From Roseisalinus antarcticus (GTDB lineage: Bacteria > Pseudomonadota > Alphaproteobacteria > Rhodobacterales > Rhodobacteraceae): a stretch of 45,484 nucleotides of DNA. A model generated the notes under the pieces. That model saw nothing but the letters and a program-made list of their open reading frames with translations, did no database searches and was not told where the DNA came from. Shown here one piece after another: positions 1 to 45,484 of this stretch. Position 1 is the first letter of the stretch. Every line of letters starts with the position of its first letter. The position numbers and the translations under genes were made by a program. The stretch is taken from contig NZ_FWFZ01000027.1 of assembly GCF_900172355.1 (NCBI RefSeq), positions 1-45,484 of the forward strand. The letters are read 5' to 3'.

Positions 1-175
1 AACCCTGCATGTGGGCCTGTTTAGTGTAACGACGAGATTAGACAGGGACGTCTACGAGATTTTGCGGCGGCATTGTGAAAATCGAGGCCGTAAAATGGGT
101 TGGCAGGGGTTAGGTCACCGATTCAGGAGAATGAGAAATATCCCGCCGCACAATGAACAGTGACCTGTGCTTCGT

Positions 176-1126
176 TTATCCTTCAATCACGATATTGGCA
201 GCGGCGACGCCAAGCCGATAACCCCGGCCGCGCACGGTGACGATCAGTGCCTTGCTCTCGGCATCGGTGAGTCCGGCAGCTTTGAACGCGTCGCGCAACT
301 CGCGGATCAGATCCTTGGCCTCGCGCGCTGTCGTACCCTCGATCTGGAATTGGGAGGCGACCTGATCGCGCGACATCGCCTTTTCCAGCAGGCGCTCGAA
401 CACGGGAAATATCTGGCGCGACAGAATGACGGAGCGACCATCCCATTGAAACTCGGCCGTTGCCCTTCGCACGCGAAGCACGGGCGCCAGCGGGACCGGC
501 ACCAGTGCGGCATCATCAATTGCAGCGCCGAGGGCATTCGAGGCAGGCTTCATCACCTCGAGGGTTTTGATCAGATAAACGCCCGCATCGTAGTGTCGTC
601 GCGCAGCCTCCGCTGGCAAATTCGGTGCGAGGATCGTGATGTACGAGCCCTGCGCCGCCTGGCGCAACGATGCGCCAATGCCGTTGACGGTCAAGGCTGC
701 AGTCTCCAGCGCAAGAAACACTGCGCGCCCCGATGGCGTATCGCCGAGCCGCCAGATCTTCTCCGCCGCCAGCTTTGGGGAAACGCCAAATCCCGCAGCG
801 GCGCCAATCAGGGATGCCAGCGCGTCGGCGCCGATGCGAAACACGCGCATATCGTCCTTCGTGAGATCAATGTCCTGTCGGCGGTCGAGCGGGCATTCAG
901 CCCGAAATCCATCGCCCTCTTTCCGGATCGGCCGAAAGGGCAAACCGCATTCGCAGGCATCGCAGACCTCCCAATCGGTGAGTGGCGCCTGCTCGACGAG
1001 GACACGTTTCGCCAGCAGCCGGTCAAAGACCGGGCCAAAGAAGGGTGCAGCGAGCTCACCCGGAAAGATTGCGTCGTCGCCAGCCTCACTCAGCCGCGTC
1101 AATAACTGCAAAATCGTCTCGGTCAT
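176..1126 (-). CDS. Hypothetical protein with Cys cluster and winged-helix-like C-terminus
   Basis: Predicted 316 aa, not assigned to a family I can name. The N-terminal third has a cysteine cluster (CDACEC near residues 53-58 and another Cys near 78) that could bind zinc. The last ~90 residues, including TVRGRGYRLG, resemble the final wing of an OmpR/PhoB-type winged helix, so DNA binding is plausible. No receiver domain is visible. It starts with ATG inside the 3' end of the upstream 413-aa gene (41-bp overlap), so the two are probably translationally coupled. They lie next to a recombinase operon. The pair could be a cargo or defence module, but nothing in the sequence proves that. The 175 bp downstream of it to the window edge show no gene. 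Confidence 0.7.
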   Translation of the reverse strand: MTETILQLLTRLSEAGDDAIFPGELAAPFFGPVFDRLLAKRVLVEQAPLTDWEVCDACECGLPFRPIRKEGDGFRAECPLDRRQDIDLTKDDMRVFRIGADALASLIGAAAGFGVSPKLAAEKIWRLGDTPSGRAVFLALETAALTVNGIGASLRQAAQGSYITILAPNLPAEAARRHYDAGVYLIKTLEVMKPASNALGAAIDDAALVPVPLAPVLRVRRATAEFQWDGRSVILSRQIFPVFERLLEKAMSRDQVASQFQIEGTTAREAKDLIRELRDAFKAAGLTDAESKALIVTVRGRGYRLGVAAANIVIEG

Positions 1127-2327
1127 TCGTCAGCCCGTTCCGTTCGATCAAGGTCATCACCCGCGCCTCGTGCTGGGTCCGGCGGAACTGCACCACGCCC
1201 GGAGGCCTGATCTTGACCGTCACCTGCGGCTGACGCTTGCCCTCGCCCTTGAACAGGATCCGGAACACGAGCTCGCCCAACCGCCATGCACCGCTGAACG
1301 ACGCCGGCGTGCTGCCGAAATGCCGGAGCGCGTCACCGCCGAGATCCCGCGAGCGCAGCGTGCGCACCACGCGTGGATATCCGTTCTTGCCGGGCGCCAT
1401 CAGATCGGCCGCCGCCTCGATGATCAGCACTTTCTCGATCAGCGGATCATAGGCAGCGTCGAAAGCGAAACCCGGACCGACCTGTTCGACCGGCCGCAGG
1501 GTATAGAGATCCTGCGCGTCGTCGCCGCCGAAGAAGCCGGGCCGTTCCAGAATGATCGATGCGAAAAGTTCCGCGATCTCGGCCTGATGCGCCTTCCGGA
1601 TCCGGGCCAGCCGCAGCATGCCGGTGTTCTCGGAATAACGAAGCACCGCATGGGAAATCTGCCGTACGCTGATGACCCGCTCCTGCTGGCCCTCGACGAC
1701 CGGCATTGTCGAGACCATGGAGCCGTGACTGACCACGAAGTTGATCTCGTCACCGTCTTCGTAGTCCCCCACCCGGCAGTAATCGCCCAGAAACGCGTCA
1801 CGGTACAGCGCGGCGACGGCCGCCCGGAACGCCTCGACCTTTTCCGCCTTCAGATCGATCGCGACGCCGCGTTCCCGCCCGGCATACTCATGCAGGCGAT
1901 CGGCGGTGAGCATCGCCATGTGGTCGGCGGCCGCGTCGAAAAGGTCGGGATGCTCAAGAAACACCCGGACGGCGATATGCTTTGGCTCGTGCCCCTTGTT
2001 GGGCGCGTCCTCGTCGCCGGTCTTCATGTCCGGGAACAAATCGATGCCCTGACGCTTCGCTTGCGTCTGGATGATTTCAAGGCCACGTGCGTCACCCAGC
2101 TCCGCGATGCGGTGCAGATCGCCGCGCAGTCCTTCGGGATAGCTTTCCTCTGCACCGGTCAACAGCGTCTGCAGATCCTCGCGCGCGGCACCTTCCTCCT
2201 GGTCCAGCAGGTCGACGGAAAAGCTTTTGTACTTGCCTTCGTGTCGCGCCAGTAACGGCTTCATCAGAGCGAGATCGATGGTCTTGATGAACCGGGGGTT
2301 CACGAACTTCTTCAAATTGCCAGCCAT
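1086..2327 (-). CDS. Hypothetical 413-aa protein, first gene of a two-gene unit
   Basis: Predicted 413 aa, starting MAGNLKKFVNP. An AAAGGGG-like ribosome binding site lies just upstream of the ATG. It looks soluble, with no signal peptide or membrane segment. The sequence is rich in charged residues and has no nucleotide-binding or nuclease motif I recognise. Its 3' end overlaps the start of the 316-aa gene by 41 bp, which implies an operon. It diverges from the recombinase operon at 2468, leaving about 140 bp between them to hold both promoters; I see no clear -35/-10 there. Function unknown. Confidence 0.7.
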   Translation of the reverse strand: MAGNLKKFVNPRFIKTIDLALMKPLLARHEGKYKSFSVDLLDQEEGAAREDLQTLLTGAEESYPEGLRGDLHRIAELGDARGLEIIQTQAKRQGIDLFPDMKTGDEDAPNKGHEPKHIAVRVFLEHPDLFDAAADHMAMLTADRLHEYAGRERGVAIDLKAEKVEAFRAAVAALYRDAFLGDYCRVGDYEDGDEINFVVSHGSMVSTMPVVEGQQERVISVRQISHAVLRYSENTGMLRLARIRKAHQAEIAELFASIILERPGFFGGDDAQDLYTLRPVEQVGPGFAFDAAYDPLIEKVLIIEAAADLMAPGKNGYPRVVRTLRSRDLGGDALRHFGSTPASFSGAWRLGELVFRILFKGEGKRQPQVTVKIRPPGVVQFRRTQHEARVMTLIERNGLTNDRDDFAVIDAAE

Positions 2328-2467
2328 GACGAATCCCCTTTCTTTCTTGGCCGGTGTTCTTGCTATGTTCTGGCGCGCGATTCTTCAACCTTTGCGGGAT
2401 CGGCCGGGACAGTTTTCGATGCGGGTGAGTAGAGGTCATAGGAGACCACTGACCCAAGGCCCATGTC

Positions 2468-2671
2468 ATGAAACGCCCCAACGCGCTCCCGCCCGACCAG
2501 ATGACCGCCGCCGAACGCCGCGCCGAACTGTGCGGCCTGCTGGCGCTCGGGCTGGTTCGATTGCTTGTGCCGGGTGGGCACGAACTATCTGACGATACTG
2601 GAGAAAGTTGCCTACACTATCCCGACGACCAACGCCGTCATGCAACTCCAACTCACCGGAGAAACGCATGA
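2468..2671 (+). CDS. Small conserved protein opening the DUF2924/recombinase operon
   Basis: Predicted 67 aa. The N-terminal half (MTAAERRAELCGLLALGL around residues 12-29) is a well-formed amphipathic helix of a kind I recall from small proteins placed just before DUF2924 and recombinase genes in Alphaproteobacteria. The stop codon overlaps the start of the DUF2924 gene as ATGA (2668-2671), so the two are probably translated together. No catalytic motif is visible. The overlap and the conserved-looking start support a real gene; function unknown. Confidence 0.6.
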   Translation: MKRPNALPPDQMTAAERRAELCGLLALGLVRLLVPGGHELSDDTGESCLHYPDDQRRHATPTHRRNA

Positions 2672-3123
2672 ACAAGCCCGACCCCATCCCCGCGCGCCTG
2701 GCCTCACTGAAATCCATGTCCGTCACCCAGTTGAAGTCGGAGTGGCAGACGATCTTCGACACAGCGGCACCGAACAACAGCCGAGCGTTCCTCGAGACCC
2801 GGTTGGCCTACCGCATTCAGGAGCTGACGTATGGCGGCCCCGATCATCAAACCCGGCGCATGCTGGACCTTCTGGCCGACGAGGTCGGCGGCACCCTGAC
2901 GCGCAAGAGCCAGATCGCCGATCCTCGAAATCCCGTGGTCGGCACGAGGCTGATCCGCGAATGGAACGGGGTCGAGCACACGATCACGGTCTTGCGGGAC
3001 GGGTTCGAGTGGCAGGGGCGACCCTACAAATCCTTGTCTGCGATTGCGCGGGCGATCACCGGGACGCGCTGGAATGGCTACCGCTTCTTCGGGTTACGCG
3101 AACGAAAGCGGGGGAATGATTGA
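2668..3123 (+). CDS. DUF2924 family protein
   Basis: Predicted 151 aa, using the ATG at 2668 that forms an ATGA overlap with the preceding gene; a longer in-frame extension upstream to 2608 is less likely. The sequence fits DUF2924: an N-terminal helical part with LKSEWQTIF and RLAYRIQEL, then a C-terminal part with VGTRLIREWNG, FEWQGRPYKSLSAIA and ITGTRWNGYRFFGL. That C-terminal segment has the spacing of a small DNA- or RNA-binding fold, but the molecular role of DUF2924 is not established. The stop overlaps the recombinase start (TGATG), so it is likely co-expressed with the recombinase. Confidence 0.85.
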   Translation: MNKPDPIPARLASLKSMSVTQLKSEWQTIFDTAAPNNSRAFLETRLAYRIQELTYGGPDHQTRRMLDLLADEVGGTLTRKSQIADPRNPVVGTRLIREWNGVEHTITVLRDGFEWQGRPYKSLSAIARAITGTRWNGYRFFGLRERKRGND

Positions 3124-4448
3124 TGGATCAACGCGCAACTCCAATTCGCCGCCAGCGCTGCGCTATCTACACGCGCAAATCCTCCGAGGAAGGGCTGGAG
3201 CAGGAATTCAACAGCCTGCACGCCCAGCGAGACGCCTGCGAGGCCTACATCGCCAGCCAGCGCTCCGAGGGCTGGGTGCTGGTCCGCGATCAGTATGACG
3301 ACGGCGGCATCTCGGGCGGGACGCTCGAACGGCCCGGCCTCAAGCAGCTTCTGGCCGACATCGAGGACGGCCTGATCGATGTGGTGGTCGTCTACAAGAT
3401 CGACCGCCTGTCGCGGTCACTGATGGACTTCTCGAAGCTGGTCGAGGTGTTCGACCGGAACGGCGTGACCTTCGTGTCGGTGACGCAGTCCTTCAACACG
3501 ACGACGTCCATGGGGCGGCTGACGCTGAACATCCTGCTCAGCTTCGCCCAGTTCGAGCGTGAGGTCACAGCCGAGCGCATCCGCGACAAGGTCTGCGCCT
3601 CCCGCATGAAGGGCATGTGGATGGGCGGCTATGTCCCGCTCGGGTACGATGTGAAGGACCGCAAACTCGTGGTGAACGAAGAAGAGGCCGCCGCCGTGCG
3701 GGGCATCTTCGAACGGTTCGTCGAGGTCGGCTCAGCGACCGTGCTAGCCCGCGAACTGCGCCGCAAAGGGTTCCGCAACAAGCAGGGAACCTTGGTCGAC
3801 AAGGGATATCTCTACAGGGTGCTGATGAACCGCGTCTATCGCGGCGACGCGGTCCATAAGGGCACGGCCTATCCCGGCGAGCATCAGGCCATCATCAATG
3901 AGCGGCTGTGGGATCAGGTCCATGCCATCTTTCGGGAAAGCCCGCGAAAGCGGGCCAACAACAGTCGCGCGCAAGCGCCTGCGTTGCTCAAGGGGCTGAT
4001 CTTCACGGCCACGGGCGCCGCCATGACTCCGAGCAGCACGAAGAAGGGGGTGCGGCGATACCGGTACTATGTCTCGATGGACGTCATCAAGAATCGGGAA
4101 CCCAGCGATGAGGGCATCCCGCGACGGCTTCCTGCAGACCTCGTGGAAGCGGCAGTGGTGACCGAGTTGCGGCGGGTGATGCGCGCGCCCTCGATCACGG
4201 CACAGGTCATTGCCCATTTGGCGCGCGAGGGTCACGCCTTCGCCGAGGCCGACGTGATTTCCGCGCTGCAGACGTTCGATGACGTCTGGGGCCAGCTGTT
4301 CCCTGCAGAGCAGACCCGGATCGTGCAGTTGCTGGTGCGCCGGGTCACCGTGACGTCCGAGGGGCTGGTGATCGATGTCCGGACCGACGGCGTCTCGGGC
4401 GTCATGCGCGACATGATGGCCCCACGAAAGAAGGTGGCGGCGGAATGA
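3123..4448 (+). CDS. Large serine recombinase (resolvase/invertase family)
   Basis: Site-specific DNA recombinase using a serine nucleophile. From the ATG at 3123 it is 441 aa; a TTG one codon upstream is the alternative. The N-terminal catalytic domain (about 10-155) shows AIYTRKSS, with Ser20 as likely nucleophile, DGGISGGTLERPGL, and KIDRLSRSLMD. A recombinase domain follows (about 165-270, with GYVPLGYDV and GYLYRVLMNRVYRG). The usual zinc-ribbon cysteines are absent: the segment aligned with the first Cys knuckle reads GLIFTATGAAMT. The length is near the short end for large serine recombinases. The start overlaps the DUF2924 stop by one base and the stop overlaps the next gene (ATGA). 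It may mobilise an element here or act as part of a conserved operon; no att sites were identified. Confidence 0.92.
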   Translation: MDQRATPIRRQRCAIYTRKSSEEGLEQEFNSLHAQRDACEAYIASQRSEGWVLVRDQYDDGGISGGTLERPGLKQLLADIEDGLIDVVVVYKIDRLSRSLMDFSKLVEVFDRNGVTFVSVTQSFNTTTSMGRLTLNILLSFAQFEREVTAERIRDKVCASRMKGMWMGGYVPLGYDVKDRKLVVNEEEAAAVRGIFERFVEVGSATVLARELRRKGFRNKQGTLVDKGYLYRVLMNRVYRGDAVHKGTAYPGEHQAIINERLWDQVHAIFRESPRKRANNSRAQAPALLKGLIFTATGAAMTPSSTKKGVRRYRYYVSMDVIKNREPSDEGIPRRLPADLVEAAVVTELRRVMRAPSITAQVIAHLAREGHAFAEADVISALQTFDDVWGQLFPAEQTRIVQLLVRRVTVTSEGLVIDVRTDGVSGVMRDMMAPRKKVAAE

Positions 4449-4828
4449 TAAAACACGACGAGTCCATCCAGATCTTCGTGCCGCTCAAGGTTCGCAAGCA
4501 GAACGGGCGGCCGAAGATCATGCCGCCCGCCACCTATCTGCCCAGCGAAGACCGGACGCAGGATCCGCATATCCTGCGCGCCATCGGCCGGGCGTGGGGC
4601 TGGCGGCGACGCATGGAGGCTGGCGAGTTCAACACGGTCACCGATCTGGCGAAAGCCGTGGGGCTGGCCGAACGCCATGTCAGCCGACAACTGCGGCTCG
4701 CCTATCTCGCGCCGGGGGTCGTCAAGCGCTTGGTTTACAAGCGCGAGGTGCCCGCCGTGACCCTGTTGAAACTGACCGATGTCGCGGCCTTGCCGTGGCA
4801 CGAACAGCCGGAGCGGGTGTTCGAATAG
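4445..4828 (+). CDS. HTH-containing protein, last gene of the recombinase operon
   Basis: Predicted 127 aa; its ATG overlaps the recombinase stop as ATGA. Residues about 55-85 (EFNTVTDLAKAVGLAERHVSRQLRLAYLAP) look like a helix-turn-helix of the kind seen in ParB-like and phage regulatory proteins. The N-terminus (IQIFVPLKVRKQNGRPKI) is basic and basic-hydrophobic. The tight overlap suggests a partner or regulator of the recombinase, perhaps a recombination directionality factor, but that is inference. No family name is given with confidence. Confidence 0.75.
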   Translation: MIKHDESIQIFVPLKVRKQNGRPKIMPPATYLPSEDRTQDPHILRAIGRAWGWRRRMEAGEFNTVTDLAKAVGLAERHVSRQLRLAYLAPGVVKRLVYKREVPAVTLLKLTDVAALPWHEQPERVFE

Positions 4829-4960
4829 TATTTCGAGCATTCTTAGCCACGCGATCACCGTTATTGACCACTCGAACTCGGCAAGCTACCGTGCCCCCTG
4901 ATACGCACGTCGGACTCGTTCGTGGCTGGAGAACAAGAAGAGAGAAATCAGTAAATCAAA

Positions 4961-6031
4961 ATGACTAAACAGCTCAAACTCAACTTTGAAACAGTACAAG
5001 GGCTGTGCGAATTTATCCTGCTCTCTGTCGCCAATGACCCACTTTCCTGGAAGACGGTTGCTGCAGACTTTCTGCAAGAAAGCGGATTTGAAAACTGTGA
5101 TGAGTTCAGGTGGCTATTCTCTCGCTGTATTTTTCAAATGATCGCCGAGAATTGGTTAGCCAAGGAAAATAATGATCCCTTTTATAAGATGGGCCTAACA
5201 TTCAAGGGCGCCACTGTTCTTCGGCATAAAGACGAAATTCGCGCATTCTATGATCGGCACTTTGCATCAATCATTAAAAAGACTGAACAGGCCAAAGCAG
5301 AAGCGCAGGCGAAGCGCGAAAAGCAACTGAAGGCCACTGAAAAGGCGAGGCACAAAGCTGAACGGAAGGCGGAGAAGCAGAACAAGAAAAAGCGAACCGA
5401 AAGGAAGGTCAAGGCTCCCAATCCTTCCAATAGAGCCACAAAGATTGACTTATTTGGTAGTGGCCAGAAGATCCGCGAATCGATACCATCGAAGGATAAC
5501 GACCAGCTGCTCAAGCTGTGGAAGTCAAATACACTTGGCGCAGCTGGCTCTTCCGGCGCGAAGCGTGATCAACACCTTCTAATCGTCCTCGCCATTGAGA
5601 GGGAATGGAAGCGTCGGATACAGGAATTTCCAGAAATAGAGGCCTTTAAATGGCCTTCCACTGATGTCGGATCTGGATCTGGCGGCGGGAATTTTGAACG
5701 CCAGGAAATCAGTTATCTAAAGATCCTCGGGTACACGGTGGGCAAAACTGACGGCCTGCCCGAGTCGTCTAGATGGATGATATTGGATCGATGTTTCTCA
5801 GGGCAACTGCCGCCATACCAGAGCGTCGCCGAGCTAAGGAAATGGGGCGAACCAAAGAGCTCACTAAGATTGAAAAAAATGGCCTATCACATCGCCTCAC
5901 TGGCGAAGAACTTTAAGAAAATGCCATCGCGTGGGTATGACGACGCAATCGCGGACTGGGAGGATGACCTGAAGTACCTATACGATCAGTACTATGTCCG
6001 ATACTTCCGCTTCGCTTGGCCATCCCATTGA
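4961..6031 (+). CDS. AT-richer orphan gene with basic coiled coil
   Basis: Predicted 356 aa. The base composition is visibly more AT-rich than the flanking genes, a sign of transfer. Residues about 100-155 are almost all Lys, Glu, Ala and Arg (KKTEQAKAEAQAKREKQLKA and onward) and should form a charged helix or coiled coil. The C-terminal ~110 residues contain LGYTVG, WMILDRCFSGQLPP, WGEPKSSLRLKKMAYHIA, then DWEDDLKYLYDQYY and a final FRFAWPS. This looks like a compact separate domain; I recall similar C-termini in uncharacterised bacterial proteins but cannot name the family. No nuclease or ATPase motif is evident. It sits between a recombinase operon and a broken DUF3883 gene, consistent with cargo. 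About 130 bp upstream and 160 bp downstream hold no gene. Confidence 0.75.
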   Translation: MTKQLKLNFETVQGLCEFILLSVANDPLSWKTVAADFLQESGFENCDEFRWLFSRCIFQMIAENWLAKENNDPFYKMGLTFKGATVLRHKDEIRAFYDRHFASIIKKTEQAKAEAQAKREKQLKATEKARHKAERKAEKQNKKKRTERKVKAPNPSNRATKIDLFGSGQKIRESIPSKDNDQLLKLWKSNTLGAAGSSGAKRDQHLLIVLAIEREWKRRIQEFPEIEAFKWPSTDVGSGSGGGNFERQEISYLKILGYTVGKTDGLPESSRWMILDRCFSGQLPPYQSVAELRKWGEPKSSLRLKKMAYHIASLAKNFKKMPSRGYDDAIADWEDDLKYLYDQYYVRYFRFAWPSH

Positions 6032-6194
6032 TCACGTTAATCTACATATGGTTGGTCGAGGATGGACATCTCCGCAGTACGTCACCGAGGAGTTGGTCCT
6101 TCATCTTGGGCACAGCACGACAAGCATCTACGACCTGTGCCTCGTCGCGTCTCTGATGTCGGAGTAGCAGTCGATGCGGGTGTTCGACTGAGCC

Positions 6195-6430
6195 TCAGTG
6201 AAAGCTCGCCTGAAACGTCGTCGCGGTCAGCGAAACATGCGCGTCCAGCGGCGGATGCAGTTCGAACGCCTTCGGCTCGCGGGAGAAATTCCACAGCCGG
6301 AACAGACGCCATTCCGACCGCCGCTCCTCGGCCACGGCCAGCTCGTTGCGGCTGATGTGGAAGGGCGTGCGCTCCCATCCATTCGTCGTTTTGACCTCGA
6401 TCAGCCGGGGCAGACCGCCCGCAGGCCTGT
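6195..6430 (-). pseudogene. 3' remnant of DUF3883 gene
   Basis: Reading the minus strand from about 6430 to the stop at 6195-6197 gives PRLIEVKTTNGWERTPFHIS, then RNELAVAEERR, RLWNFSREPKAFEL and TATTFQASFH. This is the characteristic C-terminal core of DUF3883 (a PD-(D/E)XK-like fold by family knowledge). It has no start codon of its own and follows directly on truncated transposase sequence. It continues the protein begun at 6826-7340. About 35 codons of the original gene seem to be missing between the two pieces; that is estimated from recalled family members, not aligned. Confidence 0.8.
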
Positions 6431-6742
6431 CTCGATCCCAAGGCGCAGCCGTCCGGCGATCTGCTCCGGCGTCCAGCCCTCGGCCAATCGGTCCGTGACA
6501 TAGGCGGCGAGCTTCGCATCCGTCTCCAGAACCGCCGCGCGCTGCCGCCGCAGCATGTACGCCCCGTCGGCGACGTGCGGTCGGTACGCGCCGCTGTCGA
6601 GCGCGTTGCGCCCGATCTCGCGCGAGAGGGTCGAAGCCGCCCGACCGAGCGCCCGGCCGATGGCCCGAAGGGACCGGCCGTCGGCCATCAGAGCCGCAAG
6701 CCGATCTCTCTCCTCGGCCGTGAGGTGGTTGTATCCTGACAT
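6401..6742 (-). pseudogene. IS30-family transposase, truncated N-terminal part
   Basis: A 113-aa open frame with the N-terminal helix-turn-helix region of IS30-type transposases: LTAEERDRLAALMADGRSLRAI, then STLSREIGRN, and the second motif YVTDRLAEGWTPEQIAGRL. Full-length members are over 300 aa and continue into a DDE catalytic domain. Here the match ends at about LGIETGLRAVC, where the frame runs into DUF3883 sequence, so the catalytic domain is missing and the protein cannot transpose. Confidence 0.88.
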
Positions 6743-6826
6743 GGCAACACCGTTCTCCGTTTCCAGACAGACGGATACATCATCCGCCCGTGGTGTTGCG
6801 CTTCACGATGGAACTCACCGACCGCA
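6418..6826 (-). mobile_element. Partial IS30-family insertion sequence inside a DUF3883 gene
   Basis: Between the two pieces of the DUF3883 gene lies the left part of an IS30-type element. It includes the transposase start (ATG at 6742) and about 80 bp of upstream sequence with a likely terminal repeat near 6795-6826 (GTGTTGCGCTTCACGATGG). The opposite end of the element and its terminal repeat are gone, deleted together with a little of the host gene. Boundaries are estimates: the right one is where DUF3883 similarity stops (after ARERSALR), the left where transposase similarity stops. Target-site duplication cannot be seen because of the deletion. Confidence 0.75.
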
Positions 6827-7340
6827 GCGCCGACCGCTCACGCGCCAGGACGCGCTCCTCGCCCGCGCGGCCGAGGGCCCGGTTGCGCTCGTCCCGGCCC
6901 GCCACGTCGAACTTGCGGGCGATGTGCAGCATCTGGTCCAGCTCTTGCGGCGGCGGCTGGTTCGACAGCGTCGGTGGCGGGCCGATCCAGATCTGCGCCG
7001 CCTCGCGTAGGCCAGCGGCGGGTCGAAGCCCCGGTTGGCGCCCGAGCCAGGCCGGGTTCAGCGCCAGCCAGCGAGCAACCGCATCGACCAGCGCCATCTG
7101 GAAATTGAAGGCCGGCTTGTAGCCGGGAATCCAGTCCTCGCCGAGCCCTTTCAGAACCGCGCTGATGTTCTGGTGCTTGAACTCGACGGACCCCTCGGAC
7201 CGGTCGTTCAGAAGCGGCAGGAGCGCGCGGCGGTGTTCGGCCTTGCTGTAGCGGCGCGCGGAGATGTCATCGGCGAGCATCGCGAAGTAATCCGCGACGA
7301 TCAGGTCGTTCTCTTCATCCGTCCAAGGCCCGTTCGACAT
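6826..7340 (-). pseudogene. 5' part of DUF3883 gene, interrupted by IS30 remnant
   Basis: The open frame from the ATG at 7340 starts MSNGPWTDEENDLIVADYFA and contains FKHQNISAVLKGLGEDWIPG and ALVDAVARWLA. This is the conserved N-terminal region of a family of alphaproteobacterial proteins that end in DUF3883. It is colinear up to RAGEERVLARERSALR, after which insertion-sequence bases begin and the frame closes at 6780. The C-terminal core is found separately at 6195-6430. The protein is therefore broken. The intact family is predicted to be nuclease-like, so this may be an inactivated defence or restriction-associated gene. Confidence 0.8.
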
Positions 7341-8017
7341 TGCGCCAGGCTATGGGCACGAAGTCTGTTTGTCATCAGAGACTTCCGGCAGCGTCCTGGC
7401 TCGCTTCGAACGTTGCCGCCTGACTTCGGGATCGGCCGCCACGGAGCCGTCCTTCTGACCGCCCTGGGCCTTCGTGTCGGTCTCCGCCACCGGATTATTT
7501 CGCGAACGGGGCGAACCTATGAACACGGCAACCCATTGAAAATGCGAGGATGTTTTACGCCGTCCTGTGGCCGTCGAGGGGCGCTCGAAGAGAGACGCAG
7601 GCCATTCGGAGACCCATTCCGCGTCAAGCGTACAGTCTCCGAAGGGCGGATGGCCCTGCCAACGCCCTTTGAACCAAAAAGAAAAAAGGCCCGCGTGAGG
7701 GCCTCGTTTCGGGTTCGCGATGTGCAAGTGGCGGAGCGGACGCGACCTCCGTCGAACCTTATCCGGCCCGTAAGATATTGATGTTATTTTATTATCTATT
7801 TCGGCGCCGAATATTGCCGTCTCTTCCTCATCAAGCTCGGCAATGATGCAGTTTGCGGTGGAGCCCCCTCCATCAACATGGACATCGACACCATCAGCTT
7901 GGCACAGGTAGTGGCCGTTAAAGGAGAATTTGCATCGACCTCATCTCTATCGCCCAACATGTCTCCTCCAGCCAATCGATTTGACTTGCTGCGCCCTTGG
8001 AGATAAGAATCTTTTAT
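7341..8017. other. Non-coding interval upstream of the thiamine operon
   Basis: No convincing gene is present. Open frames here run through a terminator and through the riboswitch. Within it, 7595-7680 on the plus strand contains nested complementary segments: CGGAGAC near 7607 with GTCTCCG near 7636, an outer GGCCAT/ATGGCC pair, and a competing AAGGGCG/CGCCCTT pair. A terminator hairpin follows at 7687-7704. This could be a small structured RNA, but the pairing could also be chance in GC-rich DNA. A Shine-Dalgarno-like GGAGGAG precedes a possible 54-codon minus-strand frame ending at 7796, which I do not call as a gene. Confidence 0.5.
7687..7704 (-). terminator. Rho-independent terminator
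   Basis: Perfect 6-bp stem AGGCCC / GGGCCT with a 6-nt loop. On the minus strand it is followed by a run of Ts (the As at 7679-7687 on plus), giving a classic intrinsic terminator for minus-strand transcripts; on the plus strand the tail is only CGTTTC. Which transcript it ends is unclear, because no gene is called immediately upstream on either strand. Confidence 0.7.
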
Positions 8018-8098
8018 CCGTTGGGGTGCCGTAAAGGCTGAGAGGCGAAAGCCGACCCATCGAACCTGATCCGGGTCATGCCGGCGTAGGGAACGGAG
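8018..8098 (+). promoter_or_regulatory. TPP riboswitch (THI element)
   Basis: The conserved core is present in order: GGGGTGCC, CTGAGA, GACCC, GAACCTGATCCGGGTCATGC, and CGTAGGGAA. The flanks TCCGTT (8018-8023) and AACGGA (8093-8098) are exact complements and form stem P1. By established knowledge this aptamer binds thiamine pyrophosphate and lowers expression of the downstream genes. It lies about 60 nt before thiD and should control the whole thi operon. Confidence 0.96.
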
Positions 8099-8100
8099 CA

Positions 8101-8123
8101 AAGCTGTGGCAATCGCAGCTTTT
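8101..8123 (+). terminator. Hairpin with short T tract after the TPP riboswitch
   Basis: AAGCTG and CAGCTT pair across a 9-nt loop and are followed by TTTTC. Its position, directly after P1 of the riboswitch and before thiD, fits an expression platform acting as an intrinsic terminator. The T tract is short, so control of translation initiation instead is possible. Confidence 0.5.
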
Positions 8124-8161
8124 CATATACCGTATCCCCACGCTTTTGGCCCTTGTTTTGA

Positions 8162-8977
8162 ATGGGGGCTTGTGTGGCTTTTCAGGCGTTGACGATTGCA
8201 GGATCCGACAGTGGCGGGGGCGCCGGGATTCAGGCCGACCTCAAGACCTTCAGTGCTTTGGGCGTCTATGGCGCCAGCGTCCTGACCGCGATCACTGCGC
8301 AGAACACCCGAGCTGTCACTGCGGTGGCGGCGGTGGCTCCGGCGATGATCCGGGCCCAGATGGACGCGGTCTTTGACGATCTGGTGATCGGAGCAATCAA
8401 GGTCGGAATGCTGGGCGAGCCGGATGCGATTGACGCCGTCGCCGATGGTCTGGCCGGGTACGCGGCACCGGTCGTTCTTGATCCTGTGATGGTGGCGAAA
8501 TCTGGCGACCCCCTCTTGTCCGATGATGCGGTCTCAGTACTGCGCGCACGTATGCTGCCGCTCGCCGACCTGCTGACCCCGAACCTGCCCGAGGCGGCGC
8601 GATTGCTCGACACGCCCGAGGCTGTGAACGAACCCTCCATGCTGGAACAGGGCCGTGCGCTCCTGGCACTGGGCCCGCGGGCGGTGCTAATGAAAGGGGG
8701 CCATGGCGACGGGGCGCATTGTGTCGATCTGCTGGTCACGCCCGAGGCCGTGTTACGGCTGTCGGCGCAACGGCACGCCACGCGCAACACTCATGGCACC
8801 GGCTGCACCCTGTCGGCGGCTATCGCGGCCGGGCTGGCGCGCGGTGCGCCCCTGCCTGAGGCGGTGCGCGACGCCCATGCCTATCTGCAAGGCGCCATAG
8901 CCGCGGCAGACCGATTGAACATTGGTGGTGGACATGGCCCGGTCCACCATTTCCATGCGGTCTGGCCCGATGAGTGA
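8162..8977 (+). CDS. thiD: ThiD, HMP/HMP-phosphate kinase
   Basis: Phosphorylates 4-amino-5-hydroxymethyl-2-methylpyrimidine (HMP) and HMP-P to HMP-PP, the pyrimidine half of thiamine. 271 aa, the usual length. The ribokinase-like fold is shown by ALTIAGSDSGGGAGIQADLK near the start (substrate loop), VLDPVMVAKSGDPLL in the middle, and the C-terminal anion-hole motif NTHGTGCTLSAAIA with its catalytic region. The chosen ATG at 8162 has a poor ribosome binding site; an in-frame GTG at 8174 sits just after GGGGG and may be the true start. First gene of the operon, downstream of the TPP riboswitch; overlaps thiO by 8 bp. Confidence 0.96.
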   Translation: MGACVAFQALTIAGSDSGGGAGIQADLKTFSALGVYGASVLTAITAQNTRAVTAVAAVAPAMIRAQMDAVFDDLVIGAIKVGMLGEPDAIDAVADGLAGYAAPVVLDPVMVAKSGDPLLSDDAVSVLRARMLPLADLLTPNLPEAARLLDTPEAVNEPSMLEQGRALLALGPRAVLMKGGHGDGAHCVDLLVTPEAVLRLSAQRHATRNTHGTGCTLSAAIAAGLARGAPLPEAVRDAHAYLQGAIAAADRLNIGGGHGPVHHFHAVWPDE

Positions 8978-9950
8978 TGTTACCATTATCGGCGCGGGGG
9001 TCGCTGGCCTTTGGGCGGCGCGGTCCTGTCTGGCACGCGGCCTGACCCCCCGGCTGATCGACCGGGCCGGGCCGCCGGGGCCGCACGGCTGTTCGTGGTG
9101 GGCTGGCGGGATGCTGGCCCCCGATTGCGAAGGTGCCACGGCCGAGCTGCCGGTGGTTGTCCACGGGCGTGAAGCGGCCGATCTCTGGGCAGACGTGACC
9201 CGCGTGACCAGAAATGGCACACTTGTCCTCGCGCCAGAGCGGGACAGGCGCGAGCTGGACCGATTTGCCGCGCGGACCGACGGCAAAACCGCCTGCGATG
9301 CGGCTGCGATTGCGGCGCTTGAACCCGATCTTTCGGGACAGCACCGGCGCGGGCTGTTCTTTGCCGCAGAGGCGCATCTGGATCCCCGACTGGCACTGTC
9401 TGATCTGGCGCGAACACTTTTGGATGCCGGTGTCGTTGTCGAAATCGGCGAGGCCGAGCCTGCAACCCTGAGCGGCCCGGTGATCGATTGCCGTGGCTTG
9501 GCAGCAGCGGATGATTTGCCGGGGCTACGCGGCGTGCGGGGCGAAATGATCGTGTTGCACTCGGACGAAATTGCCTTGTCGCGGCCCATTCGCCTGCTGC
9601 ATCCACGCCATCCGCTATATGTGGTGCCGCGCGCGGATGGATTGTTCATGCTGGGTGCAACGCAGATCGAAAGTTCTGCGCGAGGCAGGGTGACGGCGCG
9701 CTCGGCGCTGGAGCTATTGTCAGCCGCCTATGCGTTGGACCCGCGCTTTGCCGAGGCCGAAATCGTCGAAATGGGTGCTGATCTGCGCCCTGCCTTTGCC
9801 GACCATGTGCCGCGCGTGCTCCGCAGGGGGCGTATTTTGCACCTGAACGGGTTGTTCCGGCACGGCTTTCTGATGGCACCGGCGCTGGCGGAACAAGCCG
9901 CCGAATACCTTTTAACTGGCAAGACCGGGGATCTGTTTGATGAAGATTGA
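8970..9950 (+). CDS. thiO: ThiO, glycine oxidase (FAD-dependent)
   Basis: Oxidises glycine to dehydroglycine (iminoglycine) for thiazole ring formation. 326 aa from the ATG at 8970 (MSDVTIIGAGVAG), where ATG overlaps the thiD stop within ATGAGTGA; this start places the FAD-binding GxGxxG directly at the N-terminus. DAO-type features include IDRAGPPGPHGCSWWAGGML (flavin contact region) and, near the C-terminus, GADLRPAFADHVP and LNGLFRHGFLMAPALAE. Its 3' end overlaps thiS. Its presence implies the aerobic thiazole route rather than radical-SAM ThiH. Confidence 0.93.
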   Translation: MSDVTIIGAGVAGLWAARSCLARGLTPRLIDRAGPPGPHGCSWWAGGMLAPDCEGATAELPVVVHGREAADLWADVTRVTRNGTLVLAPERDRRELDRFAARTDGKTACDAAAIAALEPDLSGQHRRGLFFAAEAHLDPRLALSDLARTLLDAGVVVEIGEAEPATLSGPVIDCRGLAAADDLPGLRGVRGEMIVLHSDEIALSRPIRLLHPRHPLYVVPRADGLFMLGATQIESSARGRVTARSALELLSAAYALDPRFAEAEIVEMGADLRPAFADHVPRVLRRGRILHLNGLFRHGFLMAPALAEQAAEYLLTGKTGDLFDED

Positions 9951-10137
9951 AGTGAATGGCGAACAGCGCGATGTCGCCGCGACGAATGTGGGCGAGGCGC
10001 TTGCTGAACTGGGTTTGGGAGAGGCGCGGGTCGCAACGGCACTGAACGGCACCTTCGTATCTGCGGCAGCGCGCGACGGCACCGCCCTGTCGCCCGCTGA
10101 TCGGCTTGAGGTTTTGACAGCGATGCAGGGGGGCTGA
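9940..10137 (+). CDS. thiS: ThiS, sulfur carrier protein
   Basis: Small ubiquitin-like protein that carries sulfur as a C-terminal thiocarboxylate. 65 aa from the ATG at 9940 (a TTG one codon earlier is possible). Starts MKIEVNGEQRDV, includes VATALNGTFV, and ends in the required Gly-Gly (TAMQGG). Overlaps the thiO 3' end by 11 bp and is followed 3 bp later by thiG. It is adenylated by the ThiF of this operon and delivers sulfur to ThiG. Confidence 0.95.
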   Translation: MKIEVNGEQRDVAATNVGEALAELGLGEARVATALNGTFVSAAARDGTALSPADRLEVLTAMQGG

Positions 10138-10140
10138 GCC

Positions 10141-10902
10141 ATGCGCGATTTCTATGGCGAAACCCTGAAAACGCCAATGATGCTGGGCACGGCGCGCTTT
10201 CCTTCGCCAGCGGTGATGGAGGCTGCATTCCGCGAAAGCGGCGCATCGGTCGCAACGGTATCGCTGCGGCGCGAACGCGGTGCGGGTCAAGCGTTCTGGG
10301 ACATGGTGCGCGGCCTTGGTGTGCATCTGCTTCCGAACACTGCCGGCTGCCATTCTGCGCGCGAGGCGATCACCACCGCCCAGATGGCGCGCGAATATTT
10401 CCAGACCGACTGGATCAAGCTCGAGGTGATCGGCAATGCCGACACGCTGCAACCCGATCCTTTCGGCCTTCTGGAGGCCGCCGAGGTCTTGTGCGCCGAT
10501 GGGTTCAAGGTGTTCCCCTATACCACCGAAGACCAGGTGTTGGCCGCAAGGCTGGTTGATGCGGGCTGCCGGGTGCTGATGCCCTGGGGCGCGCCCATTG
10601 GATCGGGGATGGGGCTGAACAACATTCACGGGTTGCGCACCCTGCGCGCGGCCTTTCCCGATGTGGCCATGGTGATCGACGCGGGTCTTGGCCTGCCCAG
10701 CCATGCGGCGCAGGCGATGGAGCTGGGGTATGACGCGATCCTGCTGAACACCGCCGTGGCCGAGGCGGATGATCCGGCCGCCATGGCGCGCGCCTTTGCC
10801 ATGGCCGTGCAGGCGGGCGCGCTGGCGGCCACATCCGGGCCGATGGGCATGCGCGACATGGCCGTACCTTCAACCCCCCTCATTGGAAAGGCATGGCTAT
10901 GA
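10141..10902 (+). CDS. thiG: ThiG, thiazole synthase
   Basis: Condenses 1-deoxy-D-xylulose 5-phosphate, dehydroglycine and ThiS thiocarboxylate into the thiazole phosphate. 253 aa, typical. The Schiff-base lysine is Lys93 in [10 protein letters not shown]. Other conserved parts are [38 protein letters not shown], and the phosphate-binding end [12 protein letters not shown] with [13 protein letters not shown]. Overlaps thiE by 10 bp. Confidence 0.97.
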
Positions 10903-11495
10903 CACTGCCCCGCTTTTACCCCGTTTTCGACAGCGCCGATTGGGTGGTGCGGGCCGTTCCCCTTGGGGTGCGGCTTGTGCAGTTGCGCATCAAGGGGCAG
11001 CCCGATGAGATCCTGCGCGCCGAAATTTCCACAGCACTGGCCTGTTGCCGTCACTATGGCGCGGCGCTGGTAATCAACGATCACTGGCAACTGGCGATTG
11101 AGCTGGACGCCGACTGGCTGCACTTGGGACAAGAGGATCTGGACACCGCCGATATCGCTGCAATTCGCCACGCAGGCCTGAAGCTTGGGGTTTCGACCCA
11201 TGACCATGCGGAACTGGACCGCGCTGTGACACTGGCCCCTGAGTATATCGCCTTGGGCCCGGTCTATCCGACCATTCTGAAGCAGATGAAATGGACCGAA
11301 CAGGGCCTTGATCGGCTGACCGAATGGAAATCCCTAGTTGGAGATATCCCGCTGTGCGCCATCGGTGGCATGTCGGTGGAACGCGCGCCGGGTGCCTTTG
11401 CCGCAGGGGCCGATACGGTGGCGGCGGTGACGGATATCACCCTGAACGCCGACCCTGATGCCCGGATACAGGCCTGGCTGAAGGCAACAGCATGA
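10893..11495 (+). CDS. thiE: ThiE, thiamine-phosphate synthase
   Basis: Joins HMP-PP and thiazole phosphate to thiamine phosphate. 200 aa, slightly short but complete. Conserved parts: LVQLRIKG near the N-terminus, [40 protein letters not shown], and the phosphate-binding CAIGGMS. The start codon lies within the end of thiG; a second ATG two codons later is possible. Overlaps thiF by 4 bp (ATGA). Confidence 0.94.
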
Positions 11496-12454
11496 ACCGC
11501 TATGCCAGACAGATTGCCCTGCCGGAGGTGGGCGCAAAAGGCCAAGCGCGCTTGCGCACAGCCCATGTTCTGGTGGCCGGAGCGGGTGGCCTTGGCGTGC
11601 CGGTGTTGCAATATCTCGCAGGCGCCGGGGTTGGCACGATCACCCTGATTGACGGCGACGAGGTGACTGAGAGCAACCTGCACCGTCAGCCGCTATATCG
11701 GATGCAGGACATCGGCCGTCCCAAGGCACAGGCTGCCGCCGCAGCGCTGGCCGCGCTCAACCCCGATGTCGCCATGCGCCCGCTGGTCGAATGGCTGACC
11801 CCCGCCAATGCGCCCGCTCTGGTCGACCAGGTCGATGTGGTTCTGGATTGCGCCGACACATTTGCCGCCAGCTTTACGCTATCGGACGCCGCTTTTGTTG
11901 CTGACAAACCCTTGATTTCCGCCTCGGCCCTTGGTCTTTCGGGCTATGTGGGGGGCTTTTGTGCCACGGCGCCATCGTTGCGCGCCATTTTCCCCGATCT
12001 GCCGCGCAGTGCCGCAACATGTGCAACCGCCGGGGTGCTGGGGCCCGTGGTGGCCATGATCGGAGCCATGCAGGCTCAAATGGCATTGGCGATTTTGCTG
12101 GATATGGTGCCTTCGCCCCTGGGCCAGATGATGATATTGGACGCCGCAAGCTGGCGCATGTCAGGCTTTCGCTTTGACAGCGCGCCGGAGCCTGACACCC
12201 CCGCAGCCTTCATCGCCACCAGCCAGATCACGCCCGAGGATCTGGTAATCGACCTGCGCAGCGAGGTTCCCGCCCCCTTCCGCGCAACCGCCCTCCATAT
12301 CCCGCCCGAAGGTTTGCCCGATCTGGCCTTGCCTCCCCACGGCACACGGATCGTCCTGGCCTGCCGCACCGGCCTGCGCGCCCATCACGCCTGTACCGCT
12401 CTGCGCAGCCGTTGGGCAGGTGATATCGCGCTGCTGGCGCTGCCCGATCCTTGA
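11492..12454 (+). CDS. thiF: ThiF-type adenylyltransferase with rhodanese-like C-terminus
   Basis: Predicted to adenylate ThiS and load sulfur on it. 320 aa: a ThiF/MoeB-like adenylation domain (about 1-235) and a degenerate rhodanese-like domain (about 245-320). Visible: AGAGGLGVPVLQYLAGAGVG (nucleotide-binding loop), IDGDEVTESNLHRQ, LDCADTF, and Cys177 in ATCATAGVLGP, matching the ThiF sulfur-transfer cysteine. The C-terminal ACRTGLRA loop places Cys291 where rhodaneses have their active cysteine. The two CxxC pairs that bind zinc in most ThiF/MoeB proteins are absent. It could serve molybdopterin MoaD as well. Sits between thiE and thiY. Confidence 0.9.
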   Translation: MNRYARQIALPEVGAKGQARLRTAHVLVAGAGGLGVPVLQYLAGAGVGTITLIDGDEVTESNLHRQPLYRMQDIGRPKAQAAAAALAALNPDVAMRPLVEWLTPANAPALVDQVDVVLDCADTFAASFTLSDAAFVADKPLISASALGLSGYVGGFCATAPSLRAIFPDLPRSAATCATAGVLGPVVAMIGAMQAQMALAILLDMVPSPLGQMMILDAASWRMSGFRFDSAPEPDTPAAFIATSQITPEDLVIDLRSEVPAPFRATALHIPPEGLPDLALPPHGTRIVLACRTGLRAHHACTALRSRWAGDIALLALPDP

Positions 12455-12480
12455 TCCCAAACCCTGAACCGGAGACACCA

Positions 12481-13428
12481 ATGAAACACCTTCTTGCCAC
12501 GGCCGCCCTTTCCCTGATGGTCACCCCCGCTTTTGCCCAAGACAAAATGACCGTGATGCTGGATTGGTTCATCAACCCCGATCACGGACCGATTATCCTG
12601 GCTGAAGAACTGGGGTACTTCGCAGAAGCGGGGCTTGAGGTGGAGCTGGTCACCCCCGCCGATCCCAACGATCCCCCGCGCATGGTTGCGGCGGGGCGGG
12701 TTGATCTTGCGGTGTCCTATCAACCCGAACTGCATCTGAACCGGCGCGAAGGGCTGGACCTGGTGCGCGTCGGCACGCTGATCGAAACGCCGCTGACCTG
12801 TCTTGTGGTGCGCGCCGACGGACCGGTGCAATCGGTTGCCGATCTGGCAGGACGCAAAGTGGGCTTTGCCGTGGCCGGTGTGCAGGAAATGCTGTTGTCG
12901 GCCATGTTGGCCCATAACGGCGTGTCCGGCGATGATGTCGAACAGATCAACATCGGCTGGTCGATCTCGCCTGCTTTGATGTCGGGTCAAGTGGATGGCG
13001 TCATAGGCGCGTTTCGCAATTTCGAACTGAACCAGATGGACATTGAAGGCGTTGAAGGGCGCTGTTTCTACCCCGAGGCCGAAGGCGTGCCATCTTATGA
13101 TGAGTTGATCTATGTCGCCCGGGCCGAGGATTTGAACCGCGATATGATTGCCCGGTTCCTGCTCGCTACCGAACGCGCCACGGCCGACATCCTGAACGAT
13201 CCCGAAGGTGCCGGTGAGATATTCTTCGCTACCAGCGCCGAGTTGCGCAACGAACTGAACACACGAGCCTGGGGCGATACCTGGCCGCGCTTTGCCACCC
13301 GCCCCGCTGCCGTGGACCATGGCCGTTACACGCGGTTCGAAGCTTTTCTGGTCGCCCAGGGTGCTGTCGATGCAGCTATTGCCGCCGCTGATCTGGTGGT
13401 CGACGTGACAGCCGAGCCCGCGCAATGA
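12481..13428 (+). CDS. thiY: ThiY-like HMP-precursor-binding periplasmic protein
   Basis: Substrate-binding protein of an ABC importer of the NMT1/THI5-like class; by context it binds a pyrimidine precursor such as N-formyl-4-amino-5-aminomethyl-2-methylpyrimidine. 315 aa from the ATG at 12481 with a Sec signal peptide (MKHLLATAALSLMVTPAFAQ, cut after Ala19-Gln20). Characteristic motifs: LDWFINPDHGPIILAEELGYF near the mature N-terminus, VDLAVSYQPEL, and IGWSISPALMSGQVDGVIG. The gap of 26 bp from thiF holds a GGAG site. Co-encoded with the ATPase and permease that follow tenA. Confidence 0.92.
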   Translation: MKHLLATAALSLMVTPAFAQDKMTVMLDWFINPDHGPIILAEELGYFAEAGLEVELVTPADPNDPPRMVAAGRVDLAVSYQPELHLNRREGLDLVRVGTLIETPLTCLVVRADGPVQSVADLAGRKVGFAVAGVQEMLLSAMLAHNGVSGDDVEQINIGWSISPALMSGQVDGVIGAFRNFELNQMDIEGVEGRCFYPEAEGVPSYDELIYVARAEDLNRDMIARFLLATERATADILNDPEGAGEIFFATSAELRNELNTRAWGDTWPRFATRPAAVDHGRYTRFEAFLVAQGAVDAAIAAADLVVDVTAEPAQ

Positions 13429-14108
13429 CAGCACCGGACTATGGCCGCGCTTTCACGCTTTGGCGTGCGGGCGCGGGGCAGGATTGGGACCGCTATACGC
13501 ATCACGCCTTTGTCGAAGGCTTGCGCGACGGATCGCTGCCGCAAGACAGCTATCTGCATTATCTGCGGCAGGATTATGTTTTCCTGATTCATTTTGCGCG
13601 CGCATGGGCGCTGGCGGCTGCCAAAGCCGATACGCTGGATGAAATGGCAGCGGCCAGCGCCACGGTGCACGCGTTGGTACATGTGGAAATGCCGCTGCAC
13701 GTGGAAACCTGCGCCGCCCACGGCATTGACCGCGCCACGCTGGAGACAACGCCCGAAGCGGCGGCGAACCTTGCTTATACACGCTATGTGCTCGAGGCGG
13801 GATATTCCGGCGACTTTCTGGACCTGATGGCGGCGCTGGCCCCTTGCGTGCTGGGTTACGGCGAAATTGGCGCGCGGTTGAAAGACGTTACCGGACCCTA
13901 CGGCGATTGGTGCGCCACCTATGGCGGGCCGGAGTATCAGGCCCTGTGCCGGGATGTTGGCGCGCTGATCGACGGAGCGATTTTGCGACGCCTTGGGCCG
14001 GGCTGGGCCGATCTGCCGCGCGCGGTGACTTTACAGGCGCGGTTTGCCACTGCCACAAGGCTTGAGATCGGGTTCTGGGACATGGCCCGCGACCCGTCAG
14101 CGATGTGA
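13425..14108 (+). CDS. tenA: TenA-family aminopyrimidine aminohydrolase
   Basis: Deaminates 4-amino-5-aminomethyl-2-methylpyrimidine to HMP for pyrimidine salvage. 227 aa. Fits the TenA fold with LRQDYVFLIHFARAWALAAAKA (Asp50), the nucleophile Cys141 in ALAPCVLGYGEIGARL, and Glu147. This places it in the cysteine (TenA_C) class. It overlaps the thiY 3' end by 4 bp and the next gene by 4 bp, tying uptake of degraded thiamine to its conversion. Confidence 0.93.
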   Translation: MTAPDYGRAFTLWRAGAGQDWDRYTHHAFVEGLRDGSLPQDSYLHYLRQDYVFLIHFARAWALAAAKADTLDEMAAASATVHALVHVEMPLHVETCAAHGIDRATLETTPEAAANLAYTRYVLEAGYSGDFLDLMAALAPCVLGYGEIGARLKDVTGPYGDWCATYGGPEYQALCRDVGALIDGAILRRLGPGWADLPRAVTLQARFATATRLEIGFWDMARDPSAM

Positions 14109-14842
14109 GCGCACCATCCATCCATATGGCCGGATCGCTTAAGGCGGGGGATACCCTCTTGATCGACAGCCTCGATCTGACCTTGCCCGCCGGTCGGTGG
14201 AGCGCGCTTTTGGGGCCGTCCGGCGTGGGCAAGACATCCTTGCTGCGGTTGATCGCGGGGTTGCCTTGCGCGGCACACCTGAAAGGGCGGCTCAAGGCCG
14301 GGGACGGTGCGCCCATCGCTCCGCGCGTGGCGATGATGGCGCAGGATGACCAGCTTCTGCCATGGGCCTGTGCGCTGGACAATGTTACCATCTGTGCGCG
14401 CCTGCGTGGCGAACCTGCACAGACGGAGCGCGCGGCAGCTTTGCTGGCGCGGGTAGGCCTTGGTGGTCTGGAGAGGCGCAAACCCGCAAACCTTTCGGCC
14501 GGTCAACGCCAGCGCGTCGCCCTTGCGCGCACTCTTTACGAAGATCGCGCGGTTGTCCTGCTGGACGAGCCATTCTCGGCGCTGGACGCGATGACGCGCC
14601 ACACAGTGCAGGATTTGGCGGCTGGGCTTTTGGCTGGGCGCACCGTGGTGCTTATCACCCATGATCCGGCCGAGGCGATCCGGCTGGCCGATGTTGCATG
14701 GATCCTCACGCGGGCGGGCATCGCGCCCTGCATTCTGCCGCCCACCATGCCCCCCCGTGCGCCCGAGGCCGCAGCCACCATCTCTGCGCAGGCCGCGTTG
14801 TTGAAGCGGATGCGCCTGCTTGCCGCACAGGGGGCAGGATGA
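14105..14842 (+). CDS. thiZ: ThiZ-like ABC transporter ATPase
   Basis: Energises the pyrimidine-precursor importer. 245 aa, starting from a GTG that overlaps the tenA stop. Walker A GPSGVGKTS (about 37-45), Q-loop MMAQDDQLLPW, signature LSAGQRQRVALAR (from 130), Walker B VVLLDEPFSALD (from 150), and H-loop LITHDPAEAIRLAD. Pairs with the binding protein (thiY) and the permease that follows with an ATGA overlap. Confidence 0.93.
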   Translation: MSAPSIHMAGSLKAGDTLLIDSLDLTLPAGRWSALLGPSGVGKTSLLRLIAGLPCAAHLKGRLKAGDGAPIAPRVAMMAQDDQLLPWACALDNVTICARLRGEPAQTERAAALLARVGLGGLERRKPANLSAGQRQRVALARTLYEDRAVVLLDEPFSALDAMTRHTVQDLAAGLLAGRTVVLITHDPAEAIRLADVAWILTRAGIAPCILPPTMPPRAPEAAATISAQAALLKRMRLLAAQGAG

Positions 14843-15597
14843 TGCTGCATGCAATGTCTGGCCTGTGGCGCGGCTGCCTTGTTTTGTTGGTGGCGCTGGC
14901 AATCTGGCAGGCGGTCGTGAGCCTGACGGGCGTGCCGCGCTTTATCCTGCCGGGGCCTACACTGGTGGCGCAGGCCCTGTGGGACAACGCAGCATTGATC
15001 TGGGAGAACGCCCTGTGGTCAGCCGGCAACCTGAGCCTTGGTCTCGCCGTCGGCATATTTCTGGGGGTCGAGACCGCACTGCTGCTGGCCCTGTCGCGGC
15101 GCGCGCGGTGGCTGCTGCGCCCCATGCTGGTGGTGGCCCAAGCGGTGCCTGTATTTGCTCTGGCGCCCGTGATCACGCTGTGGCTTGGCTATGGCATGCC
15201 GTCCAAGATCGTGACGATCGCGCTTGTCACCTATTTTCCGATTGCCTCGGCGCTGTTTGACCGGCTGATGGCGCTGCCTCCAGGCCTGGCCGATCTGTCG
15301 CGCCTGTCGGGCGCCGGTCGCTGGCGCGAGACACTGCTGCTGCGCCTTCCCTATGCGGTACCAGGGCTGCTTTCGGGGCTGCGGTTGGCGGTGGTCTATG
15401 GCCCGCTGGCGGTGCTCATCGGGGAATGGGTTGGGTCGTCTCAGGGGCTTGGCCATCTGATGTTGATGGCGAACGGTCGGGGCCAGACCGCCCTTATGTT
15501 TGCAGCTCTGATCGTGCTCGCTTGCCTTTCACTGTGCCTCTGGGTCACGGTCGAAGTACTTTCCCGGTGGTCGTCAAAGCGGCTTTCGTATGCCTGA
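14839..15597 (+). CDS. thiX: ThiX-like ABC transporter permease
   Basis: Membrane subunit of the HMP-precursor importer. 252 aa from the ATG at 14839, which overlaps the thiZ stop as ATGA. About six hydrophobic segments. The permease-ATPase coupling loop appears as YFPIASALFDRLMALPPGLADLSRLSGAGRWRE, i.e. the EAA-like region of SsuC/TauC-type permeases. Last gene of the operon; I see no clear terminator after it. Confidence 0.92.
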   Translation: MMLHAMSGLWRGCLVLLVALAIWQAVVSLTGVPRFILPGPTLVAQALWDNAALIWENALWSAGNLSLGLAVGIFLGVETALLLALSRRARWLLRPMLVVAQAVPVFALAPVITLWLGYGMPSKIVTIALVTYFPIASALFDRLMALPPGLADLSRLSGAGRWRETLLLRLPYAVPGLLSGLRLAVVYGPLAVLIGEWVGSSQGLGHLMLMANGRGQTALMFAALIVLACLSLCLWVTVEVLSRWSSKRLSYA

Positions 15598-15644
15598 CGC
15601 GTGCCTATGAAACGGTAGCAATCCCATCAAGAAAAGCTGCGATC

Positions 15645-15760
15645 CTGTCTGCACCCGCTTCCAGCCATCAATTCGCGCATAGGCCGTCACAGCGATGCCC
15701 GCGAGCGCTGGTTCAATGATCCGGCGGCCACCCACGCCGCTTTGGTGGCATCCAGCAGGG
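15645..15760 (-). pseudogene. Decayed 3' end of a phage M15 endolysin gene
   Basis: On the minus strand this stretch encodes ALAGIAVTAYARIDGWKRVQ. That closely matches the C-terminal membrane segment of the intact endolysin at 20390-21064 (ALGGIAVTIYARLDDWRRAQ). The two DNAs also align by eye over about 50 bp with roughly three quarters identity. Upstream, LLDATKAAWVAA (matching LDTLRWVFIAVA) is in another frame, so the relic is frameshifted. It is cut off from any other phage gene and lies between thiX and the sigma factor. It indicates an older, related prophage or a recombination scar. Confidence 0.65.
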
Positions 15761-15795
15761 CAGATGTTTGACGGCTGGTCTTAATCCCGTCGACG

Positions 15796-16656
15796 TCACA
15801 GGAAACTCTCCGGCACCAGATCGCGCTTGCGCATTATCTCGCGTAGCCGTTCGAAACCGCGTTCGCGCAACTGGCGCACGCGTTCCTTCGAGATACCATA
15901 GACCGACCCCAGAGCATCCAGCGTCGCAGGTGGGTCGTTTAGCTGAGTGGCCACGACTATGTTGCGCTCTCGATCAGGCAAATCGGTAAGCGCCTCGACA
16001 AGCGTGCGACGCAATACCTCCGTGTCCAGACGGTGCAGGGATGCCGGATCGTCAAGACTTTCCGGATCGACCAGCAGCGCCAGGCGATCTTCTCCCTGGT
16101 CATCGAGGACCGGGACATTCAGGGAGTAATCCCTGCCAGTGATCTGAGCGCGCAGATCAGCCAAACGGTCGATAGTGACACCGTTTTCAACGGCAATTCT
16201 TGCGTCTGCCTCGGCCCGGTCGATCTGCGGATCAGCCTTCATCGCGACGTCAAGGCGTGCGATCTGCGCGGCCGCCGAACGCGACTGAGCGGAATTCGGA
16301 CGCCGGACAATCGACAAGGTGGTGCGCTTGTATTCCTGAATTTCGGCGCGGATCCACCAGACAGCATAGGTCGCAAAGCGAAACCCCCGGTCTGGATCAA
16401 AGCGGTCGGCCGCCTTCAGAAGTCCGATATTGGCCTGCTGCACCAGATCGGGGTCTGCCTCCTGGGAGGCTGGCGAAAACCTTTTGGCCTTTGCCGCGGC
16501 CATGGGGGCGAAGGCGCGCATCAACGTGTCGCGCGCGTGCGCGTCGCCATGGTCTTGCCAAGCGCGCACCAGATCGCGCTCTTCCTTTGCCGACAGCATG
16601 TTCGCGCTGCGCGCGTGGCGGCTATGGGTTCCCCAATTCGGAGCATGTTTGTTCAT
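15796..16656 (-). CDS. Divergent RpoH-like (sigma-32 family) sigma factor
   Basis: 286 aa from the ATG at 16656 (an upstream GTG adds one residue). Sigma70-family region 2 is clear: DLVQQANIGLLKAADRFDP, then GFRFATYAVWWIRAEIQEY. Region 4 includes LPDRERNIVVATQL and the HTH TLDALGSVYGISKERVRQLRERG. The N-terminal LSAKEERDLVRAWQDHGD resembles RpoH. The segment after region 2.4 reads RRPNSAQSRSAAAQIARLD, whereas heat-shock sigma factors carry a conserved RpoH box (QRKLFFNLR-like) there. This is therefore probably a paralogue with a special promoter set, not the main RpoH. Transcribed divergently from the MarR-Mrp-Nfu operon. Confidence 0.88.
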   Translation of the reverse strand: MNKHAPNWGTHSRHARSANMLSAKEERDLVRAWQDHGDAHARDTLMRAFAPMAAAKAKRFSPASQEADPDLVQQANIGLLKAADRFDPDRGFRFATYAVWWIRAEIQEYKRTTLSIVRRPNSAQSRSAAAQIARLDVAMKADPQIDRAEADARIAVENGVTIDRLADLRAQITGRDYSLNVPVLDDQGEDRLALLVDPESLDDPASLHRLDTEVLRRTLVEALTDLPDRERNIVVATQLNDPPATLDALGSVYGISKERVRQLRERGFERLREIMRKRDLVPESFL

Positions 16657-16741
16657 CACGACGACTCATTTAAATTCGAATCGAAACTAGTCTCTCACCA
16701 CCACTCTTGTCAAAGTGGTTTCGCTTCGCTACCAAATAGAC

Positions 16742-17356
16742 ATGATCAACCAATATCAAACGCCAAACCGCATCGCCGAACTGCTCGTCCATGTCGGCCG
16801 CGCGGCGCGTAGCGAGGCCCGCAACGAAAATCCGCGATCCAGCCTGACAGCAGCGCAATGGACCTGCCTGCGGTTCTTCGCACGGGCCAATGGCAGTACC
16901 CGCACGCCCTCGGGCTTCGCAAGTTTTCAGGCGACTACGCGCGGCACCGCATCACAGATCGTTAAGACCCTCGAACGCCGCGGCCTGATCACCGGTCAAC
17001 GCTCCGACCGGGATCGGCGCAGCGTTCGCTTTGACCTTACGGCAATGGGCCTCGAGACGCTGGTGCATGACCCGCTCAGCGATCTGATCGGTGTGATCGG
17101 CCAGCTTCAGGAGGACGAGCGCGACCGCTTCCTGCAAACGCTGTCGCGCATGACGTCTGCGCTTGCAGGGCTGAGGGATGTGCCAGCCTTCGGCACATGC
17201 CAGGACTGCAGCCATTTTACGCCCGCGAATGACAGCGGCTATTGCGCCTGCATGGCGGCCGAGCTGGCCGCGGAGGAGATCGACCAGCTATGCGCAAGCT
17301 ACCAGGGTCCCGCGCGCGGGATACAGACCGAGGGAGAACGCGATGACCGCGCCTGA
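16742..17356 (+). CDS. MarR-family regulator with Cys-rich C-terminal tail
   Basis: 204 aa from the ATG at 16742; a GTG at 16715 would add nine residues. The winged helix spans about 35-105 (LTAAQWTCLRFFARA, TRGTASQIVKTLERRGLI, SDRDRRSVRFDLT). Unusually for MarR, the C-terminus adds CQDCSH, then YCACMAAELAAEEIDQLC: Cys153, 156, 168, 170 and 184. Such a cluster could bind iron-sulfur or zinc and sense redox or metal status (inference). It overlaps the Mrp gene by 14 bp, so it likely regulates its own operon, and perhaps the divergent sigma gene 85 bp away. Confidence 0.88.
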   Translation: MINQYQTPNRIAELLVHVGRAARSEARNENPRSSLTAAQWTCLRFFARANGSTRTPSGFASFQATTRGTASQIVKTLERRGLITGQRSDRDRRSVRFDLTAMGLETLVHDPLSDLIGVIGQLQEDERDRFLQTLSRMTSALAGLRDVPAFGTCQDCSHFTPANDSGYCACMAAELAAEEIDQLCASYQGPARGIQTEGERDDRA

Positions 17357-18515
17357 CACACGTGCCGCGCCCCGCATGATCGCGATCAGCAGCGGCAAGG
17401 GCGGAGTGGGAAAATCCACTGTCACAGCCAACATTGCCGTGGCCATGGCCCAGGCTGGGCTCGCTGTGGGCATCGTCGATGCCGATATCTACGGCCCCTC
17501 CATCCCCGGAATGCTGGGGATCGCAGGTGACAAGCCCGCCATGACGCCCGAAGGCAAGGTGATCCCGGCCGAGGCGCACGGCGTCAAGGTCATCTCCATG
17601 GCGATGCTGAGCGACGACGACAAGCCCGCGATCCTGCGCGGGCCGATGGTGACGAAATACCTGCAGATGTTCGTCCGGCAGGTGGACTGGGGCGCGCTGG
17701 ACGTGCTGCTTCTCGACCTGCCGCCGGGCACAGGCGACATTCAGTTGACGCTGGCTCAGGCCTTCCCGCTGGCAGGCGCCGTGGTCGTGAGCACGCCGCA
17801 AGACGTCAGCCTCAAGATCGCGAGGCGCGGCCTGCGCATGATGGAGCAGGTCAACGTGCCGATCCTTGGCATCGTCGAGAACATGAGCGGCTTCACCTGC
17901 CCGTCATGCGGAACCCTCACGCATATCTTTCATGAGGGCGGCGGCGAGGCGATCGCGCAGGAACTGGCGGTGCCCTTTCTCGGCAAGGTGCCGCTTGACC
18001 CTGCCGTGGTCGATTGCGGTGATGACGGCATCCCGCTCGTCACGGCCGCACCGGGCAGCCCAGCCGCCATGGCCTACGCCCAGATCGCGGCGACGCTGGC
18101 GCGCGCGGGAGGCGACATGGGCGGTATCGCCACCCCCTTCGCCTGGACGCTGGCCGACGGCACCGGAAAGCCCGCACCGGCTCTGGCACCGCCTACGCCG
18201 GACGGGCCGACCGACCGTCTGCGGGCGCTTGATGACGATGCGGCGGGGCTCGCGTTGTGCTGGGCCGACGGGTATGAGCAGCATCTTTCGCCGCGCGATC
18301 TGCGCCTTGCCTGCGCTTGCGCGCAATGTCGCGAAGAGATGACAGGTGCACAGCTCTTGATCCCTGACAGAGTGCCTCTCGACATCCGGATCACGCGGAT
18401 CTGGAGTGTCGGAAACTATGCCCTCGGCATGGCTTTCAGCGATGGCCATGACACCGGCATTTATACGTTCAAATCTCTGCGCACGATGCGTAGCACGGAG
18501 TTGGAAGATGTCTGA
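17343..18515 (+). CDS. Mrp/ApbC/NBP35-type Fe-S carrier ATPase with DUF971 tail
   Basis: P-loop protein that assembles or carries iron-sulfur clusters. 390 aa from the ATG at 17343, preceded by a GGGAGA site; an upstream extension exists but would bury the N-terminus in the MarR frame. Deviant Walker A SSGKGGVGKST (about 17-26), DADIYGPSIPGML, LLLDLPPGTGD (Walker B region) and CPSC at 186-189, the dimer Fe-S site. The N-terminal MIP18-like domain of many Mrp proteins is missing. Instead residues about 290-385 form a DUF971 domain (GLALCWADGYEQHLSPRDLR, CACAQCREE, RITRIWSVGNYALGM). The next gene starts 8 bp before its stop and encodes an Nfu protein, which fits a shared role. Confidence 0.92.
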   Translation: MTAPDTRAAPRMIAISSGKGGVGKSTVTANIAVAMAQAGLAVGIVDADIYGPSIPGMLGIAGDKPAMTPEGKVIPAEAHGVKVISMAMLSDDDKPAILRGPMVTKYLQMFVRQVDWGALDVLLLDLPPGTGDIQLTLAQAFPLAGAVVVSTPQDVSLKIARRGLRMMEQVNVPILGIVENMSGFTCPSCGTLTHIFHEGGGEAIAQELAVPFLGKVPLDPAVVDCGDDGIPLVTAAPGSPAAMAYAQIAATLARAGGDMGGIATPFAWTLADGTGKPAPALAPPTPDGPTDRLRALDDDAAGLALCWADGYEQHLSPRDLRLACACAQCREEMTGAQLLIPDRVPLDIRITRIWSVGNYALGMAFSDGHDTGIYTFKSLRTMRSTELEDV

Positions 18516-19791
18516 ACAAACCCACCGCCGCATCCGCGCGCAGGCCTCGGCGCGCGATGCCGATGTCATGTCTTTCGTTCTGGACAGCCCAGTGCAGGAA
18601 GGACGTTCCGGACGATTGGAAAAGACGCATGACGCCCCGTTGGCGCGCGTGCTTTTTGCCGTCGCGGGTGTAAGACGGGTCGAGGTGGCCGAGGCCACGA
18701 TCCTGGTGCAAAAGGACGCGCAAACCGATTGGGCGCTGCTGAAGCCAACCATCGCCGCGGCGATCCGGCAGGTGCTTGACGCCACGGACGCGCCGCTTGG
18801 CTCCAACACCGCCCCTGATGCCGCCCTTCTGCGTGCGGTCGAGGAGTTGCTGGAACGACAGGTCAATCCGTCCATCGCGTCCCATGGCGGTCATATCTCA
18901 GTCGAACGCGTTGCGGGCGGCTCGGTCTATCTGCGCATGTCCGGCGGCTGTCAGGGCTGTGCCGCGTCCTCCGCCACCTTGCGACAGGGTGTGGAACAAA
19001 TGCTGCGCGCAGCACTTCCGCAGATCCGCGAGATCGTGGACGTGACCGATCATGCAGCGGGCAGCAATCCGTTCTACGCACGGGACGACGGGGGGTCCTA
19101 CGCGCAGAACGACGGTCCGTCGCCCGTTCTGAACCGTCCGCTGCCACCAGGTGTGATCGGTTGGGACGATGGAGAGATTCTCGTCGATCCCGCCTACCTG
19201 GCGCCACGGCTTGGGCTGACGCCGCAGACGCTGCGCGAGGGGCTGCAAACCGGCGACGTCGTCGGTGTGACAGAAACTGGCGAGGGTGCCGACGCGGGCA
19301 AGACCCGGATCATTCTGCGCAGCACGGCGCGGGCCTGGGCCGCCGAAGTGATGACCGATGGATCGGCGCGGGAAATTCCGCCCCCCCGCGAGATCGGGGC
19401 GGCCGCTGACCGCGCGCAAAACCTTGCAGACCGCGTGCGCGCGCATCTTGCGGCGCTTTCCACCGATGACGCGCCTGTCACTTATGGCGCGCTTGCGCGG
19501 GCACTTGGGCTTTGGACGCCCGGTTCGGTGGGCCGTGTCACTCGCGCGCTGGAGGCAACAATGCGCGAAGACGCCGCTGCCGGTCGCCCCTTCATCGCGG
19601 CCCGCGCTGTCAGTCGTGGCCGCGAGGATCTTCCGGGCAAAGGGTTCTTCGATCTGGCCGGCGCCCTGTCTCGCGGGCCTCAGGACGGCGAAAGCGAGAG
19701 CGACTACCACCTCCGTGAAATCAGCCGTCTCGACCATCCGCATTCAGAGCACACAGATGTCGTGCAACGCGACAAGACCCAACGCGCATGA
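18508..19791 (+). CDS. Nfu/NifU protein fused to DUF6522-like and winged-helix domains
   Basis: 427 aa from the ATG at 18508. (a) About 10-95: Nfu N-terminal scaffold-like domain. (b) About 105-180: NifU C-terminal domain with VNPSIASHGGHISVERVAGG and the cluster-binding GGCQGC (Cys148, Cys151), expected to hold a 4Fe-4S cluster between two monomers. (c) About 215-290: GWDDGEILVDPAYLAPRLGL and TGEGADAGKTRI, resembling DUF6522. (d) About 305-405: TYGALARALGL, VTRALEATMREDAAAG, AARAVSR and LPGKGFF, like a small winged-helix domain. Standard Nfu proteins are under 200 aa, so the fusion is unusual. It follows the Mrp ATPase with an 8-bp overlap. Role: probably Fe-S cluster delivery, possibly linked to regulation. 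Confidence 0.88.
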   Translation: MSEQTHRRIRAQASARDADVMSFVLDSPVQEGRSGRLEKTHDAPLARVLFAVAGVRRVEVAEATILVQKDAQTDWALLKPTIAAAIRQVLDATDAPLGSNTAPDAALLRAVEELLERQVNPSIASHGGHISVERVAGGSVYLRMSGGCQGCAASSATLRQGVEQMLRAALPQIREIVDVTDHAAGSNPFYARDDGGSYAQNDGPSPVLNRPLPPGVIGWDDGEILVDPAYLAPRLGLTPQTLREGLQTGDVVGVTETGEGADAGKTRIILRSTARAWAAEVMTDGSAREIPPPREIGAAADRAQNLADRVRAHLAALSTDDAPVTYGALARALGLWTPGSVGRVTRALEATMREDAAAGRPFIAARAVSRGREDLPGKGFFDLAGALSRGPQDGESESDYHLREISRLDHPHSEHTDVVQRDKTQRA

Positions 19792-19975
19792 AATAGCCGC
19801 GTAAGTTTCGAACAAACAAGCCTTTCGGAAAGCCGGATTGGTTAAGCCTCCTTCGACGCTGTTTCCAAACGTGAAGCGGCAGCTTGTATAGCGGGATAGC
19901 GTTTCCGCCATCTGTTCTGGGTTCGCCACAGGCTCTAACGGGGGTTTGGCACCCCATGTGAGCAGTAGTCCCATC

Positions 19976-20227
19976 TCAACGGCACGCGGCTGCCTGCTCC
20001 CGCATGACCCCATAATCGCCCATCATCTCGATGACGGCTAATCCGTCTGGCATTAGCGCCAATTCCTCAGCCGTGCGCACTTGGAACTCCTGACTGTATT
20101 CTACGGTCGGTGGGCATGCCGCTGCACTGCCATTTTCAAAACCCACCCCCACGCAACCGGTCAACCAGATCGTCGCGATTACGAGGACGACGAGCCGCCG
20201 CTTCCAGCATCCGGCGTTGTACGTCAT
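19976..20227 (-). CDS. Outer-membrane spanin (Rz1-like lipoprotein)
   Basis: Disrupts the outer membrane in the last step of phage lysis. 83 aa from the ATG at 20227. The N-terminus is a lipoprotein signal with positively charged CWKRR, a hydrophobic stretch and lipobox LTGC (Cys25). The 5' part overlaps the inner-spanin frame, the typical nested or overlapping spanin arrangement. Called mainly from the signal type, size and position, since spanins diverge quickly. Confidence 0.75.
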   Translation of the reverse strand: MTYNAGCWKRRLVVLVIATIWLTGCVGVGFENGSAAACPPTVEYSQEFQVRTAEELALMPDGLAVIEMMGDYGVMREQAAACR

Positions 20228-20393
20228 TGGCTTTCTCCGTGGTTGCGAGACGTTCCGCGAGCCGCCCGACGCGCTCTCCGGCGCGGCGGATCGACAGCAG
20301 GAACAGCAGGATGGCAAGGGCAACAGCGCCGTACCGCAGGGCCGCTCGCCCAAATGGACTGGCCGATATGCCGCCCAGCAAGGCGGTAATCAT
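20136..20393 (-). CDS. Inner-membrane spanin (Rz-like)
   Basis: 85 aa: one transmembrane helix near residues 22-38 (GAVALAILLFLLSI) followed by a charged helical tail (RLAERLATTEKANDVQRRML) that should form a coiled coil in the periplasm. It overlaps the outer-spanin gene by 92 bp in another frame. It starts within the 3' end of the endolysin gene (ATGA). The pair should span the cell envelope. Confidence 0.75.
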   Translation of the reverse strand: MITALLGGISASPFGRAALRYGAVALAILLFLLSIRRAGERVGRLAERLATTEKANDVQRRMLEAAARRPRNRDDLVDRLRGGGF

Positions 20394-21064
20394 CGCTGCG
20401 CCCTGCGCCAGTCATCGAGCCGCGCATAGATCGTAACGGCGATGCCCCCAAGCGCCACGGCGATGAACACCCAGCGGAGCGTATCGAGGTATGGCACCAG
20501 CGGCAGAACCGCGGGTTGGGTCACGGCTAGTACGTTCTGCGCCACCTCGACCCCGGCTGCGCCCAGCGTCGCTACTCCGGCCGCACCGCCGCCTTTCATG
20601 GTGCGACTTTGCGCCAGCACCTCGCGCGCGAGCTGCATGTCCTCGGCGAAGGCAATGGCCCGAACCGGAAAACGATGCCCCCACTGCCGTGCCGGGCCGA
20701 GATCGACATGGATGAAGCCCGAGCGCCGGTAGAAACCAAACCCGAGGAAGCCGACCGAGCGTGCCGCTGCCTCGAACGCGACCGGGTCGTGGTTCGACAT
20801 AGCGATGTCGAAAGCTTCGCCATCCATGTGCTTGGAACGCGTCGCGCCGCCGACGGCGCAGTTGTGTTCCGGGCTGCGATAGGCAGAACGAACGATCAGA
20901 GGTTTGCCGAGCCAGTCGCGGAGCGCCTGGAGCTTGTCGAGCGCCGGGGCATTGATCAGCAGCTTACCGGTCCCGCGGCAGGCGATTTCGGCGGGCGAAA
21001 AGTTGGGCCAGCGCCGAGCGCTTTCCGGCACATCGCGCCAATGGTCGTAAAAGTTCGTGGTCAT
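20390..21064 (-). CDS. Endolysin, M15-family D,D-peptidase-like, with C-terminal membrane anchor
   Basis: Cell-wall hydrolase cutting peptidoglycan cross-links or stems. 224 aa. Zinc ligands of the M15 fold are visible: SKHMDGEAFD (His79, Asp86) and GFIHVD (His119). The preceding IVRSAYRSPEHNCAVGGATRS is the typical M15A entrance motif. After about residue 150 a linker leads to a hydrophobic C-terminal segment near 190-212 (WVFIAVALGGIAVTIYARL), which is probably a membrane anchor. A decayed copy of this end occurs at 15645-15760. Precedes the spanins and follows a broken DUF6127-like gene. Confidence 0.9.
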   Translation of the reverse strand: MTTNFYDHWRDVPESARRWPNFSPAEIACRGTGKLLINAPALDKLQALRDWLGKPLIVRSAYRSPEHNCAVGGATRSKHMDGEAFDIAMSNHDPVAFEAAARSVGFLGFGFYRRSGFIHVDLGPARQWGHRFPVRAIAFAEDMQLAREVLAQSRTMKGGGAAGVATLGAAGVEVAQNVLAVTQPAVLPLVPYLDTLRWVFIAVALGGIAVTIYARLDDWRRAQR

Positions 21065-21138
21065 GTTGTCCTCCAGAAACGGAAGAACCCGCCATCAGGG
21101 CGGGTTCGGGTGAGCGGGTGGCTTGTTGAGGCGTGTGG

Positions 21139-21428
21139 CTACGCCCCGCCGCCGAAGATCTTCAGCTTGATCGCGATCCCGGCCAGTAGAGCCAGCATCA
21201 CGCCGGTTGTGATCATGCGGACGGCGGTTTGCATGGCGGTGCGGCGCACCAGCCGAATGCCATCCAATAGAGAGACCGAAGATCCCGGATATCGAGCGCG
21301 GCTTCTTCGCCATCGAGACCCACGTCGGCCAGCGCCCGTTTCGCGCCTTTCTCGGCCGCACGTGCCAGGATCGCCTCGAACTCGGCATCCGGCATGCGCA
21401 CGAAGCCCTCGTATTGGGGTGGTGTCAT
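21139..21428 (-). pseudogene. DUF6127-like small membrane protein gene, frameshifted
   Basis: From the ATG at 21428 the frame encodes MTPPQYEGFVRMPDAEFEAI and ALADVGLDGEEAALDIRDLRS, then goes off into unlikely sequence and stops at 21213. Removing two bases in the AG repeat at 21269-21275 restores LLDGIRLVRRTAMQTAVRM, then a hydrophobic helix ITTGVMLALLAGIAIKL and the stop at 21139, giving about 95 aa. The restored protein matches the DIRDLRxLLD motif I recall for DUF6127. Its single C-terminal membrane helix and place beside the endolysin suggest a holin-related role. It could also be a sequencing error. Confidence 0.7.
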
Positions 21429-21447
21429 CGGATCATCCTCCCACCGC

Positions 21448-22524
21448 TCAGCCGACCTTGCAGCCCCAGAAGGACGTGTGATCGGCGGCGAAGTAGCCGT
21501 CGGCGACCCGGAAATACCCTTGCAGTTCCACGGTATCGCCCGCCGTCAGCGGCACCATGGCCTGCAGCCAGATGGCCGTGGCAAGCGAGACATGGGTGGC
21601 GGAGATTTCGCCGAAGGAGCCACGGATTTCTTTAGTCCCGTTCAGCACGAGCCGCCCACGCATGCGGGCAGTGGCGCTGGCGTTGATCTTGTAGAGCAGC
21701 GTTGCGCCGAAGAGGTATGTCCCATCGACGGGCGCGGTGAAGAGGCTGGTCCCGGCATCGAAATCCCCCTGATCGTTATAGTCGGTGGTGTTGAGGTCGA
21801 TCTTGGTCCAGGTGCCGACGCCGACATAATTGTCGTAGTCGGTGTACGCCTTGAATCGCGGCAGCTGTGGCTGGTCGACGATGCCGTTGGCGTTGTCGAC
21901 GGTCATGCCGTCGAAGAAGGTGCTGCCATCGGTGGAGACCGCGAGACGAAACCGGTCCGACCCGAACAGGCCGACCAGCGCCTTTGTCACGAAGTTGGTC
22001 TGCAGCGTCAGACCGAGATCGTCGCCCGCAGCCTCCTTGTTCATCGTGTAGAACAGATCGCCGTTCCCGCCTTCGGCGACGGTTTTCGCGGTCCAAAGTG
22101 CCGCGTTCAGCTTGGCCGAAAACGGGTTGGCAGCGTCGGCAGCCGTGCCAAGCCCGAGCAGCGCCATGTTCTGCGATACGTCGGGGATCGTGCTGATCCA
22201 GGCGGAGCCGTCGTAAACCAGCAGCAACCCTTCGTTCTCAACCCATGCACGCCAGCCCGCCCGGGGCGGCAGACGCAGCCAGGTCCCATCCGTGAACAGC
22301 GCCACGTTCAGGTCCCACCCCGTCCAGTCACCGGTCCCGCCGTTCGCCACGATGTAGCGGTCGCCATCGGCCGGGCTACCGGGCGGCGCGGTCAGATCAC
22401 GGTCGAGAACGGAAAGCTGGATCAGCCCATCAAGGATGCGCAGCGCCTCGTTATGGGTGACGTGCTTCTGGGCCTGCGCCGCCAGGATGTAGGGCAGCAG
22501 CAGGTTGGTAGTCGTATCAGACAT
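21448..22524 (-). CDS. DUF2793 tail fibre-like protein with C1q/TNF-like C-terminus
   Basis: 358 aa. The N-terminal ~95 residues match DUF2793 (LLLPYILAAQAQKHVTHNEAL, then PADGDRYIVANG, WTGWDLNVALF, WVENEGLLLVYDGSAW), a domain of phage tail fibres and GTA-linked proteins. The C-terminal ~140 residues (FDAGTSLFTAPVDGTYLFGATLLY and DTVELQGYFRVADGYFAADHTSFWG) look like a C1q-type jelly roll, a trimeric receptor-binding fold. It lies just downstream of the TIM-barrel megaprotein, so it is the likely distal receptor-binding fibre. Confidence 0.85.
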   Translation of the reverse strand: MSDTTTNLLLPYILAAQAQKHVTHNEALRILDGLIQLSVLDRDLTAPPGSPADGDRYIVANGGTGDWTGWDLNVALFTDGTWLRLPPRAGWRAWVENEGLLLVYDGSAWISTIPDVSQNMALLGLGTAADAANPFSAKLNAALWTAKTVAEGGNGDLFYTMNKEAAGDDLGLTLQTNFVTKALVGLFGSDRFRLAVSTDGSTFFDGMTVDNANGIVDQPQLPRFKAYTDYDNYVGVGTWTKIDLNTTDYNDQGDFDAGTSLFTAPVDGTYLFGATLLYKINASATARMRGRLVLNGTKEIRGSFGEISATHVSLATAIWLQAMVPLTAGDTVELQGYFRVADGYFAADHTSFWGCKVG

Positions 22525-22534
22525 GGGATGGCCT

Positions 22535-25500
22535 TCAGAATGTGAGCGTGACGGTTTTGGCCGCTCCCCGCCCGATCAAGGCGGAGATCTGGAAGATGCG
22601 GATGTCGAGCGTGTCGCCGGGACCGAGCGGCCCGCCCCAATCGGTGGTTTGCTGGGCGGCCGTGTAGATCGCGCTGGTCGTGGTCGCGTTCAGCACCCGC
22701 TTGACCGTTGCACCATCGAGGATCTCGACCTCATAGGCTTCGACCTCCTCGATGAGCGGCACCTCAACCGCACCCCAACTGTCAGCCGCGAGGGCTCGGG
22801 ACCGACGTGCCCAGCGGATCGTCAGATCGCCCGGTATGCGCGGCTTGCGCCATGGCTGCTCGACATGGGCCACTGAGAACGGCCGCAGACCCACGCCCAC
22901 CGGCGTGAAGTTGGCAGCGACATAGGTCTCACCGCTGACTGCGCGGCTTGCGGGACCGATGCGCCAGTTCCACGGAAGCCCGAGGTCAGCCTCGGCGATG
23001 GGTAGTGATGCCAGGGCCTCGTCGAGAACTACGACCCGTGCGCCTGTAGAAGCCGGATTGGCCATAGCCGCTTCCGTGCCGCGCTGTCCTCGCAAGAGCC
23101 GCGTCAGTTGATAGCGGCCCGGCGCGATCAGGTCTGCTGTGCCCGCCTGGACGATTTCCCAGAAACCTGACGCGGTCTCGATGGCGAGCGCATTTGCCCC
23201 GCCGAACAGCGTCAGGTCCGTGACACTTTCCAGCGTACCAGAGAGCAGATCGACCACCAGCGCATTGCCGAGATCGAACCGCGATGTGGGACCAGCATAG
23301 AAATCCGAGACCAGCGTTCCGATCCGGGCACGGCCACCAAATGTCGTCAGCAGTTCAAACCCGTCCGTCGATGGGCTGCGGAACACTGCCATCTCGCCCG
23401 GCCAGGGAACGGCGTGCGCTGCGATGAGCGGCCGATGCGCGGGCTGATCCTCGGTCAGTTGCGGCAGGTCCAGCAGCACCACCTCGGGCGCGCCGAACAC
23501 CACGGCTTTTGACAGGGACGACGGTCGTGGCGATCCGGGTGGCAGATCGTGTGCCTCGCGGTCCTGACGGACGGCTTCGATCCCGCGTGCCTCCGCATCT
23601 GCGATGGAAACAAGCCGCAGCGGGATGTGCCGACCGTCATGTGCCAGCGTGACAACGTCCGCCGGATCCAGCGCCAGCCGCGAGGGTGGCAGGCGAAACG
23701 CTGCTGTTTCCCGCCCGGTCCAGGCTTCCATCAGCGCGCGACGGCAGCGGCGTTCAGCTTCTTCTGGCGGGACTGCCATGGGAAAGCTCTCCGAGGCGAT
23801 CCGCGTTGTGTCGACAGTGATGCGGCGCGCCTCAACGAGGGCGGCATCATAATCCTCGTCGGCCCGCGCTACCTGCCATTTGAGCGCCTGCGGCAGTTCC
23901 GTCTCCTGCGCGCGGGTCAGTTCGAGAACGTCGCCCTCGCTGGCCGCGACAAGATCGTCGTGCATCACGTTTGCCACGGCGGCCCGGCCCCGCATCACGA
24001 AACGGATCATGCCCTCGGTCTCCACCGCGTCAAAGCCGAAATGCCGCGACAGCGTTGTGATGGACGCTCGCGGGGATTCCAGTGCGCCAATCGCATAACC
24101 TTCGAGCGCACCCCAGAGACCGGTGACGTCGATCCGAGCCTCGGGCATTCCCGCACGCACGCAAAGATGGCGCACCAACGCGGCCAGCGACACCGCTCCA
24201 AGCCGCCCGGTCAGCCAGTGTCCCAGCCGCCAGTTTGCCCCGTCGGTCCAGACATCGGTGAGCGCCGGGAAGAACGGATAGGGCCGCGCGTCCCAGGTCC
24301 AGGCGGCGCATTCGGGGACATGCACCATTCGGCCGCCGTAGACCGATGACACTGGGTTGTTCGCCGGGGTGCCCCACCAGAGATACGTCGCCTCGAGATA
24401 GGCGCGCTGGATCGCGTCGTCGCGCCAGCCCCGCGAGAAATGCGGCGTGAAGCTCTCGGAAGACTTCGGATCGAAGAAGACGTTAGGCTGGTTGGTGCCC
24501 CGGTCAATCGCCGGGCAGCCGAGCTCGGTGAACCAGATCGGTTTCGACTGCGGGGTCCATGCCGTCAGCGTTCCGCTCTCCACCCCACCGGGGCGGTTGT
24601 AATGCGCATTCGACCACCAGGCGCGCAGATCCTTGTAGCGGAAGACCCATGGCTTTGCCGCAGCCCCATCCGAAATCGGTGTGCGCACCTGCGCTGAGCG
24701 GTCTGCGGCGCTGGCATAGAACCAGTCGAAGCCTTCGCCGCCCGCGATGTTCCCCTGCAGATAGCTGCGGTCGTAGATCGCGGGCCAGCCCTCGGCCGCA
24801 TCGGCGTGCTCGAAGCCGTCCCGCCAGTCCGAAAGCGGCATGTAATTGTCGATCCCGACGAAATCGATCTCCGGATCGGCCCAGAGCGGATCGAGGTGGA
24901 AGAACACGTCGCCCGAGCCGTCGCCCGGCTGGTGTCCGAAATACTCCGACCAGTCGGCCGCATAGCCGATCCTGGTGCCGGGCCCGAGGATCGAGCGGAC
25001 ATCCGCGAGCAGATCCCGATACGCCTGCACAGCCGGATAGGTGCTGGCCCCTGAGCGGATCGTCGTCAGCCCCGGCATCTCGGTGCCGATGAGGAACGCA
25101 TCGACCCCGCCCGCCGCTGCGCAGAGATGGGCGTAGTGCAGCACCATGCGGCGCAGCCCCCAATCGCCGGGCGTGCCTGTCCACGAAACCGACTGAACCG
25201 AGACGCTGAAGTTGGCGGGCGTGGCCGCTCCGAACAGCGCCGCGACCTGCGTGGTGGCCGTTGCCGTCTTGTCCACGGTCCCGGCATAACCCGTAGCCGG
25301 AGAACAGGTGATCCGTCCTCGCCAGGGGAACGCGGGCTGCCCCGTTTCGGCGGCATTGTCAGAATACGGATTCGGCAGGCTGTTGCCGGGCGGCACATCC
25401 ATCAGGATGAACGGATAGAACGTGACGCGCAGCCCCCGTGCTTTCATCTCCTGGATTGCCTGCAACACCGCGAAATCGGCGGGCGTGCCGCCATAGACAG

Positions 25501-26503
25501 GGCGATCCTGATCGTCGCGGCTGACCAGAAAGGCATTGGTGCGGCTGACACCATTCACGGACCAGGTCGACGGCGTGGTGGTCTTGGCGGTGACCTCGAC
25601 GCCCGGTCGCACCTGGCAATTGCCTGCCCGCAGATCATCGCCGAACCAGGCCACCACTAGCGACACGCTCTCGACTTTCGGTGCCATGGCCTGCAGCCGG
25701 TCCAGCGCCACCACTATGTCGGCGGTATCGGTCAGCGCGTTAAGGTTCTCGGGCTCGGACGACCCGCCGCTGCCCTTTCGGATGCCCTGCGTGGCATAGG
25801 CGAACTCGCCTGAGGCCGGGATCATGGTGACGGCCCTCACGTGCCCCTCCGCCGTGTCCGGATCAGCCAGCGGGCGGAATACCTCGAAACTCAGCTGCGG
25901 AATGCGGTTTCCGTAGTTCCCCAGTGGCAGGTCCTCGAAGACCACATAGGCCGTGCCGCGATAGGCGGGCGTGTTGGCCGCGCCCATCTTCGCTGAAATG
26001 AACGGATCGGCCGCCTGGCTCTCGTCGCCCGGATACCAGCGCCATGTGATCCCGCCGGTATCCAGCAGCTTGCCGTCGGCCCAGATGCGGCCAATGCCAG
26101 TGATCGGCCCCTCGCAGAGAGCCACGGCGAAGCTCGCATAGTAGAAATACTCGGTGGTCTTGACCTTGCCGCCACCCCCGCCGCCCTTGCCGCCACCCTG
26201 CGTAGTGGTCTTGGTTTCCTCGCGGAAATCGGTCGCCCAGACGATGTTGCCACCCATCCGCATGCGGCCATAGAGGCGTGGGATCACCGCACCTTCAGTG
26301 GCCGAGGTGATGCGCAGATTGTCCAGCCGCGCGCCTTCGATCCGCTGGGTGGGTGCCAGTGACGAGATGATCCAGCTGTCCACGACCGAGCCGATGGTGG
26401 AACCGATGAAGCCACCGATGGTCGCGGCGCTGACGCCGAGGATCGCGCCGCCAATGCTGCCGCCAATGGCAGCACCTGCGGCACCGAGAACGAGGGTGGC
26501 CAT
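22535..26503 (-). CDS. GTA-like TIM-barrel baseplate/host-specificity megaprotein
   Basis: 1322 aa, the largest gene here, corresponding to the GTA 'TIM-barrel-like' tail protein that forms the baseplate hub and tail tip. The start is Gly-rich and hydrophobic (VLGAAGAAIGGSIGGAI), followed by VIPRLYGRMRMGGNIVWATDF. The glycoside-hydrolase-like TIM barrel is in the middle, including GIDNYMPLSDW, WFTELGCPAIDRG and WTWDARPYPFF. The C-terminal third has fibronectin-like segments. Probably contacts the cell surface and may degrade envelope sugars. Nine base pairs separate it from the NlpC/P60 gene upstream. Confidence 0.93.
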   Translation of the reverse strand: MATLVLGAAGAAIGGSIGGAILGVSAATIGGFIGSTIGSVVDSWIISSLAPTQRIEGARLDNLRITSATEGAVIPRLYGRMRMGGNIVWATDFREETKTTTQGGGKGGGGGGKVKTTEYFYYASFAVALCEGPITGIGRIWADGKLLDTGGITWRWYPGDESQAADPFISAKMGAANTPAYRGTAYVVFEDLPLGNYGNRIPQLSFEVFRPLADPDTAEGHVRAVTMIPASGEFAYATQGIRKGSGGSSEPENLNALTDTADIVVALDRLQAMAPKVESVSLVVAWFGDDLRAGNCQVRPGVEVTAKTTTPSTWSVNGVSRTNAFLVSRDDQDRPVYGGTPADFAVLQAIQEMKARGLRVTFYPFILMDVPPGNSLPNPYSDNAAETGQPAFPWRGRITCSPATGYAGTVDKTATATTQVAALFGAATPANFSVSVQSVSWTGTPGDWGLRRMVLHYAHLCAAAGGVDAFLIGTEMPGLTTIRSGASTYPAVQAYRDLLADVRSILGPGTRIGYAADWSEYFGHQPGDGSGDVFFHLDPLWADPEIDFVGIDNYMPLSDWRDGFEHADAAEGWPAIYDRSYLQGNIAGGEGFDWFYASAADRSAQVRTPISDGAAAKPWVFRYKDLRAWWSNAHYNRPGGVESGTLTAWTPQSKPIWFTELGCPAIDRGTNQPNVFFDPKSSESFTPHFSRGWRDDAIQRAYLEATYLWWGTPANNPVSSVYGGRMVHVPECAAWTWDARPYPFFPALTDVWTDGANWRLGHWLTGRLGAVSLAALVRHLCVRAGMPEARIDVTGLWGALEGYAIGALESPRASITTLSRHFGFDAVETEGMIRFVMRGRAAVANVMHDDLVAASEGDVLELTRAQETELPQALKWQVARADEDYDAALVEARRITVDTTRIASESFPMAVPPEEAERRCRRALMEAWTGRETAAFRLPPSRLALDPADVVTLAHDGRHIPLRLVSIADAEARGIEAVRQDREAHDLPPGSPRPSSLSKAVVFGAPEVVLLDLPQLTEDQPAHRPLIAAHAVPWPGEMAVFRSPSTDGFELLTTFGGRARIGTLVSDFYAGPTSRFDLGNALVVDLLSGTLESVTDLTLFGGANALAIETASGFWEIVQAGTADLIAPGRYQLTRLLRGQRGTEAAMANPASTGARVVVLDEALASLPIAEADLGLPWNWRIGPASRAVSGETYVAANFTPVGVGLRPFSVAHVEQPWRKPRIPGDLTIRWARRSRALAADSWGAVEVPLIEEVEAYEVEILDGATVKRVLNATTTSAIYTAAQQTTDWGGPLGPGDTLDIRIFQISALIGRGAAKTVTLTF

Positions 26504-26512
26504 GTGGGGATC

Positions 26513-26947
26513 TCAGCGTTGTGGGAACAGGAAGGCGAAGGCGATGCGCCGCCGCCAAGGCGGGGTGATCTGTTCCTCGATCACGCCGAGGCGCTCATAG
26601 GCGTGGAGGAATTGGTCCGGTCCAGTGAGGATCCCGACATGCTTCGCGATGGCGCGGGGCTGCATGCGAAAGAGGACCAGCGCGCCCGAAACAACATCAG
26701 AAGTGGCGATCTCCGGCATCATGCGCCGAGCCCCATCCGCAAGAACCTCGCGCGGGCCGGTCTCGCCCCAGTCGCGGCTGTAGGGCGGGATCGGGAACGG
26801 TTCAGGGCCGACGACCTCACGCCAGACGCCCCGGGCGAGCCCAAGGCAATCGCATCCGACGCCCTTGAGACTGGCTTGGTCGTGATACGGCGTGCCGAGC
26901 CAGGACCGCGCGATGGTTACGACGTATTGAGGATCTACGGCCTTCAA
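26513..26947 (-). CDS. NlpC/P60 cell-wall peptidase (GTA-like)
   Basis: 144 aa. The catalytic Cys34 is in VGCDCLGLARGVW and the His103 in AKHVGIL; the spacing and the start (WLGTPYHDQASLKGVG) match the GTA peptidase component of the tail tip. No ATG is present: the only suitable start is TTG at 26947, overlapping the TGA of the DUF2163 gene, so translation should depend on coupling to the upstream gene. It likely opens peptidoglycan during DNA entry. Confidence 0.92.
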   Translation of the reverse strand: MKAVDPQYVVTIARSWLGTPYHDQASLKGVGCDCLGLARGVWREVVGPEPFPIPPYSRDWGETGPREVLADGARRMMPEIATSDVVSGALVLFRMQPRAIAKHVGILTGPDQFLHAYERLGVIEEQITPPWRRRIAFAFLFPQR

Positions 26948-27828
26948 AGCACCGCCCCCTCATGTCCACCATCCTTGGTGGCGTAGCGGAGAACTGCGTC
27001 CTGGCCGGGGATGTCCGGGAAGCCGCGAAAGTTGACGGTGTTGGCAAACTTCGCCCCACAGGTCTCCATGCGCTTGTCGCAGCCCGCGCGGACAATGAAA
27101 ACGTCGCCTCCGGCAATAGACCGCACGGACGCTTCGAGCAGTGTCAGCACCGCGATGCCGTCTGTCACGTCATGCGCGATGATCTCGGCGCGCCGCCCGG
27201 CATTGGTCCCGCTGGTCCATTCGACGGTACCGAAGGTGAACCAGCCGGAGGAGAAGCCGCCGATGCCCGAGGCGGTGAACGCCCGATCCCGCAGAAGGTC
27301 GAGCACGGTGCCCGAACCTTTGAATGCCGGGCTCTCCAGATCGACGCCGCAGCGCGTATCCCCGAGCCCGGCGTCGCAGGTCGCCTGAAAAGTTCGCCCG
27401 ACCGTTTGGCCCAGCACATGCGCGAGGCTGCGGACCTCGGCAACAAAGGCCAGCCTTCCGCGCCGGATTTGGCCGATGGCACCCCGGCGCATCAGCACGC
27501 GCTGGCCGGTGTCCGCCCAGTTCACCCGCCAGACCTCGACCTCGGCATTATCCCAGCGGCCGTCGAGAATGTCGGTTTCGGTGATCCGGTCGGAGGTCAG
27601 CACACCTTCGGCGTCCTGCGCATCGACCGACAGGTCAGACCCCGATCGCACCTCGGAGGCCGTCAGCCCGCTTTCCGGCTCGAAATCGGTGCCGTCGAAG
27701 CTGAGCGTCCGGTCGTGGTCGGTGAAGCCGAAGGTCACGCTATCCGCGCGGGCAATCCGCCAGCACCAGGACAGCGTCGTCGTGCCCTCGTCCAGATGCG
27801 TTTGCAGATCGGGGTTGATGCTTTTCAT
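26944..27828 (-). CDS. DUF2163 baseplate protein (GTA-like)
   Basis: 294 aa. N-terminal DUF2163 domain with WCWRIARADSVTFGFTDHDR and DFEPESGLTASEV; C-terminal phage-baseplate-associated region with CGAKFANTVNFRGFPDIPG and three more Cys nearby (FQATCDAG, TRCGVD, RAGCDKRMETCG). In GTA this corresponds to a hub/iron-binding baseplate component; the Cys residues may bind a metal here as well. Overlaps its neighbours on both sides by 4 bp. Confidence 0.92.
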   Translation of the reverse strand: MKSINPDLQTHLDEGTTTLSWCWRIARADSVTFGFTDHDRTLSFDGTDFEPESGLTASEVRSGSDLSVDAQDAEGVLTSDRITETDILDGRWDNAEVEVWRVNWADTGQRVLMRRGAIGQIRRGRLAFVAEVRSLAHVLGQTVGRTFQATCDAGLGDTRCGVDLESPAFKGSGTVLDLLRDRAFTASGIGGFSSGWFTFGTVEWTSGTNAGRRAEIIAHDVTDGIAVLTLLEASVRSIAGGDVFIVRAGCDKRMETCGAKFANTVNFRGFPDIPGQDAVLRYATKDGGHEGAVL

Positions 27829-28451
27829 CGGCGGAGTTCCAGAAGTGGAATGGATGTGATCGAACCCAGCCGCTCGAGATCAAGCGTCACGTCGAGCGCA
27901 TCGGTGTCGAAGCGGACGGGTACGTCGAACTCGAAACCTGCGGCGACGGAGACGCCCACCCCTGGTGCGGTATTGAAGGTGACGAGGCCCATCGTGGTAT
28001 CGGCCGACCAGCCTGACGGCTGCTCGACTCCGCTAAGCGCAATGCGCACGGTGCCCGCCACTGGCTTGACGATTGTGCGGGTCCAGGATTGCGCTCCGGA
28101 GGCGTAGCGCTTCACCAGTTGGAAGGCGGTCGTCGTGCCGTCGCCGGCACCAATCGCCTGATCGCTCGGCGATGGCGTCCCCGAGGGCAGGCAGGACTTG
28201 TAGTCGCCCCAGTCCTTGAAACGGAAGCCATACAGCCGCCCGTTTCGTGCTTCAAAGAAGGCAACGACCGCCGCAAGGTCGTCCGCGCGGCGGATACCGT
28301 AGGCGACGTCGTAACGGCGTCGGGAATTGGCCCAGCTGGCGTTGCGCTCCTCATCGCCGGAGGCCAGCTCGACGATCTGTGTGCGACGTTCCGGCCCGCC
28401 GCGAGCGCCCCGGCTGATATTGTCGGGAAACCGGACTTCATGAAACGCCAT
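27825..28451 (-). CDS. DUF2460 distal tail protein (GTA-like)
   Basis: 208 aa from the ATG at 28451, which overlaps the tape-measure stop (TGATG). DUF2460 is clear: FHEVRFPDNISRGARGG, RRRYDVAYGIRRADDLAAVV, FFEARNGRLYGFRFKDWGDY, and LVKRYASG with a final DVTLDLERLGSI. By GTA homology it forms the ring between tail tube and hub. The only alternative start is a GTG one codon upstream. Confidence 0.93.
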   Translation of the reverse strand: MAFHEVRFPDNISRGARGGPERRTQIVELASGDEERNASWANSRRRYDVAYGIRRADDLAAVVAFFEARNGRLYGFRFKDWGDYKSCLPSGTPSPSDQAIGAGDGTTTAFQLVKRYASGAQSWTRTIVKPVAGTVRIALSGVEQPSGWSADTTMGLVTFNTAPGVGVSVAAGFEFDVPVRFDTDALDVTLDLERLGSITSIPLLELRR

Positions 28452-30865
28452 CACATGCCCCTCCGACCCAACGACACGGCGCGGGCGATGTCAGCCGCGA
28501 CCTGCGTGCGCGACTGCCGGAAGCTTTCAGCGTCGCGGGCCATGATGGTGACATTGATTCCACCGCCGCCGTAGCTCTGTGCTTCACGGCGCGACAGCAC
28601 CCGTTCGCCCCGCTGCAGGATCGCTGGGACTTCATCGTGGCGCAGACCGGCAACGCCGCCGGAATGCATCCGGGGCGCTGCCGCGAACGCCATGGCTGGA
28701 ACCATTCGGCCTGGCGAAGAGGCGCCGACCATGCCGCCCGCATGCAGGATGTTCGCGAAGATACCACCCGCGCCGCCAAGCGCGCCGGAAAGCGCATTGG
28801 CGATCGGTCCCAGGATGAACCGCCGCGCCGCCAGCTTCGCAAGGTCGGCCAGCAGCGAGGTGACCAGATCGCGAAAATCCAGCTTGCCGGTCTTCACGAA
28901 GTCTCCAACCGCGTTCTCTGCCGACTGAAACGCGCCAACCAGCGCCTGGCCGATATCGCCGCCGATATCCCGGGCCTTGCTGGCATAGTCGCTGAGCGCT
29001 GCGGTGACCGCCTGCCAGCCGGTGACGGCGGCCTCGCTATTGGGTTCGGCGGCAGTGGCAGCAGCCCCGGCCGCAGCACCGGCACCCGTAGCCGCACGTC
29101 CAGCATCGCCAAGGGCTGTCTCCAAACGCTCAGCCGCGCCAGTCGCCTCGGTCAGCGCGTCTGCGCCAACCTCATTGCTGCCCTGCACGGCGTCACGCAG
29201 GGCCTGCCAGCTGGCGAGCGGCGCACGCGCGCCCTCGGCCAGGTCGCGTGCAGCCCCGCGATAGGTGTTGGCTGTTGCAAGTGCGGTGTTGGCCGCCTCG
29301 GTGAGCCCGAGGTCGGGGGCTGTGAGCGGGTTGTTCTCGAAAGCCCGGTCAAAAGCAGTCTGCGCAGCCGTGGTCGCAGCCGTCGCGGCACCCTCGAATC
29401 GGTTCTCGATCTGAGCCAGCTCAAGATCGGGGATGATCGAGATGCGCCGCTCCGACCCGAGCGCTTCCAGCCCCTGGTTGATACCGCCAATGAAGCCGTT
29501 GATGCGCGAGACGACGCCGTTCAGCATTGCCTCGACACCATCGATCAGGCTGTTGGCCGCCTGAAACGCCAGGTCGCCAATGGCGGCTGGCAGCATGCCC
29601 CAGATTGCCTTGATCGCCTCATAGGCCCCCTCAAAAGTGTTCGCCGCCGTGTTGCCAAAGGCCACGACGCTCTCGATAGCGCTCTGCATGCCGGAGGCGG
29701 CATCGGCCTTCAGATCGAAGAACATCGCCGTGGCCGCAGCGCCCGCCGCCGCAGCCCCCATCTTGATGCGATCCCAGACCTCGACGGCGAGGTCCTTCAG
29801 GAGCGACATTGCCTCGCCAAATCCACCCGCGCCCGACACGAGGCGGGTGAACTGGTAGACGAGATCACCTGCACCGACGATCAATGCCCCGATGCCGGTG
29901 CGGATCAGCGCGCCGCGCAACAGGACCAGCGCAGTGGCGAGACCGCGCACCGACAAGGCCGCCACGGCCATCCCAGCGACCCAACGCCCCGCAAGAAAAC
30001 CCACAAACGTGGCGGCATAAGTGGTCAATCGGCCGATGTTGTCGAATAGGCCCCGGATCGCGATGCCGAGTGGCCCGGTGCGGCTGGCCACGGCCGCCAT
30101 CGCGTTCGCGACCGCTTCCAGCGCGGGTGCTGCTGCGACAGCCAGTTGGTTCGACAGGCCACGCCAGATCAGCCCGAGCCGGGAGATCGCATCATTGGTG
30201 CGTTCGATCTGGTCGGCGTCTTGCTCGGAGACAACGACACCGAAGGCGAGGACGTCCTCGGTCGCTTGGCGCAGCGTCGCGGTGTCGATGCGCGACATAG
30301 CGATGGAGCCTTCCTCGCCAAAGAGCTGACCGGCGACAGCGGCACGCTCGGCGACCGGCACGAACTCCTCAATGGCGGCGTTGATCGCCCCCACCCGCTG
30401 ATCCAGCGGCAGGGCGATCAGCTCGGTGGCCGAGAGCCCGAGCCGATCCAGCGCGTCGGCAGCAGGTCCCGTCCCGGCGGCCGCCTGGCTGAGCCGTCGA
30501 GTCAGATCCTTGGTCGCCTGCTCAATCCCGGAGATGGAGACACCCGCCAACTCACCCGCCCGCTCCAACGTCTGGATCGAGGCGACCGTGGTCCCGAGAG
30601 ACTGAGCCAGTTTGGCCTGCGCGTCGACGGTCTGCAGCCCGGATCGGACCATCGCCACGCCAGCAGCAGCAGCAGCGGCCACGGCGGCAGCGGCGGCCAC
30701 TGTGACACGGCGGGAAAACGCCGCGAGCCGTGTATTGGCCGCTTCCATCTCCCGGCTAAGGCGGCCGAAGCCGCGCGCCCCGGCTTCGCCCACGCCTTCC
30801 AGCTCGGCACGCACCTGTCGGCCGCCGACTGCGGCAAGTCGGACAGAAACGCGCTTTTCAGCCAT
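28451..30865 (-). CDS. Tail tape measure protein
   Basis: 804 aa. It sets tail length and aids DNA injection. The N-terminal half is an Ala-rich helical protein (coiled coil and repeated Gln/Ala stretches) with a central hydrophobic region around 280-325. The C-terminal end has the lambda gpH/tape-measure C-terminal motif FRDLVTSLLADLAKLAARRFILGPIANAL and then a Gly/His-rich tail (GGMVGASSPGRMVPA, GGVAGLRHDEVPAILQRGERVL). That motif is where tail-assembly chaperones bind. Starts 8 bp before the end of the frameshifted chaperone extension and overlaps the DUF2460 gene by one base. Confidence 0.92.
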   Translation of the reverse strand: MAEKRVSVRLAAVGGRQVRAELEGVGEAGARGFGRLSREMEAANTRLAAFSRRVTVAAAAAVAAAAAAGVAMVRSGLQTVDAQAKLAQSLGTTVASIQTLERAGELAGVSISGIEQATKDLTRRLSQAAAGTGPAADALDRLGLSATELIALPLDQRVGAINAAIEEFVPVAERAAVAGQLFGEEGSIAMSRIDTATLRQATEDVLAFGVVVSEQDADQIERTNDAISRLGLIWRGLSNQLAVAAAPALEAVANAMAAVASRTGPLGIAIRGLFDNIGRLTTYAATFVGFLAGRWVAGMAVAALSVRGLATALVLLRGALIRTGIGALIVGAGDLVYQFTRLVSGAGGFGEAMSLLKDLAVEVWDRIKMGAAAAGAAATAMFFDLKADAASGMQSAIESVVAFGNTAANTFEGAYEAIKAIWGMLPAAIGDLAFQAANSLIDGVEAMLNGVVSRINGFIGGINQGLEALGSERRISIIPDLELAQIENRFEGAATAATTAAQTAFDRAFENNPLTAPDLGLTEAANTALATANTYRGAARDLAEGARAPLASWQALRDAVQGSNEVGADALTEATGAAERLETALGDAGRAATGAGAAAGAAATAAEPNSEAAVTGWQAVTAALSDYASKARDIGGDIGQALVGAFQSAENAVGDFVKTGKLDFRDLVTSLLADLAKLAARRFILGPIANALSGALGGAGGIFANILHAGGMVGASSPGRMVPAMAFAAAPRMHSGGVAGLRHDEVPAILQRGERVLSRREAQSYGGGGINVTIMARDAESFRQSRTQVAADIARAVSLGRRGM

Positions 30866-31522
30866 GGGAATGATCCATCTGTTCGTTGAGTTTGGCGACC
30901 ATCACCGCTTCGATGACGGGCAGCAGTTCAGCCATGGCCAGAGGCGGGATGCCGAGGGCTTCACCGAGTGCCAGTGCCGCCGACATGTCCCATCCGATCA
31001 CCGCGCCCGGCAGCACGCGGAGCTGGCCGCCGAGACGACCGACCAGGTCCCAGACCTGCCAGCCTTCAAAGGTGGTGGGTCGGTTCAGCCGCGCGGGGCA
31101 GTCTTGGCAGGCTTGCGTGCATGCGTCGCAGTATCGCTCGCCCCCGCCGAAGGACCATTCGGCAAGGGCGCGGAGACGTTTTTTTCCTGGTCCAGCAGCA
31201 GGCCTTTGGAGACGAAGGTCAGCTGGAAGGCTTCGAAGATCGGCCAGACATCGAGCAACGCGTCGATGGCGTCCGGGCTGGGGACAATCACGTTGCCATC
31301 GGCATCACCGATGCCCTCCCAGGACAGGACTGCCCGCCGCGCCAGCGCCTTGGCGAAGGCAACGGCGCGTTCCTCGTCGGAAGCGTCTACCGGGACCGCC
31401 TCGACAGCCGCATCGCTGCGCGTTGCAACCATCAGCGCCGTGGTCAGCGGGCGCAGCTGCAGCCGGACGCCCGGCGCGAGATCATACCAGCGGGGTGCAT
31501 TCGTCAGATCGAGCGTCAGCAT
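30858..31522 (-). CDS. Predicted -1 frameshift fusion: GT-like tail chaperone
   Basis: If ribosomes slip back by one base at the heptamer at 31178-31184, the 115 codons before it are joined to 106 more, giving about 221 aa. The new part reads RLRALAEWSFGGGERYCDAC, then TQACQDCPARLNRPTTFEGW, QVWDLVGRLGGQLRVLPGAV and LGEALGIPPLAMAELLPVIE. It carries a Cys-x2-Cys-x3-Cys-x2-Cys motif and lacks a good start codon of its own upstream of the Cys cluster. It stops at 30858-30860, 8 bp into the tape-measure gene. This is the arrangement of the G/GT tail chaperones of long-tailed phages. Confidence 0.7.
31085..31522 (-). CDS. Tail assembly chaperone, G-like (zero-frame product)
   Basis: 145 aa. It starts MLTLDLTNAPRWYDL, then VRLQLRPLTTALMVATRSDAAV, DASDEERAVAFAKALARRAV and IDALLDVWPIFEAFQLTFV. 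Position between tail tube and tape measure identifies it as the G-like chaperone. Its ATG overlaps the tail-tube stop by one base. At codons 113-115 (E-K-N) it reads through A AAA AAC. In the zero frame it ends shortly after in a low-complexity tail (SDTATHARKPAKTAPRG); in the -1 frame a long cysteine-bearing extension follows. Both products are probably made. Confidence 0.8.
   Translation of the reverse strand: MLTLDLTNAPRWYDLAPGVRLQLRPLTTALMVATRSDAAVEAVPVDASDEERAVAFAKALARRAVLSWEGIGDADGNVIVPSPDAIDALLDVWPIFEAFQLTFVSKGLLLDQEKNVSAPLPNGPSAGASDTATHARKPAKTAPRG
31178..31184 (-). promoter_or_regulatory. Programmed -1 ribosomal frameshift site (A AAA AAC)
   Basis: On the minus strand the chaperone gene reads GAA AAA AAC at codons 113-115, so A AAA AAC lies in the correct phase for tandem -1 slippage. 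This is one of the best known slippery heptamers. Downstream GC-rich sequence could form a stimulating stem-loop; I did not model it. The -1 frame is open for 106 codons and looks protein-like, which supports use of the site. Confidence 0.75.
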
Positions 31523-32460
31523 CAGTAAATCTCCACATCATTCACAAGGGTTGCGGTGCACATCCGGCCGACCGTGCTGTCGCGTGCGGCCTGCCAGTCG
31601 AAGGTCGCCTGCACGCCCTGCGGACCGGAAATTTCGATCCGGGGGCGCGGTAGGTAGACGGCGTGCACGGTGAAGGTGAAGCTTTCGCCAGACGGCAGCA
31701 CATAGGCGAACTCCAACTCGCAGGGATCGCCGTTGATCGCCTGCGTTACCAGCGTCTGGTCGGCGAAACGGACCTCGATAGAGCCGGTCAGCGCAGCGAT
31801 TGACGGGTCGGCCCCATCAATGCGGCCGTCTGAGCGGATGGTCTCGATCCGGTCGAGGTTGTTGGCATATGTGATGTCGGCTGAAACCACGTTGCCGAGG
31901 GCGGTGCCGTTTCGCGTGATCGCCCCATTGAAATGGCCGAAGCGCTGCAATTCGAGAGCGGCTGGCGTGCCTGCGCTGGTGGTCGTAGCGGTGGTCTCGC
32001 CCTGCGCCACAAGCCGGGCCGTTGCCGTCAGCAGGCCAGATCGCTGCATTTGCCAGTTGATCTGGTCGAGCACGCATCCGGAATACATCGCAAAACGCGG
32101 GACCTCAGGCATGCCGGTCTCGATGGACATGCTGGGCAGCGTCCAGCTTCCTGACTGGAACTCGTGCGTCCAGGGACCGGTGCCGGTCGTGGTCGGGTCG
32201 CCAAAGGCCGCCTTCAGCCAGAACCCGAAGGCCTCGGCGTCGAGCGGGACCACGACGTCGCCGTCCGCCGTCACCGCATCCTTGATCGGGGCGAGCGGGT
32301 CTCGGCCGTAGCCCAGCAGTTCCGAGTTCAGCAGCGGCTGCTCCGCGCCGAGCGACGTGCTGGCGAAGGGCATTTTCGTGAAGCCACCCACCGGTGGCGT
32401 TCCATAATTCGTCTCGAACGCAAGCGCCATCTGCGCCCGCGCCCCTTGGGCTCGTGCCAT
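31522..32460 (-). CDS. Major tail tube protein
   Basis: 312 aa. Starts MARAQGARAQMALAFETNYG, then GYGRDPLAPIKDAVTADGDV and FGFWLKAAFGDP, a pattern shared by tail-tube proteins of this phage group. Later DITYANNLDRIETIRSDGRIDG and SGESFTFTVHAVYLPRPRIEI. Located between the head-tail joining genes and the chaperone gene, as expected. It builds the tube through which DNA is delivered. Confidence 0.88.
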   Translation of the reverse strand: MARAQGARAQMALAFETNYGTPPVGGFTKMPFASTSLGAEQPLLNSELLGYGRDPLAPIKDAVTADGDVVVPLDAEAFGFWLKAAFGDPTTTGTGPWTHEFQSGSWTLPSMSIETGMPEVPRFAMYSGCVLDQINWQMQRSGLLTATARLVAQGETTATTTSAGTPAALELQRFGHFNGAITRNGTALGNVVSADITYANNLDRIETIRSDGRIDGADPSIAALTGSIEVRFADQTLVTQAINGDPCELEFAYVLPSGESFTFTVHAVYLPRPRIEISGPQGVQATFDWQAARDSTVGRMCTATLVNDVEIY

Positions 32461-32484
32461 CGTGTTCTCCTCAGGTTGTGGGGA

Positions 32485-32904
32485 TCAGGCCAGCGGATCG
32501 GCCGTTGAATAGTGCAGCACCACCGGAATGACGGCCGCCTTCAGGCTGGCCGCCCCCTCTACGGGCAAATCAACTGGCCGTGGCGCTTCGGCTTCGATCC
32601 AGTCACAGAGCCCGCTCAGCGTGCGGTCAGCGGCAATTGCTGCCCCAATAATAGCGGTCAGCGTATCGAAGGAGGCGTCACGGTCGGTGCCTCGAACGAC
32701 AGCTTCGATCTCAGCGCGGTGCTGGTAATGATAGCGCAGCGGCGAGAGCGTGACTTCGGGCTCCCCCGGCTCGCCATCGCGCAGGATAAGCAGGCCAACG
32801 GCAGGCACGCGTTCGGGCAGCACCTCACCACGCAGGGCCGTGGCGGGCAGCGCCGAAAGCCGCGCGTGCAGCGCGGTGAGGATGGTTTCGCGAGGGGTGG
32901 GCAT
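32485..32904 (-). CDS. Tail terminator/completion-like protein
   Basis: 139 aa, MPTPRETILTALHARLSALPATALRGEVLPERVPA, then LRYHYQHRAEIEAVVRGTDR and ALKAAVIPVVLHYSTADPLA. Size and position between the DUF6441 gene and the tail tube fit the protein that caps the tail tube and joins it to the head (lambda gpU-like). Assigned from position and general features, not from a diagnostic motif. Confidence 0.65.
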   Translation of the reverse strand: MPTPRETILTALHARLSALPATALRGEVLPERVPAVGLLILRDGEPGEPEVTLSPLRYHYQHRAEIEAVVRGTDRDASFDTLTAIIGAAIAADRTLSGLCDWIEAEAPRPVDLPVEGAASLKAAVIPVVLHYSTADPLA

Positions 32905-33036
32905 TGTCGGTGGCCTCGAATCCTCGCCCGCGTTATCAAGACGCAGGCGTTATTACTGATCGTGCAGGGGGACTTGTGCTGGATCAGTCATCTTCATGGT
33001 TTCTCATGGTAGGTGATCACACACAGGAGAACCTAC

Positions 33037-33351
33037 ATGCAGTTTCAATTTAACACCGATGCCAATATCCAAGGCGATGACCGCCTGGCCGAAGTTGCTG
33101 AAACGGTTGTCACATCGGCGCTAGGGCATCTGACTGATCGTCTATCGCGCATCGAGGTGCACTTGGTCGATGTGAACGGCGCCAAGGGCGGGGCTGACGA
33201 CATTCACTGCACCATCGAAGCACGTCCCGAGGGAATGCAGCCGCAGACCGTCACCCACAGTGATGCGAATGTAGACGCAGCCCTGCGCGGCGCATCGAAA
33301 AAAATCCGCGCGTTGCTGGACAGCGAATTCGGCAAGCTCGGACGCCGATAG
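33037..33351 (+). CDS. HPF/RaiA-like ribosome-associated protein, opposite-strand cargo
   Basis: 104 aa, starting MQFQFNTDANIQGDDRLAEV, with SRIEVHLVDVNGAKGGADD, HCTIEARPEGMQPQTVTHSD and DAALRGASKKIRALLDSEFG. This is the beta-alpha fold of hibernation-promoting-factor-like proteins that bind the 30S subunit. A strong AGGAGA site at 33025-33030 precedes the ATG. The gene runs opposite to all neighbouring phage genes, is more AT-rich, and sits between intact DUF6441 and tail-completion genes. It is therefore a moron (lysogenic cargo) rather than a structural gene. It could slow translation in stressed lysogens. Confidence 0.85.
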   Translation: MQFQFNTDANIQGDDRLAEVAETVVTSALGHLTDRLSRIEVHLVDVNGAKGGADDIHCTIEARPEGMQPQTVTHSDANVDAALRGASKKIRALLDSEFGKLGRR

Positions 33352-33412
33352 GGCTCACCGATGACGTGGGCAATCGTAAAGCGCTGAGAACTCTCAGCAT
33401 CGTTGTCACCAA

Positions 33413-34042
33413 TCATCGCCGACCCTCGACCCAGTTCGCCACGATCAGCCCCGGTACGGCATCGAGCGCCCGCTCTGCATCCCGGTCGAGGTTCAGCCGC
33501 TTCGGCAGCTTGACCTGCGGCACAAGCAGGAAGATCGGCGCGGTGACCTTGCCGCGCCCAGTTTTCGAGCGCGACACCACGGCCTGACCTTTCGTGTTCA
33601 GCCGACCCTCCGCGACCAGAAGGCTCGGACCCGTCCGGCGGTAGACAAACCGCAGGCGCAACCCGCGTCGCCGTTCCCATTCACCGGGGGTGATCCGGCC
33701 GCCGCGTGTCGATTTGCCTGCGGCGGCCAGCGGGATCGCCAGCCAGAACCCGTCCTTCGAGCGGATCAGCGGGCCGGTGTCGTGCGCGCCCACGATCACC
33801 GGGGCCTTGGACCAGACCAGCGCCGCCGCATCCAGGCTTTCGCCCGACCTCGGGAAGTTCTGGTTGCGGATCGAGTTCGCAAGCCGCCGTCCAAGCCCCG
33901 CGCCAGTGATCTGCGTGCGCCAGGCAGACTTGAGCCCGGTCCCGGCCTCGCGCATGGCGGCTGTCACCGCGCGCTCGCCCGCCGCGACCTCTGCCGCCAT
34001 CATGGCGACGATGCCGGGATCGATGTCTAGCTTGAGCTTCAC
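33413..34042 (-). CDS. DUF6441 family phage protein
   Basis: 209 aa from the GTG at 34042, which overlaps the stop of the upstream gene (GTGA); a longer reading to 34066 is possible but less likely. Features: KLKLDIDPGIVAMMAAEVAA, ERAVTAAMREAGTGLKSAWR, IRNQNFPRSGESLDAAALVW and VPGLIVANWVEGRR at the end. In related phages this family lies between the head-tail joining protein and the tail genes, in the position of a head-tail connector or neck component. Role not established. Confidence 0.75.
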   Translation of the reverse strand: MKLKLDIDPGIVAMMAAEVAAGERAVTAAMREAGTGLKSAWRTQITGAGLGRRLANSIRNQNFPRSGESLDAAALVWSKAPVIVGAHDTGPLIRSKDGFWLAIPLAAAGKSTRGGRITPGEWERRRGLRLRFVYRRTGPSLLVAEGRLNTKGQAVVSRSKTGRGKVTAPIFLLVPQVKLPKRLNLDRDAERALDAVPGLIVANWVEGRR

Positions 34043-34350
34043 GCGGGCCTCAGGTCCACGGTCCAAACCAGCCGTTCGCGATCCCGCACCGGCTCCCCCT
34101 GAATGAGGAAGGCCTCGCCATCGATCTCGATGCGATCACCGGGACGCGGGGCCGGAACCTCAGCCACGCGCAGGTCGATCCGTGTCGTTTCCGACCAAAG
34201 CCGGGCATCGCCGAAGTCGGAAATGGCATCGGCCTGCCGGGAGACGACGCGCACCAGCATCGGTGCGCCCCCATCGGAGGTGTAGATCGCCTCTCGCCCG
34301 ATATTCGGATCGGCAAACAGCGCATCCACGACGGCGGCGAAAGCGGACAT
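34039..34350 (-). CDS. Head-tail joining protein
   Basis: 103 aa, with FADPNIGREAIYTSDGGAPM, VRVVSRQADAISDFGDARLW, DRIEIDGEAFLIQGEP and LVWTVDLRP. This fits the phage head-tail joining family (lambda gpFII-like beta barrel). Overlaps the next gene (GTGA) and begins one base within the stop of the DUF2190 gene, so the three are coupled. Confidence 0.8.
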   Translation of the reverse strand: MSAFAAVVDALFADPNIGREAIYTSDGGAPMLVRVVSRQADAISDFGDARLWSETTRIDLRVAEVPAPRPGDRIEIDGEAFLIQGEPVRDRERLVWTVDLRPA

Positions 34351-34685
34351 CAGAATGTGCCGTTCAGGCGCACCCGGCCGATCACGTCACCCGCGCCGCC
34401 AGCGACGGCCTCGATGGCCACGCCGATCAGCGTATTCGCCGTCGCGGTTTTGGTGGCTTCCTTGTTGGTGTTGTCCCAATAGACCTTGTCGCCTGCCGAC
34501 CAAGCCTGACTCGCGACTTTCTTCAGGTCGAAGATGCCGACGAGCGCGGTCTCGACCGTCTCGGCATTGGCGGCATCCCCGGCGGCCACGCCGAAGATGG
34601 AGCCGACAAGCACGCCGTCACCGGAGGTCACGGCATAGGGCGCGGTCAGGGTGATGGTGTTGCCGGGCTGGACGTAGTTTTTCAT
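34350..34685 (-). CDS. DUF2190 capsid decoration-like protein
   Basis: 111 aa: MKNYVQPGNTITLTAPYAV, SGDGVLVGSIFGVAAGDA, VGIFDLKKVASQAWSAGDKV, YWDNTNKEATKTATANTLIG and a final GDVIGRVRLNG. This is the DUF2190 family, small beta-rich proteins next to major capsid genes and thought to decorate or cement the shell. It sits directly after the capsid gene; 77 bp separate them. Confidence 0.88.
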   Translation of the reverse strand: MKNYVQPGNTITLTAPYAVTSGDGVLVGSIFGVAAGDAANAETVETALVGIFDLKKVASQAWSAGDKVYWDNTNKEATKTATANTLIGVAIEAVAGGAGDVIGRVRLNGTF

Positions 34686-34762
34686 TGCGGGATCCTTTGC
34701 AAACAGGAACGGGCGGCCCGATTGGACCGCCCGTCAGAGGTGAGATTTCAGAGGTGGCCCGG

Positions 34763-36817
34763 TCACGCGCCCGGGTTCTTGTAGAGGCCGCGCCAGTCAA
34801 TGGCCTTGGCCCCGAAGTCGAGGCGGCACTTGATCTCGACGCCATCGACGTCGAAGCCGTTGCGGGTCTCGATGTACGCGCCCTGCTGGCCCTCGAGATA
34901 CGCGTATTCGATGGTGTCGATCTGGTTCGGGCTGGCCGCCAGATACCAGGCGGTTTCGCTGACCGCATCGAGCCGGGGCTCGCTGATCGGAGCGAGCGTC
35001 CGGATCGATTGTGGCACCACGTTGGAGGTTGCGGCGGGCACAAGGTTCTGGGCCACCATCTGCTCGGCCTTCAGCTCCAGCGACGCAGGCACAATCAGGA
35101 AGGCGGGCCGGACGTTGAGCACCGTCTTCTTGTCGAGGCCCGTCTGCTTGGCCATGGCGGCGCGGGCCGAACCGACCGCCTCGACGGCCAGCGCCGCGCC
35201 GGTGCCCGCGAGGTTCTTGTGGGTGGTGTGGAACAGCGCGTTGCCATCCGCCATCGCCGGGTTGGCGGTGATGACCCCCCAGACCACGTCCGACTCCAAC
35301 TGCGCGATGGAGTTGCCGTACATTGCCGGGATCCGGGTGAAGGCGTCGAGATCGTCGTTGATCAGCGTCTGGCGGGTGATCGCGACCACCCGGCCATAGG
35401 TCTTGACCTTGTAGCTCTCCTTGCTCTCGCCCAGCGTGCCGCGTTTGAACTCGCCGCTTTCGCCCACCTCCAGCAGTTGCGGGGCTTCGCCGAGCTGCAC
35501 CCGGTGCATCGCCTTGAAGTCGGTGGCGAGCACCTGGCGGCAGAACAGCATGAAAGTGCGGGGATAGGCCTCGTAAGCCTGCCGCAGGGTCTTGTTGGTG
35601 ACGGCCGACAGGATCTCGGGAAAGTCGGATGTCGAATGCAGGGCCCGGGTCGCCACCTCGTCGCGCGACAGGCCGCGGGTGTTCACGCCCACATTTCCGA
35701 GGCTTTCGCGGGCCAGTTCCAGCAGCGTCATGCCGCGATACTGGCGGGCGGCGTCTTCCAACTGGAAGAGAGTCGGGCTGTAGCGGTGCAACAGTGCATT
35801 CGCGACGGCGTCGCGGCGAGTGATCGCCTCATTGCGGCCGCCCAGAGGGATCGACACCTGGCTGAAGGTGCGGGTTTCCTCGGATTTTGCAGCTACCTGA
35901 TCGAGGATCAGACGCCGGGCCTCACCAACGTCGGTGCCGCGTTTAACCAGATCCTCGGCAAAGCTGCGCTCGAGGTTCAGACGGCCCGCCAGATCGTAGA
36001 TCGTGGACACGCGATCCCGCTCGCCCTCGCGTGCGCGGGTCGCGACAGCTTCGGTATCAGGTGCAACGGGCATGTTCGGATTCTCGGGCTTCGGCTGCGC
36101 GCGGGTTTCGCTGGAGACAACCTTCGGCTCGGCCACAGGCGTCTTCGGTTCAGTCATGGTGGTGTCCTCGGTCGCGACAGTGTCGCTGGGTTGGTCTGTG
36201 GCCTCTGCGGCCGGGGCGTTGGGTTTGTCCGTCATCGGGATGGCTCCTGTGTTTGTGGGTGGGACGTCCCGGCGGTGAAGGACGCAAGTTGCAAGGTCGG
36301 ATTGGGCGCGGAAGCCTGCGGCGGGGTCGGCGCCAACGGGCACGGCGGACACCTCGAAGGGAGTCCAGTCCACCGCGCGCCAAAGCTCGCGGGCAGCATC
36401 GGGTTTGGAGACCTCGAAGCGGTGAACCTGGTAGCCGATGGAGACCGCACGGATGTGTCCCGCCTGAATGTCGCGCCAGATCGGTTCGACATCGGCGCGC
36501 TCAGAAATCCGAACCTGCGCAACGCCCCGGCCGTTTTCGATGCGCGCCGAACCAGGCACGACCGAGCCAATCACAGCGTCGAGCGTGTCGATCTCATGCA
36601 CCTTCAGGAACGGCGCGCCCGCATTAAGCCGATCCAGCCGCACATGGGTCGGATCGAGGCTGAGCTCTTCGTCATAAGGCTCGCCGAACAGGGTCGACCG
36701 GCGAACGCGCGCCCCCGCTGACCAGATCACCTCGACGGTGCGGGCGTCGGTATCGGCTGAGTTCGGCGCAAGCTCCGCCGACCGGCGCAGGGCCGGTAGT
36801 TCGATCATCGTGTCCAT
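34763..36817 (-). CDS. Prohead protease-major capsid protein fusion
   Basis: 684 aa, two genes in one. About 1-180 is a prohead protease: His74 in LKVHEIDTLDAVIGS and Ser126 in IRAVSIGYQV match the catalytic pair of S78-like proteases. About 185-285 is a Pro/Ala/Glu-rich linker (TDKPNAPAAEATDQP, MTEPKTPVAEPKV). About 290-684 is a capsid protein, with RDAVANALLHRYSPTLFQLE, FMLFCRQVLATDFKAMHRV, NDDLDAFTRIPAMYGNSIAQ and EGQQGAYIETRNGFDVDGVE. The protease probably cuts itself from the capsid in the linker, which may act as scaffold. Starts 5 bp after the portal stop. Confidence 0.92.
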   Translation of the reverse strand: MDTMIELPALRRSAELAPNSADTDARTVEVIWSAGARVRRSTLFGEPYDEELSLDPTHVRLDRLNAGAPFLKVHEIDTLDAVIGSVVPGSARIENGRGVAQVRISERADVEPIWRDIQAGHIRAVSIGYQVHRFEVSKPDAARELWRAVDWTPFEVSAVPVGADPAAGFRAQSDLATCVLHRRDVPPTNTGAIPMTDKPNAPAAEATDQPSDTVATEDTTMTEPKTPVAEPKVVSSETRAQPKPENPNMPVAPDTEAVATRAREGERDRVSTIYDLAGRLNLERSFAEDLVKRGTDVGEARRLILDQVAAKSEETRTFSQVSIPLGGRNEAITRRDAVANALLHRYSPTLFQLEDAARQYRGMTLLELARESLGNVGVNTRGLSRDEVATRALHSTSDFPEILSAVTNKTLRQAYEAYPRTFMLFCRQVLATDFKAMHRVQLGEAPQLLEVGESGEFKRGTLGESKESYKVKTYGRVVAITRQTLINDDLDAFTRIPAMYGNSIAQLESDVVWGVITANPAMADGNALFHTTHKNLAGTGAALAVEAVGSARAAMAKQTGLDKKTVLNVRPAFLIVPASLELKAEQMVAQNLVPAATSNVVPQSIRTLAPISEPRLDAVSETAWYLAASPNQIDTIEYAYLEGQQGAYIETRNGFDVDGVEIKCRLDFGAKAIDWRGLYKNPGA

Positions 36818-36822
36818 TTGTG

Positions 36823-38394
36823 TCAGTCCTGTTGGTCGGGGTCAGGCTGCGCCACACCCGTTTCGGAGACGTCGGCCGGATCGCTCGCCGGGTCATTGGC
36901 TGGGTCGTCGTCGACGAGATCGTTCGCCTGATCGCTTGTTTGGGCGCTGCCGGTCTTGGTGACTCGTCGCGGATCGCTGTCGAGCACCAGCCCGAGCGCA
37001 TCGAGTTTGGCGTTTGTAGCTGCGATTTCGGCCAGCACGGCGTCCGGATTGCGGCCCTGTTTCGCGATCACCTCGGCCAGCGTCATGGTGCCTGAGCGGA
37101 TCGACAGCAGGTTCGCCATCGCGTCCTTCTGCGGATCGACGGCCTCGAACTTCGGTGGAGACCATTCGACCGGTACATCCGGCGTCGGGATCTGGCCCGC
37201 CGCCCATGCGGCCTCGGTGAACCAGCGCCAGACTGGTGCACAGAACATCGGGATGAATAGCTGCCACTGCACGGCGTCGATCTGGCGGCGGAACTCGACG
37301 AGCCCGGCGCGGATCGAGGAATAGTTCACCTGGGACAAATCGCCCGTCAGCAATTCATAGGGCACCCGGAACCCTGCCGAGATCGTGTGCAGGCTCGCCC
37401 GCTTGTATTCGCCATAGCCGCCGGTGGCCGACGGCTGGTTGAAACGGATGTCTTTGCCTCCGCGCGCATAGGCGATGAGGCCCGGTTCGAACTGCTCAAC
37501 CCGGTTGCCGTCGGCATCGACCACCGAAGGCGCGATGCCCTGCTGGGCCTCGTCGTCACCGAAGACGATTGCGGTGACGCAGGCCTCGGTCTTCTTGCGG
37601 ACCAATTCGGCTACTTCGTAATCGTCGAGATCACGCAAACTGCGGATCACTGGCGCGCCCCAGGGAACGCCCCGGGCCTGCGTGCGCTGCTTTTCATAGA
37701 TGTGGGCAATCTCGGTTGCCGGGACAGGGCGGCTCTGCAATCCATTCTGCATCGCACCATAGGCATCGCCGGGGTGTTCGGCGTGCAGCCAATAGGCCCG
37801 GCGTTTCCCGACCGGATCGAACTCGATCCCCTGCACCAGCCGACCCGCGCCGTTGGCACCGGATTTCGTGGCGTCTAGGAAGTCGGCTTCCAGCACCTGC
37901 AATTGCAACGGGACGGGCAAGCCATCCGCTGCGCGGCGCAGCCTGCGGCGTACCAGCACCTCGCCAGCCTCGACCATTTCCCGGCAGATCAGGGTCTGGA
38001 GCCCGTAGAAGTCGAGCTGGCCGTCGGCGTCGGCGGCGTCCGACCACCGGGCGAAGAGTGCATCGACCTTGCGGTCCAGCTTGTCATTGCCGCTCGCCGC
38101 CCGAGGCATGATGCCTGCACCGACAATGTTGTTTACCAGCACCGCCACGGCCTTCGCGGCATGTGGATTGTTACGAACCAGATCGCGCATCCGGTCCCGC
38201 AAAAGCGCCCCGGCGATGCCCACCTCGGTGTCAGCCGAGGTACCCGGCGCGCGCCATCCATCAGTGCGCCGGCCCTTGGCCGCCCCGTCATAGCCCCGCG
38301 ACAGGGTGTCGAAAGCCTGCCGGGCCAGCACGCGCCGGGTCGCGGCGCGCGGCGCCACCGTGGCGATGGCGCGGTCCACCCATGAGAGCGCCAT
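36823..38394 (-). CDS. Phage portal protein (lambda family)
   Basis: 523 aa. Starts MALSWVDRAIATVAPRAATR, then LVRNNPHAAKAVAVLVNNIVGAGIMP, GEVLVRRRLR, QVLEADFLD, HPGDAYGAMQNGLQSRPVPATEIAHI and YSSIRAGLVEFRRQID, the conserved motifs of lambda-type portals. Acidic low-complexity C-terminus (DDDPANDPASDPADVS). Forms the twelve-fold ring for DNA passage. The gene upstream of it has been replaced by plus-strand AT-rich cargo; the small connector that normally lies between terminase and portal is missing. Confidence 0.93.
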   Translation of the reverse strand: MALSWVDRAIATVAPRAATRRVLARQAFDTLSRGYDGAAKGRRTDGWRAPGTSADTEVGIAGALLRDRMRDLVRNNPHAAKAVAVLVNNIVGAGIMPRAASGNDKLDRKVDALFARWSDAADADGQLDFYGLQTLICREMVEAGEVLVRRRLRRAADGLPVPLQLQVLEADFLDATKSGANGAGRLVQGIEFDPVGKRRAYWLHAEHPGDAYGAMQNGLQSRPVPATEIAHIYEKQRTQARGVPWGAPVIRSLRDLDDYEVAELVRKKTEACVTAIVFGDDEAQQGIAPSVVDADGNRVEQFEPGLIAYARGGKDIRFNQPSATGGYGEYKRASLHTISAGFRVPYELLTGDLSQVNYSSIRAGLVEFRRQIDAVQWQLFIPMFCAPVWRWFTEAAWAAGQIPTPDVPVEWSPPKFEAVDPQKDAMANLLSIRSGTMTLAEVIAKQGRNPDAVLAEIAATNAKLDALGLVLDSDPRRVTKTGSAQTSDQANDLVDDDPANDPASDPADVSETGVAQPDPDQQD

Positions 38395-38489
38395 TACCTG
38401 TCCCCGCGCGCGGATCCTGCGAAACTCGTAATGGGGCGACCAGCGATGTCGGTTGGATCACCGTTCAGCCTCTTTGCGATCATCCTTGT

Positions 38490-38520
38490 GTAGCCGGAAT
38501 GCATCATGCATGATGGCTAC
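38490..38520 (+). promoter_or_regulatory. Dyad-symmetric element at the edge of the cargo insertion
   Basis: CATCATGCATGATG at 38502-38515 is a perfect 14-bp palindrome, flanked by GTAGC (38490-38494) and GCTAC (38516-38520). It lies 27 bp before the zinc-ribbon membrane gene. It could be an operator for that gene or mark the insertion boundary. No T tract follows, so a terminator is unlikely. Confidence 0.5.
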
Positions 38521-38546
38521 AGGCGCGATTCAAAAGAGAACCCTCG

Positions 38547-38876
38547 ATGGCGACTATTGCATGCCCGTCCTGCGGCAAAGACGTTTCCGACAAGGCATTT
38601 GACTGCCCACACTGCGCACATCCAATTCGAAAGCCAAAGCGTGGCTTCTTTGGAAAGCTATTCAAGTGGAGTTTCATCTTATTCAATATTCTGATGATCT
38701 GGTGGCTTTTTGCCGGGACCAACGCCGCGATGGAAGGGCAAGATCAGTTAATCGGTGCAGAGTTGGCCGGAGCGCAGATCGGAACGGGCATTGGAATTAT
38801 GATGATTCTAGCAATCTGGGCGATTGGGGATATCATTCTCGGCTTGCTTGTACTTTTTACTCGACCAAGCAAATAA
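38547..38876 (+). CDS. Zinc-ribbon membrane protein, cargo inside prophage
   Basis: 109 aa. N-terminal zinc ribbon CPSCGKDVSDKAFDCPHC (Cys6, Cys9, Cys20, Cys23), basic segment KPKRGFFGKLFK, then two hydrophobic helices (SFILFNILMIWWLFAG and GTGIGIMMILAIWAIGDIIL). It is plus-strand and AT-richer than its phage neighbours, where the terminase 3' end and a connector gene should be. Function unknown; zinc-ribbon plus membrane helices is a common layout for small accessory or defence-linked proteins. Followed 10 bp later by a secreted-protein gene. Confidence 0.85.
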   Translation: MATIACPSCGKDVSDKAFDCPHCAHPIRKPKRGFFGKLFKWSFILFNILMIWWLFAGTNAAMEGQDQLIGAELAGAQIGTGIGIMMILAIWAIGDIILGLLVLFTRPSK

Positions 38877-38886
38877 GGAAATCGCC

Positions 38887-39207
38887 GTGCTGAAGAAACT
38901 TGCAATCGTAGTTTTGAGCGTCGCGCCCGCGAGTGCTGAGGCGCAATCAATGGACAGCATGAAGATGGCGACCGAACTTGGAACGATCTTAGCGTCCGAG
39001 GAATTTTGTGGCTTGGCCTACAGTCAAGACGCAATCGGTCAATGGATCGATCAAAACACGGACCCTTCTGATATGGGCTTCTCCGGAACTTTGCAGATGA
39101 TGACAGAAGGCACGCGCTACAATCTTGGCAGTATGTCGGAGAGTAGTAAGACGGCTCACTGTAGATCGATTGAACGGACAGCGCACCATTTCGGATTCAT
39201 AGAATAG
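38887..39207 (+). CDS. Small secreted protein, cargo inside prophage
   Basis: 106 aa from a GTG at 38887, with AAGGAA 6-7 bp upstream. The first 20 residues are a Sec signal peptide (VLKKLAIVVLSVAPASAEA). The mature part has two cysteines (EEFCGLAYS and AHCRSI), likely a disulfide in the periplasm, and no recognised fold. It runs in the same direction as the zinc-ribbon gene, so the two form a small operon. It overlaps, antisense, the out-of-frame 3' tail of the terminase. Confidence 0.75.
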   Translation: MLKKLAIVVLSVAPASAEAQSMDSMKMATELGTILASEEFCGLAYSQDAIGQWIDQNTDPSDMGFSGTLQMMTEGTRYNLGSMSESSKTAHCRSIERTAHHFGFIE

Positions 39208-40701
39208 CCGAGTTTTGGTCCGCTTAAATCCTTCGACGCCCTTCACCGGCGCCACCTGCGCGTAGCCCTGCGCCCGCGACCATGTGTAAACGGCGGGCGC
39301 CTCATACCCGGTATCGATGGCCAGCCGCGCGATAGTCAGGTGTGCGCCGCGCGCGTGCGGCCAGGATCGGCCGAGAAGCGCCGTCAGCTCGCCCCACGCG
39401 TCGTGCCGGTCCGGCCCGCCCTCAATGACGACATGATCGACGAGCCAGCTTTCCAGACCACGGCCCCAGGCCCAGACATCGACCTCGATGCGGTCCTTCT
39501 GCACGTCGGCGCCCGCGGTCAGGAACAGGCCGCCCGCCGGCACTGTGCCCGGCTTCCAGTGCTCGCGGCGGTCATGCAGCCGCTGCCACTCCGGCGCCTC
39601 GCCGCTCTCGACCCATGTCTCGCCGAGGATCGTGTTGCGGAACGCCTTGATCGCCTCGTCCGAGCCTCGGGCCGCCTCCCAGGCGCGCGCGATCCGGTCC
39701 CAGCCGAGCCAGCCCACCGGCGAGTAGAGCGCCGAGAGGTGATAGCCGACGGTGCCGGGGTCCTCCGGCTCGGCGGTCGCGCGCCATTCGCCCGCTTCCA
39801 GCATCGCCGTCTTGTGGTGCTCCGCGATGGCCCCGTCGCAGCCCTCGCAGAGATACTCCGCCGTCTCCGGCCGCCCCTTCTCCCAGCGCAGCCGGTCGAA
39901 CTTCAGCCACTGCATTGCGTCGCAATGCGGGCATGGCACGAAGAAGCGGCGCTGGTCGGACGCCTCGAGCTCCCGCTCGATTCGGGAGAGCCCCCGGATC
40001 GTCGGCGTCGAGACGAGGAACACCTTGCGCCGGTGGGCAAAGGTCAGCGAGCGCGCCTCGGCCAGCGTCACCGGATCGCCTTCCTCGTCGGCCGAGGCCG
40101 GATAGGCATCGACCTCATCGAGGAAGATGTAGCGCGCGGGTGTCGAGCGCAGGCCCACGGCCGAGTTCGCGCCCGTCATGATCAGGATGCCGCCCGCGAA
40201 CTCCTTCGACAGCATGGTGTTGCCCGCGTCGCGGGAGCGCGCAGGCTTCACCCGCTCCCGCAGTTCCGGACTTTCGTCGATCAGCGGGTCGATCCGCTGC
40301 CGCGAGTTGCGCTTGGCCAGTTCGACCGTCGGCTGGACCGCCAGCATCGGCCCCGGCGCCTGATGGATGGCGAAGCCGATCCAGTTGTTGCCGGCCTCGG
40401 TTGCGCCGACCTGCGCCGCCTTCATGAACACGATCCGCTGTGTGGGATCGCCGGGCGACAGCCGGTCCATGATTTCGCCCATATAGGGCGTCCGCGCCGT
40501 GCGATACCGGCCCGGCTCGGCCGATGCGCGACCGGACAGCATCCGGTGCCGGTCCGCCCATTCCGATACGGTCAAGTCCGGATCCGGCGTGAGGCCTGCG
40601 CCCCAGGCACGCAGGATCTCTGTCGCGCCGTCGAAATCAAAGGCATCATCACCGGAGATCGGGCTGGATCTCGGCGAGGTCGTCGAGCTGGGATCGGACA
40701 T
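38989..40701 (-). CDS. Large terminase (GpA-like), 3' truncated by insertion
   Basis: Motor and nuclease that packages phage DNA. 570 aa from the ATG at 40701, but only residues up to about 491 (KGVEGF, near 39235) are genuine. Visible: LTVSEWADRHRMLSGRASAEPG, the ATPase region VFMKAAQVGATEAGNNWIG, IFLDEVDAYP (Walker B region), CPHCDAMQWLKFDRLRWEKG with CEGCDG, and IARLAIDTGYEAPAVYTW. After KGVEGF the frame reads antisense to the secreted-protein gene (KRTKTRLFYESE and onward), which is junk. Family members run to about 650-700 aa, so a large part of the C-terminal nuclease domain is missing. It starts 53 bp inside the small-terminase gene. Confidence 0.88.
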   Translation of the reverse strand: MSDPSSTTSPRSSPISGDDAFDFDGATEILRAWGAGLTPDPDLTVSEWADRHRMLSGRASAEPGRYRTARTPYMGEIMDRLSPGDPTQRIVFMKAAQVGATEAGNNWIGFAIHQAPGPMLAVQPTVELAKRNSRQRIDPLIDESPELRERVKPARSRDAGNTMLSKEFAGGILIMTGANSAVGLRSTPARYIFLDEVDAYPASADEEGDPVTLAEARSLTFAHRRKVFLVSTPTIRGLSRIERELEASDQRRFFVPCPHCDAMQWLKFDRLRWEKGRPETAEYLCEGCDGAIAEHHKTAMLEAGEWRATAEPEDPGTVGYHLSALYSPVGWLGWDRIARAWEAARGSDEAIKAFRNTILGETWVESGEAPEWQRLHDRREHWKPGTVPAGGLFLTAGADVQKDRIEVDVWAWGRGLESWLVDHVVIEGGPDRHDAWGELTALLGRSWPHARGAHLTIARLAIDTGYEAPAVYTWSRAQGYAQVAPVKGVEGFKRTKTRLFYESEMVRCPFNRSTVSRLTTLRHTAKIVARAFCHHLQSSGEAHIRRVRVLIDPLTDCVLTVGQATKFLGR

Positions 40702-41209
40702 GTTTCTCCAGAGCCTTCTGCATCGCGGCCGGTTCCACGCCCACATCGGCCGCCATCAGTGCGGCCACCCGGGCGGGCCAGTTGACCCAGACATCGCGCT
40801 CCTGCCGCGCCAGCCGGAACACCAGCGCCAGCGCGCGGGCGCGGTCGATCAGCTCGCCTTTCAGCTTTTGCAGCCGGAGGCGGCGTTCCTGCGCCTTCAG
40901 CACTTCGTTCGCTGTCTTTGCCTGCAGGAACGTGGTGCCGCTGCCGACAGGCGGGGCTGCCATTCCCTGTTCGCGCAGCGTTTCGCCTACGGCGGATACC
41001 GCCGCCTCCGGGACGGGTTTGAGCTTTGGCTGCGGCGTTTTGCGGGTCTTCGACGGATCCGTGGCTTGAGCGCGCAGGGCGTCGCTGGCCACCGCGTCGA
41101 TGCTGCCATCGGCGTGCAGTACCAGCCGCCCCGTCGCCTTGGCCTTCTGGATTGCCCCGCGCGAGAGGCCGACGCGGGCGGCATACTGGCGCTCGCTCAG
41201 ACCCTCCAT
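40649..41209 (-). CDS. Small terminase-like DNA-binding protein
   Basis: 186 aa. N-terminal HTH LSERQYAARVGLSRGAIQKAK, then a Lys/Pro-rich linker (PSKTRKTPQPKLKPVPEAA) and a helical C-terminus (ANEVLKAQERRLRLQKLKGELIDRA). It fits the Nu1-like small subunit that recognises packaging sites. It starts the late operon; the divergent plus-strand genes begin 112 bp away, so the interval 41210-41320 holds the promoters of both directions. Confidence 0.82.
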   Translation of the reverse strand: MEGLSERQYAARVGLSRGAIQKAKATGRLVLHADGSIDAVASDALRAQATDPSKTRKTPQPKLKPVPEAAVSAVGETLREQGMAAPPVGSGTTFLQAKTANEVLKAQERRLRLQKLKGELIDRARALALVFRLARQERDVWVNWPARVAALMAADVGVEPAAMQKALEKHVRSQLDDLAEIQPDLR

Positions 41210-41320
41210 TGTGCGCTCCGATTATCATTCAAACTCATGTGCTTATGTAGTTGATAAGCCTCCGAAGCAGAGCGAACGTTGTCTCAAGAAAACGATGCAA
41301 CTCACCACGGAGCCGCCACG

Positions 41321-41590
41321 ATGACCCGCCTGAACCCGATCACCACACCCCGCCACCAACTGCGCGCCGAGAAGGCTGCGCGGAACAAGGAGGCGGCCTT
41401 GAACGCCTTCATCGGCAAGAAAGCCCAAATCGACGAGATGCTCGCCCGCTTGGCAAGCCTCAGCGACGACCACTTCAACGCCCACCCCGACGAGATCAAC
41501 TGGGGCCATGTCGGCACCCTTGAGCATTACGCCAACCTCCTGAAGCGCATCACCGACAGCGCCTTCAGCGAGGGCGAGCACGCGGAATGA
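41321..41590 (+). CDS. Small phage protein, unknown function
   Basis: 89 aa from the ATG at 41321 with GGAG 8 bp upstream. MTRLNPITTPRHQLRAEKAARNKEAALNAF is helical; HFNAHPDEINWGHVGTLEHYANLLKRITDSAF follows. Acidic end (GEHAE). Reminiscent of conserved small phage proteins just upstream of DUF3489 genes. Ends in an ATGA overlap with the next gene's upstream codon. Function unknown. Confidence 0.7.
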   Translation: MTRLNPITTPRHQLRAEKAARNKEAALNAFIGKKAQIDEMLARLASLSDDHFNAHPDEINWGHVGTLEHYANLLKRITDSAFSEGEHAE

Positions 41591-41604
41591 AAGGAGCAAA
41601 CACC

Positions 41605-41823
41605 ATGGAAGCCAGCACCATCCGCATCGCGACTCAAAGCCTGAACGAGCCTTGGGACACCAGCCGAGTCCCCGTCGTCCTTGACGAGATCGCAGCATCG
41701 CTCCGCGAGGAAGCCGACATTCCCGCGCGCCTCACCGCCGACAGCATGACCATCGCCATCGACGTCGCCACCGACCAACTGCCCGCCGCCGCAGCGCTCT
41801 TGCACGAACTTGGGCTGATCTGA
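41605..41823 (+). CDS. Small phage protein, unknown function
   Basis: 72 aa from the ATG at 41605, preceded by AAAGGAG at an ideal distance; the ATG at 41587 is less likely. MEASTIRIATQSLNEPWDT, then VPVVLDEIAASLREEADIPA, TIAIDVATDQLPAAAALLHEL. Helical, soluble, no motif. Second of three plus-strand genes; precedes a structured 5' leader and the DUF3489 gene. Confidence 0.7.
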   Translation: MEASTIRIATQSLNEPWDTSRVPVVLDEIAASLREEADIPARLTADSMTIAIDVATDQLPAAAALLHELGLI

Positions 41824-41867
41824 CCTCGGGGATACGCCCGAACTCCGGCCGCGCCGATGCGCGGCTT

Positions 41868-41917
41868 GGGGTCGTAGAAGACCGCGATGGTCGCGGTCCG
41901 AATACGGAGACGACCCC
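41868..41917 (+). promoter_or_regulatory. Nested hairpin before the DUF3489 start codon
   Basis: GGGGTCGT (41868-41875) is the exact complement of ACGACCCC (41910-41917), which ends at the base before the ATG at 41918. Inside lies a second perfect stem ACCGCGA / TCGCGGT (41881-41897). The ribosome binding site CGGAGA (about 41905-41910) lies in the outer loop and stem junction. Folding of this leader could hide or expose the start, so translation control, possibly by the product, is plausible. Not tested. Confidence 0.6.
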
Positions 41918-42460
41918 ATGACCAAACTTTCCGAAACCCAGACGATCATCCTGTCCCGCGCGGCCCAGAACGAGGACCGCATTGCCCTGCCGCTGCCCGA
42001 GAGCCTGCGCGGCGGAGCCGCCGCCAAGGTGGTCGGCGCGATGCTCGCCAAAGGCTTCCTCGAAGAGGTCGACGCCGACATGCGCAGGGGCGAGCCCGTC
42101 TGGCGCGAGACCGGCGACGGCCACGGCGTCACGCTGGTCGCCACAGACGCAGGGCTCGCCGCCATCGGCATCGAGTCCGCAGACGCGAACACTGCGCCTG
42201 CGGGCGCGGCGGACGCGCCGACCGAGGAGCCCGCGCCCAAGGCGCGCACCCCGCGCGAAGGCACCAAGCAGGCAACGCTGATCGCCATGTTGCGCGCGCC
42301 AGACGGCGCGACCATCGAAGAGATCATGGCCGCTACAAACTGGCAGTCGCATACGGTACGAGGCGCGATGTCCGGCGCGCTGAAAAAGAAGCTGAGCCTC
42401 GACGTCACCTCCGAAAAGGTCGAGGATCGAGGGCGCGTCTACAAACTGCCCGCCGCCTGA
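41918..42460 (+). CDS. DUF3489 protein with winged-helix-like C-terminus
   Basis: 180 aa. N-terminal half: MTKLSETQTIILSRAAQNEDRIALPLPESLRGGAAAKVVGAM, then a Pro/Ala-rich linker with basic KARTPREGTKQ. The C-terminal DUF3489 domain (about 120-180) reads LIAMLRAPDGATIEEIMAAT, NWQSHTVRGAMSGALKKKL and DRGRVYKLPA, a winged-helix pattern. Such genes often accompany DUF2924 and recombinase genes in Alphaproteobacteria (recalled, not checked). Last of a plus-strand three-gene unit inside the prophage. Confidence 0.85.
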   Translation: MTKLSETQTIILSRAAQNEDRIALPLPESLRGGAAAKVVGAMLAKGFLEEVDADMRRGEPVWRETGDGHGVTLVATDAGLAAIGIESADANTAPAGAADAPTEEPAPKARTPREGTKQATLIAMLRAPDGATIEEIMAATNWQSHTVRGAMSGALKKKLSLDVTSEKVEDRGRVYKLPAA

Positions 42461-42519
42461 AGCATCCATGCCCGGCAAAATGATGACCGCCGTCCCCCGC
42501 CGGGGCGACGGTTTTCCTC

Positions 42520-43149
42520 TCAGGGGACCGCCTTCCGAAACACGCTGTACTGAAAGCTCTGCCGGTTACCCTTCGGCGTGATGTGCATGTGTCGTCTGGC
42601 ATCGATGGTCTCGAACTGGCCCGGCAGCAGGCGCGCGAGTTCCCGCGCCAGATCCTCCGGCTCGTAGCGCGCAATCGGCAACCCCGAGCACTTTTCGGGC
42701 CCGTCATCGGCGAAGGTTGCGATGATCGCGACCCCACCTGAACAGAGGGCATCGGACATCGCGCGCGCGTAACCGGCGCGATCCTCGGCCCGGATCAGAA
42801 AGTGAAACACCGCGCGGTCGTGCCAGACCGCGTAGTCCCGTTCAGGCACCCACGTCGCGATGTCAGCTTCGATCCAGGTCACGTCGCTACCTTGCGGGCC
42901 GAGACGTCGCCTGCTGACAGCCAATGCAGCCCCGGAAAGATCAAGCACGGTGAGAGGGCCGAGACCCGCCTCGAGCAGCGCGTCCACGAGCCGCGACGCG
43001 CCTGCGCCGATGTCGATGAACGCTTCGCCGGGATGAAGATGGGTTCGGACGAGATCGAGCGAAACTGACGGCGTCGCTTCGAACCATGTCAGTTCATCTT
43101 CCGAGCGCGCGCCGTAGACCTCGTCCCAGTGTTCCTGTCCACCTGCCAT
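42520..43149 (-). CDS. Class I SAM-dependent methyltransferase
   Basis: 209 aa. Rossmann-fold methyltransferase: motif I EAFIDIGAGASRLVDALLEAG, motif II LTVLDLSGAALAVSRRRL, motif III WIEADIATWVPER and motif IV DYAVWHDRAVFHFL. Starts MAGGQEHWDEVYGARSEDELTWFEATP, an N-terminal pattern typical of small-molecule or thiol methyltransferases. No DNA-specific motif is seen. It is separated from the prophage late genes in orientation and spacing and may be cargo. The substrate is unknown. Confidence 0.85.
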   Translation of the reverse strand: MAGGQEHWDEVYGARSEDELTWFEATPSVSLDLVRTHLHPGEAFIDIGAGASRLVDALLEAGLGPLTVLDLSGAALAVSRRRLGPQGSDVTWIEADIATWVPERDYAVWHDRAVFHFLIRAEDRAGYARAMSDALCSGGVAIIATFADDGPEKCSGLPIARYEPEDLARELARLLPGQFETIDARRHMHITPKGNRQSFQYSVFRKAVP

Positions 43150-43227
43150 CTTGGTCGCAACCTCCCGTGAGTCCGAGTTTAATGCATCAAGGTCATTGAG
43201 GACACCGAGATTGTAGTCTTGGAAACC

Positions 43228-43449
43228 TCAAGATCTCCGTGCCCGGATCGTCTCGAACAGCCGCCGCAAGGCGAACGAACGGGTGATTGACACGATGGTG
43301 AAGATGGCGCCCATCTTCAGGTTCTGCGCCAGTGTCGTGTGGAGCCCGAAGATCGGGAAGATCAGGATCTGCGTCACGACCGCAACGCCGTAGCCGACGA
43401 TCACGTTGGCGATGGACTCGACCAAGGACATGGCGCGCGACTGCTTCAT
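43228..43449 (-). CDS. DUF7220-like small membrane protein
   Basis: 73 aa with two hydrophobic helices (ANVIVGYGVAVVTQILIFPIFG and MGAIFTIVSITRSFALRRLF) and short basic ends. The start (SRAMSLVESIANVIVGYG) and the FxLRRLFE end are typical of a small phage membrane-protein family I recall as DUF7220. Overlaps the upstream gene by ATGA, so it belongs to the phage operon. Role unknown. Confidence 0.75.
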   Translation of the reverse strand: MKQSRAMSLVESIANVIVGYGVAVVTQILIFPIFGLHTTLAQNLKMGAIFTIVSITRSFALRRLFETIRARRS

Positions 43450-44120
43450 GCGGCGGCGTCATCCATCGGCCAGCAGTTCAGCCGCGAGAGTTCGCAGCGC
43501 ATGCGCCGCAACCAAGGGGACCACGCCGTTGCCACAGAGGCGAAGCCGGTCCACCCGGTGGGCCAGCCCATCAGCGCCTCGACAAACAGCGGGTTCAAGG
43601 TCCGGCGCACATCGGAGGTATCGCTCCCAACCATCGGCGTCACCAGGACCTGGCGGCCAAGCAGGCCATTCACCGGCGTGTTCGCCAATGTCGTCGCCCC
43701 ATCCTTGTGATCCCGCGCCGTCGGCGTCATCCACATTCGGCTGGCATGGGTCAGATCGGCCGTCTTGCGGTTGCCGGAACTCGGCTTGCAGCCGTCGTTG
43801 GCCATCGGTGTTGGCCAGTCCCGCGCCATACCGTCCAGACCCTTCTCGTCTTTCCGCGCGCCGCCCCGGCTCCGGAAACTGTCGGTCTGCGGCGTGGGCC
43901 ACATCGCGGCCGTCGTCGCCAGGTTCATTCCATGCTTGCCCGCTTCCTGCGACGGCGTCGGTTTTGTCTGCCGGTTCTCGTTGGCACTTGCCCTCAACGT
44001 CGGCCATAGCCGCAACATCTCGGTCCGGTTCCCCCCACTCGACCGTGTCCCAGAGCAGGCGCGCGGGGTCGGCCAGTTCGCAGCCTTCGCCAACCAAATT
44101 TCCTTGACAATCGCCCTCCT
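43446..44120 (-). pseudogene. 3' part of a broken phage gene rich in WPTP motifs
   Basis: The frame contains repeated WPTP elements (AANWPTPRACSGTRSSG, AAMWPTPQTDSFRSRGG, RDWPTPMANDGCKPSSG) and ends RTLNPLFVEALMGWPTGWTG, then WSPWLRRMRCELSRLNCWP. I recall such C-termini in phage DNA cytosine methyltransferases and neighbouring proteins of Alphaproteobacteria. No ATG opens this frame: it runs from a TTG-like codon at 44093 and is open to about 44120. The matching N-terminus lies at 44565-44677, beyond an inserted gene. The middle of the original gene is therefore lost. Confidence 0.75.
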
Positions 44121-44165
44121 TCCGTAGTTGCTCTAGGAAGTATAATTCAGTCAGTGGAGTGGAAA

Positions 44166-44561
44166 ATGAAGGCGGGCGGTATTTTAGGAATAATTGGCGG
44201 GGTAATCGCGCTCCTGGTCGGTGCAATTGGTTTCTCGGTGGCAGGCTTGGGATCAAGTATGATGTCTGGGGTTGCTTCAATTGGGATTGATCCGAATTCA
44301 GCGCGTGTTAATGCAGAAGTGCAGTCAACGCTCGCCTTCTACAGGACCATGTCACTTATAATGCCGATAGTAGGCTTAGTTGGTGCTGGCATCGCATTCA
44401 AAAATGGAAAGCTTGGCGGGGGCCTTATGGGAGTTGCTGCCGCAGGAATTCTTTGGGCTTTCGGCTTTGGAATATTCTCCCTTGTCTGTGCGGTTCTCTT
44501 GGGGATCGGGGCATTCCTAGCATTCTCGGATGCCCAGAGCGGAGCGCGCCAACAGACATAG
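44166..44561 (+). CDS. Four-helix membrane protein, cargo that breaks a phage gene
   Basis: 131 aa from the ATG at 44166 (GTG at 44154 possible), with GGAG about 9 bp upstream. It has four hydrophobic helices (GGILGIIGGVIALLVGAIGF, MSLIMPIVGLVGAGIAF, GLMGVAAAGILWAF, GIFSLVCAVLLGIGAFLAF) resembling the DUF4064 type. It is AT-richer and opposite in direction to the phage operon, and lies between the two halves of the WPTP gene. A TATAAT at 44141-44146 may be its -10 box, but no well-spaced -35 is visible. Confidence 0.82.
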   Translation: MKAGGILGIIGGVIALLVGAIGFSVAGLGSSMMSGVASIGIDPNSARVNAEVQSTLAFYRTMSLIMPIVGLVGAGIAFKNGKLGGGLMGVAAAGILWAFGFGIFSLVCAVLLGIGAFLAFSDAQSGARQQT

Positions 44562-44564
44562 CGC

Positions 44565-44677
44565 TGCGACATCCTAGCATGGCGATTGTGAGCCAGTGCC
44601 CGAGCAGAGGGAGAGGCCGAACAGGCATGCGTCTTCGGTTCCGGAAGCGCGTCCGGAGGGATGTAAAGCCAGGTCAT
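44565..44677 (-). pseudogene. 5' part of the broken WPTP phage gene
   Basis: From the ATG at 44677 (a GTG at 44686 overlaps the methyltransferase stop) the frame reads MTWLYIPPDALPEPKTHACSA, then SPSARALAHNRH. MTWLYxPP is the start I recall for the WPTP-type phage protein whose end is at 43446-44120. Similarity ends near 44570, where the inserted gene begins. Junction positions are approximate. Confidence 0.65.
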
Positions 44678-44682
44678 GCATG

Positions 44683-45484
44683 TCACGCGGCGGATTTGGG
44701 TTTGCGGGCGGGTTCTGGGTCGGCTTCGCTGTCGGGCGTATCCGTGTCCATGGGCACGACATCCCCGTCGCCCAGCCGCTCAATCCTTACTTGCGTAAAA
44801 GTTCGACCGTCGCCGTCAAGGATCGCGTCGCGACCGGTTTCGGCCTGCCAACGTTCAGCGGCGACGTCGATGTATGCTGGGCTGATTTCCATCGCGAACA
44901 CCCGCCGCCCGTTGGCTTCGCCCGCCATGATCTGCGAGCCGGAACCACAGAACGGCTCATAGCAAAGGCCGCCCCGTGCCACATGCTGGCGCATCGGGAT
45001 CCCGAACGCATCGAGCGGTTTCGGCGTCGGGTGGTCGGGCCGCTCATCTTTGGTGAAGCTCGGCAGAGCCCATGTGGACGGCAGGGTTTCCTCGGCCACC
45101 TTCGGCGGGCGGTTTGGGCGGCGCCAGCCCATGAAGCAGGGCTCGTGCTTCCAGAGGTAATGCGATCGGGTCAGGACGCCGCGGTCTTTCACCCAGATGA
45201 TTTGCTGGTGGACGAAGGCCCCGGCTTTTTCCCAGCAAGCCTCCAGCATCGCCTGACGGCGCGAGGCGTGCCAGCAGTACCAGGCAGCGTCCTCGGTGAT
45301 GGCCTCGGCCACGGCCGCTGCGATGAAGCCGTCGTAGAGCTCGGCCCCCTGCGAACTGTCGTCCCACGTTGTGCCGTAAGACGCCGACCAGTCCTTGTTC
45401 CGCGTCGGATGGTTCGAGCCGTCGTAATCCACCAGATACGGAGGGTCGGTCGCGAACAGGATGGCGCGCTCGCCGTTCATCAGG
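44683..45484 (-). CDS. Phage DNA methyltransferase (N4/N6), 5' end beyond the window
   Basis: At least 265 aa, C-terminal part of a type II-like DNA methylase. Catalytic motif IV DPPY occurs in ILFATDPPYLVDYDG. Further conserved parts are WYCWHASRRQAMLEACWEKA, WVKDRGVLTRSHYLWKHEPC, HPTPKPLDAFGIPMRQHVA, and motif I at YEPFCGSGSQIMAGE with RRVFAMEISPAYIDVAAERW. The order IV then I suggests a beta-class enzyme. An internal Met at 45480 could pass for a start, but the frame continues to the window edge, and related proteins have an N-terminal ParB-like domain. It probably protects phage DNA from restriction. C-terminal tail acidic (DTDTPDSEADPEPARKP). Confidence 0.9.
   Translation of the reverse strand, partial: LMNGERAILFATDPPYLVDYDGSNHPTRNKDWSASYGTTWDDSSQGAELYDGFIAAAVAEAITEDAAWYCWHASRRQAMLEACWEKAGAFVHQQIIWVKDRGVLTRSHYLWKHEPCFMGWRRPNRPPKVAEETLPSTWALPSFTKDERPDHPTPKPLDAFGIPMRQHVARGGLCYEPFCGSGSQIMAGEANGRRVFAMEISPAYIDVAAERWQAETGRDAILDGDGRTFTQVRIERLGDGDVVPMDTDTPDSEADPEPARKPKSAA

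Follow-up and report, generated by a model that had tools for sequence, protein, structure and literature searches.

The closest described system is the G/GT tail-chaperone frameshift of long-tailed phages, which a published account presents as widely conserved (PMC5009743). According to the same account, in phage lambda G is the part that binds the tape measure protein and T the part that recruits the tail tube protein, and the heptamer A_AAA_AAC, also reported there for the halovirus HCTV-2, was less shift-prone than A_AAA_AAG in E. coli constructs (PMC5009743). Slippage at two tail-chaperone junctions has been measured at 6 and 7% (PMC3711429), and the frameshift is mentioned as usual for phages of Rhodobacter capsulatus (PMC8601537). 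The lambda site lies between the tail tube and tape measure genes, with its heptamer near the end of G, a -1 extension, and an overlap of T with the tape-measure start (T ends at 10549 and H starts at 10542; J02459). A locus in the window, that is, the whole stretch of 45,484 nt that was analysed, shares this layout and differs in its heptamer, which is A AAA AAC and not G GGA AAG. Its features are as follows.

31522..32460, minus: tail tube protein gene, upstream neighbour (Phage_tube_2, E 1.2e-59)
31085..31522, minus: G, zero-frame tail assembly chaperone, 145 aa with an ATG start, the last 30 codons lying 3' of the slip site
31178..31184, minus: slippery heptamer A AAA AAC, in phase, codons 113-115 of G
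31139..31170, minus: predicted RNA hairpin, 13-bp stem and 6-nt loop
30858..31178, minus: T, the -1 frame part, 106 aa and a stop
31085..31178, minus: doubly coded stretch (tail of G and head of T), which also contains the hairpin
31098..31130, minus: Cys-x2-Cys-x3-Cys-x2-Cys cluster of T (residues 17-27), a putative metal site
30861..31016, minus: match to Pfam DUF7697 (PF24752), beginning at GTG 31016 (E 2.5e-28)
28451..30865, minus: tape measure protein gene (phrog_8462, E 3.4e-215), whose ATG overlaps the end of T by 8 nt

The position and phase given for the heptamer in the first-pass annotation were re-derived: GAA AAA AAC forms codons 113-115 of the 145-codon G frame (31522 to 31085), and AAAAAAC occurs only once in the whole window, on the minus strand. 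The same annotation had described a -1 frame open for 106 codons that ends 8 nt inside the tape-measure gene and had expected a fusion of about 221 aa, and both statements were confirmed from the sequence, the predicted GT being 221 aa long and joined after G codon 115. The G gene stands between those for tail tube and tape measure, as G/GT genes do, and its product matched phrog_313 'Tail assembly chaperone' (E 3.8e-24), with BLASTP of the two parts against those of lambda giving nothing significant for either (E 7.6 and 2.1). From these data and those of the relatives described below, we estimate a probability of about 0.95 that the junction works by programmed -1 ribosomal frameshifting, as G/GT tail-chaperone junctions do. 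It is an ordinary G/GT frameshift in kind, already annotated in R. capsulatus phages.

In a single sequence the heptamer is weak evidence, because 12.8% of 2000 synonymous shuffles of G contained some in-phase slippery heptamer, and 8.35% of 2000 contained one at exactly codons 113-115. Relatives were therefore collected from phage records, from scans of genomes and of viral contigs with a motif (80 loci from each, the best of 552 and of 585 confirmed places) and from genome searches with DUF7697, the loci of the latter being those among the matches listed. Since DUF7697 covers only the second half of T, that set does not select for the junction. The 200 loci examined and the 92 loci of the DUF7697 set had 34 in common, and all sets pooled gave 208 distinct complete G-T DNAs, which are related sequences whose counts are not independent events; named relatives were mostly Rhodobacteraceae, and the host is presumably a member of that family too. 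Both parts were found in 198 of the 200 loci; 196 of these had T in the -1 frame relative to G, one (L002) had the two in one frame, and one (L073) had a different relation, as did a further exception, L232. Among the DUF7697 matches listed, G and T stood in -1 relation in 84 of 92 loci, and all 84 of these had a slippery heptamer where T begins; the remaining eight comprised one in-frame locus, one +1 locus, five without detectable G and one without detectable T. Relative to the T stop, the tape-measure start occupied the window's position in 112 of the 208 sequences and a different nearby one in 60; in 36 the rule used to look for it found none.

A canonical heptamer was present at the homologous place in 207 of the 208 distinct DNAs, which removes chance as its origin. 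The forms found were A AAA AAC (194), G GGA AAC (7), A AAA AAA (5), A AAA AAT (1) and, in the sole exception, L029, A AAG AAC. The 71 sequences of the DUF7697-only subset were all canonical (63 A AAA AAC, 4 G GGA AAC, 3 A AAA AAA and 1 A AAA AAT, with no A AAG AAC). The junction codons varied (GAA, GCA, GAG or GCG; AAA or GGA; AAC, AAA or AAT) and the X XXY YYZ pattern did not, so that the constraint acts on nucleotides and not on the encoded residues. Elsewhere in the G-T genes lysine was encoded more often by AAG (463) than by AAA (324), and glutamate by GAG (1590) rather than GAA (1252).

Comparison of the two frames in homologous prophages, which the first-pass annotation had proposed as a check together with conservation of the heptamer, came out in the same direction. 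Among 131 equal-length relatives, zero-frame synonymous diversity was 0.34 in G codons 1-100, 0.27 in codons 101-112, 0.01 in codons 113-115 and 0.089 in the overlap, and that of the T frame was 0.144 in the overlap versus 0.329 after it. The lowered T-frame value could stem from the hairpin or from the tail of G; since T codons 14-31, which lie past the hairpin, still averaged about 0.14, the G tail also seems to be constrained. Both frames are under coding constraint. The G/GT reading proposed initially was supported by the heptamer, the -1 relation and the synonymous constraint in relatives.

The predicted hairpin at 31139-31170 was absent from the first-pass annotation and was found in the present analysis. 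Frameshift signals of E. coli dnaX and of insertion sequences combine a heptamer with a hairpin at short spacing, to which dnaX adds an upstream Shine-Dalgarno stimulator, and the present junction has the same closely spaced pair of elements in different genes. In the window, the first base pair lies 8 nt after the last heptamer base (a 7-nt spacer), the structure spans 8 to 39 nt after it, and the 50-nt stretch containing it has a predicted fold of -26.1 kcal/mol, compared with -11.6 kcal/mol for the same stretch of lambda, the sole yardstick used, which has no comparable hairpin. In 41 loci, drawn from the 205 of the 208 that were eligible, a 50-nt stretch beginning 5 nt past the heptamer had a mean z of -2.68 against dinucleotide shuffles, versus -0.16 in 164 control windows of 50 nt from the same loci; with 80 nt instead of 50 the mean z was only -0.86. 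A stem was predicted in all 42 representatives sharing less than 80% identity, its first pair falling 6-9 nt after the heptamer in a folded stretch that itself starts 6 nt after it. Predicted energies across all 208 sequences ranged from -12.1 to -32.8 kcal/mol, 99% of them at -15 or lower.

The structure exceeded what coding demands of the sequence near the heptamer, as is expected of a 3' stimulator. Compared with recodings synonymous in T, the 42 representatives had a mean z of -2.38 (36 below -1 and 3 above 0), and with recodings that preserved the zero frame, of -2.31 (35 below -1 and 2 above 0). Across 62 distinct sequences matched in register, pairing held in 727 of 806 stem cells (90%) and fell to 46-60% when one side was slid. 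The hairpin was also retained in six loci in which G stops one codon after the heptamer (z against T-synonymous recodings of -4.89, -2.06, -1.55, -2.45, -3.39 and -2.94), and it is independent of the G tail because it is kept in these loci, where there is no double coding. RNAalifold did not recover the hairpin as one consensus stem; it gave four consensus pairs, two of which were changed on both sides. We can only guess that a strong hairpin has been kept because A_AAA_AAC is a poorer site than A_AAA_AAG.

Expression of the junction and slippage on it, as well as the slippage rate, the role of the hairpin and those of the proteins, are what we infer. Ribosomes translating G would arrive at A AAA AAC and, with the heptamer in their decoding sites, meet the 13-bp hairpin about 7 nt downstream; a fraction of them would slip one base back and continue into T, yielding G (145 aa) as the majority and GT (221 aa) as the minority product. 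By analogy with lambda, G would bind the tape measure protein and T would recruit the tail tube protein. The host draft genome has 39 tRNA genes, with only Lys-UUU and Asn-GUU for the heptamer codons, a set that is incomplete in the draft (no Tyr, no Ile) and does not settle the shiftiness of the site.

Long runs of A or T make bacterial RNA polymerase slip, and the two frames might in principle be joined by the polymerase rather than by the ribosome. The window has a run of seven A (31185..31179), and runs of seven or eight occupy the junction in 189 of the 208 distinct sequences. Polymerase slippage usually takes eight or more A, however, and the 19 sequences without a run of seven (11 with six A, one with four and seven with three) kept the frame relation all the same; the fixed spacing from heptamer to hairpin also suits a ribosomal signal, and we regard polymerase slippage at this junction as very improbable.

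Still less probable is that T is translated alone from an internal start, such as GTG 31016, and that the heptamer is incidental. Both database families begin near that codon, DUF7697 at GTG 31016 itself and phrog_11212 two codons earlier, and the records of a Synechococcus and a Nostoc phage annotate T as a separate gene. Yet GTG 31016, the first ATG, GTG or TTG of the -1 part, is T codon 55, which bears out the original remark that this part has no good start, and translation from it would omit the first 54 residues of T, which are conserved and confidently modelled. A start codon accompanied by a ribosome-binding-like motif was found in none of the 208 sequences between 60 nt ahead of the junction and 48 nt past it, and any start codon in this range in just three. 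Farther upstream in the open T frame, between its opening and T codon 16, 41 of the 208 had a start codon (25 of them ATG), which is a point in favour of internal initiation; the heptamer and the synonymous constraint would nevertheless be left without explanation, and the -1 frame extends G with no plausible start of its own. We find it equally hard to credit that a fused gene was broken by a chance frameshift in a decaying prophage. The terminase large-subunit frame of the window looks cut short, and the prophage may thus be defective, but the -1 relation and the heptamer recur in 84 of the 92 DUF7697-set loci listed and in phage records, and both frames are constrained.

Eleven phages of R. 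capsulatus (RcOceanus, RcKai, RcKemmy and 8 more) have the same G and T families at 41-50% identity. In three records examined the joined frameshift product is annotated and the heptamer differs, being G GGA AAC; RcOceanus has the hairpin, with the same -26.1 kcal/mol as the window. A second type of module, that with DUF1799, showed weak profile similarity to T (probability 27.8%, P 6.4e-4); hmmscan matched DUF1799 weakly in 3 of 8 relatives (best E 0.025), and the window protein had no match to Pfam DUF1799 (PF08809) above the curated cut-off. Like the present locus, all eight DUF1799 prophage loci from the window's own family had an in-phase G GGA AAC ahead, all five phage records examined, of 41 matched, had a heptamer in -1 phase, and the record of RcapMu, which has a module of this type, carries a 'potential -1 frameshift'. 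Unlike it, a zero-frame stop (TGA) directly followed the heptamer in seven of the eight loci, as judged by the next codon, the heptamer abutted the zero-frame stop in the five phage records, and the matched part lacked the Cys cluster. Folds of -18 to -30 kcal/mol followed the heptamer in the eight prophage loci; in the phage records, -18 kcal/mol or lower was reached in two of five, both Rhodobacter phages.

The end of T matched DUF7697 with 98.2 bits against a curated cut-off of 27, and also matched phrog_11212, both being families of unknown function. We infer that the two families are a start-truncated half of T, and we propose that they hold only its second half because the first half has no start codon. 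On this proposal DUF7697 would gain a likely function and a fuller extent, and a reason is suggested why automatic annotation halves T. The Cys cluster had been taken for an unusual extension, which did not hold: it is a conserved part of T, with W8, G13, C17, C20 and C27 invariant in 41 diverse sequences and C24 conserved in at least 90%. Four conserved cysteines in paired spacing, which varies in distant members, make a metal site possible. The conservation of W8, G11-13, Y16 and C17 is partly built into the motif-picked loci, because these were selected by a motif in the first half of T, and the DUF7697 set avoids this bias. The AlphaFold model of T had a mean pLDDT of 93.5 and was confident over nearly all 106 residues. 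Five of its nine best matches among viral structures were named 'Tape measure chaperone' (best E 6.2e-3, probability 1.00), none reaching an E of 0.001 or below, and there was no strong match in the PDB. Why a putative tail-tube recruiter should keep a four-cysteine cluster becomes a testable question.

An open-access literature search returned no paper naming DUF7697, and the listings of that literature, a limited test, gave no report of the truncation explanation. Titles and opening parts of abstracts in the open-access literature, with subscription journals mostly outside, made no mention of a conserved hairpin at tail-chaperone junctions. The hairpin within doubly coded DNA, the proposed identity of DUF7697 and phrog_11212 as the start-truncated half of T and the Cys cluster as a conserved part of T thus appear to be new, in that we did not find them in print.

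Five DUF7697 tail modules were present in the same draft genome (contigs C53, C58, C45, C77 and C145), which suggests several related prophages. One of them, the in-frame exception L002 (contig C58, 16382-17647, minus), has eight A at the junction and G and T in one frame; the frame equivalent to the G tail is open for 36 codons and the tape-measure frame for 834. This junction could be a sequencing fault, decay or another route to two products. To a fuller account we assign roughly even odds: that the junctions form a widespread, hairpin-stimulated class of the G/GT type, found mainly in Alphaproteobacteria but also in another class within their phylum; that a single stretch of fewer than 100 bases encodes the end of G, the beginning of a metal-binding T and the stimulator RNA; that T is a Cys4 tail-tube recruiter represented in databases by its second half alone (DUF7697, phrog_11212), for want of a start codon in the first; and that L002, with its eight-A in-frame junction, could have changed to polymerase slippage as its way of producing the short form. 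With heptamer, hairpin and both protein frames all varying, the collected junctions make a large natural set that should be useful for defining what bacterial ribosomes require in order to slip.

Some minor observations were made on individual loci. The T frame of L258 has 287 codons in total, of which only about the first 79 follow the family; by eye the remainder resembles a tail-hub gene, and this may reflect a deletion or a joint made in assembly. The records of the Synechococcus and the Nostoc phage (L008 and L009) have identical G and T despite their differing hosts, and their host labels may deserve a check. In the window itself, the terminase large-subunit frame (38989-40746, minus) matches only the first 181 of 294 nuclease-domain positions, and small plus-strand open reading frames overlap or adjoin its end; this packaging gene of the prophage may have been cut short. 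Beyond the tape-measure gene, the minus strand at 22535-28454 carries tail-tip genes of the Rhodobacter gene transfer agent type (GTA_TIM, Rcc01698_C, BR0599, NlpC/P60 and DUF2460).
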